This document shows positions 1 to 64,000 of a DNA stretch of 64,000 nucleotides, piece after piece. The notes below the pieces were generated by a model. That model had not been told where the DNA came from. It saw only the letters and a list, made by a program, of their open reading frames with translations, and made no database searches. The stretch is from Endozoicomonas elysicola. Lineage in GTDB: Bacteria > Pseudomonadota > Gammaproteobacteria > Pseudomonadales > Endozoicomonadaceae. The position numbers were made by a program, and so were the translations under genes. Each line of letters begins with the position of its first letter. Position 1 is the first letter of the stretch. The stretch lies in NCBI RefSeq assembly GCF_000710775.1, contig NZ_JOJP01000001.1, forward strand, positions 4,105,810 through 4,169,809. Direction: 5' to 3'.

Positions 1-9
1 TGTTGAATT

Positions 10-85
10 TGGTGGGTGATGACGGGATCGAACCGCCGACATTCTGCGTGTAAAGCAGACGCTCTCCCAGCTGAGCTAATCACCC
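10..85 (-). tRNA. tRNA-Val (anticodon UAC)
   Basis: Reading the minus strand gives a full cloverleaf starting GGGTGATTAGCTC, with the TTCGATC T-loop and an encoded CCA end. The anticodon loop reads TTTACAC, so the anticodon is UAC and the tRNA decodes valine GUA/GUG. It is the last gene of a four-tRNA cluster and has the same sequence as the first one at 453-528. Confidence 0.96.
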
Positions 86-107
86 AAAATACATATCAAA
101 GGATAAA

Positions 108-184
108 TGGCGGACCGGACGGGACTCGAACCCGCGACCTCCGGCGTGACAGGCCGGCATTCTAACCAACTGAACTACCGGTCC
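108..184 (-). tRNA. tRNA-Asp (anticodon GUC)
   Basis: The minus strand shows acceptor stem GGACCGG/CCGGTCC, discriminator G, encoded CCA and an anticodon loop with GTC. The length is 77 nt. It is identical to the copy at 298-374 and was probably made by duplication within the cluster. Confidence 0.96.
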
Positions 185-297
185 GCATAAACCTTTTTCC
201 GTTTTACGTCAGTGTTACCACCGCCGTTACGGGAGGGAGACTTTACCAGAACTCACCTCGATATCAAGCCTTGTTAGCATCTTAAACAGCATATAGA

Positions 298-374
298 TGG
301 CGGACCGGACGGGACTCGAACCCGCGACCTCCGGCGTGACAGGCCGGCATTCTAACCAACTGAACTACCGGTCC
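298..374 (-). tRNA. tRNA-Asp (anticodon GUC), second copy
   Basis: Same 77-nt sequence as the tRNA at 108-184: seven-base-pair acceptor stem, GTC anticodon, TTCGAGT T-loop and encoded CCA. The spacer between the two Asp copies is about 113 bp and is not conserved with the other spacers, so the duplication is confined to the tRNA bodies. Confidence 0.96.
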
Positions 375-452
375 GCTGACTTCATACACAACTGAAGACT
401 TCTAGCAACTGCAGCAAAACGTAAACACTGGATGCAACAATATCTCTGAAAC

Positions 453-528
453 TGGTGGGTGATGACGGGATCGAACCGCCGACATTCTGCGTGTAAAGCA
501 GACGCTCTCCCAGCTGAGCTAATCACCC
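453..528 (-). tRNA. tRNA-Val (anticodon UAC), first gene of the cluster
   Basis: 76-nt cloverleaf on the minus strand with UAC anticodon and encoded CCA, the same as 10-85. It lies closest to the promoter-like sequence at 597-626, so the cluster is probably one transcript in the order Val-Asp-Asp-Val. Confidence 0.96.
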
Positions 529-588
529 TTAAGCTTGTTGAAGAGTTTATTTGAATCTCTCAAGATCTCCGAGAGCCCCTCTCAACAA

Positions 589-626
589 CGCGGCGAATTA
601 TAAGCAGCTAAACTGTTGATACGCAA
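589..626 (-). promoter_or_regulatory. Putative stringent-type promoter of the tRNA cluster
   Basis: On the minus strand a perfect TATAAT (602-597) is followed by a GC-rich discriminator (CGCCGCG, 595-589). It is preceded 18 bp upstream by TTGCGT (626-621) as a weak -35. A GC-rich discriminator after a consensus -10 is typical of stable RNA promoters under stringent control. It sits about 60 bp upstream of the first tRNA. Confidence 0.55.
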
Positions 627-829
627 CCGTTATTAAACACTTTTTTTATACCCCCTTTTTCTTTGTTAACGTCAGTAACTATTTTCAGGCTGAGGTTTGC
701 TACCATATGCCTTTCCAAAAGCCTCCCAGTGCATACACAAAGAGTGCTTACACAAAGCACGAACCGGAAGTGCAGCCCCAGAGTATGGAAAATGGCCTAA
801 CGTCCCCATAACAGGATTCAGGAACGATC

Positions 830-1801
830 ATGTGGTTCAAAAACCTTATCTTTTATCGATTCACCCAACCTTTTAATACGTCCGTTGAAGACATTGAAGA
901 AAAGCTCCGTGAAAAGCGTTTCCGCAGCTGTGGCAGTCAGGACATGAGTACCTATGGCTGGGTTCCTCCGCTGGGTAAACACGGTGAGCTTCTAACCCAT
1001 GCCGGCAATGGCTTTATTATGCTGACGGCCCGCAAGGAAGAGAAAATCCTGCCCAGCAGCGTTATTCGCGATGCCGTTGACGAGCGGGTTGAGCAAATCG
1101 AGCAGGAGCAGGATCGTCAGGTCTTCAGCAAAGAGAAGAAAGCATTAAAAGACGATGTTCTTATGGAGCTACTGCCAAAAGCTTTCACTCGCTGCCAGAA
1201 TACCTTTGCCTATATTGATTCTGCAAAAGGGTGGCTGGTTGTTGATGCATCTTCATTCAAAAAAGCGGAAGAGCTCACCTCCTGTCTTCGCGAATGCCTT
1301 GGCAGTCTCCCTGTTATCAACCCACCACTGAAAAACATGCCCTCCCATGCCATGACTCGCTGGCTTGCCCAGGAAATACCACTGCCTGACAAGCTCATTA
1401 TCGGAGATGAATGCGAGTTACGTGAGCCCGGTGATGAAGGTGGTCAGGTAAAGGTCAGCAAACAGGAGCTGGTCGGTGAAGAAGTGGAAGTTCACCTACA
1501 GGCGGGCAAGCAAGTCAGCAAGATGGCATTGGTCTGGAATGATGCACTGAGTTTTGTGCTTGGCGATGACCTGGTCATTCGTAAATTGAAGTTCACCGAC
1601 TCAATCCAGGAACAGCTTGATGAAGTCAGCGCTGAAACTGCTGCTGAGCAGTTTGATGCTGATTTCTCCATCATGACGCTGACACTGCAACAGATGCTTG
1701 ATGAACTGATGGATTATCTTGGCGGAATAAGTGAAGAAGCGCTGGAAAGAACCGAGGTAGCCAGCTTCTCGGTAGAAATCCCGGAAAAAGAGACCGTTTA
1801 A
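830..1801 (+). CDS. rdgC: Recombination-associated protein RdgC
   Basis: A 323-residue cytoplasmic protein of the RdgC family, a nucleoid-associated DNA-binding ring dimer known to limit RecA filament formation. The N-terminus (MWFKNLIFYRF), the PLGKHG segment near residue 47 and the LLPKAF and FAYID segments near residues 115-130 are family hallmarks. It is slightly longer than the roughly 300-residue E. coli protein, mostly through an acidic C-terminal tail. Start ATG at 830. It stands alone, transcribed away from the tRNA cluster, with cnoX convergent downstream. An imperfect palindromic repeat follows rather than a clear intrinsic terminator. Confidence 0.93.
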   Translation: MWFKNLIFYRFTQPFNTSVEDIEEKLREKRFRSCGSQDMSTYGWVPPLGKHGELLTHAGNGFIMLTARKEEKILPSSVIRDAVDERVEQIEQEQDRQVFSKEKKALKDDVLMELLPKAFTRCQNTFAYIDSAKGWLVVDASSFKKAEELTSCLRECLGSLPVINPPLKNMPSHAMTRWLAQEIPLPDKLIIGDECELREPGDEGGQVKVSKQELVGEEVEVHLQAGKQVSKMALVWNDALSFVLGDDLVIRKLKFTDSIQEQLDEVSAETAAEQFDADFSIMTLTLQQMLDELMDYLGGISEEALERTEVASFSVEIPEKETV

Positions 1802-1825
1802 GACCTTCGAACTACGGAGATCACA

Positions 1826-1875
1826 AACCCCACAAAGCATAAGCGCCTTTTCCTTTGTGCGCTTTGCAACCGCCA
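1826..1875. repeat. Palindromic intergenic repeat, family C, copy 1
   Basis: An imperfect inverted repeat built on CCACAAAGC and CTTTGTGCGCTTTG, sharing the central CTTTTCCTTTGTG string with the better-preserved copy at 48279-48331. It lies between the convergent genes rdgC and cnoX and could act as a weak bidirectional terminator or transcript-end hairpin. Confidence 0.55.
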
Positions 1876-1934
1876 TGGATGGCGAAAGTGTCGGGGCTGC
1901 AGGGAACAACCACCGACACTTTGTGGTTCAACAA

Positions 1935-2798
1935 TCAGTGCATCAGACCAAACAGCTTACCGCGATACCGTTTGGCAATAGGATTACCCTGCCCCAGCTG
2001 GTCAAACACTTTCAACATAAGCAACCTGGCGCCATCCTCACGAAACTCGCGGTCGCGACGAACAATCGTCAGTAAATTTTCAAGAGCTTCTTCATTTTCA
2101 TCAGCAATAACCTGACGAATAGCCAACTGGTAACGAGCCTCATGATCATTTTCATTCTCGCTCAGCCGGGCTTCCAACTCATTTCGAAGTGGAGCATCCG
2201 CCACCATCTCATAAAAAGACAATTTAGCCTTGGGCTGGGCAATGCCTTCTGCATCAGCCGGTAAAACAGAGATTAGCTGTCGGGCTTCATCAATACGTCC
2301 CAACTCCAACAGCAAATTCACCTGAAGTACCTGCAGACCATGATTGTCGGGCTCATCTTTCAGAATATTCTGGAGCAGGTCCAGCGCCTGTCCTGCCTCC
2401 CCTTCTGCCATTAGCACTTCAACCTGTTGACGAATCATATCCGCCGGGCTCATTGTTAATGGATCAAGCACTTCTCGCAGGACATCTTCTGTCTGAGGAC
2501 CGCTGAACACTTGAACAGGCCTTCCCTGATGGAGAATAACCTGACCAGGCAGCGCTCTTACCTGCAGTTGATTGACCAGCTGCTGCGCCAGCATCTGTTC
2601 TGCCTCAGCCTCTACCCTGGCCAATATTAACTTTCCCTGATAGCTAGCAACCAGAGCCTCCAGAATACCCAGTTGTTGTGAACAGGCAGGGTCACTCTGC
2701 ATACCTATATAAAGAAGAACCGGTTGTTCTACCGATTGCTGCAGCACTTCCTGGATATTCGCCTCTGTAACATCCACCACGAAGCTCTGTTCATTCAT
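1935..2798 (-). CDS. cnoX: CnoX-like thioredoxin-fold/TPR co-chaperone
   Basis: A 287-residue protein resembling CnoX (YbbN), which binds unfolding proteins during oxidative or chlorine stress and hands them to chaperones. Residues 1-110 form a thioredoxin-like domain in which the redox motif is reduced to SDPAC, so only one cysteine of CxxC remains, as in E. coli CnoX (SxxC). Residues 120-287 are TPR-like helices (the LQVLQVNLLLELGRIDEA segment and the NDHEARYQLAIRQVI segment). An in-frame extension to 2840 exists, but the ATG at 2798 has AAGGTGG eight bases upstream and fits family N-termini, so it is preferred. Confidence 0.86.
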   Translation of the reverse strand: MNEQSFVVDVTEANIQEVLQQSVEQPVLLYIGMQSDPACSQQLGILEALVASYQGKLILARVEAEAEQMLAQQLVNQLQVRALPGQVILHQGRPVQVFSGPQTEDVLREVLDPLTMSPADMIRQQVEVLMAEGEAGQALDLLQNILKDEPDNHGLQVLQVNLLLELGRIDEARQLISVLPADAEGIAQPKAKLSFYEMVADAPLRNELEARLSENENDHEARYQLAIRQVIADENEEALENLLTIVRRDREFREDGARLLMLKVFDQLGQGNPIAKRYRGKLFGLMH

Positions 2799-3086
2799 CA
2801 CATTAGCCACCTTGAAAATCCTGCCATCACAATACTGCACTTATTTATGGGTGCAATTTTAAATCATCAGATAATGATAATGATACCTGCCGGTACCCGC
2901 AGTGGCTCAAGCTCTTTTTTACCTTACGTTCTTTCCAAAACTGATTACAAACACCGGTGTGATTAACCACTTCGCTCCAAGCCCAGAAAGCTACTAACCG
3001 ACAGCTTCTCCTTTTTCTTTAAGAATATCTTGGAATTAAGAGCACTTTGTATAAAGAACAGACTCCTGACAGAGCTGAACTTTGAT

Positions 3087-3215
3087 TTACCCACAGAATC
3101 TGTGGATAAGTTTGTGGATGACATAACACAACCCGTCACGAAGACCGATGTTTACTACCCCTTTATCAAACTGTTCATTTTTTGATCTATTTTTTTTCTT
3201 TATTTTTCATACACT
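3087..3215. other. DnaA-box cluster next to AT-rich, DUE-like sequence
   Basis: TGTGGATAA at 3101-3109 is an exact reverse complement of the DnaA box TTATCCACA. TTACCCACA (3087-3095) and TGTGGATGA (3113-3121) each differ by one base. About 60 bp further on, GATCTATTTTTTT near 3184 matches the E. coli 13-mer unwinding consensus GATCTnTTnTTTT within an AT-rich tract. Against a full oriC: GATC sites are scarce, and the neighbours are not dnaA, mnmG or rpmH. It may be a DnaA-binding regulatory or titration site. Confidence 0.4.
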
Positions 3216-3521
3216 TAGGATAAGTACTTACAAAATCAGTAACTTATGACGCCAAAAAAAAATACACGTCAATCGCTTGACATTTGTGCATAAAAAAATT
3301 TATTGCAGCCTTCAAACAGGGCCTTCAAGGGGTTGCCAGCCAATTCGCCTTTCTACGGCTAATAACAAACAGTTATTAATAGAACAGACCTGTCTTTCTG
3401 CATTCAGACAATCTGCAACCTGCCCGCCAAACGCTTTGCCTGTTTTTTCCTATACAGCCAATAAGGGTTATTTGCTATGATTCCGACTCTGATCATCCAC
3501 GGTCACACCTTGCGCTGGCTA

Positions 3522-3685
3522 GGAGCCTGTCGGACCTTAACCGGCCGTAGCGAGAAAAAGTCCGGTTTGAGTCAGTTTTTATGCTGATTTGAGGCGAATA
3601 GTTGTTCTATTCAACGAAAAGCAGCATAAAAAATGGCCAAATCCGGCTTTTTCGCAGTAGGCCAGTGGTAAGTCCGACAGGCTCC
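3522..3685. repeat. Palindromic MITE-like repeat, family A, copy 1 (164 bp)
   Basis: The ends are perfect 14-bp inverted repeats (GGAGCCTGTCGGAC and GTCCGACAGGCTCC). The interior is also nearly self-complementary: GAGAAAAAGTCCGGTTT on one arm pairs with AAATCCGGCTTTTTC on the other, and GAATAG/CTATTC forms the inner stem. Shorter relatives lie at 36227-36315 and 37980-38055. There is no coding capacity, so it is a non-autonomous mobile or REP-like element. Confidence 0.8.
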
Positions 3686-3914
3686 CAGGACCTGTCCAAG
3701 GACTGTACAGCCTCAGGCAGCAATGAGCCGTTCCCTGTGAGAAGGTTCCAAAGCATCATAGTACCGACCGCTATCTATAAAGTAGAGTGCCCAGTTGCCA
3801 TGATGAAAACTTTTCATAGCTCTGCTGCAATCAGCCAGGAATAGTTGTGCCATCGCCATTATTTGACACAAACCGACAACTCAAATCGCCGGGAATATAA
3901 AACAGGTAGCTGCA

Positions 3915-5021
3915 ATGAGTCTTGCTGATACGGTATTGGCCGTTAATAACGATCTCCCAATCCGAACCCATCTTCCCATTCATTCGGGCAAAGTCCGCTC
4001 AGTATACTGGCTTACCGAGTCCGACAGTCAACGCCTTATCAAAGAAAGAGGGTATGATGTAGCTCCGGATGCGCCATTGGCGATCATGGTGATCTCCGAT
4101 CGCATCAGTGCATTTGATTGCATCTGGCATGGGGAAGGAGGCCTTAAAGGGGTTCCAGGAAAAGGGGCAGCGCTCAATGCAATATCCAATCACTGGTTCC
4201 GCTTATTTAAAGAGCACGGTCTGGCTGAAAGCCATATTCTGGATATCCCCCACCCCTTGATATGGATCGTACAAAAAGCCCGCCCTGTCATGGTTGAAGC
4301 GATCTGTCGCCAATACATTACCGGCTCCATGTGGCGTTCATACAGTATGGGTGAGCGTGAGTTCTGTGGTATTCGGCTACCGGAAGGGCTAAAACAAGAT
4401 CAGAAGTTATCAGAAGTCCTGATGACACCATCCACGAAAGGCATTTTAAAAGGCATTCCCGGCGTCCCTGAGGCTGACGACGTCAATATTACCCGCCAGG
4501 ACCTTGAAGATAATTTTGCCGCATTCAATTTTCGCAGCCCTGAAGATATTGACCGTTACGAAACCCTGTTAAAGGAGGGCTTTGAACTCATCAGCGAAGC
4601 GCTTACCAAGCTCGACCAGATATTTGTCGATACGAAATTTGAATTTGGCTATGTCACCAATGCCCGTGGTCAGGAGAAACTGATTTATATGGACGAAGTC
4701 GGCACTCCCGATTCATCCAGAATCTGGGATGGAGCAGCTTATCGAGAGGGCACAGTGACTGAAAACTCAAAAGAGAGCTTTAGACAGTTTCTGCTCCACC
4801 ACTTCCCGGATCCGGACATCTTGCTGAACAAGGACAGAATGCCTGAACGCGAGGCTCTGGCACGGAATAATGCACTACCAGAAAGTGCATTTATGGCGCT
4901 TTCAAAAACCTATACGGACATTGCTGAAAAAATTACCGGTCAGCCACTGCCACTTTCAGAGAATCCGAAATCAGAAATCATTGAAATACTGAAAGCCGAG
5001 TATGGACTAATTGATGATTAA
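3915..5021 (+). CDS. purC: Phosphoribosylaminoimidazolesuccinocarboxamide synthase (SAICAR synthetase)
   Basis: A 368-residue enzyme joining CAIR and aspartate with ATP to form SAICAR in purine synthesis. It has the SGKVRSVY nucleotide-binding segment near residue 24, the [10 protein letters not shown] motif near residue 61, [17 protein letters not shown] near residue 127 and the terminal signature [13 protein letters not shown] near residue 260. It belongs to the long class (about 365 residues) found in vibrios and marine relatives, not the 237-residue E. coli class. Start ATG 3915. It converges on bamC across a shared hairpin terminator. Confidence 0.95.
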
Positions 5022-5036
5022 TCCATTATTAATGAC

Positions 5037-5076
5037 CTGTTGACGTTTCGCTGAGCACGCTACGAAACATCAGCAG
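5037..5076. repeat. Inverted repeat, family B, copy 1
   Basis: CTGTTGACGTTTCG (5037-5050) faces CGAAACATCAGCAG (5063-5076) across a 12-bp loop; 12 of 14 positions pair. The reverse complement matches the element at 7301-7350, including the CGTGCTCAG-like loop, so this is a dispersed repeat rather than chance pairing. It lies just before the purC/bamC terminator. Confidence 0.55.
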
Positions 5077-5089
5077 ACTCTAAGGAAAT

Positions 5090-5118
5090 AAAAAAGCAGG
5101 CTTAACGCCTGCTTTTTT
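5090..5118. terminator. Bidirectional intrinsic terminator between purC and bamC
   Basis: A-run, GCAGGC, TTAAC loop, GCCTGC, T-run: a compact GC stem with A/T tracts on both sides, positioned to end both convergent transcripts. Confidence 0.9.
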
Positions 5119-5120
5119 AT

Positions 5121-6299
5121 TTATTGGAGATTGTCCTGAATCACCTTCAGAAGCCGGTTACTCACATCCGCAGGCGCCGATGTATTCACGTCTTTCTCTA
5201 CAGACAACTGAACAACTTCAGAGTAATTACTGACCCTTACTGTCAGCGTCTTCGCTTCATCAGAATCTTCGCTTACCTCTTCATCATCGCTGAACCAGCC
5301 TGACCAGAAACTCTTTTTCTTCTCGGGTTTCTGCAGTTGAGGAACACCATCAGCCAGATAAAAGAGTCCGGCAGAACGGTTTCGATCCACCACTTTCAGG
5401 CCCGCCTTATCCAGGGAGTTAGACGTTGCATCCCATACCCTTGCATAAGAGAGGCCACGAATGGTTAGCACAGGATTACCATTTCCATCCCGCCCCATCT
5501 CAGCCAGTGAGCCGACATCAAGACTCTGTGCCTGAAGGGATACTGATGATTTCGCTTCATTGCGAGCCAGGAAGACCAGTAACTCGGCAAGAACACCATT
5601 ATCCAGTCGCTTGCTTCGCTCTCCCAGGTTATCCCACTTCAAAGGTGCTGAAGGCTCTTTCCCTTTTTTGGACAGTGGACGCCCCTGATGATAAACATGA
5701 ACTTCCGTCGTCCCTTCTTTCAAACCACTGCGAACCTCAAAGCGAAAACGATCTTCCATTGGATCAAGGTCGTCAACGCCAAACAACTTACCCAGTGTTC
5801 GGTACATCAGGCCATGATCTTTATCCTTTCCAAAATCATTCCATTGGGTTTCAACAAGCCCTTTTGCAGAGTTCTTTGTGGTGATGCCAATACCCAGTTC
5901 GTCTATATAGCCCAACACGCCGGGCCATACCTCTGAGGGTTCACGATCGACAGACAACCACTCCTGGCTGCCATTTCGCTCAAGACTGTAATGATCACCC
6001 TCTTTCATCATCAAACGCTGAGATGGCCTGGGAACCTCGAAATCTCTTGACAGCACCTGACTGGTATTGCTGACCTCAGGAATCACCAGAATATCACCCA
6101 GCTCACGGGACTGAACATTCTCAGGAAGCTTAATAGGTTTTGAAGACTGCGCTTCGGTATAGTCCCCGGCCCGATCCCGCAAATAGCCCTCCTGGCCAAA
6201 AGGATTGGCACACCCCGTCAGGGCTACCGCACCGATAACCATTGTCAGGCTCAACCGAGTATGCCTCTTCAATCCACGACTCCTTTGACCTGGAACCAT
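5121..6299 (-). CDS. bamC: Outer membrane assembly lipoprotein BamC
   Basis: A 392-residue lipoprotein of the BAM complex, which inserts beta-barrel proteins into the outer membrane. After a basic N-terminus a hydrophobic stretch ends in the lipobox LTGC (near residue 30). The body follows the BamC pattern: a short unstructured lead with PENVQSRELGDILVIP (residues 60-75), then two helix-grip domains separated near residue 230. The ATG at 6299 shares one base with the dapA stop codon, so the two genes are translationally coupled, as in many gammaproteobacteria. It is about 50 residues longer than the E. coli protein, partly through an acidic loop (DDEEVSEDSDEAK). Confidence 0.9.
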   Translation of the reverse strand: MVPGQRSRGLKRHTRLSLTMVIGAVALTGCANPFGQEGYLRDRAGDYTEAQSSKPIKLPENVQSRELGDILVIPEVSNTSQVLSRDFEVPRPSQRLMMKEGDHYSLERNGSQEWLSVDREPSEVWPGVLGYIDELGIGITTKNSAKGLVETQWNDFGKDKDHGLMYRTLGKLFGVDDLDPMEDRFRFEVRSGLKEGTTEVHVYHQGRPLSKKGKEPSAPLKWDNLGERSKRLDNGVLAELLVFLARNEAKSSVSLQAQSLDVGSLAEMGRDGNGNPVLTIRGLSYARVWDATSNSLDKAGLKVVDRNRSAGLFYLADGVPQLQKPEKKKSFWSGWFSDDEEVSEDSDEAKTLTVRVSNYSEVVQLSVEKDVNTSAPADVSNRLLKVIQDNLQ

Positions 6300-7174
6300 C
6301 AAACCAACCCCGCCTTTTGCAGTGCACTTCTAACATCAGAGTGATAACACTCTGACAAGGGAGTCAATGGCAAACGAATACCCTCCTTGATCATCCCCAT
6401 TTCCTTTAATGCCCATTTTACTGGAATCGGATTCGCCTCTAGAAAGAGGTTAGTGCTTAATGCTTCTATACGCGCATTAAGTGCTTCCGCTGTAGTGCGA
6501 TCACCCGCTATAGCTGCCACACACAGTTCATGCATTAGCTTTGGGGCCACATTATTAACCACAGAGATAACACCGTTTGCTCCCTGTAGCATTAACTCCA
6601 TACCCGTGGCATCGTCGCCCGAGTAGATAGCAAAATCTTCACCGCACAACTCGCGAATCTGCCTGCCACGCTCAACAATACCCGTCGCTTCCTTAATGCC
6701 GACAATATTATCCAGCTGGCTCAGTCGGCCAATGGTCTCTGGCAACAGATCCACAGCCGTTCGCCCGGGAACATTATAGAGAATCTGGGGAATAGCTACC
6801 GAATCGGCAACGGTTTTGAAATGAAGATAAAGCCCTTCCTGAGTCGGCTTATTATAGTAAGGAGTCACCAACAAACAGGCGTCCACACCTAAAGCCTTGG
6901 CTTCCGCCGTCAGGTGAACCGCTTCAGCCGTTGAGTTTGCTCCGGTTCCGGCAATCACAGGAATTCGTCCATTCACCTGATCCACCATGCGTTTAATGGC
7001 TTCACAGTGCTCCTGCACCGTCAGAGTAGCTGACTCTCCCGTGGTACCTACCACGACAATCCCATCTGTTCCCTGGTCAATATGATGCTCAACAAGTGCA
7101 TGCATACTCTCCCAGTCCAGCTCACCATTACCATACATGGGGGTAACAATTGCCACCAGGCTCCCGGTAATCAT
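6299..7174 (-). CDS. dapA: 4-hydroxy-tetrahydrodipicolinate synthase
   Basis: A 291-residue aldolase-fold enzyme condensing pyruvate with aspartate semialdehyde at the start of lysine and diaminopimelate synthesis. GTTGESATL near residue 43 is the substrate loop. YNVPGRT (near 133) carries the catalytic Tyr, and the Schiff-base Lys is in GIKEATG (near 161). A GGAG ribosome-binding site lies eight bases before the ATG at 7174. First gene of a dapA-bamC pair. The usual divergent upstream partner gcvR is absent, and bcp follows instead. Confidence 0.96.
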   Translation of the reverse strand: MITGSLVAIVTPMYGNGELDWESMHALVEHHIDQGTDGIVVVGTTGESATLTVQEHCEAIKRMVDQVNGRIPVIAGTGANSTAEAVHLTAEAKALGVDACLLVTPYYNKPTQEGLYLHFKTVADSVAIPQILYNVPGRTAVDLLPETIGRLSQLDNIVGIKEATGIVERGRQIRELCGEDFAIYSGDDATGMELMLQGANGVISVVNNVAPKLMHELCVAAIAGDRTTAEALNARIEALSTNLFLEANPIPVKWALKEMGMIKEGIRLPLTPLSECYHSDVRSALQKAGLV

Positions 7175-7638
7175 CAGTTCACTCCTAAAGGCAGAATCTT
7201 GCGTAATGTTACTAATGCCCCTTTATATTCACAAGGCCGAAATCCACCCATAGACCGCCACCCAAAAGAAAAAGCCCATTTATTTGAAAGAAGCTTAGGG
7301 CCTGTTGATGTTTCGTTACATGCTCAGTGCCCCAGAAAAGCGTCAACAGAACCCGGAAACCTGCCTTTTTTTCAGTGATGGTTTAAACTATCCCCCTGAA
7401 TAATAATGACCTCGCTTCTCGCTTCGAGGGTGGCTTGAGGGTGGATTCTTATCAACGCCCTACTACCCAGAAGCAGAATAAGTGCACGGATTATCATGGT
7501 AGCATTGCCACTGCAGCAAAGTGGCATGATCCAACTTTTGCTGCCAGAGCCGATAAATTTATAATCCTCTGGGGCTGCAATATTAGACCAATAGAACCCG
7601 CAGCTATTTAACCAAATGAGAGCGACTAAGGATAAAAC
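7175..7638. other. Intergenic region between dapA and bcp
   Basis: This 464-bp stretch holds promoters for two divergent genes and one copy of repeat family B (7301-7350). I see no gene here; the gcvR regulator often found between dapA and bcp is missing. Confidence 0.5.
7301..7350. repeat. Inverted repeat, family B, copy 2
   Basis: CTGTTGATGTTTCG at the left and AGCGTCAACAG at the right, with a loop containing ATGCTCAG. Its sequence matches the reverse complement of the element at 5037-5076 apart from a short insertion in the loop. It lies in the dapA/bcp intergenic region. Confidence 0.5.
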
Positions 7639-8151
7639 ATGAGCGTAACTCTGGGCCAACCCGTTCCTGACTTTACTGGCCAGGCAACCAGTAACACGAC
7701 GGTTAAACTCTCTGAACTCAAAGGTCGCAAAGTCGTACTGTTTTTCTACCCAAAAGACAATACACCCGGCTGCACCAGCGAGGGACAAGCATTCAGAGAC
7801 CTTTACGAGGAGTTTCAGGCATCAGACACACTGGTTTTTGGCGTATCTAAAGATGGCATGAAGGCTCATGAAAACTTCCGAGCCAAACATGAGTTTCCTT
7901 TCGAGCTAATATCAGACACCGATGAATCGCTGTGCAAGCTTTTTGATGTTATCAAGCTCAAGCAGATGTATGGCAAGGAATACATGGGCATTGAGCGCAG
8001 CACCTTCCTGATCGACAGCAATGGCATCCTCCAGCACGAATGGCGCAAAGTTCGTATCAAGGGGCATGTTGAAGATGTGTTACAGGCAGCCCAGATGGTG
8101 GATACTCAGGCCCTGGCTGAAGACAACGACTCCAAGGACGAAGAAGAGTAA
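7639..8151 (+). CDS. bcp: Thiol peroxidase of the Bcp (PrxQ) family
   Basis: A 170-residue peroxiredoxin reducing hydrogen peroxide and organic hydroperoxides with thioredoxin-type donors. The peroxidatic cysteine lies in NTPGCTSE near residue 46, with the conserved active-site Thr and Pro. The resolving cysteine that E. coli Bcp has five residues later is absent here (Gln). The only other cysteine visible is in the DESLCKLF segment near residue 100, so this may be a 1-Cys or atypical 2-Cys form. The acidic tail (DNDSKDEEE) is unusual. AAGGA precedes the ATG by six bases. Confidence 0.92.
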   Translation: MSVTLGQPVPDFTGQATSNTTVKLSELKGRKVVLFFYPKDNTPGCTSEGQAFRDLYEEFQASDTLVFGVSKDGMKAHENFRAKHEFPFELISDTDESLCKLFDVIKLKQMYGKEYMGIERSTFLIDSNGILQHEWRKVRIKGHVEDVLQAAQMVDTQALAEDNDSKDEEE

Positions 8152-8162
8152 TCCCCCCGAAT

Positions 8163-8192
8163 GGGTTGAGCGGGCCTGAACCCGCTTAACCC
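8163..8192. terminator. Bidirectional hairpin terminator between bcp and the PerM-like gene
   Basis: GGGTTGAGCGGG pairs with CCCGCTTAACCC across a six-base loop (11 of 12 positions). It sits between convergent stop codons. There is no long T-run, so termination strength is uncertain. Confidence 0.7.
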
Positions 8193-8201
8193 GTTCAATA
8201 T

Positions 8202-9266
8202 TTACGTCGTTTCCACATCAACAACCGCAGGCCAGGCATTCATCACCGCCTTTAACAGAGTAGCCAGTGGTATTGCAAAAAAGACGCCCCAGAATCCCCA
8301 CAGACCACCAAAGACCAACACTGCCAGAATAATTGCAACGGGGTGTAAGTTAACCGCTTCCGAGAACAGTAACGGCACCAGCACATTACCGTCCAGCGCT
8401 TGAATGATGGCATAACCAACCATAAGAACCAGAAACTGATCCCCCATCCCCCACTGAAAGAAACCAATAATAGCGATAGGAATGGTCACCACCGTTGCGC
8501 CGATATAAGGCACTACAACCGAAAACCCCACCATGACTGCCAGCAATGCCGAATAACTCAGACCCAGAACGGCAAAAAGCACATAACTGACCCCGCCAAC
8601 AATGACAATCTCAACGGCTTTACCACGAATGTAGTTGGCAATCTGGTCGTTCATCTCATCAGCCACCTGATCAAGCAAACGACGACGGCGAGGTAAAATA
8701 CCGGCCATCCAACTCAGCAGGACATTTTTATCTTTCAGAAAAAAGAAAACCAGAATTGGCACCAAAATCAGATAGACCAATAAGGCAACGATACCCGGCA
8801 ATTTGGACAACGAAAAGGAAAATGCCTTCTGACCAAAATCCGCAAGATGCTTATTAATCGTTGTAACCAGCAGACCAACCTGATGATCAGAAACAAACCC
8901 GGGATATAGATCCGGCAAACTCACCAACAGGGCCTGGCCTTCACGCACCATACCCGGCATGGCATTCAACAGGTGGGTTACCTGTTCCCATACCAAAGGA
9001 ACAACAACAAAAATCACTAGCAAAAGTACCGCCATGAAACCGGCAAACACCAGATTGACTGCCAGCAAATGAGGCATATTCCGCCGTTCAAGCCAACTGA
9101 CAACACCCTGCATTAAAAAAGCAAATATCAATGCAGCCAGTGCTGGCGCCAACATTGTCCCCATCGTCAGGACAACGACAAAACCAACCAGCAAAATAAC
9201 CAGAAGAACGATCGCCTCCTGATCTGAAAGATAGCTATGCAGCCACCCCTTAATCACATTCAGCAT
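8202..9266 (-). CDS. PerM/AI-2E family inner membrane transporter
   Basis: A 355-residue polytopic membrane protein of the AI-2E transporter (PerM, UPF0118) family. Paired hydrophobic helices at about residues 14-60, a third helix pair near 65-90, a soluble loop around 100-140, then further helices near 145-175 and 220-330. The region after residue 200 (YIRGKAVEIVIVGGVSY and VPYIGATVVTIP segments) is the conserved family core. The substrate is not established for most members. The ATG at 9266 with GGAG six bases upstream is preferred over the longer frame to 9317. tusA lies immediately upstream, probably in one transcript. Confidence 0.86.
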   Translation of the reverse strand: MLNVIKGWLHSYLSDQEAIVLLVILLVGFVVVLTMGTMLAPALAALIFAFLMQGVVSWLERRNMPHLLAVNLVFAGFMAVLLLVIFVVVPLVWEQVTHLLNAMPGMVREGQALLVSLPDLYPGFVSDHQVGLLVTTINKHLADFGQKAFSFSLSKLPGIVALLVYLILVPILVFFFLKDKNVLLSWMAGILPRRRRLLDQVADEMNDQIANYIRGKAVEIVIVGGVSYVLFAVLGLSYSALLAVMVGFSVVVPYIGATVVTIPIAIIGFFQWGMGDQFLVLMVGYAIIQALDGNVLVPLLFSEAVNLHPVAIILAVLVFGGLWGFWGVFFAIPLATLLKAVMNAWPAVVDVETT

Positions 9267-9333
9267 CAATTGCTCCGTTGTTTTTCGTAGGCTCAAGCTG
9301 TCAGCCAGCCAAGGCAACCAGCTTCAGTCTGTT

Positions 9334-9576
9334 TTATTTGTGCTGCAATGTATGAATATAAACGCCCTGCTCTTCTTCACTGGCAACCAGTACATGTCCA
9401 CTGATTTTAGCAAAGCTGGCAAAATCTCTGACAGAGCCCGGATCTGTAGCATACACTCTAATGACCTGCCCTGACTGCATTCGACTCAATGCCTGCTTTG
9501 CTTTCAGCAATGGCAGTGGACAGCTCATACCCTTAAGATCAATCTCTAGATCAACAGCCTGATCAACATTCAACAT
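9334..9576 (-). CDS. TusA-family sulfurtransferase
   Basis: An 80-residue TusA/SirA-type protein with the diagnostic GMSCPLPLLKAK motif near residues 16-27, where the Cys of CPxP carries a persulfide. Members relay sulfur for tRNA thiolation or other sulfur transfers. It is upstream of the PerM-like gene, and bepA is divergent. This tusA-perM-bepA arrangement is common in Pseudomonas and relatives, where this paralogue's exact acceptor is not settled, so I give no symbol. Confidence 0.88.
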   Translation of the reverse strand: MLNVDQAVDLEIDLKGMSCPLPLLKAKQALSRMQSGQVIRVYATDPGSVRDFASFAKISGHVLVASEEEQGVYIHTLQHK

Positions 9577-9826
9577 AACGACATAATTCTCTCGAGACAG
9601 CCACAGGAGATAACACTTAACTTTTTATACAAGCAGGAAAGTCAGGGTAACTATTTTGAAAAGCACCTTACCTGATAAAGCGTCAAACTGTGTAAGCACT
9701 TTAGCGGGTAAATGGCCAATAGAGGTAGAATACCCCCATGATCAACCATTTTTATGATAGCTTCATCTTCGTAACCAATAGTTTCGTGATAAAGTGTACC
9801 GCAGAAAACACGAGTATGGATATTCT

Positions 9827-11299
9827 ATGAAACGAGTGGGCTTTCTGTCAGCGCTAATATTATCCACAGCGTTGACCACTGCACTGACTGCTTTTTCCAG
9901 TGCAACAATGAGCAGCACCCTGAATTTACCAAGTCTTGGTGATACGACATCCGGCATCATTTCACAACAGGAAGAGTATCAACTGGGGCGCTCATGGCTG
10001 AAAGTCCTTCGCAATCAGACGCCAATGGTTTCTGACCCACAACTAAAAGATTATCTTGAAAACCTCATTTACCGACTTGCGGCCTCCAGCCAGCTTCAGG
10101 ATCATCGACTCGTCCCTTTGGTCATTAACAGTCCAGTATTGAATGCATTTGCCGCCCCGGGGGGCATTGTCGGGGTAAATACCGGCCTGTTTCTTAACGC
10201 TGAAACAGAAGCACAATTTGCAGCGGTACTGGCTCACGAGCTCGCTCACCTGAGCCAACGACACTATGCCCGAAATGTAGAAGAAGCGCGCAACAAAAGT
10301 ATACCCACCGCAGCAGCAATTCTCGGCTCAATACTGATTATGGCAACGGCAGGTGGTGATGCTGGCGCCGCTGCACTGACCTCTACTGTTGCCGGCATGC
10401 AAAGCGCTCAACTCCGCTTCAGCCGCCAGTTTGAGCGGGAAGCAGACAACCTGGGCATTACCACTCTTGCCAAAGCTGGCTTTGACCCTCAGGCAATGCC
10501 AGAAATTTTTGAAGAAATGAACAAAGCAAGCCGTTATGGTAGCCGCCCCCCAGAATTCCTGCTCACACATCCAGTTACGGAAAACAGAATCGCTGACTCC
10601 CGCGCCCGTGCAGATCAGATGTCAGCCCAGAAATTAAGAACAAGCAAAGGCTCTCTGAATTACCAGTTTATGAGAATGCGTGCTGCTGTACTAAACAGTA
10701 AGAATCATCACGAAATGGCCCGGCAATTTAACAAAGAGTTGAACTCCGGCTTAACTAAAGCATCAGCTGCCACCCGCTACGGGCTGGCATTAGCCAGTAT
10801 GAAAACCCGAGATTTCAAAGAAGCAGAGCGTCAGATGGAGAGCCTGCTGCAGAAATACCCTGAAAACCCTCATCTTATTATGACCCAGGCAAGCCTTGAA
10901 GCTCAGGCTGGAAAAACAAAGCAAGGCCTTGCACGCATTGACCAGGCTTTAAGCATCAATCCTGACAGCTACCCTCTTTTGGCCACACGCGCTGAAATTC
11001 TGCTTAAGCAACAGAATTATATTGAAGCTCGTAACGAATTGCTCAAACTTAGTCGACTACGCCCCGAAGATCCTGATATCTGGTTTGAGCTTGCTGAGGT
11101 TCAAGGACTGGCTGATGATATTGTTGGCCTTCACCAGTCCAGAGCAGAGTATTTCTTCCTGAACGGCAATACTGATGATGCTATAAAGCACCTTCAATAT
11201 GCAGTAAAAATGGCAGGTGACAACTTCTCTTTGAAATCCAAGCTACAGCAAAAGCTAACGGACATGCAGAACTATCGCCAGAAACTGAGGAACTCTTAA
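9827..11299 (+). CDS. bepA: Periplasmic M48 metalloprotease/chaperone BepA
   Basis: A 490-residue protein that checks outer membrane protein assembly, degrading or rescuing stalled LptD and BamA clients. A signal peptide spans residues 1-26. The zinc site HELAH is near residue 140 with the third ligand in FEREADNLG (near 205). TPR repeats follow from about residue 300 (GLALASMKTRDFKEAERQ, then YPLLATRAEILLKQ). Length matches E. coli BepA (487). The ATG at 9827 begins directly with the signal peptide and is preferred over the GTG at 9794. Confidence 0.93.
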   Translation: MKRVGFLSALILSTALTTALTAFSSATMSSTLNLPSLGDTTSGIISQQEEYQLGRSWLKVLRNQTPMVSDPQLKDYLENLIYRLAASSQLQDHRLVPLVINSPVLNAFAAPGGIVGVNTGLFLNAETEAQFAAVLAHELAHLSQRHYARNVEEARNKSIPTAAAILGSILIMATAGGDAGAAALTSTVAGMQSAQLRFSRQFEREADNLGITTLAKAGFDPQAMPEIFEEMNKASRYGSRPPEFLLTHPVTENRIADSRARADQMSAQKLRTSKGSLNYQFMRMRAAVLNSKNHHEMARQFNKELNSGLTKASAATRYGLALASMKTRDFKEAERQMESLLQKYPENPHLIMTQASLEAQAGKTKQGLARIDQALSINPDSYPLLATRAEILLKQQNYIEARNELLKLSRLRPEDPDIWFELAEVQGLADDIVGLHQSRAEYFFLNGNTDDAIKHLQYAVKMAGDNFSLKSKLQQKLTDMQNYRQKLRNS

Positions 11300-11305
11300 C
11301 ACCAA

Positions 11306-11339
11306 AAGGCCTTCTCATTCAGATAGATGAAAAGGCCTT
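11306..11339 (+). terminator. Hairpin after bepA
   Basis: AAGGCCTTCTCAT pairs with ATGAAAAGGCCTT (12 of 13 positions) around an eight-base loop, seven bases after the bepA stop. No T-run follows, so it may be a stabilising hairpin rather than a strong terminator. Confidence 0.5.
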
Positions 11340-11517
11340 CGGATTAATCACACAAGCCTGGCAGCCAACCCTCAAGCTCCCTGAACACCTTAATATTAAT
11401 TTTTTAGAAATAAACATTATTTTTTATATAAAATTTAGTTTTTAAAAAAATTAGAGTTGAGCGTTTTTCCTAAACCTTCCGTACAAGTTTCAAAATAACA
11501 GGCATGGAGACTTGAGC

Positions 11518-11859
11518 ATGAACACATTTACAATTGAAGGCTGGAGAAAAAGCGTTGGTGCAAAGACCTCCACTCCCGTTGAAATGATGCATTTTCGAAT
11601 TAATGAGCATTATCACTTACTTCTGGAGCAAGCAGAAGAAGCTCTTATGGAAAATGGTCTGGACGACATGATGGTCAACATCGATATGAACACAATGGAG
11701 CTGCAAACTTCTGAGGACTGCGGAGAACTAGCTGACTGCCAGCTAAGAGTTTATCTCAGCAAGGACTACCAGCGTGGACAGTTTCATCTGGTAGGTCACC
11801 TAGCGAAGGATGCCAGCTTAGTTTACTCAAATGCGATCATGATAGACCAGTTAGGCTAG
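11518..11859 (+). CDS. Hypothetical protein, 113 residues
   Basis: A small soluble acidic protein I do not recognise. It starts MNTFTIEGWRK and contains an amphipathic helix (HYHLLLEQAEEALMENGLDD, residues 30-50), then an alternating beta-like pattern (MVNIDMNTMELQT; CQLRVYLSKDY; GQFHLVGHL) that looks like a compact alpha/beta fold. No signal peptide or membrane segment. The ATG at 11518 is chosen because GGAGA lies seven bases upstream; a TTG at 11512 is too close to it. The upstream leader (11380-11460) is extremely AT-rich, so this could be a recently acquired or strongly expressed gene. Confidence 0.7.
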   Translation: MNTFTIEGWRKSVGAKTSTPVEMMHFRINEHYHLLLEQAEEALMENGLDDMMVNIDMNTMELQTSEDCGELADCQLRVYLSKDYQRGQFHLVGHLAKDASLVYSNAIMIDQLG

Positions 11860-11946
11860 CTAACCACTAAAACCTCATATTCTTCAATATGCATAATGCT
11901 AAATCAGCTGCCCTCCATGACCAGGAAGGCAGTTAATAAAAATCAT

Positions 11947-12984
11947 CTAATTGGCAGCTGTGAAATCCAGCATCCTTTGTAATGGTCTCAGCGCATCTTC
12001 CCTCAGCGAATCGCTTACTTCAATGATATTGAGTTCACTGGGACTTTCCAGACACTCCAACAAAGCATCAAGGGTATTCATCGCCATCCAGGGACAGTGC
12101 GCACAACTACGACAAGTTGCACCACTTCCTGCAGTTGGTGCTTCCAGAAAACGCTTACCTGGAGACGCCTGCTGCATTTTATAGAAAATCCCACGATCAG
12201 TGGCAACAATAAAAGTATTGTTCGACATTTCCTGAGATGCTTTTAACAGTTGGCTCGTCGAGCCTACCACATCAGCAATATCCACCACAGAATCCGGTGA
12301 CTCTGGATGAACCAGAACAGCAGCATCCGGATACACCTGCTTCAGATCAAGAATTCCCTTTGCCTTAAATTCTTCATGAACAATACAGCTACTATCCCAA
12401 AGCAGCATATCTGCCCCGGTATTTTTCTGAATATAACTACCTAAATACTTATCGGGTCCCCAGATAATCGCCTTACCCTGAGCGTCCAGGCTTTCAACAA
12501 TGTCGAGCGCACAACTTGAAGTCACCACCCAATCTGCCCGAGCCTTCACTGCCGCTGACGTGTTGGCATACACGACAACTTCACGGTCAGGATACTGATC
12601 ACAAAAAGCAGAAAACTCTTCAACCGGACAACCCAGATCAAGAGAGCACTCAGCCTCTATTGTTGGCATCAGCACCTGTTTCTCAGGGCTCAAAATTTTG
12701 GACGTTTCCCCCATAAAGCGCACACCAGCGACAATGAGTGTTTCTGCATCGTGCCGAGCACCAAAACGAGCCATCTCCAATGAGTCAGCGATAAAGCCGC
12801 CAGTCTCATCAGCCAACTCCTGCACAACAGGGTCTGTATAATAGTGAGCTACCAGAACAGCACCCTTTTCTTTCAAAAGGTTTTTAATTCTGGTCTTCTT
12901 GGCTTCCTTTTCAACCGGGTCCACCGGTAATGGAGCCTTCTGCAAATGGCCCTGAACGAGCTCTCTGTCTATCACTGCATTCAT
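11947..12984 (-). CDS. nadA: Quinolinate synthase A
   Basis: A 345-residue [4Fe-4S] enzyme condensing iminoaspartate with dihydroxyacetone phosphate to quinolinate for NAD synthesis. It has AHYYTDP near residue 50, with cluster cysteines in ECSLDLGC (near 118), TSSCALD (near 160) and [14 protein letters not shown] (near 295). The ATG at 12984 is preferred since family N-termini begin just before the LVQGHL segment; a TTG at 13002 would add six residues. It stands alone on the minus strand, downstream of tRNA-Lys. Confidence 0.95.
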
Positions 12985-13283
12985 AAAGCTTGCATCCGGC
13001 AAAGCACTTTACCCACCGCTTTATCTTGCTATGAATCACTTCATACAAGAACAGGCAACTGGCAAGTGTCTGCAACGTCCTCTATCAATCAGCCATGAGC
13101 TGAAAATACTGCCTTACTTTGATATCCCAAACAAATGGAAACCGACTGCCACAGTATTTTCATGACACCATCTTCTAAGAAAAATGTGGCACGTAGTCTA
13201 ACACAGCTAAGCCTAAGCATCAGCCCTGTTGTGATTCTTACTGATAGATATGGATAAAACTAAAAAGGAAGGACTTAGAGAAG

Positions 13284-13359
13284 TGGTGGGTCGTGTAGGA
13301 TTCGAACCTACGACCAATTGGTTAAAAGCCAACTGCTCTACCAACTGAGCTAACGACCC
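13284..13359 (-). tRNA. tRNA-Lys (anticodon UUU)
   Basis: The minus strand reads GGGTCGTTAGCTC at the 5' end, an anticodon loop CTTTTAA with UUU, the TTCGAAT T-loop and encoded CCA. 76 nt. It lies between queC and nadA, as in other gammaproteobacteria where a tRNA-Lys follows the tol-pal-que genes. Confidence 0.96.
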
Positions 13360-13486
13360 GATCCAGAAAATTATACGCAGCAAAATTTGTTTTACAAGCA
13401 AATTAATGCATCATCCTGCTCACAGGACAAACAAGAAACTTAGAGATGAAAAGCCTCCTCTGACAAAAACAACATCAAGAGAAGGC

Positions 13487-14206
13487 TCAAACGGCTGTAC
13501 GGTAAGGGGTAGGATCAGGAACAGCTGCCTCAAGAAAGCCTTTACGCCTGAAACTACAACTGTCACACACTCCGCAGGCAGCCCCCTGATCATCAGCCTG
13601 ATAACAGGAGATTGTCATCCCATAATCCACTCCAAGTCTCACCCCCTCTGAAATAATTTCAGCCTTAGTCAGATTCAACAAAGGCGCTCGAATTCTAAAG
13701 TGGTCACCCTCTACACCAGCCCGGGTAGCAAGATTCGCCATGTCCTCAAAAGCCTTTAGATACTCTGGACGACAATCTGGATAATTGGAGTAATCAACTA
13801 CATTAGCGCCAATAAAAATATCTCGTGCACCCAACACCTCAGCCCAACCAAGAGCAAGTGACAGGAAAACAGTATTTCTTGCAGGAACATAGGTGACAGG
13901 AATACTGCTCAGATTATCCCTGGGAACGTCCTTAAGCGTTTCTTTGGGATGCTCACCAAAGTCCGGTACCGGTATATCTTCATCAGTTAACGCTGAACCA
14001 CCAATTTCAGTTAGCCCCAACTTTAAGACCTTATGCTCTCTTACCCCCATTGCATCAGCTAAACGACGGGATGCTTCCAGTTCAGCACGATGACGCTGCC
14101 CATAATCAAAACTGACAGAATAAGTTTCATACCCTTGCTCAGCTGCAAGCGCTAATACGGTGGCCGAATCCAAACCACCAGAAAGCAACACAACCGCCTT
14201 CCTCAT
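13487..14206 (-). CDS. queC: 7-cyano-7-deazaguanine synthase
   Basis: A 239-residue ATP-dependent enzyme turning 7-carboxy-7-deazaguanine and ammonia into preQ0 in queuosine synthesis. The PP-loop [10 protein letters not shown] is near residue 8, and a zinc-binding cysteine set [10 protein letters not shown] is near residue 205. The ATG at 14206 follows AGAGG by nine bases; two in-frame TTG codons upstream are less likely. queE lies 89 bp upstream, so the two steps of the pathway are adjacent. Confidence 0.95.
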
Positions 14207-14295
14207 CTGCAACAACCTCTTAATAAATCAAACGACAGGAATACCATGCGACAAAAACCAATAATAGCGGAAAGAGCGCCTTCGCTGACTCTTAC

Positions 14296-14934
14296 TTAAA
14301 CACCGGGCTTATCACCCCAGATCATACGATGCAGTTGCAATTGAAACCGTACAGGGAGCCGGTCATCAAGAATCCAGCTGGCCAGTATTTCTGCCGACAT
14401 TTCACCACTGACTGGCGAAAAAAGAACATCTGACACTCTGTTCGCTAAATCGTATTCAATCAGTTTGGACACAGACCAGTCATAATCACCACGATCCGCT
14501 ATCACAAATTTTAATTGGTCTTTCTTATCCAGAAACTGGATATTCTCATACAGGTTACGATGCGATTCACCGGAAGCAGGAGGCTTAAGATCCATAACCT
14601 TGACCACTCTTGGATCCACTTCTGACAGGGTAATAGCACCGCTGGTTTCAAGCGAAACCTCAAACCCCTGATCCGCCAAAAGCGTCAATAACTGATGGCA
14701 TTCTCTCTGCGCAAGCGGCTCTCCACCAGTCACTGTGACATACTTCGGAGAGTACTCAGAAACCTTACCCAAAATCGCATCCGACGATAATAAATCACCA
14801 CCTTTAAAAGCGTACTCCGTGTCACACCAAGTACACCGTAACGGGCAACCGGTCAGCCGGACAAACACGGTAGGTAAGCCTGTCGTTCTTGTCTCCCCCT
14901 GAAGAGAATAAAATATTTCTGAAATTCGAATCAT
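14296..14934 (-). CDS. queE: 7-carboxy-7-deazaguanine synthase
   Basis: A 212-residue radical SAM enzyme that contracts the ring of 6-carboxytetrahydropterin to CDG in queuosine synthesis. The CxxxCxxC motif is CPLRCTWC near residue 30, with TVTGGEPL near residue 70 as the SAM-binding GGE. Start ATG 14934 follows AGGTGG by seven bases. It sits between cpoB upstream and queC downstream, the usual order after the tol-pal operon. Confidence 0.95.
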   Translation of the reverse strand: MIRISEIFYSLQGETRTTGLPTVFVRLTGCPLRCTWCDTEYAFKGGDLLSSDAILGKVSEYSPKYVTVTGGEPLAQRECHQLLTLLADQGFEVSLETSGAITLSEVDPRVVKVMDLKPPASGESHRNLYENIQFLDKKDQLKFVIADRGDYDWSVSKLIEYDLANRVSDVLFSPVSGEMSAEILASWILDDRLPVRFQLQLHRMIWGDKPGV

Positions 14935-15266
14935 CAATATGCCACCTGAACGACATCATAAAATATGATTTCCGGAGCAACATCCAAATTGCTCAAGCCC
15001 TATACACTGCAGGCCCCAAAGAAAAAGGCCAGCATGGGCCTGGCACTATTTATTTACCTAGAATCAAGCCACTCCTTGCCTGCCCGGATACGCCAAAGCG
15101 CCATTTGAGCAAAGTTACCAGAATAGCAGAGGGCTGGTCTGACTGTGCATATTCTTAAAATAGTGCTCGCAATCAGAATGCAGACCAGGAAAGTATTAAG
15201 CAATAAAAGAAAGGGCTAACACAACACATGGCAGGTGCAGGAGAATAGCCTGCACCTAAAGAAGAG
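14935..15266. other. Intergenic region between cpoB and queE
   Basis: 332 bp without a recognisable gene. It carries a cpoB-proximal hairpin (15233-15257) and presumably the promoter of queE-queC. Confidence 0.5.
15233..15257 (-). terminator. Hairpin downstream of cpoB
   Basis: Perfect nine-base arms AGGTGCAGG and CCTGCACCT around a seven-base loop, ten bases past the cpoB stop. It lacks a T-run on the minus strand. Confidence 0.6.
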
Positions 15267-16154
15267 TCAGGAACCACCCATAGTCCTGAGATAGGTATCA
15301 GAGAGCCGGGATGCAGCACTTTCCGGGTATTGCTTGATCACTGACTCCAGAAGCTCTTTGGCTTTTTTCTGATTGCCGAGCAGGTCATAGACCCTGCCAA
15401 GTTTATAACTGGCATCAGGAACCTTGGAACTCTTGGGAAAATCACTCAATACAACCTGAAAAGAATCGCGAGCCTCATCATATCGGCCCTGAGCCATATC
15501 GACTTCACCCAGCCAATAATACGCATTATCAGCATAACGCCCCTCAGGGTATGCTTTGAGCTGCTGCTGAAGCGCCTCTTTAGCATCATCGAACTGCTTG
15601 GAACGGATTAAACTAAATGCAGACTGATAGGCAGCTTCTTCAGCTTTGAGTACAGACTGGTCGCGTTTCTCTGAGGGGTTTGCCACTGAGGTATTTAATA
15701 TCGGTGGTTGCAGGACTGCAACAGAAGAACTCTCCCCCTTACCACCACTATGCCCCTGACCATTCAGGCGGGACATACGCTCATCAAGGTCCAGATATCT
15801 GTCCCTGCTTTCCTGCTGAAGCTGTTCAATTCGAAATGCCTGCTCTTCAAGCTGGCCTCGCATTTCCATCATTTCCTGACGCATCTGATCAATAGTATTG
15901 AGCAGATGCGCTGTACCGTTTATCTCTCCATCATCACCGTCAGGAGAGCCAGCTGAGGGTAAAATGGTTACAGGTTCATCCGAAATTTTACTGACAACAG
16001 TTCTCACTTCAGATGAGCGCCCCTCCATAGGTTTAGACTCTGCGACAGGCGCTGGTGCTGCTTGAATATCGCTGCTCAAAATACTGGCAAGCAACAAAGG
16101 CAACACCAGAGAGAGTCCAAAAGCCTGTTTTGGGTTTGTTTTACCTGTACTCAT
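15267..16154 (-). CDS. cpoB: Cell division coordinator CpoB (YbgF)
   Basis: A 295-residue periplasmic protein linking peptidoglycan synthesis by PBP1B to Tol-driven outer membrane constriction. A signal peptide spans about residues 1-32 (ending DIQAA). A coiled-coil trimerisation segment covers about 85-135 (the QMRQEMMEMRGQLEEQAFR stretch). Three TPR units follow from about 170 (AYQSAFSLI; YADNAYYWLGEVDMAQGRY; ASYKLGRVYDLLG). Last gene of the tol-pal cluster, 23 bp after pal. Confidence 0.93.
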   Translation of the reverse strand: MSTGKTNPKQAFGLSLVLPLLLASILSSDIQAAPAPVAESKPMEGRSSEVRTVVSKISDEPVTILPSAGSPDGDDGEINGTAHLLNTIDQMRQEMMEMRGQLEEQAFRIEQLQQESRDRYLDLDERMSRLNGQGHSGGKGESSSVAVLQPPILNTSVANPSEKRDQSVLKAEEAAYQSAFSLIRSKQFDDAKEALQQQLKAYPEGRYADNAYYWLGEVDMAQGRYDEARDSFQVVLSDFPKSSKVPDASYKLGRVYDLLGNQKKAKELLESVIKQYPESAASRLSDTYLRTMGGS

Positions 16155-16177
16155 TCAACCCCCATCAGAATTAACGA

Positions 16178-16738
16178 TTATTCAACAACAATAACAGCAC
16201 GACGATTCAGAGCCCATGCAGTGTCATTGTGCTCTGGATCCAGAGGCTTTTCAAAACCAAAACTGATCACTTCAACACGGTTAGCCGCTACACCCTTAGC
16301 AACCAGGTAATCTTTCACTGCATTGGCACGACGCTCACCCAGGGCCAGGTTATAAGTCCGGGTACCACGCTCATCAGTATGTCCCTGAATCACGATATTC
16401 TTCATGTAACCAAGGTCAGAAGTCAGGTACGCAGCATGCACATCCAGAGCCTTGTAGGCTTCGTCATCCAGCTTTGAGCTATCAAATGGGAAGAAGTAGG
16501 TATTCTTCTCAAGGAGAGCCTGAATTTCTTCAGGAGACTCATCAATTTTGCCACTATCAATAACCGCCTGAACAGCAGGATCCAGTACAGGCTGAACTTC
16601 AACCAGCACTTCTTCTTCAATAGTGACTACCGGTGGCTGGGTTTCTGCAGTGGTTGGCTCTTTCTTGGAAGCACATCCTGCCAGCCAGATAGCAGCGACA
16701 GCCAAAAAAGCTGCTTTAACAACATTGGCAATTTGCAT
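16178..16738 (-). CDS. pal: Peptidoglycan-associated lipoprotein Pal
   Basis: A 186-residue outer membrane lipoprotein that grips peptidoglycan and binds TolB. The lipobox WLAGC is near residue 22. A proline/acidic linker follows, then an OmpA-like domain (about 75-186) with FPFDSSKLDDEA, VIQGHTDERGT and NLALGERRANAVKDYL carrying the diaminopimelate-binding Asp and Arg. The ATG at 16738 has GGAG six bases upstream. It is separated from tolB by an unusually long gap. Confidence 0.95.
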   Translation of the reverse strand: MQIANVVKAAFLAVAAIWLAGCASKKEPTTAETQPPVVTIEEEVLVEVQPVLDPAVQAVIDSGKIDESPEEIQALLEKNTYFFPFDSSKLDDEAYKALDVHAAYLTSDLGYMKNIVIQGHTDERGTRTYNLALGERRANAVKDYLVAKGVAANRVEVISFGFEKPLDPEHNDTAWALNRRAVIVVE

Positions 16739-17206
16739 TTTCAACTCCAATCATTCTCTACGGGATTTCAAAAAATTGTGCAGTACACTATCAGAACTGA
16801 GGTCGCCCGACTAGCCCGAATACCAAGGGATGATAAGGTTTCCTCAAAGAAAGAGCTACCAAAAAAGAAGCAGACTCAAAAAGAAGGGAGTAGAGGGGTG
16901 ACCGTGTCATTTACGCCACCCCGGCACATTAAAAACAGCGACCGAAAGCCGATTTGACCGTCGGTTATGCTGCACCAAAGTGGTAAAAAGCACGATAAAG
17001 GAAAACCTCACCATTTAACGACCTCCTTCATTGCCTTCTCTCACTCAGTTTATGACCGGTAAACCTGGATCAATTCACTGACTCCATACACTAGTTAAGG
17101 CAACTCATAAGTGCTGGTTAAACGAGCATAGCACCAAGCCGGAAAATCAGCAGGGCAAAAAATACTATCTACTACTCACTTACAAGAACAACACCCTGCC
17201 TTTTGA
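16739..17206. other. Long gap inside the tol-pal cluster
   Basis: 468 bp between tolB and pal, where most relatives have only tens of bases. No gene is evident on either strand. It probably carries an independent pal promoter. I see no terminal repeats that would mark an insertion. Confidence 0.5.
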
Positions 17207-18541
17207 TCACCTGAGCTGGACGCTTGGCCCCCACGCAGGCTCCCTGACATCACCCTCTGCTGAAGGCAAACGCTGCTTAACCCGCCCATCTGCAGATACA
17301 ATACCCAATTCACCATGCTTACCACCCTGAACAGAATAGATCAGCCTGCGACCACCAGGGGCAATACTGGGAGAGTCTTCCAGCTTTGAAGAGGTCAACA
17401 ATCGCAGTCTATCCGAGTCCAGGTCAAGAATGGCAATATTAAAGTCAGTAGCTCCCTGCCCTTTGTGAACCAGGGCAAGAGACTTGCCATCAGGAAAAAC
17501 CTTCGCCCGAGCATTGAACCGCCCCTCAAAGGTTAGACGACGAGGCTTCCCTTGTGGAATAAATTCACCGTTACTTTTTCGGCTGATATCCTGCTGATAA
17601 ACTTGAGGACTTCCACCACGGTTAGAAGTGAAAACAATACTCTTCCCATCCGGCATCCAGTCCGGTTCCGTATCAATTCCATAGTGAGTGGTCACATTAG
17701 TGATTTTATTGGATGCCAGATCCAGAATATATACATCTGGATTTCCATCTTTAGAAAGCACCATGGCCATAGATTTGCCATCGGGCGCCCAGACCGGAGA
17801 GTTATTCAGCCCCTTAAAGCCCGTCAGCTTTTTGCGCTTACCTGTAGCCAGTTCCTGCATGTAGATAGCAGGCCGCCCCTGTTCAAAGGAAACATAGGTG
17901 ACTTTAGTTCCGTCAGGTGACCAGCTTGGAGACAAAATAGGCTCACTGGAGCTGAAGACTTTTCGATTACGTTTACCATCCGCATCGGCATAATTCAGCT
18001 GGTAATCAGTTCGGTTCGCATCATGACGCTGGGCAGTGACATACAAAATTCGGGTAGAAAAATCCCCCTTCAAACCGGTAATTTTTTCATATACAGCATC
18101 GCTGATACGATGAGCCATCTCACGAAGTTGAATACTGTTTCCTGTAAAGCCACCCTTCGCAATGCGTTTCCCCCTGATGGTGTCATACAGCTGATAGTTC
18201 ATGGTGTAGGCGTTATCTTTGAGTGTTACCTGCCCCGTTACCAGGTAAGAGGCACCCAGCACCTTCCAGTCACGATAATAAACTTCAGACTCACTGGCCG
18301 GAAAACTGAGCATACTCGCTCGTGGCATCGCCTTAAAAAGGCCACTGAGTTTCAAATCGTTATCGATAATGGCAGCAGGGTCCTCTGGCAGAACTTTATC
18401 CCCTTTCCAACTAAAAGGGGAAGTCGCTATCGATACAGCCTTATCATTTCCCTGAGTCACCTCAATAACAAGCTCTGCCTGAGCAGTAAGCCCCCAGAGC
18501 AGACAGTAAAACAGTAAAACGGTTTTAAATACGTGCCTCAT
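17207..18541 (-). CDS. tolB: Tol-Pal translocation protein TolB
   Basis: A 444-residue periplasmic beta-propeller protein that carries the TolA signal to Pal. A signal peptide covers residues 1-22. The N-terminal domain (about 23-160) is followed by a six-bladed propeller from about 165, with repeated blade motifs: SPSWSPDGTKVTYVSF, SPVWAPDGKSMAMVLS, EPDWMPDGKSIVFTSN and APGGRRLIYS. Its ATG overlaps the tolA stop by four bases, so it is translationally coupled. Confidence 0.96.
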   Translation of the reverse strand: MRHVFKTVLLFYCLLWGLTAQAELVIEVTQGNDKAVSIATSPFSWKGDKVLPEDPAAIIDNDLKLSGLFKAMPRASMLSFPASESEVYYRDWKVLGASYLVTGQVTLKDNAYTMNYQLYDTIRGKRIAKGGFTGNSIQLREMAHRISDAVYEKITGLKGDFSTRILYVTAQRHDANRTDYQLNYADADGKRNRKVFSSSEPILSPSWSPDGTKVTYVSFEQGRPAIYMQELATGKRKKLTGFKGLNNSPVWAPDGKSMAMVLSKDGNPDVYILDLASNKITNVTTHYGIDTEPDWMPDGKSIVFTSNRGGSPQVYQQDISRKSNGEFIPQGKPRRLTFEGRFNARAKVFPDGKSLALVHKGQGATDFNIAILDLDSDRLRLLTSSKLEDSPSIAPGGRRLIYSVQGGKHGELGIVSADGRVKQRLPSAEGDVREPAWGPSVQLR

Positions 18542-19383
18542 TTCACCAGATCCTCGGGTCTGAATCGGAAAGTAATTCGCCGGAAGTGTTGATCGAATAT
18601 CCGTCGTTCAAGATCCTTCAACTCGGAAAAAGGCGATGCCCGGCGGATAGCCTGAATAACTGATCGATCAAACTCATCATTTCCACTGGACTTCACCATG
18701 GTAATATCCAGCACATCACCAAAAGGAGACAGACTGATTCTGATTTCAGCCACCATGTTGTTACGTGCACTGGGGGGTCTGTTCCAGTACTGTGAAGTCA
18801 AACTTTTAATCAATGCAGCATATTTAGCCTGCTCAAACTGGTCATGTTCAAGTTGTTGAGCTTCTTTTAGAGCCTCCTGTTCCAGGGCAAGGCTTCGCTC
18901 AAGCGCTTCCTGCTCTTTGCGCTTTTGCTCTCTCTCAAGCCTGCGCCTCTCCTGCTCCTGAAGCTCACGAGCCGCTTCTTCTTTCTTACGAAGCGCCTCT
19001 TTCTTTTTTTCCTCTTCCCGCTTCAGAGCCAGCGCTTTCTGGCGCTCCTGTTCCTTTTTCTGCTGCTCAGCTTTCTTTTTAGCCTCTGCCTTCTTTTTTG
19101 CTTTGGCTTGTTTTTTAGCGTCCTCTTTTCGTTTTTTATCGGCCTGACTCTGTACAGGCTTTCTCACGGCAGGAGGCTTTGCGGCAGGTTTAGGCAGCTC
19201 TACCAGGGCAGCACTGATCGGTATCGGTGGCGTTATCTTCATACTGGAATCAGCACTCCAGTTCACTAAAAGCACCCCGAACATAATGATATGCAAAACC
19301 ACTGACAGGGCTATGGCAAAACCATAACCCTCTGTGGTTTTAGCAAGAAAGGCTGGAAAAGCGCTATTAAACCATCTTTTCAT
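18538..19383 (-). CDS. tolA: TolA, envelope-spanning Tol protein
   Basis: A 281-residue inner-membrane-anchored protein reaching across the periplasm to TolB and Pal. One membrane helix is at about residues 22-42. A long Lys/Glu/Ala/Gln-rich helix covers about 70-190 (many KKKAEAKKKAEQ-type repeats). A C-terminal domain of about 90 residues ends the protein (MVAEIRISLSPFGDVLDITM and FSELKDLERR segments). It is shorter than E. coli TolA (421) because the helical stalk is shorter. It directly follows tolR. Confidence 0.94.
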   Translation of the reverse strand: MKRWFNSAFPAFLAKTTEGYGFAIALSVVLHIIMFGVLLVNWSADSSMKITPPIPISAALVELPKPAAKPPAVRKPVQSQADKKRKEDAKKQAKAKKKAEAKKKAEQQKKEQERQKALALKREEEKKKEALRKKEEAARELQEQERRRLEREQKRKEQEALERSLALEQEALKEAQQLEHDQFEQAKYAALIKSLTSQYWNRPPSARNNMVAEIRISLSPFGDVLDITMVKSSGNDEFDRSVIQAIRRASPFSELKDLERRIFDQHFRRITFRFRPEDLVK

Positions 19384-19827
19384 TTACCGCTCTTCCATAC
19401 CAACCGCCATCGGATCAGTTACCAGGCCGACGTGACTGATACCCGCATTTTGCAGACCAGCCATCAACTGCACAACCGAACCATAAGCAACACTGGTATC
19501 CCCCTGAATCAAGACCTGAATATTTGGCCTGGCACTGACCACCTTGCCAACTTTCTCAGTCAGGGAAGGTAGATCAACAGCCTTATCACGATCTGACCCA
19601 ATGTCGATAAAGTAACTGCCATCAGCCTTGACAGAAACAATCAGTACCTCTTTATCCTCAGGCAGAGCAATATTGTCACTACTGGTCTTTGGCAGCTCAA
19701 CCTTAACCCCCTGAGTCATCATTGGGGCACTGATCATAAAAGCGACCAGCAACACCATCATAATATCGATAAACGGCACCATGTTTATTTCAGACATGGG
19801 TTTACGACGAACTCTTACCTTTGCCAT
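19384..19827 (-). CDS. tolR: TolR, proton-motive-force coupling protein
   Basis: A 147-residue ExbD/TolR protein. One membrane helix (residues about 18-38: VPFIDIMMVLLVAFMI) carries the essential membrane Asp. The periplasmic domain has the QGVKVELP gate segment and the conserved VLIQGDTSVAYGSVVQLM stretch. It forms the ion-driven motor with TolQ that energises TolA. Stop codon directly abuts the tolA start. Confidence 0.96.
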   Translation of the reverse strand: MAKVRVRRKPMSEINMVPFIDIMMVLLVAFMISAPMMTQGVKVELPKTSSDNIALPEDKEVLIVSVKADGSYFIDIGSDRDKAVDLPSLTEKVGKVVSARPNIQVLIQGDTSVAYGSVVQLMAGLQNAGISHVGLVTDPMAVGMEER

Positions 19828-19841
19828 GGGTGTAAGATCCC

Positions 19842-20528
19842 TTATGTCCGGCTATATACTTTACGGTGCAGGATGCTCGAAAACTCATCCGCAAATGTCT
19901 CATAATTGGACAAAAGTGCTTCCACCCTTGAAGCATAACGGTTATAGGCGACAACTGCCGGAATGGCTGCAACCAGGCCAACAGCAGTGGTTAGCAGAGC
20001 TTCGGCAATACCTGGAGCCACAGATGCCAGAGTAGGCTGCTGAACCACGGCCAATCCACGGAAAGAGTTCATGATACCTACCACTGTTCCAAACAGCCCC
20101 AGGTAGGGACAGGTAGACCCAACACTGGCAAGAAAGGGGAGGTTAGCTTCAAGCCTTTCCTGCTCTCTGGAAATGGCTACCCGCATAGCTCTTTGCGTGC
20201 CTTCCATTACGGCATCAGGCGCAGCTGTACCCTGATTTCTAAGGCGGGTAAATTCGGTAAATCCTGCTTTGAAGATATGCTCTAACCCGGAGTCAGGATG
20301 CTCATTCTGCTGCACCTCTTTGTAGAGTAGAATCAGGTCCATACCCGACCAGAAACGGTCTTCAAACGCAATCATAGCCTGCTGTGCATTCCTGAGCAGG
20401 GCTCCCCGCTGGATAATCATCATCCATGAAACGACCGATGCTGCCACCAATAACAATAATACCAGCAGCACAATCCAACTGGCATTGCCAATCAGAGCCC
20501 ATAGAGACATGCTTTCTGCCACCGACAA
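19842..20528 (-). CDS. tolQ: TolQ, motor subunit
   Basis: A 228-residue ExbB/TolQ family membrane protein with three helices (about 18-42, 133-158, 170-195). LASVGSTCPYLGLFGTVVGIMNSF and the IAEALLTTAVGLVAAIPAVVAYN segment are the conserved ion-channel helices. First gene of the tol cluster here; the thioesterase ybgC, which normally precedes tolQ, is missing and a histidine kinase gene lies upstream instead. Confidence 0.96.
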   Translation of the reverse strand: MSVAESMSLWALIGNASWIVLLVLLLLVAASVVSWMMIIQRGALLRNAQQAMIAFEDRFWSGMDLILLYKEVQQNEHPDSGLEHIFKAGFTEFTRLRNQGTAAPDAVMEGTQRAMRVAISREQERLEANLPFLASVGSTCPYLGLFGTVVGIMNSFRGLAVVQQPTLASVAPGIAEALLTTAVGLVAAIPAVVAYNRYASRVEALLSNYETFADEFSSILHRKVYSRT

Positions 20529-20778
20529 CCTCTCTATCCATCAATGATGAAGTGGAAAATAGACTGATCATAACATCAAAAAACGAGATGAGGATCAGAA
20601 CTGTCTAAGAAGGGCAACAAAAGTAAACCGTATTTCAAATATTTACCCAACAACTCCCTGATGAATAGCATGTCAGAGAGGGGGGGCAAACCAGATTTAC
20701 AGAGAACCTACAGAAACCTTTACACTTTCAATATAAGAACCAGTAGCTTTTCTACAACAGAAATACAACATGTACCTG

Positions 20779-23700
20779 CTATGGACTGGAGTGAAGCAAA
20801 GAGGTGTAAAGAGACTCAAGCCCCTGAACGTCAAGCGATTTACATAACTCAATAATTTTAGTGGGAATGCTTCCATAGCCTTGTTCGAGAGTCCATCTTT
20901 CCGCCTGTTCTTCGAGTGACTCCAAATCACCAATTTCAAGGGAATACTTCAATGCATTAATCATTTCTTCCATGCAGTGATCAGAGAGGAACGAGGGTAA
21001 TCGCTGATCATCAGCTTCTTCTAAATGGTGATGAATACAAATAAATAACTCATCAAAATGGACAGGCTTTGCAATAAAACCACAAAAGCCCGCATCAGCG
21101 ATTCTCATTCTTGTCTGCTCGGAAACACTGGCAGAGATAGCCATAATCTTTATTGATCGTTGCTTGGTAATGCCATGAATCGCTCTTGCTGCATCAAAAC
21201 CATCAAATCCCGGCATACGCAGGTCCATTAAAATCAGGTCGTAGCGGGTAGCTCTGCATTTTTCCACCGCTTCAAGCCCACCCTCAGCCGCATCGACATG
21301 AAAAGATTTAGACTTAAGCGCCTTAACGAGCATATCTCTATTATTAAAGCTATCGTCAACAACCAAAATCTGACGTTTACTAAACAGCCCTCCTTCAATG
21401 CCAGTGGTAATCTTCACAGAGGATGGGACTGCCTCACCGTTTTTACAGCTATCCACCTGACTAACCAGGTAGGGAACACTGAAGTAGAAATTACTACCTT
21501 TGCCAACCTCACTTTCAACCTGAAGCTCCCCCCCCATGGCCTTCACAAGCCTATAACTGATTGACAGCCCCAAACCAGCGCCTCCACACTCCTGCCCTTT
21601 CTTTAATTGAGTAAACGGCTGAAACAGTTCTGCCATTTCGGCAGATGAAATCCCGGGTCCGCTATCGAGAACTTCAAACTGAAGCTGTTTATCTTTTAAC
21701 TGGACATTCACACATACGCTGCCGGAATCAGTGAATTTTACAGCGTTCCCGATCAAGTTAATCAACACCTGACGAAGTTTGATATTATCACCAACCAGTT
21801 CCGGTTGAACGGCTTGATTGATATCTAAGAGTAAATCTACCCCCTTGGCACTAGCTACTTCGCGGACATTGGCAAATACCATATCCAAAGTAACTTGAAG
21901 ATTGAAAGGAGCCAAATGGCTTCTCACGATACCACTTTCAATCTTGGTAATATCCAGAATGTCATTGATCATCGTCAGAAGATGCAAGCCACACGCCTCA
22001 AGCGATGAAAGGCTTTCTCTGTATTTATCAGGGATATCACTGTCCGTTAAGAGTAGCTGCGCATAACCAAGCACTCCATTAAGCGGGGTTCTCAGCTCAT
22101 GGCTAATATGAGATAAAAACAATGACTTTGCCTGACTTGCCTTCTCTGCCGTCTCTTTAGCCTTAAGCAACTCTCCCTCTATCTGTTTTCTTTGGGTAAT
22201 ATCTCGAAACACGATGGAGATGATCAGACCATCAGCAGTAGTCAGAACATTACTGGATATTTCTATGGGAAACCCATGGCCATATCTATCAAAGCCACGA
22301 GAAAGGGTTGCATCCAGACAATGACTGTCAGCGCTGTCAGAGCCTGGCTCCAGTTTTTTCAGCAATGCCAGCTCTGAGCGGCATTCAGGATCAATGAGCA
22401 GCGCTAATGGCAACCCCAGCAAATCACATTCATGATAGCGAAACAGATCCACCACCCTGGAATTTATCAGATTGATTACACCCGAGCTGTCTGTAATTAC
22501 AATAGCATCGGGTGAGCCTGCTATCAGAGCCTTGAATTTTTCCGTATCACGAACACGATGGGTTATATCATTACCCATACACTCTATACTATGCACTTTC
22601 TGGTTAGGTACATTTCCTGTCAATGCACCTTTATTTGAATGGCCTGCACAACTCACTTCAATGCAGCGTATAGATCCATCCTTATGAGACATTTCCAACT
22701 CAAATGTCTCTTGCCAGACACCTTTTGGCGAATGATTGAGAATTTCTTTAAAGGAATCATTAATAACGGATTCAGTCAAAAACTTTTGAATGTCGCCGAA
22801 AAACTCTTCTACGCTGAAACCAAGTACTGAAACGATTGATGGACTGACATAGGAAATGATGCCTGAGCTCGTCAGATGGAAGTAGAAGTAACTACCCCTC
22901 AGCTGCTGAACAAGATTCCCCATATTTTGAGCTCTTGCATTTTGTAATGCCTCTTCTCTATTTAGAAGGCGATTTTTCAGCCGAACAAAACTTCTGCCGA
23001 GGCTGACAGCTTCATCTTTTGAGTCTGAATAACTATCAGCAAAATCTCCAGGCGAGGCACCAAAAGTATTCATTTGATCCTTTAATTCATTTAAAGGCCG
23101 CGTAATTCGCCCAGATACAACCCAGAGACAAACTATCGACAAAAGCATTGCGAGCGCAATCAGGCTTGCACTTAATACAGCCTGTCTTATCACAGGCTTC
23201 ATGAGATCGCTTTCAAGAATGCTATAACTGAAGAACCAGCCTACAGACTGAATTGGAACAGCCGTATGCCATTTATAGGTATCCCTGGTAAAAATTCGAA
23301 CACTAGCGGCTTCTTTTTTATTAACAACATGATTTAAAATATCTTTTAAAAAGCCACAAGGCATTTCAGGATCAGGAGGATTTTTAACAGGTCGAAAAAA
23401 AAACTCTGAAATCGGGTTTGAAAACTCTGAAGGAAAGAAAATTTCACCATACCCTTGGCACGGACCTAATCGTGAAAATCTTTCCACTGTTCGATATTTG
23501 GGTAGAGATATGCCATTGGCATAGACAATACTGCCACCAGAATCGGCGATTATAATACGAGTTCTTGGATCTGACTTTATTGGGTGATCGATCAGCTTTG
23601 ATCCGTCAATATCAATCCTTAGAAAGCGAACCAAATCAGAACCATCATCTGAAACTTTTATCAGTAATGAGGTATAAAAATCGAACTCCCCTACCATTTC

Positions 23701-24177
23701 AGTATTAACGTACCAATCATAACTATAATCTGGACGATCAATAATTGACAAAAATACTGATTCAGGCACTGAGTAATGCTGACTCACATCGCTCACAATA
23801 AATTGTTGATCATCCCTTTTCCAGTAGATAGACTCTTCATCCCTTACAGCCAACACTCCAGAATTCTGAAAACTAATAAAAGCTATTGACTTGATTAAAA
23901 AAACATCTCCAAATAACGCAGAAATTTTGGAAGTAATATTGATATCAGAGGTGCTATCAACCGATAAGGACAGTGCTAACCCAGCATGAATCACATTATT
24001 GATATTACCATTAATTAGCGATGCATAGTGCAACGTTTGATTAAGGTGCCTAAGACCAATTTCTGCAGATGCTGAACGAAAAGAAAAATACAAAAAAACA
24101 AAAGTAATAAAACAGTAAAAAACCAAGGCTGGAAACAAGTTAAATAGTGTAATCTTCTGCCTGATTGAGGTTGACAT
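20779..24177 (-). CDS. Hybrid sensor histidine kinase with two membrane helices, HAMP, PAS and receiver domains
   Basis: A 1132-residue signalling protein. A membrane helix (about 14-33) and a second (about 333-355) bracket a periplasmic sensor of about 300 residues with a Cache-like look (WYVNTEMVGEFDFYTSL; TRIIIADSGGSIVYANG). HAMP follows at about 355-410, with PAS domains near 425-540 and 560-680. The phosphorylated His is 693 (SHISHELRTPLNG). ATPase boxes are NLIGNAVKFTD and GAGLGLSI. The receiver has phospho-acceptor Asp 985 (LILMDLRMPGFDG). A C-terminal helical piece of about 70 residues follows, without an obvious Hpt histidine. It has no response-regulator partner next to it and lies between ruvB and tolQ, where ybgC is expected. 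The sensed signal is unknown. Confidence 0.9.
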   Translation of the reverse strand: MSTSIRQKITLFNLFPALVFYCFITFVFLYFSFRSASAEIGLRHLNQTLHYASLINGNINNVIHAGLALSLSVDSTSDINITSKISALFGDVFLIKSIAFISFQNSGVLAVRDEESIYWKRDDQQFIVSDVSQHYSVPESVFLSIIDRPDYSYDWYVNTEMVGEFDFYTSLLIKVSDDGSDLVRFLRIDIDGSKLIDHPIKSDPRTRIIIADSGGSIVYANGISLPKYRTVERFSRLGPCQGYGEIFFPSEFSNPISEFFFRPVKNPPDPEMPCGFLKDILNHVVNKKEAASVRIFTRDTYKWHTAVPIQSVGWFFSYSILESDLMKPVIRQAVLSASLIALAMLLSIVCLWVVSGRITRPLNELKDQMNTFGASPGDFADSYSDSKDEAVSLGRSFVRLKNRLLNREEALQNARAQNMGNLVQQLRGSYFYFHLTSSGIISYVSPSIVSVLGFSVEEFFGDIQKFLTESVINDSFKEILNHSPKGVWQETFELEMSHKDGSIRCIEVSCAGHSNKGALTGNVPNQKVHSIECMGNDITHRVRDTEKFKALIAGSPDAIVITDSSGVINLINSRVVDLFRYHECDLLGLPLALLIDPECRSELALLKKLEPGSDSADSHCLDATLSRGFDRYGHGFPIEISSNVLTTADGLIISIVFRDITQRKQIEGELLKAKETAEKASQAKSLFLSHISHELRTPLNGVLGYAQLLLTDSDIPDKYRESLSSLEACGLHLLTMINDILDITKIESGIVRSHLAPFNLQVTLDMVFANVREVASAKGVDLLLDINQAVQPELVGDNIKLRQVLINLIGNAVKFTDSGSVCVNVQLKDKQLQFEVLDSGPGISSAEMAELFQPFTQLKKGQECGGAGLGLSISYRLVKAMGGELQVESEVGKGSNFYFSVPYLVSQVDSCKNGEAVPSSVKITTGIEGGLFSKRQILVVDDSFNNRDMLVKALKSKSFHVDAAEGGLEAVEKCRATRYDLILMDLRMPGFDGFDAARAIHGITKQRSIKIMAISASVSEQTRMRIADAGFCGFIAKPVHFDELFICIHHHLEEADDQRLPSFLSDHCMEEMINALKYSLEIGDLESLEEQAERWTLEQGYGSIPTKIIELCKSLDVQGLESLYTSLLHSSP

Positions 24178-24340
24178 AAGTTCTACTTATCTCTTTATCA
24201 TCATACTAGGTACCAGAAACATCATCACTCTCGAGTTTGGCCAATGAAATAGCCAACCTATTATATCTCTTATGTTGCCCAGCAGAGTAATACTAATGAA
24301 GGCGGGGTAAACTATATTCACAATTATTATACATATCCCC

Positions 24341-27300
24341 CTAACCATCAGTATTAACTGGGTGGAATAGGCTAACTGCATCGAGTGAAGGTAGATTCTC
24401 CCCCCCATATGCACGACTCTGGTCAGGCACGTTAAGCATTAGCCGCCTATTCTGGTCACTCAAACTCCGATCTTTCACAAAGCCTTCAGGAAAGACGCGA
24501 AAAGGCTCACCGCCGTTGCTATAGCCTGACAATATCGGCCTATTATCAGGTCCCCTTCCCAGATAACCTACGTAGCCTCTAACGCCAATGTTTTCACCTT
24601 TGACAGCAACAATATCACCCGTATTAGAGCCCATTACGCCACTAAGAAAAAAGCTGATAACTTTCGCTGTTGGACTTTTAGCAACCTCACCCTCTAACTG
24701 TTCGGGTAGATAAGCCTTCCCAAAGCTTCTACTCAGATAACCACCAAACTTCCTGAATGATAGACAAACATAATATCCAGAATCTGCATGTGGAATATGG
24801 GCATATATTCGAGATGGCAACACTGCATTAGCATCCCGAAGAACATCACGGAAAACACGAAACAGAAGCATTATCCTAGATGTTTTTTTGAGGGACAACC
24901 TCATCGACAGATATGCCCCACCCTCTCGATTTCCAGAGCTTTGCCATGAACCACAATCTTCAGGCAGGTGGGTCATCATTTTTTCAAGAAAAGATCCCCC
25001 AAAATCTTGAACGTTCTTTCTTCTCCCCTCCGTTAACTGCTGATATATTTTATCAAACTCTGATAAAAACCCATCAAATAACATCTGTTCAAAAGCAGAT
25101 ACTTTTTGTGCATAGGTAACTTTATAATTAAAACGATAAGAAGGTACACTTATTGATCTTTCATCCTTCAATGTAACCAAAGACCACTGAAATTTCTCCA
25201 CATCACGAATAAGATATGGAGGATTCATCTGATGATTAACCAATATAATTGTTGGATTTTTAAGAGATAGAACACACTTATTATACGAATCATCGCCTCT
25301 AAACTCCTCAACAGCAATCCTTTCTGCACTATCAGACGAATCCAACCATGAAAATTTTTGTGCACGGATATCCTTATCACTTCCACACCCAAGACTAACC
25401 AATAAAAAATCAATTCTTTTCACAAAAATTTTATCCAATGATTTCATTATTACAGGAATTGTTTTACGGTTTTTTGCATTTACAGCCTTCCATTTGGTCC
25501 GAGAGATCAACTCCTCCTTAAAAACCTCGATATTATCTCGACCTAACCCCCAATCATTTTCTGGCAAATCACTGGAGCCGGATAAAGCCCGATAAAAGCT
25601 ATCTTCAATACCGAGTGGAGAATAAACAGAAACTTCTCTGCAGGTGATATTTTTGAGGATAGCAGATACTTCTGCACCACTATAACAACCGCTAATACTC
25701 AACCCTACTGTAACACCTCTGTAGGCCCCCTCTACCAGCCTTTTCTCCTGAAGATTCTCTTTCTCATCTGATTTTATTTTACCTAAATGCTTATAGACAA
25801 CTCGCAGACAAACATGTAAAAATTTGACTTGTGATGCTTGATCCAAAGAACCAAAACCTACTGAATGATTTTCTGGAAGTCTACCCCCGCATATAAAATT
25901 ATTAAAACCATCCGACAACTTTTCTATGAACGAGCCACAATTCCCACCTTCAATAAGGTCTATGGATAAATCTTTTTTCATAAAAGAAAAGAAACACGAT
26001 TCTACCCATTTCACAAGGTCATTATCTAAAGCCAGCCACCCCAGAAGAGTATCCAAAATTATTTTTTGCCGCTCTACCTGATCCTTCATTTTTGTGTCAA
26101 ATACTCCTTCCTCCTCAAATACAGAGTAGTCTGCATCCGTCGGATGAAATAGCCTAAAAAGCATAACAGGTATAAAAAAAAGACCAAACTCAAAAACAGT
26201 GGATAATTTATGATTAAAGTCTTCTCTACGCTTAAACCAGGCTTTAGTTAAGAACTTATTTCCCGGAAAAACGCAGTCATTAATACTACTATTCGCAGGT
26301 GTTTGATCGATAAGAGTAAACCATCCATTCCTGATAACAAAATTTTCAGGATTCCCATCAATATTTATCTTAATAACCCTTTTAAACCCTGGCATTTCCA
26401 GTAGCCTATTGATATCTCTTACTAGATACATAACCAATAACTCAAGATTCAAGATATTTAGAACAGTCAGAGCTGAAACCATAGGATCGGTAATCATCGT
26501 CCCAAATTTTTCCTGCTCTGAGAATCGAGCCTGAATCAATGCATAGCGATACTTATTCGTTTTATCCTGAGTACCTTCTGCTAATTTTTCAGCTTTATGA
26601 TTTCCACTTCCATTATCACTTTCTGAGTTAGCATGTACTCTCTTACTGCGTTGATTGCTACTCATTCCAACAATGAACCCCAAGCTTCGGCAGCACTTGA
26701 AATTTTGATTCCTTAGACCAGCTAAATTCTCAATATATTTATTGAGTGTCCCGGTAGCGGTCGTTGTGACATCTGCTATGGTAGCTTCCAACATATCAAG
26801 AGTGGGTACTCCAATTTTTTCAACCAGACTCGGAAACTCAATGAAGTCACATGTATTCACACCGATCCCAGCACCTCGATGATCTCCGCCCATTGCATTA
26901 TTTTCAGGTTTGTCTGGATCCATATTCCGAGCTGTAACTTCAGCCTGATCGCAGACATATTGTAAATTCGGATATGAACCTGTGTGACTTTTATTCCTAA
27001 GAGGTTCTTTTCTTAAGTCTATTAAATCAGAATCTTTAACGGGTATATCCCTTATAAAAGGAACTTGAATTTCAATAAATTTCGGATATTGATCCCCCCA
27101 AGGCAGTCTCATTATTTCTGACCGGTAGAAATCTTTTGGATTTTTACGACTCGTTGCCAATCGATCGCCCCTACCCGTTTTTTCTTGATCCATTGAGGGA
27201 CGGTCACGAAATTTGACCATTATAGTGATGTCACAACTTGAATTGGATATTCGTTCTTTCAATGCAGAAAATAAATCTGGGTTCTTAAATGTTTTAGGCT

Positions 27301-28504
27301 TCAAGTGCCAAATTGTAGGCATAATGACTTTAGCCTTAATCTCTTTTTTAGCCTCCCCAGATGCTAATGCTTCCCCTAACTCCCACTCCCTGAGTATTTG
27401 AGCATCAAGTGGATTTTCTGATACTGACTGAGGTTGAGGAGTCTTCATTATTACTGGAACCCGCCGCTTTATTGATAGAATAACCCTATCACCACTATCT
27501 ATATTAAAATTCATCTCAAAAACAGTGTCTTCCCCCCCCCCCCCTTCTTTAACAACGATTTCTTCCAGAATTTCCAGTATAGGGTGGTGTCTATCAGCCA
27601 AATAATATCCGCTACAGAAGGGATCAGAATACGTATTAAGCTCTTCTAGTAATTTTAATAAGCAGGAATGATTCCTTAAGTAATCGGTCGTTTCACGGCA
27701 CTCCAACATCAGACTACCTCTTTCCATAGTTTCTTTTGGAACAGAAAGCATTCTTGACAGTTCTTCATATTGTGCATCTGATATTGCCTCTTTTAGTCGA
27801 ACCTTCAAATCGTCCAGTGATAAAAGAGAAACCGGCGCAGAACTTTTACTGGATATGCCTATATCAGTCTTGCATACTGAGTTTTCACCCAAGCTCTCTT
27901 CCAACAGCCCACTTGGCTCCTCACCCATTACTTTTGATCTGACAGACATACCCCCTGATACTTGCGTAAGTCTTCTCGCAATAGACTCAGTGGGTACGAT
28001 TGTCCTTGCCTGTACAAACGGATCATCTTTAGCAAGCTGCCTTTCTGGCTCCCTTAAGAGAGTAGTATCCACTGGCTGATCAAATGGTAATAGTAGAGGG
28101 ACCTTCGTTCTTGAAGCCTTAGATCTTTTTGAAAATTTAACATTACGATCCTGACGAACATCCTGAAATTCATCAGTAAAGGGTACAGATTCAACTTCTT
28201 GATTCTGCCCTAAAGAGTTCAATGGTCGTCCACTTAAAAAAGACGCTGATTCTATTTTGTATGGACAAACACTACGTTCATCCATTAATGAAACTGCCGA
28301 AAAACTCTGTGTTGTTGCTTCCTGCTGCCCAGAAGAATTGAGTAAGAATGTTGACTCATCACATGGCTGAACATTTCGCACCCCATTTTCAGAAGAGAAC
28401 CTTCCTCCTTCACGATATTTGCCTCCCTCCGTTGTTTCATTCCCTCGAGTTAGAGAAGGCTCATGGCTCATGCTGGTCAATGATTTATGGCCTGCTCCTT
28501 CCAT
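24341..28504 (-). CDS. Very large protein of unknown function with a possible kinase-like core and a G13 coding tract
   Basis: 1387 residues, no signal peptide, and no family I recognise. Residues 1-240 are Ser/Glu/Gln-rich and look disordered. A helical region lies near 240-330. From about 650 to 850 the layout resembles a protein-kinase C-lobe: a helix (LELLVMYLVRDINRLL), then NIDGNPENFVI with Asp716 and Asn721 in the HxDxxxxN spacing but Asn in place of His, then FTLIDQ with Asp733 where DFG would be, and a hydrophobic helix (FEFGLFFIPVMLF) like helix F. No clear P-loop or beta-3 lysine was found. AGGG precedes the ATG by eight bases. Codon 320 falls in a G13 run, so the reading frame is slippage-prone. 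Composition is more AT-rich than neighbouring core genes by eye. Confidence 0.7.
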   Translation of the reverse strand: MEGAGHKSLTSMSHEPSLTRGNETTEGGKYREGGRFSSENGVRNVQPCDESTFLLNSSGQQEATTQSFSAVSLMDERSVCPYKIESASFLSGRPLNSLGQNQEVESVPFTDEFQDVRQDRNVKFSKRSKASRTKVPLLLPFDQPVDTTLLREPERQLAKDDPFVQARTIVPTESIARRLTQVSGGMSVRSKVMGEEPSGLLEESLGENSVCKTDIGISSKSSAPVSLLSLDDLKVRLKEAISDAQYEELSRMLSVPKETMERGSLMLECRETTDYLRNHSCLLKLLEELNTYSDPFCSGYYLADRHHPILEILEEIVVKEGGGGEDTVFEMNFNIDSGDRVILSIKRRVPVIMKTPQPQSVSENPLDAQILREWELGEALASGEAKKEIKAKVIMPTIWHLKPKTFKNPDLFSALKERISNSSCDITIMVKFRDRPSMDQEKTGRGDRLATSRKNPKDFYRSEIMRLPWGDQYPKFIEIQVPFIRDIPVKDSDLIDLRKEPLRNKSHTGSYPNLQYVCDQAEVTARNMDPDKPENNAMGGDHRGAGIGVNTCDFIEFPSLVEKIGVPTLDMLEATIADVTTTATGTLNKYIENLAGLRNQNFKCCRSLGFIVGMSSNQRSKRVHANSESDNGSGNHKAEKLAEGTQDKTNKYRYALIQARFSEQEKFGTMITDPMVSALTVLNILNLELLVMYLVRDINRLLEMPGFKRVIKINIDGNPENFVIRNGWFTLIDQTPANSSINDCVFPGNKFLTKAWFKRREDFNHKLSTVFEFGLFFIPVMLFRLFHPTDADYSVFEEEGVFDTKMKDQVERQKIILDTLLGWLALDNDLVKWVESCFFSFMKKDLSIDLIEGGNCGSFIEKLSDGFNNFICGGRLPENHSVGFGSLDQASQVKFLHVCLRVVYKHLGKIKSDEKENLQEKRLVEGAYRGVTVGLSISGCYSGAEVSAILKNITCREVSVYSPLGIEDSFYRALSGSSDLPENDWGLGRDNIEVFKEELISRTKWKAVNAKNRKTIPVIMKSLDKIFVKRIDFLLVSLGCGSDKDIRAQKFSWLDSSDSAERIAVEEFRGDDSYNKCVLSLKNPTIILVNHQMNPPYLIRDVEKFQWSLVTLKDERSISVPSYRFNYKVTYAQKVSAFEQMLFDGFLSEFDKIYQQLTEGRRKNVQDFGGSFLEKMMTHLPEDCGSWQSSGNREGGAYLSMRLSLKKTSRIMLLFRVFRDVLRDANAVLPSRIYAHIPHADSGYYVCLSFRKFGGYLSRSFGKAYLPEQLEGEVAKSPTAKVISFFLSGVMGSNTGDIVAVKGENIGVRGYVGYLGRGPDNRPILSGYSNGGEPFRVFPEGFVKDRSLSDQNRRLMLNVPDQSRAYGGENLPSLDAVSLFHPVNTDG
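27532..27544 (-). repeat. G13 mononucleotide tract inside a coding sequence
   Basis: Thirteen C on the plus strand (G13 in the mRNA), encoding GGGG plus the first base of the next Glu codon, in the 1387-residue gene. The current length keeps the gene open. A change of one or two bases would truncate the protein soon after residue 323. Such tracts are classic slipped-strand switches, but sequencing or assembly error is also possible. Confidence 0.85.
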
Positions 28505-28903
28505 CTTAAAGACCCTACTGTTTCAATTTTATTCAGGCAGTAAATCTCCTATCATTATAAACTCTATTTCTAATTATCAATCTATTTAGAAATACTTTAA
28601 CAATCGACTATTAGCTCATTACCAATCATCTTTTTTTGATACATAGAATTCAGGGCATCCTTAATTACCCATGATATCCATCAGCACGGAAACTTCAGAC
28701 AAGTCGAATGATGCAGCAGTTGTGACTCCATGTGCAATTCGTTCAAGACAACTTGAGTGCGGTATGATCAATATGAACTAATGCCCACGGCTTGAGCCGT
28801 TCTGCGTTGCTTACTACTTATGTGGAATAGAAAACATTCCTGAACATAACAGGTTCACTCGAATGCTCAGGAACTATGAAGTGGGAAAATTGCGAATTAA
28901 TTC
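28505..28903. other. Intergenic region between ruvB and the 1387-residue gene
   Basis: 399 bp without a gene I can support. A small ACGGCT/AGCCGT hairpin lies near 28788-28801. The ybgC thioesterase gene expected next to tolQ is not here, and I see no remnant of it. Confidence 0.5.
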
Positions 28904-29911
28904 TTATGGCTCAGAATAATCAAAACCAAAGTGCAGGTAAGCATTTTTGGTCAACACCCGTCCTCTTGGCGTCCTCATAATGTAACCCTGTTGAATCAAA
29001 TAAGGCTCTAAAACATCTTCAATGGTATCCCTCTCTTCACTGATGGCAGCTGCCAGACTGTCGACACCAACCGGACCTCCATCAAATTTTTCAATCATTG
29101 CTAACAAAAGACGGCGATCCATATGATCAAAACCACTGGCATCAACATCCAGCATATTCAAGGCAGCATCAGCAATTTCACGGGTTAGAGAACCATCGCC
29201 CTTTACTTCAGCGTAGTCCCTGACCCTTCGCAGCAGCCTGTTGGAAATACGTGGTGTCCCCCTTGAGCGCCTTGCTACTTCATTAGCTGCATCCATATCT
29301 ATATGAACACCCAAAATTGATGCTGAGCGAAGTATTATGCTAGTTAGGTCCGCCACGCTATAAAACTCAAGCCGCTGTACAATCCCAAACCGATCTCTCA
29401 ACGGTGAAGTCAGCAATCCAGCCCGTGTTGTTGCGCCCACAAGCGTAAAGGGAGGAAGGTCCAGCTTGATAGAACGAGCTGCAGGCCCTTCGCCAATCAT
29501 AATATCGAGCTGATAGTCTTCCATCGCCGGATAGAGAACCTCCTCAACAGCAGGGCTGAGACGGTGGATTTCATCTATGAAAAGAATATCATTTGGCTCA
29601 AGATTCGTTAGAAGTGCAGCAAGGTCTCCCGCTTTTTCAATAACCGGCCCGGAAGTTGAGCGGATGTTACTGCCCATCTCATTAGCAAGAATATGGGACA
29701 ACGTTGTCTTACCTAATCCAGGAGGACCAAAAATCAATGTATGGTCCAGAGCATCACCACGCTTGCGAGCTGCCTGGATAAAGATTTCCATCTGTTCTCT
29801 AACCTTTGGCTGTCCTGTATATTCACTCAGCCTGACGGGTCGAATGGCCCGATCCTGAGCCTCTTCGTTCGGGCGCTCACTGGCCGAAATTAAGCGATCC
29901 GCTTCAATCAT
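28904..29911 (-). CDS. ruvB: Holliday junction branch migration ATPase RuvB
   Basis: A 335-residue AAA+ motor that, with RuvA, drives branch migration at Holliday junctions. Walker A is GPPGLGKTT (near residue 58), Walker B is LFIDEIHRL (near 108), sensor 1 is LVGATTRAG (near 155), and a C-terminal winged helix ends with TPRGRVLT. The ATG at 29911 is preferred over an in-frame TTG at 29923. In most relatives ruvA directly precedes it; here rarD on the other strand separates them. Confidence 0.96.
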
Positions 29912-30070
29912 AATATTTCCCAAGAATCTTCTTTAAACAGACTAACACTTACAATTCTCCATGCGAACGGATATTCACGGATTGCCAAGCTTGCCGGATA
30001 TTTTGTCTAATACTAGAATCCAACAGCTGTCCGCAAGTATGCGGTAAATCTCTAACTTGGCAGAGTAGTA

Positions 30071-30967
30071 ATGTCATCGTCAGTATCCTCCACCGGACTG
30101 GGTTATTCGATCCTCGCATCGCTGATGTTTGGTCTGATACCCTGGTATGTCCAGTGGCTTAACCCATTAGACGGCTCCCTTCTGTTCTGGAACCGCATTC
30201 TCTTTTCATCAATAACAGCACTGGCATCTTTACTGTTGTTGAGAAAATTTCGCCTGTTTCAACAACTGCTCAAAGAACCAGAAAATATGTTGTGGCTTGC
30301 CGCTGGCACTTTACTGGTAGGCTTTCAATGGTGGCTGTTTGTCTGGGCTCCAATTAATGAACTGACTACAGAGCTCTCTCTGGGCTACTTTCTGCTACCA
30401 CTAACGCTGGTTCTGACTGGTCGCGTGGTGTATGGGGAAAAGTTGAGGCCTTTACAAATGACGGGAGCAGCCCTCGCAGCCATTGGTGTTGCCCATGAGA
30501 TCTACCAGTTCGGCAGCCTGTCATGGGTTCCGGTTGCCGTTGCCGCAGGTTACCCTCTTTACTTTCTCATTCGCAGAAAAGTGAAGGTACACACGCTGGC
30601 CTGCTTTATGTTTGAAAACCTTTTACTGCTTCCGTTCGCGATCTTTGCTATCGCATCCCATGAAGGCTTCCTCCAAACGCTTTCAGCAAACACCGATCTC
30701 TACTACTTACTCCCAGGACTTGGCATACTCTGCACTCTAGCCATGCTGATTTATGTAGCTGCTTCAAAGGCATTGCCTGTCAGCCTGTTCGGTCTCCTGA
30801 GTTACTTGGAACCCGCCATTATCTTTATGGTAGCCATATTCATTCTGAAAGAGCCGTTACCGTCGTCACAATGGGCTACTTACGGTTTCATTTGGCTGGC
30901 AACGGCGATCATTTGCATCGACTCCATTCGAATTGTCCGAAAGCCAGCTATTGCCGGTGCCCCTTAA
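30071..30967 (+). CDS. rarD: RarD-type EamA/DMT superfamily transporter
   Basis: A 298-residue inner membrane protein with ten predicted helices, opening with [22 protein letters not shown]. The [11 protein letters not shown] and [21 protein letters not shown] segments are typical of RarD. The physiological substrate of RarD is not firmly known. It lies on the plus strand between ruvB and ruvA, and its end overlaps the convergent ruvA end by four bases. Confidence 0.9.
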
Positions 30968-31581
30968 ATCATACTACGTAAAGCCTGTCGTATAACTTCT
31001 TCACTGGACAGGCCTTCAACTTTAATTCGACCTATCACTTTACTGGCTTCCTGAGGCTTATAGCCAAGGGCAACCAGCGCACTAACAGCCTCCTGCTCAG
31101 TATCTACAACCTGCCTTTCAGCAGCCTGCCCTAAGGGGGTTCCACTCAAACCATCATAGGCTGCAGCGGTGTTATCCCATTTCGACAGTTTATCCCTTAA
31201 TTCAACGATCAACCGTTCTGCCGTTTTCTTACCGACTCCAGGCAACTTCACCAAAGTAGAACTATCACCATCATGAACGCAGCGTATGAAGTCCGAAGCC
31301 TCTATGCCAGACAACAGGGTCAAACCCAGTTTTGGACCGACACCATTCACTTTTATCAATGTGCGAAACAGTTCCCTCTCCCTGGCGTCACTAAAACCAT
31401 AAAGCAACTGAGCATCTTCTCTTACCACAAAGTGGGTATACAGTGTTGTTTCCACACCTATTTCCGGCAAGCGATAAAACACTGACATTGGCGCTTCAAC
31501 TTCATAGCCAACACCACCAACCTCAATTAATAGATTGGGCGCTTGCTTTTCCAGCAAAATACCACGAAGTCTGCCTATCAT
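30964..31581 (-). CDS. ruvA: Holliday junction DNA-binding protein RuvA
   Basis: A 205-residue protein that binds four-way junctions as tetramers and loads RuvB. It begins MIGRLRGIL, with the OB-fold domain to about residue 63, helix-hairpin-helix motifs ([17 protein letters not shown] near 72; [23 protein letters not shown] near 107) and the RuvB-binding C-terminal helices ([12 protein letters not shown] near 160). The ATG at 31581 is preferred over a TTG two codons upstream. Confidence 0.96.
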
Positions 31582-31694
31582 AACCAAGCTTCTCTTCTAA
31601 CCAGTCCGTTACTGTTACTGACAAACAGACTTCATCTCTGAACTCTGCTTTAAAAAAACAATCCAAGTACAAACACTAATACGCGGAGATACCA

Positions 31695-32222
31695 ATGAAG
31701 CATCCATATCATTTGTTCAATTTGATCTGGAAGCTTTTACCCACTGCTAATATTCAGTGCAATATAGCCAATCTTACAAACCTTCAGTACCAAAACCATC
31801 TGAAACAATGCTCAGAAAGCAGTGAGTTAACATCACACCACCCGAGAATTGATAAACCAAAACGTACGTTATCCACTTACCTGCACCGCTTGAGCCGAAT
31901 ACCGCTAAGAGAACGAGCCCTGGTCATACTTCGAAGCGCTCATTTACAAGGTGCACTCAATGCCAACTCTCCACTCATCAGCAGTGCAATCGACCATGGA
32001 CTTAGCAACAGCGATATCCAGCTGATCAAAGTCGGACACAAAGCTGTTGGCTGGAATAAACATGAGTCACTGGTTATTCGGACGGTAGATAATCTTCACT
32101 TACACCAACAAATGACCCCGAACCAGTGGCGAGTACTCTCCAGAACCTATGATCCCAGCCAGATTTTTGATCTGGTTATCTACAGCGCTGCTTTCCACCT
32201 GACCTGTTTCTCTGACCAGTAA
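31695..32222 (+). CDS. Carboxymuconolactone-decarboxylase-like (AhpD-fold) protein
   Basis: 175 residues. From about residue 60 the pattern matches the CMD/AhpD fold: IPLRERALVILRSAHLQGA, then IDHGLSNSDIQLIKVG, then a helix with WNKHESLVIRTVDNL, QQMTPNQWRVLSRTYDPSQIFDLVIYSAAFHL. The CxxC of AhpD peroxidase relatives is absent, so redox activity is unlikely. The first 55 residues are unrelated and may be irregular. GGAG lies six bases before the ATG. It occupies the plus strand between ruvA and ruvC. Specific function unknown. Confidence 0.65.
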   Translation: MKHPYHLFNLIWKLLPTANIQCNIANLTNLQYQNHLKQCSESSELTSHHPRIDKPKRTLSTYLHRLSRIPLRERALVILRSAHLQGALNANSPLISSAIDHGLSNSDIQLIKVGHKAVGWNKHESLVIRTVDNLHLHQQMTPNQWRVLSRTYDPSQIFDLVIYSAAFHLTCFSDQ

Positions 32223-32233
32223 TCATTTAATAT

Positions 32234-32758
32234 CTAACGATTCAACAGGCGACGATTTCTTCTCCCAGTAGCACCAGCCATACGGATCAGGCTTGCACGG
32301 GTGTGAGAGTGGCATAGCGCCACCGCCAAAGCATCTGCAGCGTCAGCCTGAGGAGTTTTATCAAGTTTAAGAATCGACACTATCATATGCTGAACCTGCG
32401 ACTTTTCTGCTGAACCTTTGCCAACTACCGCTTGTTTGACCTGCCGGGCAGAATACTCAGAAACCTCCAAGCCATGATTAACTGCAGCAACAATAGCAGC
32501 CCCGCGAGCCTGACCAAGTTTCAGTGCAGAATCTGCATTCCGCGCCATAAAGACCTGTTCAATGCCTACCGACTGAGGGTTATACATTTCAATGACAGAA
32601 TTGATACCCTGAAACACCTGTAAAAGCCTTTCTGGTAGTGGTCCATCCTGTATGCGGATACAGCCTGATGCCACATATTTACAATGAGATCCGATCTCCT
32701 CAATCACTCCATACCCGGTAATCCTGGACCCGGGATCAATACCCAACAAAATGGCCAT
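32234..32758 (-). CDS. ruvC: Holliday junction endonuclease RuvC
   Basis: A 174-residue resolvase cutting four-way junctions with two metal ions. The first catalytic Asp is in [14 protein letters not shown] (near residue 7), the Glu in VGIEQVF (near 66), and acidic residues in [17 protein letters not shown] (near 138). The ATG at 32758 starts [10 protein letters not shown]; an 18-residue upstream extension to 32812 is not family-like. It is followed by the CMD-like gene on the opposite strand rather than by ruvA. Confidence 0.95.
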
Positions 32759-32929
32759 TCCATTCCTGTTCCAAATGCGTCGCTTCAAAAAGAATACTGT
32801 ATATACATACACGTTTCCAGCACTTATCCGCTATTACAATTTTGAAACACTGCATTACCAAAATACGCTACGAAAGCAATCTCCTCCGACTTACCCTTGA
32901 ACGAGAGTTTTAGGGAGTCAGCTTGCCAG

Positions 32930-33013
32930 ATGAATAATCAAGTAAAAACATTACTGACCATTGCCAGCGTCACTCTGGCGCTTTTTCTTATCACTCTGGC
33001 TTTTAATCTGTAA
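32930..33013 (+). CDS. Possible 27-residue membrane miniprotein
   Basis: ATG at 32930 opens MNNQVKTLLTIASVTL and continues ALFLITLAFNL before TAA: a polar start, one hydrophobic helix of about 20 residues and a short end, which is the look of known small inner membrane proteins. AGGGAG lies 12 bases upstream, rather far. It is on the plus strand in the ruvC-yebC gap. Too short for statistics; it may be chance. Confidence 0.3.
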   Translation: MNNQVKTLLTIASVTLALFLITLAFNL

Positions 33014-33038
33014 TGCATCTCCTAAACGCCGAGCAACC

Positions 33039-33186
33039 CCTGAAAATTGCTCCCCCATTTTCAGGGTACAGTACTTACCTTTATATATTGGCAATTGCTC
33101 TTCGGTAACCGCTCCTGCGTTTTCGGCATACCACACATCCCTGTGTATTCCCTGAAAATTGCTCCTGCATTTTCAGGATACAGTAC
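33039..33186. repeat. Three diverged tandem hairpin repeats (family D)
   Basis: Units start at 33039 and 33151 with CCTGAAAATTGCTCC, followed by ATTTTCAGG and TACAGTAC. A middle unit (about 33090-33150) has GCTCCTGCGTTTTCGGCATACC in register but more changes. Each outer unit folds as CCTGAAAAT/ATTTTCAGG. Period about 56 bp. Located between ruvC and yebC. No spacers of CRISPR type and no coding role seen. Confidence 0.7.
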
Positions 33187-33198
33187 ATCCATGTACAT

Positions 33199-33225
33199 AA
33201 AAAAACCCGGAAGAGTCCGGGTTTT
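33199..33225 (-). terminator. Intrinsic terminator of yebC
   Basis: On the minus strand AAAACCCGGACTC, a short loop, CCGGGTTTTTT: a GC stem with a T-run about 25 bp after the yebC stop codon. Confidence 0.85.
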
Positions 33226-33250
33226 CAGGAAAAGCATAGCTGTCAATCTA

Positions 33251-33997
33251 TCAGCCCAACTGCTCCATTATCTCTGCGGAAATATCTGCATTGGTGTAAA
33301 CATTCTGAACGTCATCCAGATCTTCCAGACGATCAATCAGTTTCATGATTTTCTCCGCCCCAGCCAGATCCAACTCAGTCTGCAGTGAAGCAATCATTGC
33401 CACCTCACCACCCGCTGGTGTAAGACCTGCAGCTTCAAGAGCGTCCTTAACCGCCATGAACTCAGTCCACTCAGTCAGTACTTCAACAGAACCATCATCA
33501 TTACTGACAACGTCCTCTGCACCCGCTTCCAGAGCTGCGTCCATTACCTGCTCTTCGTCGACCCCTTCCTCAAAGAAGATCTGGCCTTTACGCTCGAACA
33601 GATAAGCAACCGAACCATCAGTTCCCAGGTTACCACCATGCTTGGAAAACGCATGTCGCACTTCAGCCACAGTTCGGTTACGGTTATCAGTCAGGCACTC
33701 AACCAGAACCGCAATGCCACCTGCTCCATAGCCTTCATAGGTGACTTCTTCCATATTGGAGTCATCATCACCACCAACCCCTCTGGCAATGGCCCGGTTA
33801 ATGGTATCCCGGGTCATGTTGGCAGCCAGCGCTTTATCAACAATCGCTCTCAGCTTCGGATTATCTTCAACCGCACCACCACCCTGCTTGGCAGCAACCA
33901 CCAACTCACGAATGATTTTGGTAAAAACCTTGCCCCGCTTAGCATCCTGCGCCGCCTTGCGGTGTTTGATATTGGCCCATTTACTATGACCTGCCAT
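33251..33997 (-). CDS. yebC: YebC/PmpR family protein
   Basis: 248 residues, starting [22 protein letters not shown], the family signature, with [12 protein letters not shown] near residue 92 and [12 protein letters not shown] near 128. Members are described as transcription factors and, more recently, as ribosome-associated factors that relieve stalling at proline stretches. Between aspS upstream and ruvC downstream, the standard order. Confidence 0.95.
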
Positions 33998-34076
33998 AGA
34001 AAACCTCTATTTGAAACGCTTTACTGGCAATCACTTTTTGCAAGAGAACCCACAAAAGAGCGACTGCCATTATTAA

Positions 34077-35861
34077 TCAGTGACTAGTTGCAGAAGCCGG
34101 ATCACGACGAATGCGCAGGTTCAGATCACGGAGCTGCTGACTTTCCACTTCACCCGGTGCCTGAGTCAGCAAACAGGAAGCTGACTGGGTTTTCGGGAAA
34201 GCAATCACTTCCCGAATATTGGTAGTGCCACACAGCAACATCACCAGACGATCCAAACCAAATGCCAGACCACCGTGAGGAGGTGCACCGTATTTCAGCG
34301 CATCCAGCAGGAAGCCGAATTTTTCACGCTGCTCTTCTTCCTGAATATCCAGTACACGGAATACCGCCTGCTGCATCTCCTGACGATGAATACGGACGGA
34401 ACCACCGCCTACTTCGTAACCATTCAGAACCATATCATAAGCACGAGACAGTGCCTGGGCAGGATTAGCCTCTAGCTCTTCAGGAGTACAGGTTGGTGCA
34501 GTGAATGGATGGTGCAGCGCGGTCAAAGATCCAGTATCAGTCTCTTCAAACATCGGGAAGTCAACAACCCACAATGGCGCCCAGTCACAGGTGTAAAGAT
34601 TCAAATCCTCACCCACTTTGCAGCGCAGAGCACCCAGAGCTTCATTGACGATGGTTTCTTTATCCGCACCAAAGAAGACAATATCACCGTTAGCAGCACC
34701 GATACGGGACATAATATTCAGAGTAACTTCATCCCCCAGGAACTTGATGATAGGAGACTGAAGGCCCTCAACGCCCTTCTCCAGCTCATTCACCTTGATC
34801 CAGGCCAGACCTTTCGCGCCATAGATGCTGACAAACTTGGTATAGTCGTCAATTTGCTTGCGACTCAGCTCAGCTCCACCGGTGACTTTCAAAGCGGCTA
34901 CACGCCCTTTTGGGTCTTCCGCCGGTCCTTTAAATACCTTGAAATCGACACCAGCCATCAGATCAGCCACATCCACCAGCTCCAGAGGAATGCGCATGTC
35001 AGGCTTATCAGAACCAAAACGGCTCATGGCTTCGGCATAGGTCATGCGCGGAAACTCAGCGCCAAGGTCTACACCTTTCACCTCTGTGAACAGTTTTTTG
35101 ACCAGAGATTCAGTAATACCCATGATCTGCTCTTCATCCAGGAATGAAGTTTCAATATCGATCTGGGTAAATTCAGGCTGACGATCCGCACGCAAATCTT
35201 CATCACGGAAACATTTAACGATCTGGTAGTAACGATCAAAACCAGACACCATCAGCATCTGCTTGAACAGCTGTGGAGACTGTGGCAGAGCGTAAAAATG
35301 TCCAGGATGAACACGACTGGGAACCAGATAGTCACGAGCACCTTCTGGTGTCGCGCGGGTCAGCATCGGCGTTTCAATATCCAGAAAGCCATTATCTTCC
35401 ATAAAGCGACGCACAACAGAGGTTGCTTTACTGCGAAGAATCAGTTTTTCCTGCATCTCAGGGCGACGCAGATCAATAACACGGTTACGCAGGCGCACAT
35501 CTTCACCGACGTCAGTGTAACCTTCGATCTGGAACGGAGGAGTTTGGGCCTGGTTGAGAATTTCAACCTGCTTACCCAGAACTTCGATTGCCCCGGTAGA
35601 CATGTTGGTATTGACAGTACCTTCCGGACGAGGACGAACAATACCGGTAATTTTCAGAACGTATTCACTTCGAGCTTTGTCAGCCAGAGTAAATGCTTCT
35701 TCGGTATCGGGGTCAACGACCACCTGAGCCAGGCCTTCACGATCGCGCAGGTCCAGAAAAATCACGCCACCGTGGTCACGACGGCGATGAACCCAACCGC
35801 AGAGGGTGACTTCCTGCCCATCATGGGAAAGATTCAGTTCGCCGCAATAATGGCTGCGCAT
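34077..35861 (-). CDS. aspS: Aspartyl-tRNA synthetase
   Basis: A 594-residue class II synthetase. The OB-fold anticodon domain covers about residues 1-105 ([22 protein letters not shown] near 24). Motif 2 is [16 protein letters not shown] near 217, a GAD insertion domain spans about 280-420, and motif 3 is [13 protein letters not shown] near 530. The ATG at 35861 follows GAGG and starts MRSHYCGEL; an in-frame TTG four codons earlier is less likely. Heads the aspS-yebC segment, with fmdB-like gene upstream. Confidence 0.96.
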
Positions 35862-35923
35862 AATATACCTCAAATCAGGAATTCAAACAGACTTCACCCG
35901 AATAGCTATCAGCTATCTGGACA

Positions 35924-36196
35924 TCAATCACTGGTTGCCGGGCAACCACCACAACTGCTCTTACTATCTTTGGCTGGACAGTGGTTATCGCTGGAAGACA
36001 GGTTTTTCTTGCTGCTTCCTTTAAAGTCGGTTTCATACCAACCACCCCCTTTCAGCCTGAAGGCAGGTGCACTTAACAGTTTTTGCAGAGCTGGCTGACC
36101 ACAGGCCGGGCAATCACTCAATGGCGCATCACTGAATTTTTGAATGGCTTCAGTCACTTCAGCGCATTGCTCACACTGGTACTCATAGATCGGCAT
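35924..36196 (-). CDS. FmdB-family zinc ribbon protein
   Basis: A 90-residue small protein beginning MPIYEYQCEQC. Two CxxC knuckles (CEQC at residues 8-11, CPAC near 34) make a zinc ribbon, the FmdB regulatory protein signature. A C-terminal CGGC adds two cysteines. It lies 62 bp upstream of aspS, a common neighbourhood in Pseudomonas-like genomes. Function is not well defined. Confidence 0.88.
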   Translation of the reverse strand: MPIYEYQCEQCAEVTEAIQKFSDAPLSDCPACGQPALQKLLSAPAFRLKGGGWYETDFKGSSKKNLSSSDNHCPAKDSKSSCGGCPATSD

Positions 36197-36226
36197 TTAA
36201 GCTGGCCTACCCTTTACTCACAATCA

Positions 36227-36315
36227 GGAGCCTGCCGGACTTAGTACTGACCTACAGAGAAAAAGCCGGATCTGGCCATTTTCTCTATGCGATCGGCTTA
36301 AGTCCGACAGGCTCC
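36227..36315. repeat. Palindromic MITE-like repeat, family A, copy 2 (89 bp)
   Basis: Terminal inverted repeats GGAGCCTGCCGGAC and GTCCGACAGGCTCC (13 of 14), with an interior GAGAAAAAGCCGGAT/GGCCATTTTCTC segment corresponding to the outer arms of the 164-bp copy at 3522-3685. Lies between fmdB and the terminator of the coiled-coil gene. Confidence 0.8.
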
Positions 36316-36383
36316 CAGTTTACGGTTTTATAGAAAAACGGCCATTATACCCCAAAGATACGCGGAGTCAGCCGTTGTCAAAT

Positions 36384-36414
36384 AAAAAAAGCCGTACTGA
36401 TACTCAGTACGGCC
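36384..36414 (-). terminator. Intrinsic terminator of the 36439-37887 gene
   Basis: Minus strand: GCCGTACTGAG, loop, CAGTACGGC, then a run of seven T. Starts about 25 bp after the stop codon. Confidence 0.88.
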
Positions 36415-36438
36415 TTCACAGAATGAAATCATGAGCAA

Positions 36439-37887
36439 TCAGGCTTTACTGGCCCTCCGAATTGCAGCTTCAGAACGCTCACTATCTTTCAAAGCCTTGA
36501 TGACCATATCATCAACCACACCTTCAACATCAAACAGTCTGGCCAGGTAATGGATTCGAGCATCATCACCATCAATGACCGGATGCAAATCGGCAATATC
36601 CCCCATCCTGTCTTTCAAGAGTAACAGGGCAAACGTTTCTGGATTATCCGCCCCTTCCAGAGCCAGGTTATCCCCCAAATACGGCTGACTCTCTGGTTCA
36701 TCATCCTCACCAACTGGTGGCTCAGCTAACAGTATTACTGAAAGAGCCCGTGTTGTATCAACCACACCCTTGTCGATCGACGGCGTGATTGCCTCAGGTG
36801 AAAGGTCAGCCGAAGAAACAAGACTGTAGACCTCTCTCAATAACGATGGAGCTAATATACCTTCCAGGGTTGCAGCCAACTCATCCGGCTGGACATCTTT
36901 GCGTGTTTTCTTAGTCAAATCCCCCGCCTGCTCCCGACTCAGCGCTTTAGCAATCACCAAAAGACTGGCCTCACTTTCGAATATTTTTTCCAGCCGTAAC
37001 AGCTCGAATTCAAGATCATCTAGAGCACGTTCTCCCGAGTCAAGTGACGCCCTGCTCTCTTGACTCAAAGAGCTAAACAGCAGTTTTTTGATCGCAAATA
37101 CTCCTTGTTCCTGAGCTGCAAAAAAATGAATAAATACATCAAGAAACTGCGTTCGAAGATGATCAACAGAATTCAAGTGTCTAAGATCGGCTATTTCCAG
37201 ATTCAAACTCCCGACCTCGCTCTGCAGACCGTTGATATCCCGCTGAATCTGTGCAATTTCATTGGATAGTTTACGCACCAACGCCTGATCCACAGGTGTT
37301 GCAGACTCAGCTGAAGCAAGCGCCGCAGACTTAGCAGTCAACCGCGTACCTTTTTCCTGAATATCTTTATTTTTGACCTTAAGAGTCTGTTCCAGGCCAC
37401 CAATTTCATTTTGTCTTTGTTTGATATTCAATTTGATATCTGCAATTTTTATTCGCTTATTCTGCAAGTCCCGTCGTTGTGCTGATATCAAATCAATACT
37501 CTGCGCGCTATTTAATACTTTGATATCATTCAGCATACCCCTGAACACCATTAATAATGTCTGTGTATCGGATAAATCAATAGCACCAGAGTCAAGCTGC
37601 AAGTTGAAATCTGCGAGAATTGACCGAAACCCTTCAACCCTTGCCTGAAATGACCTTTGTAAATAGTCTGAGCTGGACAGCTGAGCACTGTCAGGAGAGT
37701 CAAGAGCGACTGAATCATCACTACCAATAGCGCTTTTACCATTACTGGAGAAGGAAATGGAGTTGTTACTATCAAAGCCACTACTGACACTTTTTATTGA
37801 AGCTGGGGCGGCTGAACCTTGCATTTCCTGTGTAGTGGAAACCCCATCAGCTTGATTATTTTCCACTCCGTTCAGTGATCCTGACAT
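36439..37887 (-). CDS. Putative type III-secreted coiled-coil protein, paralogue 2
   Basis: 482 residues, paralogous to the product of 38099-39514. The Ser/Asn/Gln-rich N-terminus (1-75) has no Sec signal. The conserved block IDLSDTQTLLMVFRGMLNDI lies near 100-120. A long coiled coil covers about 130-235 (KNKRIKIADIKLNIKQRQNEI), a weakly hydrophobic stretch (VFIHFFAAQEQGVFAIKKLLF) lies near 250, and the conserved tail has PYLGDNLALEGADNPETFALLLL and ERSEAAIRR. GGAGG sits five bases before the ATG. Its place behind a SycD-type chaperone suggests a secreted translocator-like protein or effector; a large transmembrane hairpin like that of IpaB/YopB is not seen. Function inferred only. Confidence 0.65.
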   Translation of the reverse strand: MSGSLNGVENNQADGVSTTQEMQGSAAPASIKSVSSGFDSNNSISFSSNGKSAIGSDDSVALDSPDSAQLSSSDYLQRSFQARVEGFRSILADFNLQLDSGAIDLSDTQTLLMVFRGMLNDIKVLNSAQSIDLISAQRRDLQNKRIKIADIKLNIKQRQNEIGGLEQTLKVKNKDIQEKGTRLTAKSAALASAESATPVDQALVRKLSNEIAQIQRDINGLQSEVGSLNLEIADLRHLNSVDHLRTQFLDVFIHFFAAQEQGVFAIKKLLFSSLSQESRASLDSGERALDDLEFELLRLEKIFESEASLLVIAKALSREQAGDLTKKTRKDVQPDELAATLEGILAPSLLREVYSLVSSADLSPEAITPSIDKGVVDTTRALSVILLAEPPVGEDDEPESQPYLGDNLALEGADNPETFALLLLKDRMGDIADLHPVIDGDDARIHYLARLFDVEGVVDDMVIKALKDSERSEAAIRRASKA

Positions 37888-37979
37888 AACAACCTCCCCC
37901 CTGCATAACCGTCAATAGACTATTGATTCACCCTCTATATTTTCATTAATCATTTACAAGCACAGGATTAAACCTGCCA

Positions 37980-38055
37980 GAAGCCTGTCAGACTCAGCCG
38001 ACCGTAGCGAGAAAAAGTCCGGCTTTATAGGTCAGTGGTGAGCCCGACAGGCTCC
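37980..38055. repeat. Palindromic MITE-like repeat, family A, copy 3 (76 bp)
   Basis: GAAGCCTGTCAGAC and GCCCGACAGGCTCC ends (11 of 14 pair), enclosing CGACCGTAGCGAGAAAAAGTCCGG, almost the same as the left arm of the copy at 3522. Located between the two coiled-coil paralogues. Confidence 0.78.
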
Positions 38056-38098
38056 TGAAAACCCACTGACACACAAAGACCAGAAGTATCTGCTGGCT

Positions 38099-39514
38099 TT
38101 ACACTGGCTGAGACTTCGAAATGGCTGCTTCAGACCGCTCCCGATCCTTAGTGGTCTCTACAACCATTGCATCAACTTCTCTTTCAGCTTCAAGCCACTG
38201 GGCTAATTGATTAGCCCCTACAGAATCAACAACAATCCCACCTGAGTTCTTGCCCTGAGCCTCCTGAATATCAGCCATCCGCTCCCTTAAAAGAAGTAGT
38301 GCAAACGCCTGCGGGTTGTTGGCTCCCTCAAGGCTGATACTATCACCAAGATATGGCTGATCAACGGGGTTTTCTTCACTGGCAGTCACCGATGGCTCCG
38401 CAAGCAGAATAAGTGCTAAGCCTTCAGCAGCATCTGCTAGCTGTTGCTCAGATGGTGACGCCTGACTGCTCACAGCAGCCAATGCAGAAGTATCCTGCGC
38501 CGAAAACACGCTGAACAGATTACTGACCACTTGAGGGCTCAGCAATGCCTTCAACTCTGCCGCCAGCCCCTGAGGCTGGATACTTTCAGAATAACGATCA
38601 GACTCTCGAATCACTTCTTGATTAAAGTCAGACAAAATTTCCTTTGCGAGTCTGACCTTTAATTCCTCTCGGGAAAACAGGGCATCCAGCTCCTGTAACT
38701 CGCGCTCAAGCGCATCCAGCTTTTCTTCACCAGTTTCCAGATCCTCGTCTTCCTCGCTTTTAACCTGAGTAACAGCAAAAGCTCCGGCAATTAACTCTGA
38801 ACTCTGTGTAATGACAAGCAGTGCCTGTCTGATAGCCACCTGAACACGGCGTGTCTGGTTCTGTGACTCCAGGGTTGAAATTTCACCACTGAGCGCTGCG
38901 ATTTCAGACTGTAATGTATCAATCTCAGACTGTAATTGCGCTTTCTCAGTATCTGTCATCCCTTCGGTATTGATACTTTGCTTACTGGTCAGGGTTTGTT
39001 GCTTACCCTGAAGCTCAAGATTTTTTGTATCAATGACAGCCTGACTCTTATCAATCTCTATCTGGGTTTTGGAAATTTCAGCCCTCTGGGCCTGCAGCAG
39101 CTGACGCTCTGAAGATACACTATCGATATTCTCAGCATTGTTCAGCGCTTTAATATCACTGATCAACCCCCTGAACACCAGCAGCAACGTCTGGGTATCC
39201 GACAAATCAATTTGACCGGTGGTGAACTGCGCATTGAAATTTGAAAAAACAGATCTAAAACCTTCGAGCCTGGATTTGAACGCCTGCTGCAAGAGATTGG
39301 TACTAGTTGCAGAGGTCTCTTCCGGAGAGTCCAGAGAGACACCGCCTTGACTGTTTTCTGAACCGGCACCCTCAGTTTGTGAAACAGAGTTTTCTGTACT
39401 GAAACCACTACTTACTGTGCTGCCGGAACCAGTAGATTCCGTACCCGTTGTGGTGGTAACGGGGCTCGTTGTTGTTGTTTGTGTATTCCCCGTCTCTCCA
39501 ATTGGGTTCGACAT
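38099..39514 (-). CDS. Putative type III-secreted coiled-coil protein, paralogue 1
   Basis: 471 residues. The N-terminal 70 residues are almost only Thr, Ser, Gly, Glu and Asn, a composition common in type III secretion signals. IDLSDTQTLLLVFRGLISDI lies near 105. A coiled coil spans about 125-235 (SKTQIEIDKSQAVIDTKNLE), a mildly hydrophobic stretch (ALLVITQSSELIAGAFAVTQV) lies near 245, and the tail has PYLGDSISLEGANNPQAFALLLL and ERSEAAISK. It aligns along its length with the 36439-37887 product. The ATG at 39514 has AGGGAG five bases upstream. It is next to the SycD-like gene, so it is probably a chaperone client. Confidence 0.65.
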   Translation of the reverse strand: MSNPIGETGNTQTTTTSPVTTTTGTESTGSGSTVSSGFSTENSVSQTEGAGSENSQGGVSLDSPEETSATSTNLLQQAFKSRLEGFRSVFSNFNAQFTTGQIDLSDTQTLLLVFRGLISDIKALNNAENIDSVSSERQLLQAQRAEISKTQIEIDKSQAVIDTKNLELQGKQQTLTSKQSINTEGMTDTEKAQLQSEIDTLQSEIAALSGEISTLESQNQTRRVQVAIRQALLVITQSSELIAGAFAVTQVKSEEDEDLETGEEKLDALERELQELDALFSREELKVRLAKEILSDFNQEVIRESDRYSESIQPQGLAAELKALLSPQVVSNLFSVFSAQDTSALAAVSSQASPSEQQLADAAEGLALILLAEPSVTASEENPVDQPYLGDSISLEGANNPQAFALLLLRERMADIQEAQGKNSGGIVVDSVGANQLAQWLEAEREVDAMVVETTKDRERSEAAISKSQPV

Positions 39515-39605
39515 AATAACTCCCTCCATGGGTTCTTCTATATCTGAAAACTACCCCGGAAACCTGGTTGTTTTCCTGGGTGGTAAACGTCCCTTCAAAA
39601 TGCAC

Positions 39606-40100
39606 TCAGTGCAACTTATTACCTACAAAACTGATAAGCTTCTTCGCCTGTTGAAGCTCGTCTTTCCAACGTGCCGACTGACTTGCCCGCAAAACAGCTT
39701 CTGCCAAGGCTTTCTGAGCCAGTGGCCACCGCTCAATTTCAATAAAGCTTTTCGCCATCATCAAAGAAGCCCGGGGATCTTTCTCATCAAGCTTTTCCGC
39801 ATGAGCCAGTGTTGCCGCAGCCTGGGCAAACTGAGAAAGCTCGTATTGTGATAACCCCAAACCCAGAAAGTAGGAGTAACAGGTATGATCAAGCAGGCAA
39901 AGATAGCGAAAAACCTTCAATGCGTCTCTGAACTGCCCTGAATTAAAGCGTGCATAAGCCACCTTGTACATTGCATCAAGTTGACTCTGGTCCATTTTGC
40001 GAATTTCTTTCATGGTGCCGCCTTTAGCCAGAAAAGCCAGCCAAAGTGACGCCGAGGACGGCTGGTCAGCCTTATTATCCATAACCCTCGAAAGCCTCAT
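39606..40100 (-). CDS. SycD/LcrH-type (class II) type III secretion chaperone
   Basis: 164 residues with three TPR units. The pattern follows SycD/LcrH: FLAKGGTMKEIRKM, then LDAMYKVAYARFNSGQFRDALKVFRYLCLLDH, then YFLGLGLSQYELSQFAQAAATLAHAEKLDEKDPRA, then a third repeat. Such chaperones hold hydrophobic translocators before secretion. The start at 40100 is kept because the family's FLxGGT segment lies upstream of the later ATG at 40013. No secretion apparatus genes are in the window, so this is a satellite cassette. Confidence 0.8.
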   Translation of the reverse strand: MRLSRVMDNKADQPSSASLWLAFLAKGGTMKEIRKMDQSQLDAMYKVAYARFNSGQFRDALKVFRYLCLLDHTCYSYFLGLGLSQYELSQFAQAAATLAHAEKLDEKDPRASLMMAKSFIEIERWPLAQKALAEAVLRASQSARWKDELQQAKKLISFVGNKLH

Positions 40101-40443
40101 CCCTGATAAAAAGATTTACGATATTATTCAATTATAACCAGTTTATATTTACTCCCATTGTTCATTAGTCTTAGCAAAACGAAGAAACCAGAAAATATAA
40201 TTAAAAATCAAAAGATTATAAGTTTTTTTTGTTTTGTAATTATTTTAGATTCACCCACAAAAATAAAGATTGAAAAATCAGCAATCAGTGCTTAATTACT
40301 ATTTAGCAAATGATGATTCCAGTTATCAGACTTAATTATATAAGCTGTTTTTATTATTCCATTATCAACTTCCCGCTATTGATACCTGTTACCGCTTCAG
40401 CAAAACACCATTTAATAAAATCATAATCGGGAGTTTTATTTTG
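40101..40443. other. AT-rich intergenic region
   Basis: 343 bp between divergent genes, with long A/T runs near 40195-40345. It must contain promoters for the chaperone cassette and the OprD-like gene. No gene seen. Confidence 0.5.
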
Positions 40444-41487
40444 ATGAATGATCACAATGTAGGGACACTATCTGAGCAACTAGTCAGATTTACTGCCTTT
40501 GTTGCCATAGTTGTTGTGGGTACAACATCTTTTTTCGTTACAACATCAAAAGCGGCTGAGAGCTACCAGGACAGTACCTGGCACTTACACCCCCATAATA
40601 TAAACACTCAATACCCACTTGAGCATTTCGCCACACCCCGGGAGTATTCACCCAATACTTTTCTAACATCGGATTCCAGCAGCAACGCCTTTTCCGTCAT
40701 GCCTATTCGGCTGACTGTCAATGATAATTCCGAAAGAGCACCCATAACAGGAGCAGCATTCAGTTTCCAGCACAATGAACTGGGCTCCAAGCTGGCCTAC
40801 GCGGAAAACGATTCAGAAGTCAGGTTTTATTTTGCCAACCTGAATTACCTTATTAGCCTGAGTGACAATTCAAAACTATTGCTGGATGGGCAGTTTTATC
40901 GAGGACAGGAAAGCTGTAATCCTAAAAACAGCCCACAAACAACGGGAAGTTCTGATACAGAAGCAAACCTATACAACCTCAACGCACAGCTAACCATCAA
41001 TCAGCTGTCTCTGAGCGCTTCGTTCAGCCAGGTGGATGCACAGAAAAAAAATACGCTGGGTGTATTTGACTACTCGGCCATGCACGCATCGACCCTTGAT
41101 GTGAATAGCATGAGTTATTGGACCCGAAGACAGATATCAGACTTTAACTTCAACGGTGAGAAAGTCTGGCAAGCTGGCATTGCCTATAACTTCCATCAGA
41201 TTGGTGCACCAGGGTTAACGCTGGGCTATACCTACACCTATGGTAACGATATAAAAGCCAATCACCCGGAATTCACTGAAAAATACAGAGAGAGTGAACA
41301 CAATTTCGAGGTTGGCTATCTGTTTCAAAAGCCCCAACTAAAGGGGCTTGGGCTGAAGCTTCAGTATGCGCAGTACCTAGCAGACAATGCGCTCAGGGAA
41401 ATAGGTAATTCAGAAAATGAAATATCGACGACAATTGGCAATTCTGATTTAAGGGTCTACCTGGATTATTCAGTCAGTACCTTTTAA
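40444..41487 (+). CDS. Short OprD-like outer membrane protein
   Basis: 347 residues with an unusually long signal region (hydrophobic FTAFVAIVVVGTTSFFVTT at about 17-35, cleavage near SKAAES). The body has alternating beta strands and ends DLRVYLDYSVSTF, with a terminal Phe as needed for BAM recognition. Residues 200-347 resemble OprD porins (AGIAYNFHQIGAPGLTLGYTYTYG; PQLKGLGLKLQYAQY), but it is about 75 residues shorter than the typical family length and the usual N-terminal barrel start is not recognisable. It converges on a full OprD gene. Perhaps a diverged channel. Confidence 0.7.
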   Translation: MNDHNVGTLSEQLVRFTAFVAIVVVGTTSFFVTTSKAAESYQDSTWHLHPHNINTQYPLEHFATPREYSPNTFLTSDSSSNAFSVMPIRLTVNDNSERAPITGAAFSFQHNELGSKLAYAENDSEVRFYFANLNYLISLSDNSKLLLDGQFYRGQESCNPKNSPQTTGSSDTEANLYNLNAQLTINQLSLSASFSQVDAQKKNTLGVFDYSAMHASTLDVNSMSYWTRRQISDFNFNGEKVWQAGIAYNFHQIGAPGLTLGYTYTYGNDIKANHPEFTEKYRESEHNFEVGYLFQKPQLKGLGLKLQYAQYLADNALREIGNSENEISTTIGNSDLRVYLDYSVSTF

Positions 41488-41490
41488 ACG

Positions 41491-41518
41491 AAAAAAGAGG
41501 GCAAAGCCCTCTTTTTTT
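41491..41518. terminator. Bidirectional terminator between two porin genes
   Basis: A-run, GAGGGC, AAA loop, GCCCTC, T-run. Serves both convergent OprD-type genes. Confidence 0.92.
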
Positions 41519-41538
41519 CAACTTAAGCTAGTAACTGC

Positions 41539-42813
41539 TTAGAATGCAGCAACAGAGTAAGTCAGGTACAGACGGTTTACGTCCGCATCGTACAGAGTGT
41601 CTTCACGGAATGTATCAACACCGGCATCACCCTGAGCCCGATAGTTTACATACAGCCACGCAAGAGACAGGCCTTCCAAAGAGCCATCAAATGCATAAGA
41701 GATGTAGCTGCCATACTCACGACGTTTGAAGTCACTAATCTCTTCAGCATCATCACCCTTGGCATACCAAACATCCCAGCTCAAACCTTCAAGCCCCTGA
41801 TCAGCAAAGTTATAGCCTCCACTAACAACATAAGCCTTCTCGCCAGCGAGAGAGTAGTCTTCCCACTGAGCCAGACTGGAGTTGAAGTTGTCGCTATTCC
41901 CATCGACATAAGCGTCAATGTAATCACCATCTTTGGTCTTGTTATAACCCAAACCTACATAGGCATTACCATAATTGTAAGAAGCATTCAGGTTATAGTA
42001 TTTTGCTTTGTAGTCAGCGCCAATTTCAGGATCATTGGCAGCCAAATTACCATTGGCTTTTGACTTTCCGTAGCGAGCGTCCAAATCAACAGAGCTCATA
42101 TCATCAAGCTCAAAGCTGTAGCCTGCCTTCAGAAAAAGCTGTTCGATCAATTCTTTAGACTCACCATACTCAGCAACCAGGTCCAGACCTTCGTAACTGT
42201 AATTACCACCAAAGATACGAATATTTTCTACAGCGTTGTCATTACCATCATCAAGGTCAAAGCTCAAGCCAGACTGAGTACGCTCACTGAAGCCAGTAAT
42301 TTCGGTGAAGTACAAGTTAGCACCTTCAGCACCAACAGAAAGGTCATAACCAGTAGAGCTTGCAGACAATACACGAGAGCCGGAGTCGGAGTAAGTTTCC
42401 AGACCACGCTTCTTAACACCAACAGTACCGTCAAAATCAACACCACTGAAAGAGTGCTGAGCTTTCAGGTAGGCCTGCTGAAATCCTGAGATAGCATCAC
42501 CCTTACCGTCAGCACCGCCAGGAACGTTAGTTGCAGCACCTGGATCAACATCAAGCGGGCCTGCGTAACCGGCAGTTACAACAGCGCCCACCAGATCATT
42601 GACATACCCAGAATCGAAATCGGCAATCAAAGCATGCGACCAATCATTCGTCTTTTGACCGCCCGGCTCTTTGTCTTTGGTATGGAAGTAATAGTTCTTG
42701 TAAGTAAAGGTCAGGCTTGGATCCATTGTCACAGCTTCGGAAGCCTGAACAGAAGTAGCTGCAACAGCCGCAGCAACGGCTACACCCAGTGCGCTTTTAG
42801 CGAGGGTTTTCAT
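41539..42813 (-). CDS. OprD-family outer membrane porin
   Basis: A 424-residue barrel protein. A signal peptide covers residues 1-24 (MKTLAKSALGVAVAAAVAATSVQA). The first strand is LTFTYKNYYFHTKD, like the OprD opening, and the chain ends RLYLTYSVAAF. Family members take up small carboxylates, amino acids or peptides; the specificity of this one cannot be read from sequence. The ATG at 42813 starts the signal peptide; the longer frame to 42870 has no support. Its paralogue lies convergent at 40444. Confidence 0.88.
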   Translation of the reverse strand: MKTLAKSALGVAVAAAVAATSVQASEAVTMDPSLTFTYKNYYFHTKDKEPGGQKTNDWSHALIADFDSGYVNDLVGAVVTAGYAGPLDVDPGAATNVPGGADGKGDAISGFQQAYLKAQHSFSGVDFDGTVGVKKRGLETYSDSGSRVLSASSTGYDLSVGAEGANLYFTEITGFSERTQSGLSFDLDDGNDNAVENIRIFGGNYSYEGLDLVAEYGESKELIEQLFLKAGYSFELDDMSSVDLDARYGKSKANGNLAANDPEIGADYKAKYYNLNASYNYGNAYVGLGYNKTKDGDYIDAYVDGNSDNFNSSLAQWEDYSLAGEKAYVVSGGYNFADQGLEGLSWDVWYAKGDDAEEISDFKRREYGSYISYAFDGSLEGLSLAWLYVNYRAQGDAGVDTFREDTLYDADVNRLYLTYSVAAF

Positions 42814-42956
42814 AATCGGAATTGCTCCCTGTGTACTTTGTGTTGTGTTTATTATTGCGACTACCACCAACTGACATAAGCAGTTCCCCTTGGCGATATA
42901 CGTCCTTTTCGCAATGTGAAATCATTTTTCTATAACGCCGATCAAATTGCAACCAT

Positions 42957-42985
42957 AAAAAAAGGGGCGTTATCGCCCCTTTTTT
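42957..42985 (-). terminator. Intrinsic terminator of the HU-like gene
   Basis: GGGGCG, four-base loop, CGCCCC, flanked by A and T runs. About 35 bp past the stop codon of the HU-like gene on the minus strand; symmetrical, so it may also insulate the OprD promoter region. Confidence 0.9.
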
Positions 42986-43019
42986 GAACTTCTTTAAATT
43001 TTCTGCCTTATTACACAAA

Positions 43020-43361
43020 CTATGAAGCGGCAAACTCCTTTAACTTTTTCAGCGGCCTCACCTTAACCTGAATAGACGCGGGCTTGGCTGGCACATCCAT
43101 CAGCTCACCCGGTTTGAACGGATTAGGCACACCTTTTTTGGCTTTTTGCGCCGGCTTTTTCTTGGTCACAATTTTTAATAGTCCAGGCAGCGTAAACTCA
43201 CCACAACCCCGCTTTTTAATATGGCGTTCAACCAGTTCTCCCAGCTCATCCATTACCGCACCGACTTGCTTTCTGCTAAGCCCGGTATTTTCTGAAATCT
43301 CTGAAAGCATCTGGGTCTTGCTGTATTTTTCCTTGATAGCGGACGCTTTTTTAGCAGCCAT
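43020..43361 (-). CDS. HU/IHF-family DNA-binding protein
   Basis: 113 residues, longer than the usual 90-residue HU. Residues 15-60 form the dimer helices (YSKTQMLSEISENTGLSRKQVGAVMDEL). Then come the strands FTLPGLLKIVTKKKPAQKAK and the arm NPFKPGELMDVPAKPAS, with the DNA-inserting proline region, and the terminal RPLKKLKEF. The basic N-terminal AAKKASAIKEK extension is an addition. The ATG at 43361 has GGAG nine bases upstream; the earlier ATG at 43367 is only three from it. Binds and bends DNA. It is an extra HU variant rather than canonical HupA/B. Confidence 0.85.
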   Translation of the reverse strand: MAAKKASAIKEKYSKTQMLSEISENTGLSRKQVGAVMDELGELVERHIKKRGCGEFTLPGLLKIVTKKKPAQKAKKGVPNPFKPGELMDVPAKPASIQVKVRPLKKLKEFAAS

Positions 43362-44126
43362 AGTCATACTCTCCTGATGAAAATTCCCTTTAAACCATCC
43401 CTATAAACCAGGGCATTCAGTGCTTGCCAATGTTTATGCTGCTGTCTGAAATAAAGCGAACTGCTTTTTTCCAACTAACGGCAACGATCAGCTACTGCAT
43501 TACCTGCGACGGCACCAGGCGGATTTCGTACCTCCATTCTCAATAAGACACTTACAAGCCTTATCACTCCATGAGCATAACTTCATCTAAACACAACCAA
43601 CAGCCTCTAAACAATCTATACAAGACCACAAACTACATATAGAAGGCGGTAACATTAGATATTCAAGGTACTGAATACCACTATAATATTGGTATTTTTC
43701 CACGTCGAGCATTTTTTACCAAAAGATTCACACCTAAATAACAGACTCAATCAAACTGTTAAGTAGGCAACTCAAGACCTGATAACGGTATTTATAGGTT
43801 TATCTCTGTATAGATAAGTCACCATTGCACTATGCTGAGTCACGCCAAACCTTCAATAAACCCGTCAACATTTGAGAAAAACGCATCATAACGGTACATT
43901 AACCTTTAACATTGGAAACCATGTGTTCCATCAGAAATAAGTAGCACAACGTGTTTTGTCGGGCTCAAGTTGTAACCAGAGGGCTGTTGAAGTAGTGCTG
44001 ATTCAAAATGCACGGCAGCTTTACAGCAGATATTGTTTTCACGGGTAACTGCAGTTCAGAAATGCTTACTCAAAGAAGGGCTCGATGTTTTCAACTGATA
44101 CTGATAACAAATAAAGGGAACATGCC
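43362..44126. other. 765-bp gene-free region before the cold-shock gene
   Basis: No gene is supported on either strand. It contains a perfect AATACCA/TGGTATT inverted repeat with an embedded TATAAT (43674-43696). The distance to the next gene allows a long 5' leader, as cold-shock genes often have. An unannotated small RNA is possible but not shown. Confidence 0.5.
43674..43696. promoter_or_regulatory. Inverted repeat overlapping a -10-like box
   Basis: AATACCA (43674-43680) and TGGTATT (43690-43696) are perfect inverted arms around a nine-base centre containing TATAAT (43682-43687). This arrangement fits a repressor operator over a promoter, but no matching -35 is clear. Confidence 0.3.
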
Positions 44127-44756
44127 TTGAAACATTTAAAACTCTTTCACCTCTTTACGGGTCTTTTGGCTTTCTTTCTCGTCATTGCCAGCATCACCGG
44201 ACTGTATCAACCATCCCCTGAGACTGCTAACCCAAGCAACCCTGTTATTCCGTTGCTGCTTATGGCCGCTCTGGTTAATTTGATGTCAGGAGCCTACCTT
44301 TGCAGGCGTAACGGTGTTCACCGATGGCTCCAGGTAATCGGATCAATCCTGCTATTCTCAGCTATCGCCGCTGCTGTGGGCTTCGCCTATAACAGCACAC
44401 TGATGATTTCCGGAGTTACGTTTGACCAGATTACCCTATTTACGATCAGTTCTGGCACCTTGTTTCATGTTTTAGCCAGCCTGAACAACCTGTTTACCTC
44501 ACAGCCTGAGTTTAAGGACGGCTCTGACTGGGAAACCAACGACCGGGAAACCGGTTCTGTCAAATGGTTCAATGTCACTAAAGGATTTGGCTTTATCACT
44601 CGCGATGTGGGTGATGATATATTTGTACACTATCGCGCCATTCGCGGTGAAGGCCATCGTACCCTGAGTGAGGGACAACGAGTAGAGTTCACTGTGGTAG
44701 AAAAAGACAAAGGACTTCAGGCGGAAGATGTGATTGCCGCACCAAAAGGCAGATAG
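44127..44756 (+). CDS. Membrane protein with C-terminal cold-shock domain
   Basis: A 209-residue fusion. Residues 1-125 hold about four hydrophobic helices (6-27, 40-57, 66-88, 98-118). Residues 140-207 are a cold-shock domain with both RNA-binding motifs [12 protein letters not shown] and DIFVHY. Similar fusions of DUF1294-type or other membrane parts to CSD exist, usually with the CSD first; here it is last and faces the cytoplasm. Probably an RNA-binding protein tethered to the inner membrane. The start is TTG at 44127 with AGGGAA six bases upstream; the nearby ATG at 44122 meets a stop after two codons. Confidence 0.82.
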
Positions 44757-44769
44757 GCTTAGAACTTAT

Positions 44770-44804
44770 CTTTTGGCTGGTGGCATAGCGTCCCCAGCCA
44801 AAAG
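44770..44804. terminator. Hairpin between the cold-shock gene and slyX
   Basis: Perfect 11-base arms CTTTTGGCTGG and CCAGCCAAAAG around a 13-base loop, between convergent stop codons. The arms' own T and A tracts could serve as terminators in both directions. Confidence 0.7.
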
Positions 44805-44828
44805 AATTAAAAGCGATTTGAATCACTA

Positions 44829-45029
44829 TCAATAATGAGGAGGAGGTAGCTCTTCCTGGCTTTCCAGCTGTTCAGCAGCCATCTCTTCAAATTGCTTTTT
44901 CAGCTGAGCAACTGCCTCCGTCAAACGCTCAATATCTCTCTGCTGCCGAGTCACCACTTCATTCAACTGTCCAATCGTATCTTCCTGGTAACTCAACTGA
45001 GTTTGCAGTTCAAGCAGTTCGTCTTGCAT
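44829..45029 (-). CDS. slyX: SlyX family protein
   Basis: 66 residues of coiled coil: LQTQLSYQEDTIGQLNEVVTRQQRDIERL, with the invariant PPPHY end. The role of SlyX is unknown. The ATG at 45029 has GGGAG nine bases upstream and gives the standard length; the frame to 45059 adds ten atypical residues. Confidence 0.9.
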   Translation of the reverse strand: MQDELLELQTQLSYQEDTIGQLNEVVTRQQRDIERLTEAVAQLKKQFEEMAAEQLESQEELPPPHY

Positions 45030-45161
45030 AATTTGATACTCCCACAGGCAACCGGCCAAACCACTTCCAGCAGATAAAAAAGATTGAGCAGTTCCACCTA
45101 AAGAGCGACTGGAAGTGGATTAATGTGCGCAGTCTACTCCTTGAACTTCAGCCTTCCAAAT

Positions 45162-45677
45162 TTACCTCATTTCATCAGAATGAGCCCACTGAAAAGATGG
45201 CATTTCTGCTATTCCGCATTCCAGCTTTTTCATAATTTCTGAAAGTTCTTCTGCACTATAGGGCTGAGCAGGTTGCTTACCCCATACCGGCGCTGGCCAG
45301 GCCGCGTCATGGCTATAGCGAACGACATGATGAATATGGAGCTGTCGAACGACATTCCCAAGCGCTGCGACGTTCATTTTTTCTGCTGAGAACAGCACCT
45401 GCAGAATTTCTGCAAGAAAAGATGACTCAAAAAGCAGTTGTTGCTGAGTAGTTTCATCCAATTGATAAATCTCTTCAGCCCCCTTAATACGAGGCACCAG
45501 AATAAGCCATGGGTAATGGCTATCATTCATCAGCAGCAATCGACACACGGGAAAGTCACCAACAACCACACAATCTTTTGCCAGCTGGGCATCTAGTTCA
45601 AAGTCACTCACAGCACAACCCATCCACTGAAAATTAAATATAGAAGGTTTGTTTTCAAAAGAACCGTAAAGTTCCAT
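45162..45677 (-). CDS. HIT-domain protein
   Basis: 171 residues of the histidine triad superfamily. Hydrolase-like elements are FPVCRLLLMNDSHYPWLILVPRI near residue 42 and the triad region QLHIHHVVRYSHDAAWPAPVWG near 112. The triad is HIHHVV, in which the third His of HxHxH is replaced, typical of the bacterial subfamily next to slyX in pseudomonads. Likely acts on nucleotide-type substrates; the exact reaction is unknown. Divergent from proS. Confidence 0.85.
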   Translation of the reverse strand: MELYGSFENKPSIFNFQWMGCAVSDFELDAQLAKDCVVVGDFPVCRLLLMNDSHYPWLILVPRIKGAEEIYQLDETTQQQLLFESSFLAEILQVLFSAEKMNVAALGNVVRQLHIHHVVRYSHDAAWPAPVWGKQPAQPYSAEELSEIMKKLECGIAEMPSFQWAHSDEMR

Positions 45678-45851
45678 TCCACCTGTATAGCCAGAGTTGT
45701 ATGAATATATCGAGGATATTTAAGACAAATGATCAACAACAGGGGATTTTGAAACAGCGGTTGGTATAATAACCGCTTGGCCTTAAAATGGCGCTTTAAT
45801 TGACTTATCCTTTTTTGAATACTTTTTTTGAATAACCCGGTAACACAACAC

Positions 45852-47570
45852 ATGAGAACCAGTCAGTACCTGATTCCAACCCTCAAGGAGACACCTGCCG
45901 ATGCGGTAGTGATCAGCCATCAGCTGATGCTGCGCGCAGGCATGATCCGTAAACTGGCGTCTGGCCTTTATACCTGGCTGCCACTGGGTCTGAAAGTCCT
46001 GCAAAAAGTTGAAAATATCGTTCGGGAAGAGATGAACCGCTCCGGTGCCTTGGAAACACTGATGCCCGCTGTTCAACCAGCTGAATTATGGCAGGAAACC
46101 GGTCGATGGGATCAGTTTGGCTCCGAATTGCTTCGTTTTAAGGACCGCCATGGCCGTGACTTTATCATTGGCCCAACCCATGAAGAAGTCATCACTGATA
46201 TTGCCCGCAATGATCTGAACAGCTACAAGCAACTGCCCATTAATCTTTACCAGATTCAGACTAAATTCCGCGATGAACGCCGTCCCCGTTTTGGCCTGAT
46301 GCGCTGCCGTGAATTCCTGATGAAAGATGGATATTCTTTCCATGCTTCTGAAGAATGTCTGAAAGCAGAATACCAGAATATGCACAACACCTATTGCCGC
46401 ATATTTGACCGTCTGGGCCTGGAGTACCGCCCAGTTCAGGCTGACAGCGGTGCGATCGGTGGCAGTGGTTCTCAGGAGTTCCACGTACTGGCCGAGTCTG
46501 GTGAAGACGCTATTGTTTTCAGTGATCAGAGCGACTATGCCGCCAATATTGAGAAAGCTGAAGCTCTGGCTCCGGAAGGTGATCGCCCAGCGCCATCTGA
46601 AGAGATGACACTGGTGGATACACCCGATGCCAAGACAATCGACCAACTGGTAGAGCAATTCAATCTCCCTGTTGAGAAAACCATCAAAACCCTGATCGTT
46701 TCTGCGGCAGAAGAAGCTGACTATGAGTTTGTCGCCCTGCTGATTCGCGGTGATCATGAGCTGAATGAAATAAAAGCGGAAAATCTTGCCGACGTAGCCT
46801 CTCCTCTGCAATTTGCTACAGATGAAGAGATCAAATCAATCATGGGTGCTGGCGCGGGCTCTCTTGGTCCAGTGAATAGCCCTATCCCTGTGATTGTGGA
46901 TCGTACTGTCGCTAAAATGGCGGATTTCGGTGCCGGTGCCAATATCGAAGGAAAACACTATTTCGGTATTAACTGGGGTCGTGATTGTTCTTTCAGTCGT
47001 ATTGAAGACTTGCGCAACATCAAAGAAGGCGACCCAAGCCCTTGCGGTAAAGGCACACTGTATATCAAGCGCGGTATTGAAGTGGGGCATATCTTCCAGC
47101 TGGGCACCAAATATAGCGAGTCAATGAATGCCACGGTTCTCAGTGACAACGGCAAAAGTATTCCACTGGCGATGGGCTGCTATGGCATCGGCGTGTCCAG
47201 AACGGTTGCTGCCTCCATTGAGCAAAACTATGATGATCGCGGCATCATCTGGCCGGAAGCCATTGCGCCTTTCCAGATAGCACTGGTACCTCTGAAGATT
47301 GAGAAATCCGAAGTCGTTCGTGATGCTGCGGAGAAAATGTATCAAGAGCTGACTGAAGCAGGCTTTGAAGTTCTGATGGACGACAGAAAAGCTAGCCCCG
47401 GGGTGAAGTTTGCCGATATGGAGCTTATTGGTATTCCCCATCGCGTCGTGCTCAGCGACCGTGGACTGGCCGATGGAATGGTGGAATATAAACACCGAAC
47501 CGCCACCGATAAAGAAGACGTTCAGCTCAGTGATATCATCGAATTACTCAAAAGCCGTATTACCCGCTAA
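45852..47570 (+). CDS. proS: Prolyl-tRNA synthetase
   Basis: A 572-residue class II enzyme, the same length as E. coli ProS. It starts [18 protein letters not shown]. Motif 2 is [21 protein letters not shown] near 140. The editing (INS) domain covers about 225-405 with IKTLIVSA and [12 protein letters not shown]. Motif 3 is [19 protein letters not shown] near 440. The anticodon-binding domain is at the C-terminus. The ATG at 45852 is preferred over a TTG eight codons upstream. Confidence 0.96.
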
Positions 47571-47598
47571 CAGCTTTTTATTATTTGCTGAAGGCGCT

Positions 47599-48192
47599 TT
47601 GCCAAAACAAACCACCAGACCCAGAGCCCTGATCAGGGCCCTGGTTCTGGTGGTTGCGGTTACTTTTGGAGCTACCCCTCCCTCCCATGCGGAGTGGCAA
47701 GATCCATTACTGCAGGAGGTATTGTCCCGTTCACTGGATCAATCCAGTAGCTTTGATGATGAGTTTGAAGCAGAGGTATGGCTGGTTGATATGTCAGCCA
47801 GACTCGCCCGGTTTATTAAAGACCCGGAACTTCGTCTTCAGCTGCTCAAAATGATTCACTTCGAAGCCTCAAAGGTGGAACTGCAACCAGAACTGGTGCT
47901 GGCTCTGATTCAAACAGAGTCCGCATTTGACCAATACGCGGTGTCATCAGCTGGAGCGCAGGGTTTGATGCAAATCATGCCTTTCTGGAAAGATGTGATT
48001 GGCAGAAACCAGGACAACCTGATTAAGATTCAGACCAATCTGCGTTATGGCTGCACAATCCTTAGCTTTTACCTTGAGAAAGAGAAGGGTAACCTGACCA
48101 GGGCACTGGCCAGATATAACGGAAGCCTGGGTAAAACCTGGTATCCAGAGCGGGTCTTAAACAACTGGGAGCGCCACTGGGTAGTGAATTAG
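47599..48192 (+). CDS. Lytic transglycosylase, SLT domain
   Basis: 197 residues. A signal peptide covers about 1-33 (ALVLVVAVTFGATPPSHA). The catalytic core has ALIQTESAFDQYAVSSAGAQGLMQIMPFW (catalytic Glu near residue 118) and LARYNGSLGKTWYPERVLNNW. Cleaves peptidoglycan between MurNAc and GlcNAc to 1,6-anhydro ends. The frame runs back into proS, so the TTG at 47599, 29 bp after the proS stop and preceded by GAAGG, is the likely start. Same order (proS then SLT) occurs in Pseudomonas. Confidence 0.85.
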   Translation: MPKQTTRPRALIRALVLVVAVTFGATPPSHAEWQDPLLQEVLSRSLDQSSSFDDEFEAEVWLVDMSARLARFIKDPELRLQLLKMIHFEASKVELQPELVLALIQTESAFDQYAVSSAGAQGLMQIMPFWKDVIGRNQDNLIKIQTNLRYGCTILSFYLEKEKGNLTRALARYNGSLGKTWYPERVLNNWERHWVVN

Positions 48193-48278
48193 CAGGCTAT
48201 CCAAAAATCAATGGCACTGACTTAAGCTTAAAAGCCCCGAAAACATGGGGATTGATACAGGTTGAGAGATTTGAATTG

Positions 48279-48331
48279 GAACCACAAAACACACAAAGAA
48301 CATCTTTTCCTTTGTGCTCTTTGTGGTTCTC
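48279..48331. repeat. Palindromic intergenic repeat, family C, copy 2
   Basis: GAACCACAAAACACACAAAG pairs with CTTTGTGCTCTTTGTGGTTC at 18 of 20 positions. The loop holds AACATCTTTTC. Shares the CTTTTCCTTTGTG core with the copy at 1826-1875. Lies between the convergent lytic transglycosylase and acyP genes. Confidence 0.75.
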
Positions 48332-48408
48332 AATCGTAGGGCGCCTTAAATCCTACGTATGGCAAGGCTTTCACTCTTAAATCAGTGCCATTGATCCAAA
48401 ACAGTCTC

Positions 48409-48681
48409 TTAACCCGTGGTAAATGAGTCGAATACCTGCAGGGATTCTTCTGCAATCGTAATATTAAGCACCTTGGCTAAAGGTGGTCCTTTATGAAGCC
48501 ACAACTCAAGTTTCTCCACAGCATCCAGCGGACCACACATTAATACTTCTACCCGGCCATCCGGCAGATTTCTTGCCCAGCCACTGATGCCCAGTCGACG
48601 AGCTCTCTCCTGGGTCGAGCCTCGAAACCAGACGCCCTGCACCCGACCTTCAACAAATGCCCTTTTACAAATATCACCCAT
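48409..48681 (-). CDS. acyP: Acylphosphatase
   Basis: 90 residues with the family signature FVEGRVQGVWFRGSTQ (phosphate-binding Arg near 20) and GWARNLPDGRVEV (catalytic Asn near 38). Hydrolyses acyl phosphates such as carbamoyl phosphate. Its ATG overlaps the end of the upstream thioredoxin-like gene by eight bases, so the two are coupled. Confidence 0.93.
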   Translation of the reverse strand: MGDICKRAFVEGRVQGVWFRGSTQERARRLGISGWARNLPDGRVEVLMCGPLDAVEKLELWLHKGPPLAKVLNITIAEESLQVFDSFTTG

Positions 48682-49174
48682 TGGAGGACTCTTCCCGCTG
48701 TTGTAGAGTTAGCGACTGACTTAGCTGTTGAACCTGCTCTTCAAGGCTTTGCTTAGTCTGTGGGCCAAACAGTTTGGCCATTACTTTGCCTTTTGGCGAA
48801 ATAATATAGGTCGCAGGCAGAACCTGGGGAGGAGGAATATTCAACGCTGTCAGTGGGGACTCCTGCAGCACAGGAAAACGGATATCCAGTGCTTTTGCCT
48901 TATTGACCAGTGACTCCCCCTGACTGCTGTCAAAGTCGACACCAAGCACTCGAACCTGACCATCACTGGCCAGCTCATTCAATTCTGGCACTTCATCACG
49001 GCAGGGATCACACCATTCCGCCCAGAAATTAAGAGCCAGCCACTGCCCCTGCTCACTGGCAAGGGAGACCGGTTCCCCATTTAAATCAGTAAAGGTAACT
49101 GGTTTGGTACAGGCCACCAGAGCACTGAACAGTAAAAAAACCAGAAAGTATTCCAACGTTTTTTTTATCTTCAC
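48674..49174 (-). CDS. TlpA/DsbE-like thioredoxin lipoprotein
   Basis: 166 residues. A hydrophobic signal ends with the lipobox ALVAC (near 21). The thioredoxin fold carries NFWAEWCDPCRDEVPEL (active site WCDPC near 57), with the cis-Pro loop in QVLPATYII near 120. Probably reduces disulfides outside the cytoplasmic membrane. The start is GTG at 49174, five bases after GGAGGT; the longer frame to 49219 passes through this ribosome-binding site and is rejected. Confidence 0.87.
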   Translation of the reverse strand: MKIKKTLEYFLVFLLFSALVACTKPVTFTDLNGEPVSLASEQGQWLALNFWAEWCDPCRDEVPELNELASDGQVRVLGVDFDSSQGESLVNKAKALDIRFPVLQESPLTALNIPPPQVLPATYIISPKGKVMAKLFGPQTKQSLEEQVQQLSQSLTLQQREESSNG

Positions 49175-49263
49175 GAATACCTCCAGACACACACTTTCAC
49201 CACAGAGGGGTACAGACATAAGAATACCTGCACCCCTTCCGTAAAGTCAGCTTGTCAAAGCCA

Positions 49264-50448
49264 TTAGCCAATAAAAACGGCTTTACCAGCCGATTCGAGG
49301 GCAACTTCCCGTGCCAGCTCAACAGACTCAGCCGACGCAAGCACAACCCCCATCCGTCTAGCCCCGTGCAGCTCAGGTTTACCAAACAGACGCAATTCAG
49401 TATTAGCCACAGACAGCACCTGATCAAGATTCTCAAAGGCCGGACTTGTGGAGTTTCCACTGACCTTAATCACTGCCGATGCTGAAGGGCGATATTGAGT
49501 GATGCCAGGCACCGGCAATCCCAAAATAGCACGAACATGCAGTGCAAACTCACTGAGATTCTGGGAAATCATGGTGACCATACCCGTGTCATGGGGTCTT
49601 GGTGATACTTCATTAAAGAAGACATCATCGCCTTTAATAAACAGCTCTACCCCAAAAACACCATAACCTCCAAGCGCATCGGTAATAGCACCAGCAATCC
49701 GTTCAGCTTCCGCCAGGGCCACGGATGACATCTGCTGAGGTTGCCAGGATTCAACATAGTCGCCATCTTTCTGTTGATGACCAATCGGTGGACAGAAAAG
49801 CGTTCCTTGACGTGAACGAACCGTCAGCAGAGTTATCTCGTAGTCAAACTCAACAAAACCTTCAACAATTACGCGGGTCTTTGCAGCCCGACCTGACTCA
49901 AGCGCATGCTTCCAGGCAGTCGCAACATCTGCTGCTTCACGCAGCACAGTCTGCCCTTTGCCAGAAGAACTCATCACTGGCTTAACCACATTGGGAAAAC
50001 CAACCCAGTCTGCTGCTTCTTTTAATGCCTGTTCTGATTCAGCAAAACGGTAGGCCGATGTGGGCAGTCCAAGTTCTTCAGCAGCCAGACGACGAATACC
50101 TTCACGATCCATGGTCAGCTGTGTAGCCCGGGCACAGGGAACAACAACACTGGTTCCGGCCTTTTCAATATCCACCAGCACATCAGTAGCAATGGCTTCA
50201 ATTTCCGGAACGATATAGTGCGGTTTTTCTTCCTCGATCAATGCTGACAGGGCTTCACGGTTAAGCATATCAATGACACGACTGCGGTGAGCCACTTGCA
50301 TAGCAGGCGCATTGGCATAGCGATCTACTGCAATGACTTCAACACCCAGACGCTGAAACTCAATGGCAACTTCTTTGCCCAGCTCGCCTGCACCCAGCAA
50401 TAACACACGGGTTGCTGACAACGCCAAAGGTGTTCCGATTGATACCAT
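49264..50448 (-). CDS. purT: Formate-dependent GAR transformylase
   Basis: A 394-residue ATP-grasp enzyme that makes formyl-GAR from GAR, formate and ATP in purine synthesis. It opens with [30 protein letters not shown], with [14 protein letters not shown] near 155, the metal/ATP site [27 protein letters not shown] near 267 and the [15 protein letters not shown] end. Full length against E. coli (392). Confidence 0.96.
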
Positions 50449-50617
50449 CAGGTATTACTCCAGAAGGGTTTATCCCCGTCATACTTGAAGCTCCCGGGAT
50501 GTGGGCAAAGCCCTCTTGCCCCCTATCTGCAACTCCAAATTACTTCGGGTATAGTGGTGGGATGATCAGGGCATTATTTTGCTGATCAATCACTTTTAGA
50601 GCAATAGGATCCACTGG

Positions 50618-51853
50618 TCATTTAGACAATAACTGATCCAGTGAACAATCCAGTGCTTCCAAACGAGCACTGTTCACTGCCTGAGCTCTTTGAACTAAGT
50701 CAGAGAGCCAATTGGGTTCATCAGTAATGAGTATATTCTGAAGCTGCTCATCCTGAGGCATCGGCCAGGGCAACTGCTCACAGAAAGCAAACAGGCTGAT
50801 CTGCCGAAGGTCCTTGGCCAGAATCCATTCACCACCATCATTTTTACTGATCAACCCCATTTCCATCAGCCGGGAGGTATGACATTCCCAGTCATCAAGT
50901 GAAACCGGAAGATCACGCTTCTGCAGATCGGTGTAATGTAACCCCTGGCCCTGCTCAAACTTTTCCTGCAACTGCTTAAGGATTAATAGAATCGAAATCA
51001 GCGGGTGTGGGCGCTCACCACGGGACTGCTTACCATAAAGGTCAAGCGATCGGACCAATACCGCTCCGAACAGCACCATCAACCAACTGAGATACACCCA
51101 GAGCAGAAAGAGAGGCACTGCTGCAAAGGCACCGTATATCAGATGATAGGTAGGCGACAAAGTAATAAACAAGGTAAAACCGACCTTGGCCAGTTCAACC
51201 AGAATGGCAACAAACACCGCACCGACCAGCGCATGACGAACCGGTACTTTCCTGTTGGGCACAGCCGTATACAGTAAGGTCAGGACTAATGTACTCAGAC
51301 AAACGGGCATCAGGCGCAGAAGCCACTGCTCTCCACCCAGAATGGCCGTGGTATCAGAAACCAGCTTAAGAGAAGCCAGATAGGAGGTCGCAAGAAAGCC
51401 AGCACTCAACAGAACCGGGCCTAGGCTGAGAATGGCCCAGTACAGCAGAAAACCGGACATCCCCCGACGAACATGCGTCACCTGCCAGATATTATTCAGA
51501 GCCTTATCAATGGTTCTCAGCATCAGAAAGGAAGTGACCAGCAGGAAAGCGATACCAATACTGGTTAATTTTCTGGCCTGTTTGGAAAAATCGTTCAGAT
51601 AGGATTGAACCATCTCCCCGGTAGACGGGACAAAGCTCTCGAAGATAAAGTTCTGAATGGAGTCCCCAACATCCTGAAGGCTGGGTACCGCCGAGAGGAT
51701 GCTGTAGGTCACTGTCATCAATGGCACAACAGCAAACAGCGTTGTATAGGTCAGTGCCGCTGCATTTTCGATACACCGGTTATCCAGAAAGCGTTTAATA
51801 ACCGCCGTGACAAAACTTTTGAGAGACAACCAGAGTTGAGGAACCATTGCCAT
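50618..51853 (-). CDS. YihY/BrkB family inner membrane protein
   Basis: 411 residues. Five or six membrane helices lie between about residues 25 and 250 (NAAALTYTTLFAVVPLMTV; FLLVTSFLMLRTID; FLLYWAILSLGPVLLSAGFLATSY; FVAILVELAKVGFTLFI; FAAVPLFLLWVYLSWLMVLFGAVLV), the UPF0761 pattern. A soluble winged-helix-like tail (about 270-411) is longer than in E. coli YihY. Not RNase BN despite older naming. The ATG at 51853 has AGGAAG six bases upstream and is preferred to 51883. Function unknown. Confidence 0.86.
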   Translation of the reverse strand: MAMVPQLWLSLKSFVTAVIKRFLDNRCIENAAALTYTTLFAVVPLMTVTYSILSAVPSLQDVGDSIQNFIFESFVPSTGEMVQSYLNDFSKQARKLTSIGIAFLLVTSFLMLRTIDKALNNIWQVTHVRRGMSGFLLYWAILSLGPVLLSAGFLATSYLASLKLVSDTTAILGGEQWLLRLMPVCLSTLVLTLLYTAVPNRKVPVRHALVGAVFVAILVELAKVGFTLFITLSPTYHLIYGAFAAVPLFLLWVYLSWLMVLFGAVLVRSLDLYGKQSRGERPHPLISILLILKQLQEKFEQGQGLHYTDLQKRDLPVSLDDWECHTSRLMEMGLISKNDGGEWILAKDLRQISLFAFCEQLPWPMPQDEQLQNILITDEPNWLSDLVQRAQAVNSARLEALDCSLDQLLSK

Positions 51854-51941
51854 AAAAAACTTCCTGTCATGCGGAGCAACCATGCTAACAAACCATCCGG
51901 GAAAAATCTGTTTCCCATTAATAAAATATTGCAGTTAAGTC

Positions 51942-52820
51942 TCAGGCTCTGTTAACACCATTCAGACGACAGACCAGCCGGAACTGCCTTGGCGAGAGCT
52001 GAGTGTGCCTGCGGAAAAATTTGGCCATATTCGTCGCAGCATCGAACCCGGTTTTCTGTGAAATTTCCGATATGGGTTCATTACTGAATGCCAACAGTCG
52101 CTTGATTTCCTGCAACAACCGGATATCCAGAAGCTCCTTCACCGAGTGGCCGGTATTGTCCCTGGCAATCTTGTTCAGTTGTTTTCCAGTCACTCCCAAG
52201 ACAGCCGCATATTGGCTCACATTACGCGAAAATAGAAACTCAGACTCGATTAGCGCTTTCAGCTGGTCGTAGGGATTCCCACCAGCATGATCCGAGCAGC
52301 GCTCCATCAAAGATCGATACTGCCTGACCACCGTTTTCAGCATTATGGTTCTTAGCAGGGTTCTCACAATTTCTCCGCTGTAAAACGGACTATCACTGAT
52401 CATCTCGCTTTGAATCGCCTGAAACAAACTGAGCAGCGACAAGTCCTCATCTTCCAGCGTGTTAATGGAAGATAATGAGGTCATCATGAAATCCTGACAT
52501 GAGTCATCCCGGTTAAGGCGCAGAGACTCATCATCAAATGACAGGACAAAGCCAGCAACGGAAGGGTTGTAACAAAACTGATGAACCTGGTATCGGGAAA
52601 GAAAAAAAACGGTTCCGGGTTTCAGGCTGTACTTTTTATAATCAATAAAATGCTCACCCTTACCGGAAGTAATATAAATGATCGCATTAAAACAGATCCG
52701 GTGAGGCTTGATAGCCTGAGACAACCTGAGCTGATAAAACTGATCCATAGAAGACAGGTATAGATTACTGCCCTCAGTCGCCTCGGAAAGGTAAACGCTG
52801 TCAATATCTCGGTGTTGCAT
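51942..52820 (-). CDS. AraC-family transcriptional regulator
   Basis: 292 residues. The N-terminal cupin-like sensor (about 30-110: GKGEHFIDYKKYSLKPGTVFFLSRYQVHQF) resembles AraC ligand domains. The C-terminal pair of helix-turn-helix motifs covers about 190-285 (YAAVLGVTGKQLNKIARDNTG; ISEISQKTGFDAATNMAKFFRRHTQLSPRQFR). It is divergent from the small barrel gene at 53053 and borders the dehalogenase locus, so it is a candidate local activator; that link is inference. Confidence 0.88.
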   Translation of the reverse strand: MQHRDIDSVYLSEATEGSNLYLSSMDQFYQLRLSQAIKPHRICFNAIIYITSGKGEHFIDYKKYSLKPGTVFFLSRYQVHQFCYNPSVAGFVLSFDDESLRLNRDDSCQDFMMTSLSSINTLEDEDLSLLSLFQAIQSEMISDSPFYSGEIVRTLLRTIMLKTVVRQYRSLMERCSDHAGGNPYDQLKALIESEFLFSRNVSQYAAVLGVTGKQLNKIARDNTGHSVKELLDIRLLQEIKRLLAFSNEPISEISQKTGFDAATNMAKFFRRHTQLSPRQFRLVCRLNGVNRA

Positions 52821-53052
52821 ATAGCACGATGAAAACTAAACGGTGGATGCTCAGCTGGAATCTACCATGTTTGCAATAAGGAAGGTTAATAATTATTCAA
52901 AGAACAGGCATTGCACAAAATTCAACCAGATGGATATAAAAAATTCAGATACCGTCGGCAAGTATCAAACATATAAGAATAACATCCGATTAAAATAAAA
53001 TTACGTCAGCAAAATAATAAGGAAACGTCAATAAATTCTATAGGAAATGTAA

Positions 53053-53712
53053 GTGAAGCGTTTTCTTCTGGTGGCATTACTGACCACAGCCCCCCTCTTT
53101 TCTCTGGCAGACTTCAGCCTGGTAACCGGTAATATTCAGTTTCATGACGATCCTGAAATGAATGGCACCGACGCAAGCATGATGCTTGAGTTTAATCATT
53201 TCCTGGTGAATAACATTGACCGCGGACGGATGAGGCTGTTTGGTCGATTCGATGGTATTGTCGTAGGCGAGGTTGTTGAAGGCCGAAAAGGCAATAGTCC
53301 ATTTGTCACCGTTGGCCTGGAACAGGAATACAATCTCACCGATAAATTCTGGATCGCTGCCGGTTACCATCATACCATGCTGGAGGGAGAGCTTGTTTCA
53401 GCGCGTCCTCTGGTAAAAGCCGGGTATTTTTTTAACGACCAGCTTTCCTTTAAACATCGCACCCGCTTTCATATTGATAAGACGGGCACTAAAGACGACG
53501 ATGTCTATACCAATACCTACCTCATTTACAAACTGTCAAACCTTCCGGCCACGCTCCAATACAACCATGCGAAATTATGGGAAGTAAACTCAACCGATCA
53601 TGAGTTTCAGATCGCCTGGAACAGAAAAGGATTTCAACCATACATTGAGTATCGTGACCAGAAAGATGGGGAAACCAGTGCTTTTGTGCTGGGGGGATCC
53701 GTCAAGTTTTAG
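53053..53712 (+). CDS. Small outer membrane beta-barrel protein, Tsx-like
   Basis: 219 residues. A signal peptide covers about 1-19 (MKRFLLVALLTTAPLFSLA). The mature protein is all beta with amphipathic strands and ends FVLGGSVKF with the terminal Phe. GRMRLFGRFDGIVVGEV and FKHRTRFHIDKTG resemble the nucleoside channel Tsx and related 12-strand barrels. The start is GTG at 53053 with AGGA seven bases upstream. Located just before the dehalogenase genes; it might admit their substrate, which is a guess from position. Confidence 0.72.
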   Translation: MKRFLLVALLTTAPLFSLADFSLVTGNIQFHDDPEMNGTDASMMLEFNHFLVNNIDRGRMRLFGRFDGIVVGEVVEGRKGNSPFVTVGLEQEYNLTDKFWIAAGYHHTMLEGELVSARPLVKAGYFFNDQLSFKHRTRFHIDKTGTKDDDVYTNTYLIYKLSNLPATLQYNHAKLWEVNSTDHEFQIAWNRKGFQPYIEYRDQKDGETSAFVLGGSVKF

Positions 53713-53822
53713 CGCATTCTGACAGAAACCCAATCCGGCGGACCAGACTCAGCTGGCCGCCAACTTATATGACACCTGTCAATTATATTGTCGAAAGTCC
53801 CGAAATGATCACCAAAGGGAAT

Positions 53823-53841
53823 CATCTGACCATTTCAGATG
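53823..53841. promoter_or_regulatory. Perfect inverted repeat upstream of the first dehalogenase gene
   Basis: CATCTGA and TCAGATG around a five-base centre, 67 bp before the rdhA start codon. Size and place fit an operator for a dimeric regulator. It is not the TTAAT-N4-ATTAA dehalobox bound by CprK. Confidence 0.4.
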
Positions 53842-53907
53842 AATACCTACTACGTACACTGCATCTCATTTTAATAACCGTAATAATACCGGACTTATGG
53901 AGTAGCC

Positions 53908-55434
53908 GTGACTGACAGCAGCACGCGTGATGGCTTCAACACATCACGAAGAGACTTTCTTAAATTTGGGGGGCTGGCCGCAGCAGGCACCACACTGGGT
54001 GCAGCAGCAGGCGCAGGTTTTGTACTGGGGCGGGACCCTGATGCCAATGTCGGCTGGGGCCGGACTGAAGCGGGTAAAGACATGTTCTTTAACCGCAAGC
54101 CTTTTGAAGTGGATCATGCGCCGACACTGGAAATCGTTGGTCCGGTAGAACGGCCTGAATGGAGTGATTTCCTGTTCAACCGTTACCCGGTTATTGGTCA
54201 GGCCATTATGGATGGCTGGAACCCGAATAACGGCTGGGAAACCATCGAGGATGAGCGGGTTCGGGAATATTATTCACGACATCCTGATCGCTGGCCGGAA
54301 ATGTTACAGGCGTTTGTGGAAATGGACCGTCGCAGCCAGCACCGGGGAAAACACAGAGATCGCTTCGCTCTGGCCTGGGCCTATGGCAATGCCTACGACA
54401 AAGGGTTGATGACCGCCAACTTCCCTCCGGTTCCCTATGAACACCCGGATGTTGATGACTTCAAGTGGGTTAAGGGAGAACCGGCAAAATTCAAGTCACC
54501 CGCCCACGCATCAAAACTGGTCAAACAGATGGCTTTCAAGTTTGGCATGAGCATTGTCGGTATCACCAAACTGGATCACAGTTTCGTCTTTAAAAACATG
54601 ATGCGCATGGGGGGCAGCAACCGGAACTGGGGCGACGAAGTGCCCAAGCACTGGAAAAACATCATTGTCTTCGGCGCTCCTATGAACTGGGACCCAATGT
54701 ATGCCGCTGCTGGCTATTCTACGTCTTATGACGCTTATTTCCGGGCTCGTATGGCGACCGGCCTGATGACAGCCTGGCTGGGTGAACTGGGTTATGCCGG
54801 GCGCCCACAATGGCCTGGTCGTGACTATGAAGTCATTTTGCCACCCATTGCCATTCAGGCCGGCATGGGTGAGGCCTCTCGAAACGGCTGCCTGATGACA
54901 CCAGAACTGGGCCCGAACATTCGTCTGGCGGCAGTGATTACCAACCTCGATCTTGAGCCTGACAAGCCGGTGAACCTCCACATGCGGGAGTTCTGTGAAG
55001 AGTGCAAAATCTGTGCAGATGCCTGCCCAAGTGGATCCATCTCTCAGGCGGATAAGCCTGACGATGTTGTCCGTGGCTATAAAAAATTCAAGTTCAACCA
55101 GGACAGCTGCTTCCGTTTCTGGAGTACCGCACCCACCGATAATGGTAAGGGTTGTCGCATATGCATCGCCGTATGCCCATACACCCGGAAAAACAACTGG
55201 ATTCACACCGTGGTGAAAGAGATGGACCCCAGGGACCCATCCGGAATCACTCGTAAAGCACTGCTGGCCATGCAGCACAACTTCTTCTACTACCCGGAAG
55301 CGGAGGCCTACCACCCAGACTGGACCGGCGGTAATTTTGCCGGTTACCACGAACCACCGGAATGGCTGCGCACCGAAAACTATCTGGATGTAGAAAAAAC
55401 CTGGGAATACGACGGCAACTGGGAGGGTTTCTAA
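53908..55434 (+). CDS. rdhA: Reductive dehalogenase catalytic subunit RdhA, copy 1
   Basis: 508 residues. A Tat signal (TSRRDFLKFGGLAAAGTTLG, residues 12-31) exports the folded enzyme. The core is the corrinoid reductase fold shared with PceA and QueG, with the family block IAIQAGMGEASRNGCLMTPELGPNIRLAAVITNL near 315-350. Two 4Fe-4S sites follow: CEECKICADACP near residue 362, and C-F-R at 401 with GKGCRICIAVCP near 415. Other family members remove halogen from organohalides using a corrinoid cofactor in the periplasm. GTG start with GGAG five bases upstream. Followed without a gap by rdhB. The C-terminus is rich in Trp and Tyr. Substrate cannot be read from sequence; brominated marine aromatics are a guess. 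Confidence 0.88.
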   Translation: MTDSSTRDGFNTSRRDFLKFGGLAAAGTTLGAAAGAGFVLGRDPDANVGWGRTEAGKDMFFNRKPFEVDHAPTLEIVGPVERPEWSDFLFNRYPVIGQAIMDGWNPNNGWETIEDERVREYYSRHPDRWPEMLQAFVEMDRRSQHRGKHRDRFALAWAYGNAYDKGLMTANFPPVPYEHPDVDDFKWVKGEPAKFKSPAHASKLVKQMAFKFGMSIVGITKLDHSFVFKNMMRMGGSNRNWGDEVPKHWKNIIVFGAPMNWDPMYAAAGYSTSYDAYFRARMATGLMTAWLGELGYAGRPQWPGRDYEVILPPIAIQAGMGEASRNGCLMTPELGPNIRLAAVITNLDLEPDKPVNLHMREFCEECKICADACPSGSISQADKPDDVVRGYKKFKFNQDSCFRFWSTAPTDNGKGCRICIAVCPYTRKNNWIHTVVKEMDPRDPSGITRKALLAMQHNFFYYPEAEAYHPDWTGGNFAGYHEPPEWLRTENYLDVEKTWEYDGNWEGF

Positions 55435-55737
55435 ATGTTTCCACAATCCACACTGCTCGACCCTCTTTTCTGGATGGTACTGGGTGCAATACAGGTGCTG
55501 GTATTTGCCGGCGCCAATGAATGGGCAAAACACTATCGGCTTAATATGAATTGGTGGAAATGGGCCCTCGCCGGTGGCTGGTGGTTCAGCTTTGCCCTGA
55601 CCGTTGCCGGCGCTTTCACCCTGCTGGGAGAAAATGAAGGCAATGCAGGCTGGTACTTCCTTGGTTTTGTCGGTACCGGACTGATCATCGCGGGTGTAAT
55701 ACTCCTGCAGCTCATCTTAAAACTCCGTAACGCATAA
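55435..55737 (+). CDS. rdhB: RdhB-like membrane anchor, copy 1
   Basis: 100 residues with three hydrophobic helices (about 10-27, 42-64, 70-94), the size and topology of RdhB proteins that hold RdhA on the outer face of the cytoplasmic membrane. GENEGNAGWYFLGFVGTGLI is shared with copy 2. Starts right after the rdhA stop. Confidence 0.85.
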   Translation: MFPQSTLLDPLFWMVLGAIQVLVFAGANEWAKHYRLNMNWWKWALAGGWWFSFALTVAGAFTLLGENEGNAGWYFLGFVGTGLIIAGVILLQLILKLRNA

Positions 55738-55742
55738 TCAAT

Positions 55743-55772
55743 AGGCGCGGAATTATTATTAATTCAGCGCCT
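55743..55772. terminator. Long hairpin after rdhB copy 1
   Basis: AGGCGC-G-GAATTA, loop TTAT, TAATTC-A-GCGCCT: 12 paired positions with one mismatch. It lies five bases past the stop codon. No T-run, so it may be an mRNA-end stabiliser or partial terminator separating rdhAB1 from the downstream genes. Confidence 0.55.
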
Positions 55773-55791
55773 GCCTCATCTTAATTACAGA

Positions 55792-55805
55792 TCAGTAATT
55801 ACTGA
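55792..55805. promoter_or_regulatory. 14-bp perfect palindrome, CRP/FNR-type layout
   Basis: TCAGT-AATT-ACTGA has the five-four-five spacing of FNR (TTGAT-N4-ATCAA) and CprK (TTAAT-N4-ATTAA) sites, but other half-site bases. It lies about 125 bp upstream of the TPR gene. A partial FNR half-site GATCAA follows at 55810. Confidence 0.4.
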
Positions 55806-55931
55806 CCTGGATCAAAAACCTACCCCAAGGGCATTTTTCTACCTTTTTCCGGTATTTTCTGACCTTTTAAGCAGACTGCTGATCCTTATGATGGGCAACA
55901 TTTTATCGCTCTGGCGAAATTGCCACCAAGT

Positions 55932-57056
55932 ATGCCCATGATTTCTCAAAAATGGCTGGAGCTCTTCCAACAGCTTCAGCAGCAAACACACCCGTTTATT
56001 TCAGAGCCAGAGCTTCAGGAGCGACTGGAAACCCGACTTAACTTTCTCTCCAGTCAGTTCAGTAACCTCTCCCAGAAAGAGGACCCGCGCCATAAGGACT
56101 GGCTGGAGCATGAAACGGTTGCATCGGTCATCAGTGAACTGATGGGCAGGGAGCGGTTTTCTCCGGATGAGCTCAGAGCGCTGTTCAACCTGTTAATGCA
56201 GGTACAGCTGAGTCAGGTTGCACTGATTGTGATTAATCATGCTCAGTCAAAAATACCCGACGACGAGATTGCATTGAAACGTGGTCTCATCTTCCAGCAG
56301 ATGGGTGAGCAGGAACAGGCACTGGACAGCCTCAACAACGCCTGTGAACTGAACCCCGATAACCATCTGGCCTTTTACCATCGAGGTTTCTGTCTGTTAC
56401 TGGCAGGGAACATGGAGCAGGCGACAGAATCCTTTAAAACCTGCACCGAGCTGGCGCCGGACTTTGTTGGCGGTTATCAAAATCTTGCCGGTTGTTATTA
56501 CCAGCAAAGTGAGTTTGAGCTGGCAGTCAGTCAGTGTGAAGCGGTTTTTCAACGCAACCAGACCATTACACCCGCCTACATCACCGCCTTAAGTGCTTAT
56601 ATGGCACTGAATGATCTGGACAATGTCGGTATCTGGCTGGAGCGGGTAGAAGCACATCAGATTGTTTCACCGGAACTTTATCGACTGCACGGTCTGTATT
56701 CAGCGGCGAAAGAAGATCATGAAACCGCTGTTGACCAGTTTTCGGCCTACCTGGAGATCGCCGAAAGCAGCTTTGATGTCCTGCACTTCCGGGCGAAATC
56801 CCTCGCTGCGTCGGGACAGTGGCAACCCCTCCTTGACGACCTGGACATACTGCTGAGTATTGATGACAACGATCACTGGTGTCTTGAGCACCTGTTTCTT
56901 GCCCACTATCACTTGCAACACTGGTCAGATGCAGAACTCGTTTTCCAGAAACTGACGACACTGTCCGATCACTACCTTCACCACTTTCATCAAGAGCTGA
57001 AAGTCATTCGCTCTGAACACGCTGAACCGATTACTTTTGTTACAACCGGAGTTTAA
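55932..57056 (+). CDS. TPR-repeat protein inside the dehalogenase locus
   Basis: 374 residues, soluble, no signal peptide. At least four TPR units are readable from about residue 95: ALKRGLIFQQMGEQEQALDSLNNACELNPDN, LAFYHRGFCLLLAGNMEQATESFKTCTELAPDF, GGYQNLAGCYYQQSEFELAVSQCEAVF, and YRLHGLYSAAKEDHETAVDQFSAYLEI. It ends one base before the GTG of rdhA copy 2, so it is translationally tied to it. A maturation or Tat-handling chaperone for RdhA is plausible from position only; it is not the trigger-factor-like RdhT. The start is uncertain (TTG 55920, ATG 55932 or 55938). Confidence 0.75.
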   Translation: MPMISQKWLELFQQLQQQTHPFISEPELQERLETRLNFLSSQFSNLSQKEDPRHKDWLEHETVASVISELMGRERFSPDELRALFNLLMQVQLSQVALIVINHAQSKIPDDEIALKRGLIFQQMGEQEQALDSLNNACELNPDNHLAFYHRGFCLLLAGNMEQATESFKTCTELAPDFVGGYQNLAGCYYQQSEFELAVSQCEAVFQRNQTITPAYITALSAYMALNDLDNVGIWLERVEAHQIVSPELYRLHGLYSAAKEDHETAVDQFSAYLEIAESSFDVLHFRAKSLAASGQWQPLLDDLDILLSIDDNDHWCLEHLFLAHYHLQHWSDAELVFQKLTTLSDHYLHHFHQELKVIRSEHAEPITFVTTGV

Positions 57057-57057
57057 T

Positions 57058-58587
57058 GTGTCTAATCAAGTCAACGGTGAAGGTGCAGCCGTCACTTCCC
57101 GCCGTAATTTTCTTAAACTGGGGGGACTGGCAGCTGCAGGTACCACCATTGGTGCTGCCGCCGGTGCAGGCTTTGTTCTGGGACGGGATCCTGACGCCAA
57201 TGTTGGCTGGGGCAGAACCGAAGCGGGTAAAGATATGTTCTTTAACCGCAAACCGTTCGAGGTAGATCATGCTCCGACCCTGGAGGTTGTGGGCCCTATC
57301 GAACGCCCGGAATGGGAAGACTACCTGTTCAACCGCTTCCCGGTCATTGGCAAAGCCATTCAGGATGGCTGGGACCCCAACAATGGCTGGGAAACCCTGG
57401 AAGATGAACAGGTCAAAAAATACTACGCCCGTCATCCTGACCGCTGGCCGGAAATGCTGCAGGCATTTGTTGAACAGAACCATCGTGCTCAGCACCGGGA
57501 GAAGCACCGTGATCGTTTTGCCCTGGCCTGGGCCAATGGTCGCTCCTGGCTGAAAGGTCTGGAGCAATCCAATTTCCCGCCCAAGCCGGTGGACCATCCC
57601 GATATTGACGATTTCAAATGGGTACAGGGTGAACCCGCCGAGCTCCAGTCTCCAGCTCACGCCTCAAAGCTGATTAAAAAAATGGTCTTTACCTTTGGTG
57701 CCAGCATCGTCGGTATTACCAAACTGGACCCGGCATTTGTCTTCAAAAACATGATGCGCATGAAAGGTGGTAACCGTAACTGGGGTGAGGATATTCCAAA
57801 ACACTGGAAAAACATCATCGTCTTTGGTGTGCCCATGAACTGGGACCCAATGTATGCCGCCGCCGGTTACTCCACCTCCTACGACGGCTATTTCCGAGCC
57901 AAAACCGCTTCTGGGCTGCTTGCAGCCTGGTTAGGAGAACTGGGTTATGCGGCCAGACCACAATGGCCGGGTGGTGATTATGAAACGGTATTGCCGCCCA
58001 TCGCGATTCAGGCTGGCATGGGCGAATCCGCTCGCAACGGTGTCCTGATCACACCGGAGCTTGGACCAAACATACGACTGGCGGCAGTGATTACCAACCT
58101 GGATCTTGAGCCGGACAAACCCATTAATACCCATGTCCGGGCATTCTGTGAAGAGTGCAAAATCTGCGCGGATGCCTGCCCCAGTGGCTCCATCTCCAAA
58201 GCCAGCAAACCGGATTCCGTGGTTCGTGGTTTCAGAAAATTCGCGTTTAATCAGGACAGTTGCTATCGCTTCTGGAGTACAGCCCCGACCGACAGCGGCA
58301 AGGGTTGTCGCGTCTGTATTGCCGTATGTCCTTACACACGGAAAAACAACTGGATTCACACCATCGTGAAAGAGATGGACCCCAGAGACCCTACCGGCAT
58401 CACCCGTAAAACGTTGCTGGCCATGCAGCACAACTTCTTCTATTACCCGGAAGCAGAAGCGTATCACCCTGACTGGACTGGCGGTAATTTTGCCGGCTAC
58501 CACGAACCACCGGAGTGGCTGCGTTCGGAAAACTACCTCAAGGTCACCAAAACCTGGGAATACGATGGCAACTGGGAGGGCTTCTGA
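57058..58587 (+). CDS. rdhA: Reductive dehalogenase catalytic subunit RdhA, copy 2
   Basis: 509 residues, closely similar to copy 1 over the full length: the same Tat motif (SRRNFLKLGGLAAAGT), the GRDPDANVGWGRTEAGKDMF block, IAIQAGMGESARNGVL, and the two Fe-S motifs CEECKICADACP and GKGCRVCIAVCP. Differences cluster in residues 100-220, for example in the helix after HRDRFALAWA, where substrate pockets may vary. The GTG at 57058 follows GGAG by six bases and is preferred over the in-frame ATG-less extension to 57037. Stop overlaps the rdhB2 start by one base. Confidence 0.88.
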   Translation: MSNQVNGEGAAVTSRRNFLKLGGLAAAGTTIGAAAGAGFVLGRDPDANVGWGRTEAGKDMFFNRKPFEVDHAPTLEVVGPIERPEWEDYLFNRFPVIGKAIQDGWDPNNGWETLEDEQVKKYYARHPDRWPEMLQAFVEQNHRAQHREKHRDRFALAWANGRSWLKGLEQSNFPPKPVDHPDIDDFKWVQGEPAELQSPAHASKLIKKMVFTFGASIVGITKLDPAFVFKNMMRMKGGNRNWGEDIPKHWKNIIVFGVPMNWDPMYAAAGYSTSYDGYFRAKTASGLLAAWLGELGYAARPQWPGGDYETVLPPIAIQAGMGESARNGVLITPELGPNIRLAAVITNLDLEPDKPINTHVRAFCEECKICADACPSGSISKASKPDSVVRGFRKFAFNQDSCYRFWSTAPTDSGKGCRVCIAVCPYTRKNNWIHTIVKEMDPRDPTGITRKTLLAMQHNFFYYPEAEAYHPDWTGGNFAGYHEPPEWLRSENYLKVTKTWEYDGNWEGF

Positions 58588-58904
58588 TGTTTCCTCAATC
58601 AACACTGCTGGATCCACCATTCTGGATGCTTCTTGGTGCCCTTCAGGTACTGGTCTTTGCCGGGGCAGGTCAGTGGGCAAAACATGTTCAGCTGGCCATG
58701 AACTGGTGGAAATGGTCTTTGGTCGGCGGCTGGTGGTTCAGCCTGCTGCTAACCATCGCCGGCGCCTTTACCCTGCTGGGTGAAAATGAAGGCAATGCTG
58801 GCTGGTACTTCCTTGGTTTTGTTGGCACTGGCCTGATTGTGGGTGGGGCCATATTGCTCAAAGTACTGTTTGTGCTCAACAAACCGGCCGCAAATCAATC
58901 CTGA
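58587..58904 (+). CDS. rdhB: RdhB-like membrane anchor, copy 2
   Basis: 105 residues, three helices, close paralogue of the anchor at 55435 (MFPQSTLLDP start, NWWKWSLVGGWWFS, GENEGNAGWYFLGFVGTGLI). Begins in the TGATG overlap with the rdhA2 stop, so longer upstream frames are shadows of rdhA. Confidence 0.85.
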   Translation: MFPQSTLLDPPFWMLLGALQVLVFAGAGQWAKHVQLAMNWWKWSLVGGWWFSLLLTIAGAFTLLGENEGNAGWYFLGFVGTGLIVGGAILLKVLFVLNKPAANQS

Positions 58905-58912
58905 TAATAACC

Positions 58913-58932
58913 GGGGCCACAGGGCCCCTTTT
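58913..58932 (+). terminator. Compact hairpin with T-run between rdhB2 and rdhC
   Basis: GGGGCC, tetraloop ACAG, GGCCCC, TTTT. It resembles a short intrinsic terminator or attenuator placed between the catalytic and electron-transfer genes, perhaps lowering downstream expression. Confidence 0.55.
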
Positions 58933-58940
58933 GAAATGCA

Positions 58941-60218
58941 ATGAAATCACAACATCATGCAGGTCATGGGGCAGTGGACACCCGTAGAAATAAGTCCAAC
59001 AACAATAAGCGACAGAAAATAAGGCAGCTGCCGGAAAAACTGGCCGTCATCGGGTCAATCATCCTGCTGATCATCGCCTGGGTACTGGGCGGGGCCCGCC
59101 TGTCAAATCTGGAAACGGAACAGCTCAGCCACTTACTGCCTGAGAATGCCCAAATCGTAACCACTGACCAGAGTACGCTGAAGATAACCACCAACGCCGG
59201 ACAGGATACTCAATGGCTCAGTCAGGGGTCAGGGGTTGGCTACGGCGGAAAAATGGATATTGCACTGATGATTGATGATCAGGGTGTCATCAAGCAGCTG
59301 GCAATCCTCTCCTCCAGGGAGACCGCTTCCTATCTGCAGAAAATAATCGCCGCTAAATTCCCTGAACAGATGGTCGGCCAGTCCATTAACAACATCCTTC
59401 AAGTGGATGCCATCAGCGGCGCAACCCTGTCTTCCTCGGCCATTCTACGGGGTGCCAATCTGGCCGCGGAACCGGTGCGACAGGAGCTGATGAACTTAAG
59501 CCTGGTGGGTAGCAGAAGCCCATGGTCGTATTTTGGCTGGATGGATCTGGTCGCCCTGCTGGCATTTGCTGCCGCCTGGCAGATCAGCAAAACCCGTCAC
59601 CCACAGCGAAAGAAAATGGAATGGGGATTGATGCTTACCAGCCTGGTGCTGTTTGGTTTCTACGCCTCTGCGCTCTTTTCTTCATCAACACTGGGGATTC
59701 TGATTTCCGGCACCTGGATTTCCGGCCTGGGTAATTATACGCCACTTATCCTGCTGGTCCTGACCGTTGTCACCTTGTTGTCCACCAACAAAAACCTGTA
59801 CTGCGATATGATCTGTCCATTCGGAACCACTCAACAGTGCCTGGCAAAAATTACCAACCCACCGACGGTGACACTAAAGCACAGTATTTTTACCTGGCTG
59901 CCCAGAGTCATTTTTCTGGCTGTGCTGGCCGCCGGGCTCTATTTCCGAAATCCGGCAACCATCGCCTACGAACCCTTTGGCATCATGTTCGGCATGACCG
60001 GTTCAATCCAGCTGTTCATCCTGACCTTTGTGATCATTCTGACGTCATTGATGATCTACCGGCCCTGGTGCAAAACCCTCTGCCCGGTTGGCGCCATGAC
60101 GGACTTCCTGAAATTTATCAAAGCCTGGGGTAAGCAGGGTCTGAAAGATTACCAGCGCAAGACAAAGACAACATCAGCTCGCCCGGCCAACAACATACCT
60201 CACCGGAGTCTGTCGTAA
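58941..60218 (+). CDS. rdhC: RdhC/NosR-like FMN-binding, polyferredoxin-type membrane protein
   Basis: 425 residues. A first helix (about 33-52) leads into a periplasmic FMN-binding domain with covalent attachment motif DAISGATLSS near 153. Five more helices follow (about 198-215, 228-246, 260-285, 315-335, 345-367). Two CxxxCP motifs on the membrane face, CDMICPFG near 288 and CKTLCPVG near 377, are those of NosR, NapH and RdhC. It probably moves electrons across the membrane or to RdhA; a role in RdhA maturation has also been proposed for the family. Its stop overlaps the next start by one base. Confidence 0.87.
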   Translation: MKSQHHAGHGAVDTRRNKSNNNKRQKIRQLPEKLAVIGSIILLIIAWVLGGARLSNLETEQLSHLLPENAQIVTTDQSTLKITTNAGQDTQWLSQGSGVGYGGKMDIALMIDDQGVIKQLAILSSRETASYLQKIIAAKFPEQMVGQSINNILQVDAISGATLSSSAILRGANLAAEPVRQELMNLSLVGSRSPWSYFGWMDLVALLAFAAAWQISKTRHPQRKKMEWGLMLTSLVLFGFYASALFSSSTLGILISGTWISGLGNYTPLILLVLTVVTLLSTNKNLYCDMICPFGTTQQCLAKITNPPTVTLKHSIFTWLPRVIFLAVLAAGLYFRNPATIAYEPFGIMFGMTGSIQLFILTFVIILTSLMIYRPWCKTLCPVGAMTDFLKFIKAWGKQGLKDYQRKTKTTSARPANNIPHRSLS

Positions 60219-60451
60219 TGGAAAAAGGTTCATTCAGGAAAAGTGTGGCGTTCGCCTTTTTCACCGTTGCCTCAGGGCTGGTTATTTTCAGTGGATTTAA
60301 TGCTGTCGGACAGTTGAGCAGAACATCCGACAACCTCCAGCCGGTTTATATCACTCAGGAACAGGTGGAAACCTCTACAGAACAGCCAGCGATCAAATTA
60401 AACACTGAACAGTGGAAAAAGCTGGATATCATCAAAGATATGACGGAGTAA
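60218..60451 (+). CDS. Small single-span protein of the dehalogenase locus
   Basis: 77 residues. One membrane helix (VAFAFFTVASGLVIFSGF, about 10-27), followed by a polar 50-residue tail outside (QPVYITQEQVETSTEQPA) without cysteines. The ATG overlaps the rdhC stop by one base and nifJ starts seven bases after its stop, so it is embedded in the operon. No known family recognised. Confidence 0.75.
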   Translation: MEKGSFRKSVAFAFFTVASGLVIFSGFNAVGQLSRTSDNLQPVYITQEQVETSTEQPAIKLNTEQWKKLDIIKDMTE

Positions 60452-60458
60452 CCGGCTG

Positions 60459-63400
60459 ATGTCAATGTCACCTGCAAGCCGCCTGGCCACTATGGATGGT
60501 AATGAAGCAGTCGCTTCTGTCGCCTACCGCTGCAATGATGTGATCGGTATCTATCCGATTACGCCCTCTTCTCCCATGTCTGAAACCTGTGAGTTATGGG
60601 AAAGCCAGGAAAAAACCAACTGCTGGGGAGTCATTCCCAAAATCATGGAGATGCAGTCCGAGGGAGGCGCTGCAGGTGTGGTTCATGGCGCACTGACCGC
60701 AGGTGCCATGTCAACGACGTTTACGTCATCCCAGGGACTGCTGCTGAAAATCCCCAATATGTACAAAATTGCCGGGGAGCTGACGCCTTTTGTCATGCAT
60801 GTGGCAGCCCGAACCCTGGCAACCCATGCCCTGTCCATCTTCTGTGACCATTCCGATGTCATGGCGGCCCGGCAAACCGGGTTTGCCATGCTGTCTTCCG
60901 GCTCCGTGCAGCAGGCTCACGATTTTGCCCTGATCAGTCAGGCAGCAACCCTTGAGTCCCGCATTCCTTTCATGCACTTTTTTGACGGCTTCCGTACCTC
61001 CCATGAGATCAACAAAATTTCATGGCTGAGTGATGATCTCATCAAGGCAATGATCAGTCAGGAAGCACTGGACGCGTTTCGACGCCGCGGGCTCACCCCT
61101 GATAACCCCTCCATCCGGGGTACCGCACAAAACCCGGACGTATTCTTTCAGGCCAGGGAAGCCATCAACCCTTACTATCAGGCCTGCCCGGATATTGTGG
61201 CTGAGAAAATGTCACAGTTTGCCGAACTGACGGGAAGAGAGTATCGCCTGTTTGATTATTACGGCCATCCAGAAGCAGAGCATGTCATCGTGATCATGGG
61301 GTCTGCTGCCAGCACGGTGCAACAGGCGATCGATGAGTTATTGCCGCTTAACCAGAAGGTGGGGGTTATTGCCATTCACCTGTTCAGGCCTTTTTCACTG
61401 AAGCACTTCCTCGCCGTATTACCCGATACCACCCACTGTCTTACCGTGCTCGACCGAACCAAAGAGCCCGGTTCATTGGGTGAGCCCTTGTATCAGGACG
61501 TGGTGACGGCCATTTTACAGTCGGGACGGCAGAGCCTTCCCAAGGTCGCTGGCGGACGCTACGGTCTTTCCTCAAAAGAGTTCAACCCAAACCACGCCAG
61601 AGCTATTTTTGCGGCCATGCACAATGGTACGTTGCAACATAACTTCACCGTGGGCATTGTGGATGATATCTCAGGTTTGTCCTTACCCGCCCCTCAGACC
61701 AGCCTGGAACCCAAACGACAGCTTAATGCTATATTCTATGGGCTTGGTTCGGATGGAACGGTCAGTGCCAACAAAAATACCCTGAAAATCATCGGCGAAC
61801 AGACCCCGCTGAATGTACAGGGCTACTTTGTTTACGACTCCAAAAAATCCGGCAGTGTCACCACCTCCCATCTGCGTGTTGATCAGCACCCCATTGAAGC
61901 GCCTTATCTGATTCAGCAAGCCAGTTTCATTGCCTGTCACCAATTTGATTTTATTTATCGCCTGGAGATGTTTGAGCAGGCTGCCGACGGTGCAACGCTG
62001 CTGCTCAACTCACCCTGGCCAGCCGGAGAAACCTGGAATCATCTCCCACAGGAAGTTCAGGCCGTTATCCTTCAGCGACGATTAACGCTGTATGTGATCG
62101 ATGCAGCAGCCATTGCCGAAAAGCTGGGCCTGGGTAAACGGCAGAACACCATTCTGCAAACCGCTTTCTTTGCCATCAGCCAGATACTGCCCATGAAACA
62201 GGTTCGCCAGCTGTTAAAAGAGAGCATTGCCAAAAGTTATGGGAAAGCAGGCCCAGCCATCGTTGAAGCCAATCAACAGGCAGTTGATGAAACAGAGCAG
62301 TACCTGCAGCTGGTCACGATTCCAGAGAGTATCAACAGCACCCTGTTCCGTACCCCGGTCATCAGCGAGCACAGCCCTGAGTGGGTACAAAAGGTCACGG
62401 CCCTGATACTGGCCAATAAAGGGGATGCCCTGCCCGTCAGTGCATTCCCGGTTGACGGCTGCTGGCCAACCGCCACCAGCCAGTGGGAACGGAGAAGTAT
62501 TACCACTGAAATTCCACAATGGACTCCGGAACACTGCACCCAGTGTAACCAGTGCAATCTCATGTGCCCACACGGTGCTATCCGAAGCAAGCTGGTCAGT
62601 CCTGAGCAGCTTGACGATGCGCCTGCGTCGTTTACTTCAATGCCCTATCAATATCGTGATTTCACTGACCAGTTATTCACGTTACAGGTCTCCCCCGACC
62701 ATTGTACCGGCTGCGGTGTATGCACCCAGATATGCCCTGCGAACCGTAAGGGCGATACCTTAACCATGGTGGCAAAAGCCCCCATTCTGGAAACACAGCG
62801 GCAAAACTACGAATTCATGTTGGATTTGCCTGACCTCAAACGGATCCAACTAAAGCGGATTGACGGACGCAACAGCCAACTGTTGAGGCCGCTGTTCGAG
62901 TATTCCGGTGCCTGCAGTGGTTGCGGTGAAACCCCTTACATCAAGCTGCTGACCCAGCTGTTTGGTGACCGGCTGATGGTTGCCAATGCCACCGGTTGCT
63001 CTTCAATCTATGGCGGCAACCTGCCAACCACACCGTATTCAAAAAACCATGAAGGCCAGGGGCCTGCCTGGGCAAACTCTCTTTTTGAAGATAATGCCGA
63101 GTTCGGGCTGGGAATGCGACTGGCCAGCAGCAGCCGCAGGTCCTATGCACTGGAACAGCTGTCATTAATAGCTGACGACCTGCCTGATGAGCAGAAGCAG
63201 CAGATTTTGCTGGATGCCTTTGATCACAGCGAGTCCGCCGTTGAACGTCAACGTCAGACTATTCAGCAATTGGAAGAAACATTTGGGAACCTTGACTACC
63301 TGAAGGACCTGGTGGAGAAAAGCCACTGGATCATCGGTGGCGATGGCTGGGCTTACGATATCGGTTTTGGCGGCCTCGATCATGTGCTGTCCAGTGGCGA

Positions 63401-63962
63401 AAATATCAACGTCCTGGTCATGGATAATCAGGCATACGCCAACACTGGCGGACAGCAATCCAAAGCGACCCCAACCGGTGCCGTGGTCCGTTTTGCCAAC
63501 CGGGGTAAACAGGGCAAAAGCAAGGACCTGGCCATGAGCATGATGCTGCAGGGCGGTATTTACATCGCCAGGATTGCCATGGGAGCCAATATTAACCAGA
63601 GCTTAAAAGCCCTACAGGAAGCGGCGGATTACCCCGGGCCATCACTGGTGATCGCTTATGCCGCCTGCATTACCCACGGTATCGATATGAGCTGTGGTAT
63701 TGAGCATCAGCAGCAGATGGTGGATACCGGTTTATGGCCACTGTACCGGTTTGACCCAAGACGCTTTGACCAGGGTAAAGCTGCGCTTCAGATGGACTCC
63801 AGGACACCCAGAAAGGATGTTCGGGAACTGCTGACCAGCGAGTCCCGCTTTAACCAGATATTACAGAAAAACCCTGCCCGGTTTCAGGCCTATACCGACA
63901 GCCTGCGGCAACAGGTTCAACATCAGCACACCTTGCTGAATCAATTAAAGGAATGGAAATAA
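60459..63962 (+). CDS. nifJ: Pyruvate:ferredoxin (flavodoxin) oxidoreductase
   Basis: A 1167-residue single-chain enzyme oxidising pyruvate to acetyl-CoA and CO2 and reducing flavodoxin or ferredoxin. Domain order matches the family: pyruvate domain I (GNEAVASVAYRCNDVIGIYPITPSSPM, residues 6-32), domain II, the two-cluster ferredoxin domain (CTQCNQCNLMCP near 693; CTGCGVCTQICP near 749), then the TPP domain with the third-cluster CSGCGE near 818, GDGWAYDIGFGG near 961 and MDNQAYANTGGQ near 988. Oxygen-sensitive in most organisms, so expression is probably under low oxygen. It lies downstream of rdhC and upstream of a flavodoxin. Confidence 0.95.
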   Translation: MSMSPASRLATMDGNEAVASVAYRCNDVIGIYPITPSSPMSETCELWESQEKTNCWGVIPKIMEMQSEGGAAGVVHGALTAGAMSTTFTSSQGLLLKIPNMYKIAGELTPFVMHVAARTLATHALSIFCDHSDVMAARQTGFAMLSSGSVQQAHDFALISQAATLESRIPFMHFFDGFRTSHEINKISWLSDDLIKAMISQEALDAFRRRGLTPDNPSIRGTAQNPDVFFQAREAINPYYQACPDIVAEKMSQFAELTGREYRLFDYYGHPEAEHVIVIMGSAASTVQQAIDELLPLNQKVGVIAIHLFRPFSLKHFLAVLPDTTHCLTVLDRTKEPGSLGEPLYQDVVTAILQSGRQSLPKVAGGRYGLSSKEFNPNHARAIFAAMHNGTLQHNFTVGIVDDISGLSLPAPQTSLEPKRQLNAIFYGLGSDGTVSANKNTLKIIGEQTPLNVQGYFVYDSKKSGSVTTSHLRVDQHPIEAPYLIQQASFIACHQFDFIYRLEMFEQAADGATLLLNSPWPAGETWNHLPQEVQAVILQRRLTLYVIDAAAIAEKLGLGKRQNTILQTAFFAISQILPMKQVRQLLKESIAKSYGKAGPAIVEANQQAVDETEQYLQLVTIPESINSTLFRTPVISEHSPEWVQKVTALILANKGDALPVSAFPVDGCWPTATSQWERRSITTEIPQWTPEHCTQCNQCNLMCPHGAIRSKLVSPEQLDDAPASFTSMPYQYRDFTDQLFTLQVSPDHCTGCGVCTQICPANRKGDTLTMVAKAPILETQRQNYEFMLDLPDLKRIQLKRIDGRNSQLLRPLFEYSGACSGCGETPYIKLLTQLFGDRLMVANATGCSSIYGGNLPTTPYSKNHEGQGPAWANSLFEDNAEFGLGMRLASSSRRSYALEQLSLIADDLPDEQKQQILLDAFDHSESAVERQRQTIQQLEETFGNLDYLKDLVEKSHWIIGGDGWAYDIGFGGLDHVLSSGENINVLVMDNQAYANTGGQQSKATPTGAVVRFANRGKQGKSKDLAMSMMLQGGIYIARIAMGANINQSLKALQEAADYPGPSLVIAYAACITHGIDMSCGIEHQQQMVDTGLWPLYRFDPRRFDQGKAALQMDSRTPRKDVRELLTSESRFNQILQKNPARFQAYTDSLRQQVQHQHTLLNQLKEWK

Positions 63963-63967
63963 CTTGT

Positions 63968-64000
63968 ATGGCAACTATTGCAGTTATCTACGGCAGTGAC
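63968..64000 (+). CDS. Flavodoxin, first 11 codons (cut by the window edge)
   Basis: ATG five bases after the nifJ stop encodes MATIAVIYGSD, matching the first strand and start of the FMN phosphate loop of flavodoxins (…GSxTGNT). As an electron acceptor of NifJ it would fit the operon. Only 33 bases are present, so the identification rests on this short string and on context. Confidence 0.6.
   Translation, partial: MATIAVIYGSD

Follow-up and report, generated by a model that had tools for sequence, protein, structure and literature searches.

A recurrent rdhC-nifJ-flavodoxin cassette at a reductive dehalogenase locus of Endozoicomonas elysicola and a possible pyruvate-fed electron route to RdhA

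How a reductive dehalogenase (RdhA) is supplied with electrons has yet to be explained for organohalide respiration, in which about -350 to -370 mV is needed and menaquinol stands at about -74 mV (PMC5928378 and PMC7031245, in the parts available to us). The locus at the end of the window, by which we mean the whole 64,000-nucleotide stretch of Endozoicomonas elysicola DNA that was analysed, raises the question whether pyruvate could be the source instead. There, rdhA1-rdhB1 is followed by TPR-rdhA2-rdhB2-rdhC-sm-nifJ-fld, an order that the first-pass annotation had given together with coordinates and that was confirmed on re-reading the window and the downstream DNA. To the main proposal, in which NifJ and flavodoxin feed cytoplasmic low-potential electrons through RdhC to periplasmic RdhA, we give about an even chance.

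The two dehalogenases, rdhA1 (53908..55434, plus strand) and rdhA2 (57037..58587, plus strand), score narrowly above the TIGR02486 cut-off of 160.35 bits (160.7 and 165.7 bits respectively), and RdhA2 also matched PceA (4uqu, E 8.6e-32) and NpRdhA (4ras, E 4.3e-28). In an alignment with PceA and NpRdhA, neither has lost the catalytic Tyr and Arg or the two 4Fe-4S motifs (8 Cys in RdhA1), and both have the RR motif; the catalytic Tyr, the Arg/Lys and the two 4Fe-4S motifs turned out to be invariant in 57 of 57 RdhA frames. With the twin-arginine signal profile PF10518 (TAT_signal), RdhA1 reached 24.2, above the threshold of 22.7, and RdhA2 19.5, below it, RR being present in both. The RR motifs and conserved catalytic residues agree with the earlier claim of two Tat-exported dehalogenases. 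That the proteins are mere QueG relatives was rejected, as TIGR02486 outscores TIGR00276 by >100 bits for both and each has the Tyr and Arg typical of RDases. PF13486 matched neither RdhA1 nor RdhA2 nor anything else in the genome, but it was silent in all 14 control genomes too and therefore says nothing on absence. Besides, rdhB1 (55435..55737, plus strand) and rdhB2 (58587..58904, plus strand) are putative small membrane anchors, recognised by position and by homologues in other loci, where those of rdhB1 likewise follow rdhA; rdhB1 had no family match in profile searches. The substrates of RdhA are perhaps marine organobromines.

Downstream, rdhC (58941..60218, plus strand) encodes a membrane flavoprotein that matches FMN_bind (PF04205) and Fer4_5 (PF12801), with an FMN-binding motif containing Thr and two CX3CP motifs. 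It had been described as a NosR/RdhC-type FMN and Fe-S membrane protein; the FMN part stood, but RdhC has the two CX3CP motifs and no C-terminal pair of 4Fe-4S motifs, so that an Fe-S content is at most putative. Hydropathy gave five segments by a crude method, and the presumed six-helix topology with the FMN domain outside is taken by analogy from PceC; nothing in RdhC could be recognised as a docking domain for ferredoxin or flavodoxin. The next gene, sm (60218..60451, plus strand), encodes a 77-aa single-TM-like protein, and a similar small ORF follows rdhC in eight loci read by eye as well as in the cassettes described below. NifJ (60459..63962, plus strand), a pyruvate:flavodoxin oxidoreductase with two 4Fe-4S motifs, scores 1593.9 bits against the TIGR02176 cut-off of 911.35. 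Only the start of fld lies in the window (63953..64000, plus strand); the ORF opens at 63953, the more likely start is 63968, and the gene ends at about 64462 (763-1272 in the downstream DNA, L002). This flavodoxin was named by reading its sequence, not by a family profile.

Generally, the genes from TPR (55920..57056, plus strand; TPR families, with homologues adjoining rdhA in most related loci) onward overlap or nearly touch, as had been claimed: the gaps are -20 (TPR/rdhA2), -1 (rdhA2/rdhB2), +36 (rdhB2/rdhC), -1 (rdhC/sm), +7 (sm/nifJ) and -10 (nifJ/fld, or about +5 if the later ATG is used). Since rdhB1 and TPR are separated by +182 and tight spacing begins only at TPR, rdhA1-rdhB1 may form a unit of its own; the genes from TPR onward may be co-transcribed. 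A GC-rich hairpin followed by TTTT in the rdhB2-rdhC gap (58913..58928, plus strand; -12.4 kcal/mol, gap z -3.4) may attenuate expression downstream. An FNR-like box with two mismatches (55802..55815, plus strand) lies 104 bases upstream of TPR; it is equalled by 11% of shuffles and is weak or not significant alone. FNR-like boxes with at most one mismatch occur at 89-143 bases in 15 of 21 related loci, and all four cassettes examined for them have exact ones ahead of rdhC. In the upstream flank are an AraC-family regulator (51942..52820, minus strand; HTH_18 and AraC_binding) and a porin-like outer membrane protein (53053..53712, plus strand; weak beta-barrel matches only), which is possibly a cluster member and of which an 81% identical copy adjoins the E. 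ascidiicola cluster on the opposite strand. A second AraC-family gene lies past the window end (L002, 1368-2255).

In the proposed route, the locus would encode two periplasmic, corrinoid-dependent RdhA-RdhB pairs with their own cytoplasmic low-potential electron source. NifJ would oxidise pyruvate with CoA and reduce flavodoxin, which would dock at the cytoplasmic face of RdhC near the CX3CP motifs; RdhC would pass the electrons across the membrane to its FMN on the periplasmic side, from which they would reach RdhA, first its Fe-S clusters and then Co(II)/Co(I). Electrons would not have to climb from quinol to RdhA, and pyruvate may serve without quinones. Here the topology of RdhC (from PceC), the direction of the electrons and the independence of quinol are what we infer. 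Because the cluster encodes no ion pump, dehalogenation is more likely an electron sink, with acetyl-CoA and ATP formed at low oxygen, than classical respiration.

To see how far the linkage extends, we consider the related genomes, to which the first-pass annotation had also pointed. It turned out that the window shares a contiguous rdhC-sm-nifJ(-fld) cassette with E. ascidiicola and with six Vibrionaceae (329 genomes gave 30 Vibrionaceae that bear RdhC), so the idea of a linkage confined to this strain was rejected. All eight cassette genomes carry rdhA above the TIGR02486 cut-off, and the RdhAs with which the cassette is associated are of two types, only about 28-29% identical. Within the six Vibrionaceae, window-type rdhA-rdhB-AraC clusters were seen without rdhC in every case (7 of 7), and in three of these genomes the cassette lies 24-145 kb from rdhA; NifJ-Fld therefore travels with RdhC rather than with RdhA. 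For the other 24 Vibrionaceae rdhC loci, rdhA or rdhB adjoins rdhC in 22, and nifJ is found in the flanks of none; of these 24, L172 has neither rdhA nor rdhB in its flank, and in L178 rdhC is in broken pieces. The cassette is present in 2 of 12 Endozoicomonas genomes, and the order and phylum samples gave no further linkage among the matches listed beyond G433 and the window. At 1e-80, RdhA2 was matched in 1 of 369 genomes of the class sample, the window's own, and 20 plasmid records gave only distant RdhA or QueG, all <60% identity. Other Proteobacteria have frames of 1270-1400 codons that contain an RdhC-like part; these were considered as NifJ fusions and rejected, having no NifJ match, and by eye their extra part resembles a protein of spermidine-synthase type.

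The recurrence of the linkage, and its following RdhC even where rdhA is elsewhere, favours the earlier claim that pyruvate could act through flavodoxin and RdhC, and two results go against it. NifJ above the cut-off is absent from 15 of the 25 carrier genomes of this RdhA family (those of 25 of the 30 related RdhA loci found), so that NifJ as an obligate part of the Rdh system was rejected, nifJ-fld is an addition and not a general requirement, and RdhC is evidently able to use another donor. Besides, no NifJ match was obtained in the genus mate G011, which has an RdhA and whose RdhC-like protein is of another type.

The NifJ tree was built on 34 of 49 distinct frames (11 hcp-type and 4 ordinary ones were dropped; the NifJs of G513, at a contig end, and G541, in two overlapping frames, were outside the 49). 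In it, the Endozoicomonas rdh-linked NifJ groups with hcp-linked NifJs (support 99/98). A single clade for the six rdh-linked NifJs was rejected (p 7.9e-6), and the rejection became marginal once the three unlinked near relatives were included (p 0.0495), these groups having been defined with the tree already in view; the tree suggests that NifJ was recruited twice. Among the linked RdhCs, certain residues within and close to the CX3CP motifs are common (15 columns passed the filter, several of them in the FMN domain); as one clade of linked RdhCs is not rejected in the tree of 48 full-length frames (p 0.173), common descent may account for them. A portable quinone-free rdhC-sm-nifJ-fld module, assembled at least twice on two dehalogenase lineages, with RdhC re-tuned on its cytoplasmic side from quinol to flavodoxin, is a tentative idea against which we lean slightly.

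Another explanation, which we consider rather unlikely, is co-regulated anaerobic metabolism: NifJ-Fld would be an ordinary low-oxygen PFOR pair sharing a promoter, and quinol would feed RdhC as is proposed for PceC. It fits with the core RdhC working in genomes without NifJ, with the nifJ-fld that many Photobacterium have next to hcp, where rdhC is lacking, with the rdh-linked nifJ being the only one found in E. ascidiicola, and with the placing of flavodoxin before menaquinone in the available part of PMC7031245. However, in the cassettes 24-145 kb from rdhA the pair follows rdhC-sm and not rdhA or other metabolic genes, and an ordinary nifJ, only 52% identical to the rdh-linked copy, exists elsewhere in the window genome, so that the latter is less likely to serve plain fermentation. 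Far less probable is a role in maturation, with NifJ-Fld as the cytoplasmic reductant by which RdhA has its corrinoid and Fe-S clusters loaded or activated ahead of Tat export. Flavodoxin does reduce other cobalamin enzymes such as MetH, and RdhA folds before it is exported, in the compartment where NifJ-Fld resides; but the pair keeps company with RdhC and not with RdhA, and it is missing from most related RdhA clusters. Marginally weaker still is general electron injection into the periplasm for several clients such as iron/tetrapyrrole uptake, RdhA being one of them. The cassettes of G718 and G689 do lie downstream of CbiK-like, ABC, FecCD and periplasmic-binding-protein genes (by Pfam families on L138 and by ORFs of matching sizes on L137), but this neighbourhood is confined to two close relatives, and as both have a window-type rdhA-rdhB cluster that lacks rdhC, RdhA is a sufficient client.

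If the flavodoxin-RdhC route is right, a recurrent cassette of RdhC with pyruvate-fed flavodoxin would be a thermodynamically easy answer to the electron supply of RdhA and a compact system for a direct test of the RdhC donor. It would further suggest that facultative marine bacteria and animal symbionts use dehalogenation to dispose of electrons.

In comparison with known systems, a single-chain NifJ beside flavodoxin is familiar from nifJ-nifF of nitrogen fixers. The hcp-nifJ-fld arrangement of Photobacterium is alike, but it adjoins a Prismane-family gene and lacks rdhC. NosR, NapH and RnfG have the FMN domain and CX3CP membrane module in common with RdhC through low-scoring matches, all far under curated cut-offs, and differ in that RdhC is without C-terminal 4Fe-4S motifs. 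No description of rdhC-nifJ-fld linkage was found in the literature searched. The chain of Desulfoluna DBB brings pyruvate oxidation, flavodoxin and RdhC into one proposed scheme; however, its electrons pass via menaquinone with reverse transport, and no such linkage was seen in the available part of that account (PMC7031245). A TPR-rdhA-rdhB-rdhC-AraC core is common in marine Gammaproteobacteria: the Rdh clusters of Vibrio, Photobacterium and Ferrimonas, whose RdhC sequences are noted in PMC5928378 (available part), have the same core, but most are without nifJ-fld beside rdhC. The pceABCT/rdhABC clusters of Dehalobacter and Desulfitobacterium, as far as the same part describes them, share the RR-signal RdhA with corrinoid/Fe-S residues, the RdhB anchor and an RdhC with FMN and two CX3CP motifs, and PceC is proposed there to take electrons from menaquinol; unlike in those clusters, rdhC here is joined to sm-nifJ-fld.

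At the 3' end of the window, a porin-like gene (53053-53712, + strand, between the upstream AraC gene and rdhA1) is followed on the same strand by rdhA1-rdhB1, a 182-base gap and TPR-rdhA2-rdhB2-rdhC-sm-nifJ-fld, where sm is a small membrane protein, NifJ is pyruvate:flavodoxin oxidoreductase and fld encodes flavodoxin. AraC-family regulator genes flank the rdh cluster on either side of this locus in the 5.6 Mb genome; fld extends past the window end and its sequence was taken from the adjoining stretch (L002). The gene and family reading of both stretches bears out the order from rdhA1 to fld that the first-pass annotation had described. The porin-like gene, whose product perhaps serves substrate uptake, has an 81% identical copy 3' of fld on the opposite strand in E. 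ascidiicola (L003).

RdhA1 and RdhA2 both exceed the TIGR02486 cut-off by a narrow margin, and the RdhA2 core aligns to PceA (4uqu, E 8.6e-32) and NpRdhA (4ras, E 4.3e-28). Among 57 distinct RdhA frames (35 window-type and 22 others), the eight Fe-S cysteines and the Tyr and Arg equivalent to the catalytic PceA residues Y246 and R305 are invariant; the RR motif is present in 54 and the remaining three are gaps. All 31 aligned RdhC homologues keep the Thr of the FMN motif and the two CX3CP motifs.

Used as a query against genome contigs, RdhA2 matched 30 loci, all from marine Gammaproteobacteria (Photobacterium, Vibrio, Aliivibrio, Enterovibrio, Shewanella, Ferrimonas, Psychromonas and Endozoicomonas). 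Twenty carry TPR-rdhA-rdhB-rdhC-AraC on a single strand, two more (Ferrimonas) deviate in the AraC strand only, and the rest are truncated, rearranged or without rdhC; an sm-like small ORF lies 3' of rdhC in the eight loci inspected by eye. Within the fetched stretches, nifJ-fld occurs only in E. ascidiicola, and whole-genome searches of 25 of the carriers found a NifJ above the cut-off in 10 and none above it in 15. The rdh core thus does without NifJ. Two genomes of the window's family (G024 and G027; L033, L034, L068, L069, L071-L073) have 10 TIGR02486 matches each, counting fragments and QueG, unusually many for Gammaproteobacteria.

A search of related genomes for the rdhC-nifJ-fld linkage, suggested in the first-pass annotation, found it again in E. 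ascidiicola and six Vibrionaceae. Photobacterium obscurum (G433) carries rdhA-rdhB-rdhC-sm-nifJ-fld at a separate site, with an RdhA only ~28-29% identical to the window RdhA. Among 329 Vibrionaceae, its NifJ (1e-150) matched 46 and its RdhC (1e-40) matched 30, six of which (G433, G513, G541, G689, G718, G719) have rdhC followed by sm and nifJ, a contiguous arrangement called the cassette below. The next gene is fld in five of the six; the G513 contig stops within nifJ, and nifJ of G541 is split over two overlapping frames. The 1.5 kb flanks of the other 24 rdhC loci contain no nifJ, and 22 contain rdhA or rdhB.

All six cassette genomes have an rdhA over the TIGR02486 cut-off, and the seven window-type rdhA-rdhB-AraC clusters seen in them (L216, L025, L215, L143, L208, L209, L210; L215, a 3.6 kb contig, has no TPR) all lack rdhC. 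The cassette lies ~24 kb from window-type rdhA in G718 and G689, ~145 kb away in G719 and divergent from it in G541; in G433 and G513 it immediately follows the other RdhA type. In some of these genomes, further RdhC-like proteins of lower similarity are encoded close to the other RdhA type (L025, L212, L213, L214); the RdhC linked to nifJ is therefore unique there as a close RdhC but not as an RdhC-like protein. Genes for a CbiK-like protein (with N-terminal extension), ABC, FecCD and periplasmic-binding proteins stand directly upstream of the cassette in G689 (L138, 3679-8855), and ORF sizes in G718 (L137) match them.

RdhC matches occur in three of 12 genomes of the window's genus, the third (G011) having an RdhC 30% identical and no NifJ match, in 5 of 394 genomes of the order sample and in 11 of 398 of the phylum sample. 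The flanks of 17 loci from the latter two samples contain no nifJ beyond those of G433 and the window, so the rdhC-nifJ linkage rests on two families. The Vibrionaceae cassette type of NifJ is also encoded without rdhC in three cases (G539, G692, G701). In other Proteobacteria (L236, L238-L240, L242), frames 1270-1400 codons long carry an RdhC-like FMN/CX3CP region at their C-terminus and match neither NifJ nor RdhA.

In the NifJ tree (34 rows), the window and E. ascidiicola proteins group with the Photobacterium hcp-nifJ-fld type (99/98), and the Vibrionaceae rdh-linked NifJs fall in a separate clade (100/100) together with three unlinked ones. Monophyly of the six linked NifJs is rejected (p 7.9e-6; p 0.0495 with the three unlinked NifJs added). 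Two recruitments of NifJ are likely, not certain, from these sequences. In the RdhC tree (48 rows), the eight linked RdhCs do not form a single clade, nor is such a clade rejected (p 0.173). The hcp-nifJ-fld arrangement, in which nifJ and the flavodoxin gene adjoin a gene of the Prismane family, is recurrent in Photobacterium (L096, L097, L102, L110-L128), where NifJ-Fld may serve the hybrid-cluster protein as its dedicated electron donor.

Several RdhC residues follow the cassette: T305 (8 of 8 linked vs 0 of 29 others), K378 (8 of 8 vs 1 of 29), Q/E227 (8 of 8 vs 1 of 29) and M290 (7 of 8 vs 0 of 29), with M231, I168 and Q119 likewise common to linked RdhCs. The 29 omit 11 more distant rows, among which T305 appears once and K378 never; 15 columns passed the filter, and the emphasis on four is our choice. 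M290 and K378 sit within the two CX3CP motifs, which would be cytoplasmic if the PceC topology holds, and I168 and Q119 sit in the FMN domain. Common descent could explain these shared residues.

The FNR consensus is TTGATnnnnATCAA. In 15 of 21 loci that begin with TPR, many of which are closely related, a site differing from it at no more than one position lies 89-143 bases 5' of the TPR match; all four cassettes tested have an exact site upstream of rdhC. The FNR-like sites of the window (104 bases 5' of TPR) and E. ascidiicola (106 bases) have two mismatches each and are not significant alone (11% and 26.5% of shuffles do as well). Strong folding (z <= -2.5) is seen for the rdhB-rdhC gap in 10 of 13 loci vs 3 of 11 control stretches, and the hairpin of this gap (window 58905-58940), which differs in sequence between genera, may set the expression of rdhAB against rdhC-nifJ-fld and hence the ratio of RdhAB to RdhC.

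Across the window's genus and Vibrionaceae, genomic linkage ties NifJ-Fld to RdhC-sm and not to RdhA, which favours electron delivery to RdhC over RdhA maturation or mere co-regulation. The window and E. ascidiicola loci unite both halves, the rdhA side and rdhC-nifJ-fld, in one cluster, and the rdh cluster encodes no ion pump. Pyruvate oxidation has a potential near -500 mV, and that of flavodoxin is about -400 mV. PMC5928378 gives -350 to -370 mV for the RdhA Co(II)/Co(I) couple and about -74 mV for menaquinol. Judged from these potentials, transfer from pyruvate through flavodoxin to RdhA would run downhill.

No description of the rdhC-nifJ-fld linkage was found in the literature surveyed, mostly at listing level (including PMC5928378, PMC7031245, PMC6511854, PMC12908670, PMC11334425, PMC12090745, PMC4585668, PMC4751268, PMC3403914, PMC13101508 and PMC10463259). 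PMC10463259 has ferredoxins adjoining NpRdhA-type genes, and PMC4585668 proposes that electrons pass from ferredoxin through complex I to quinone. A scheme proposed in PMC7031245 also runs from Por through flavodoxin to RdhC, but differs in placing menaquinone or Qmo between flavodoxin and RdhC.
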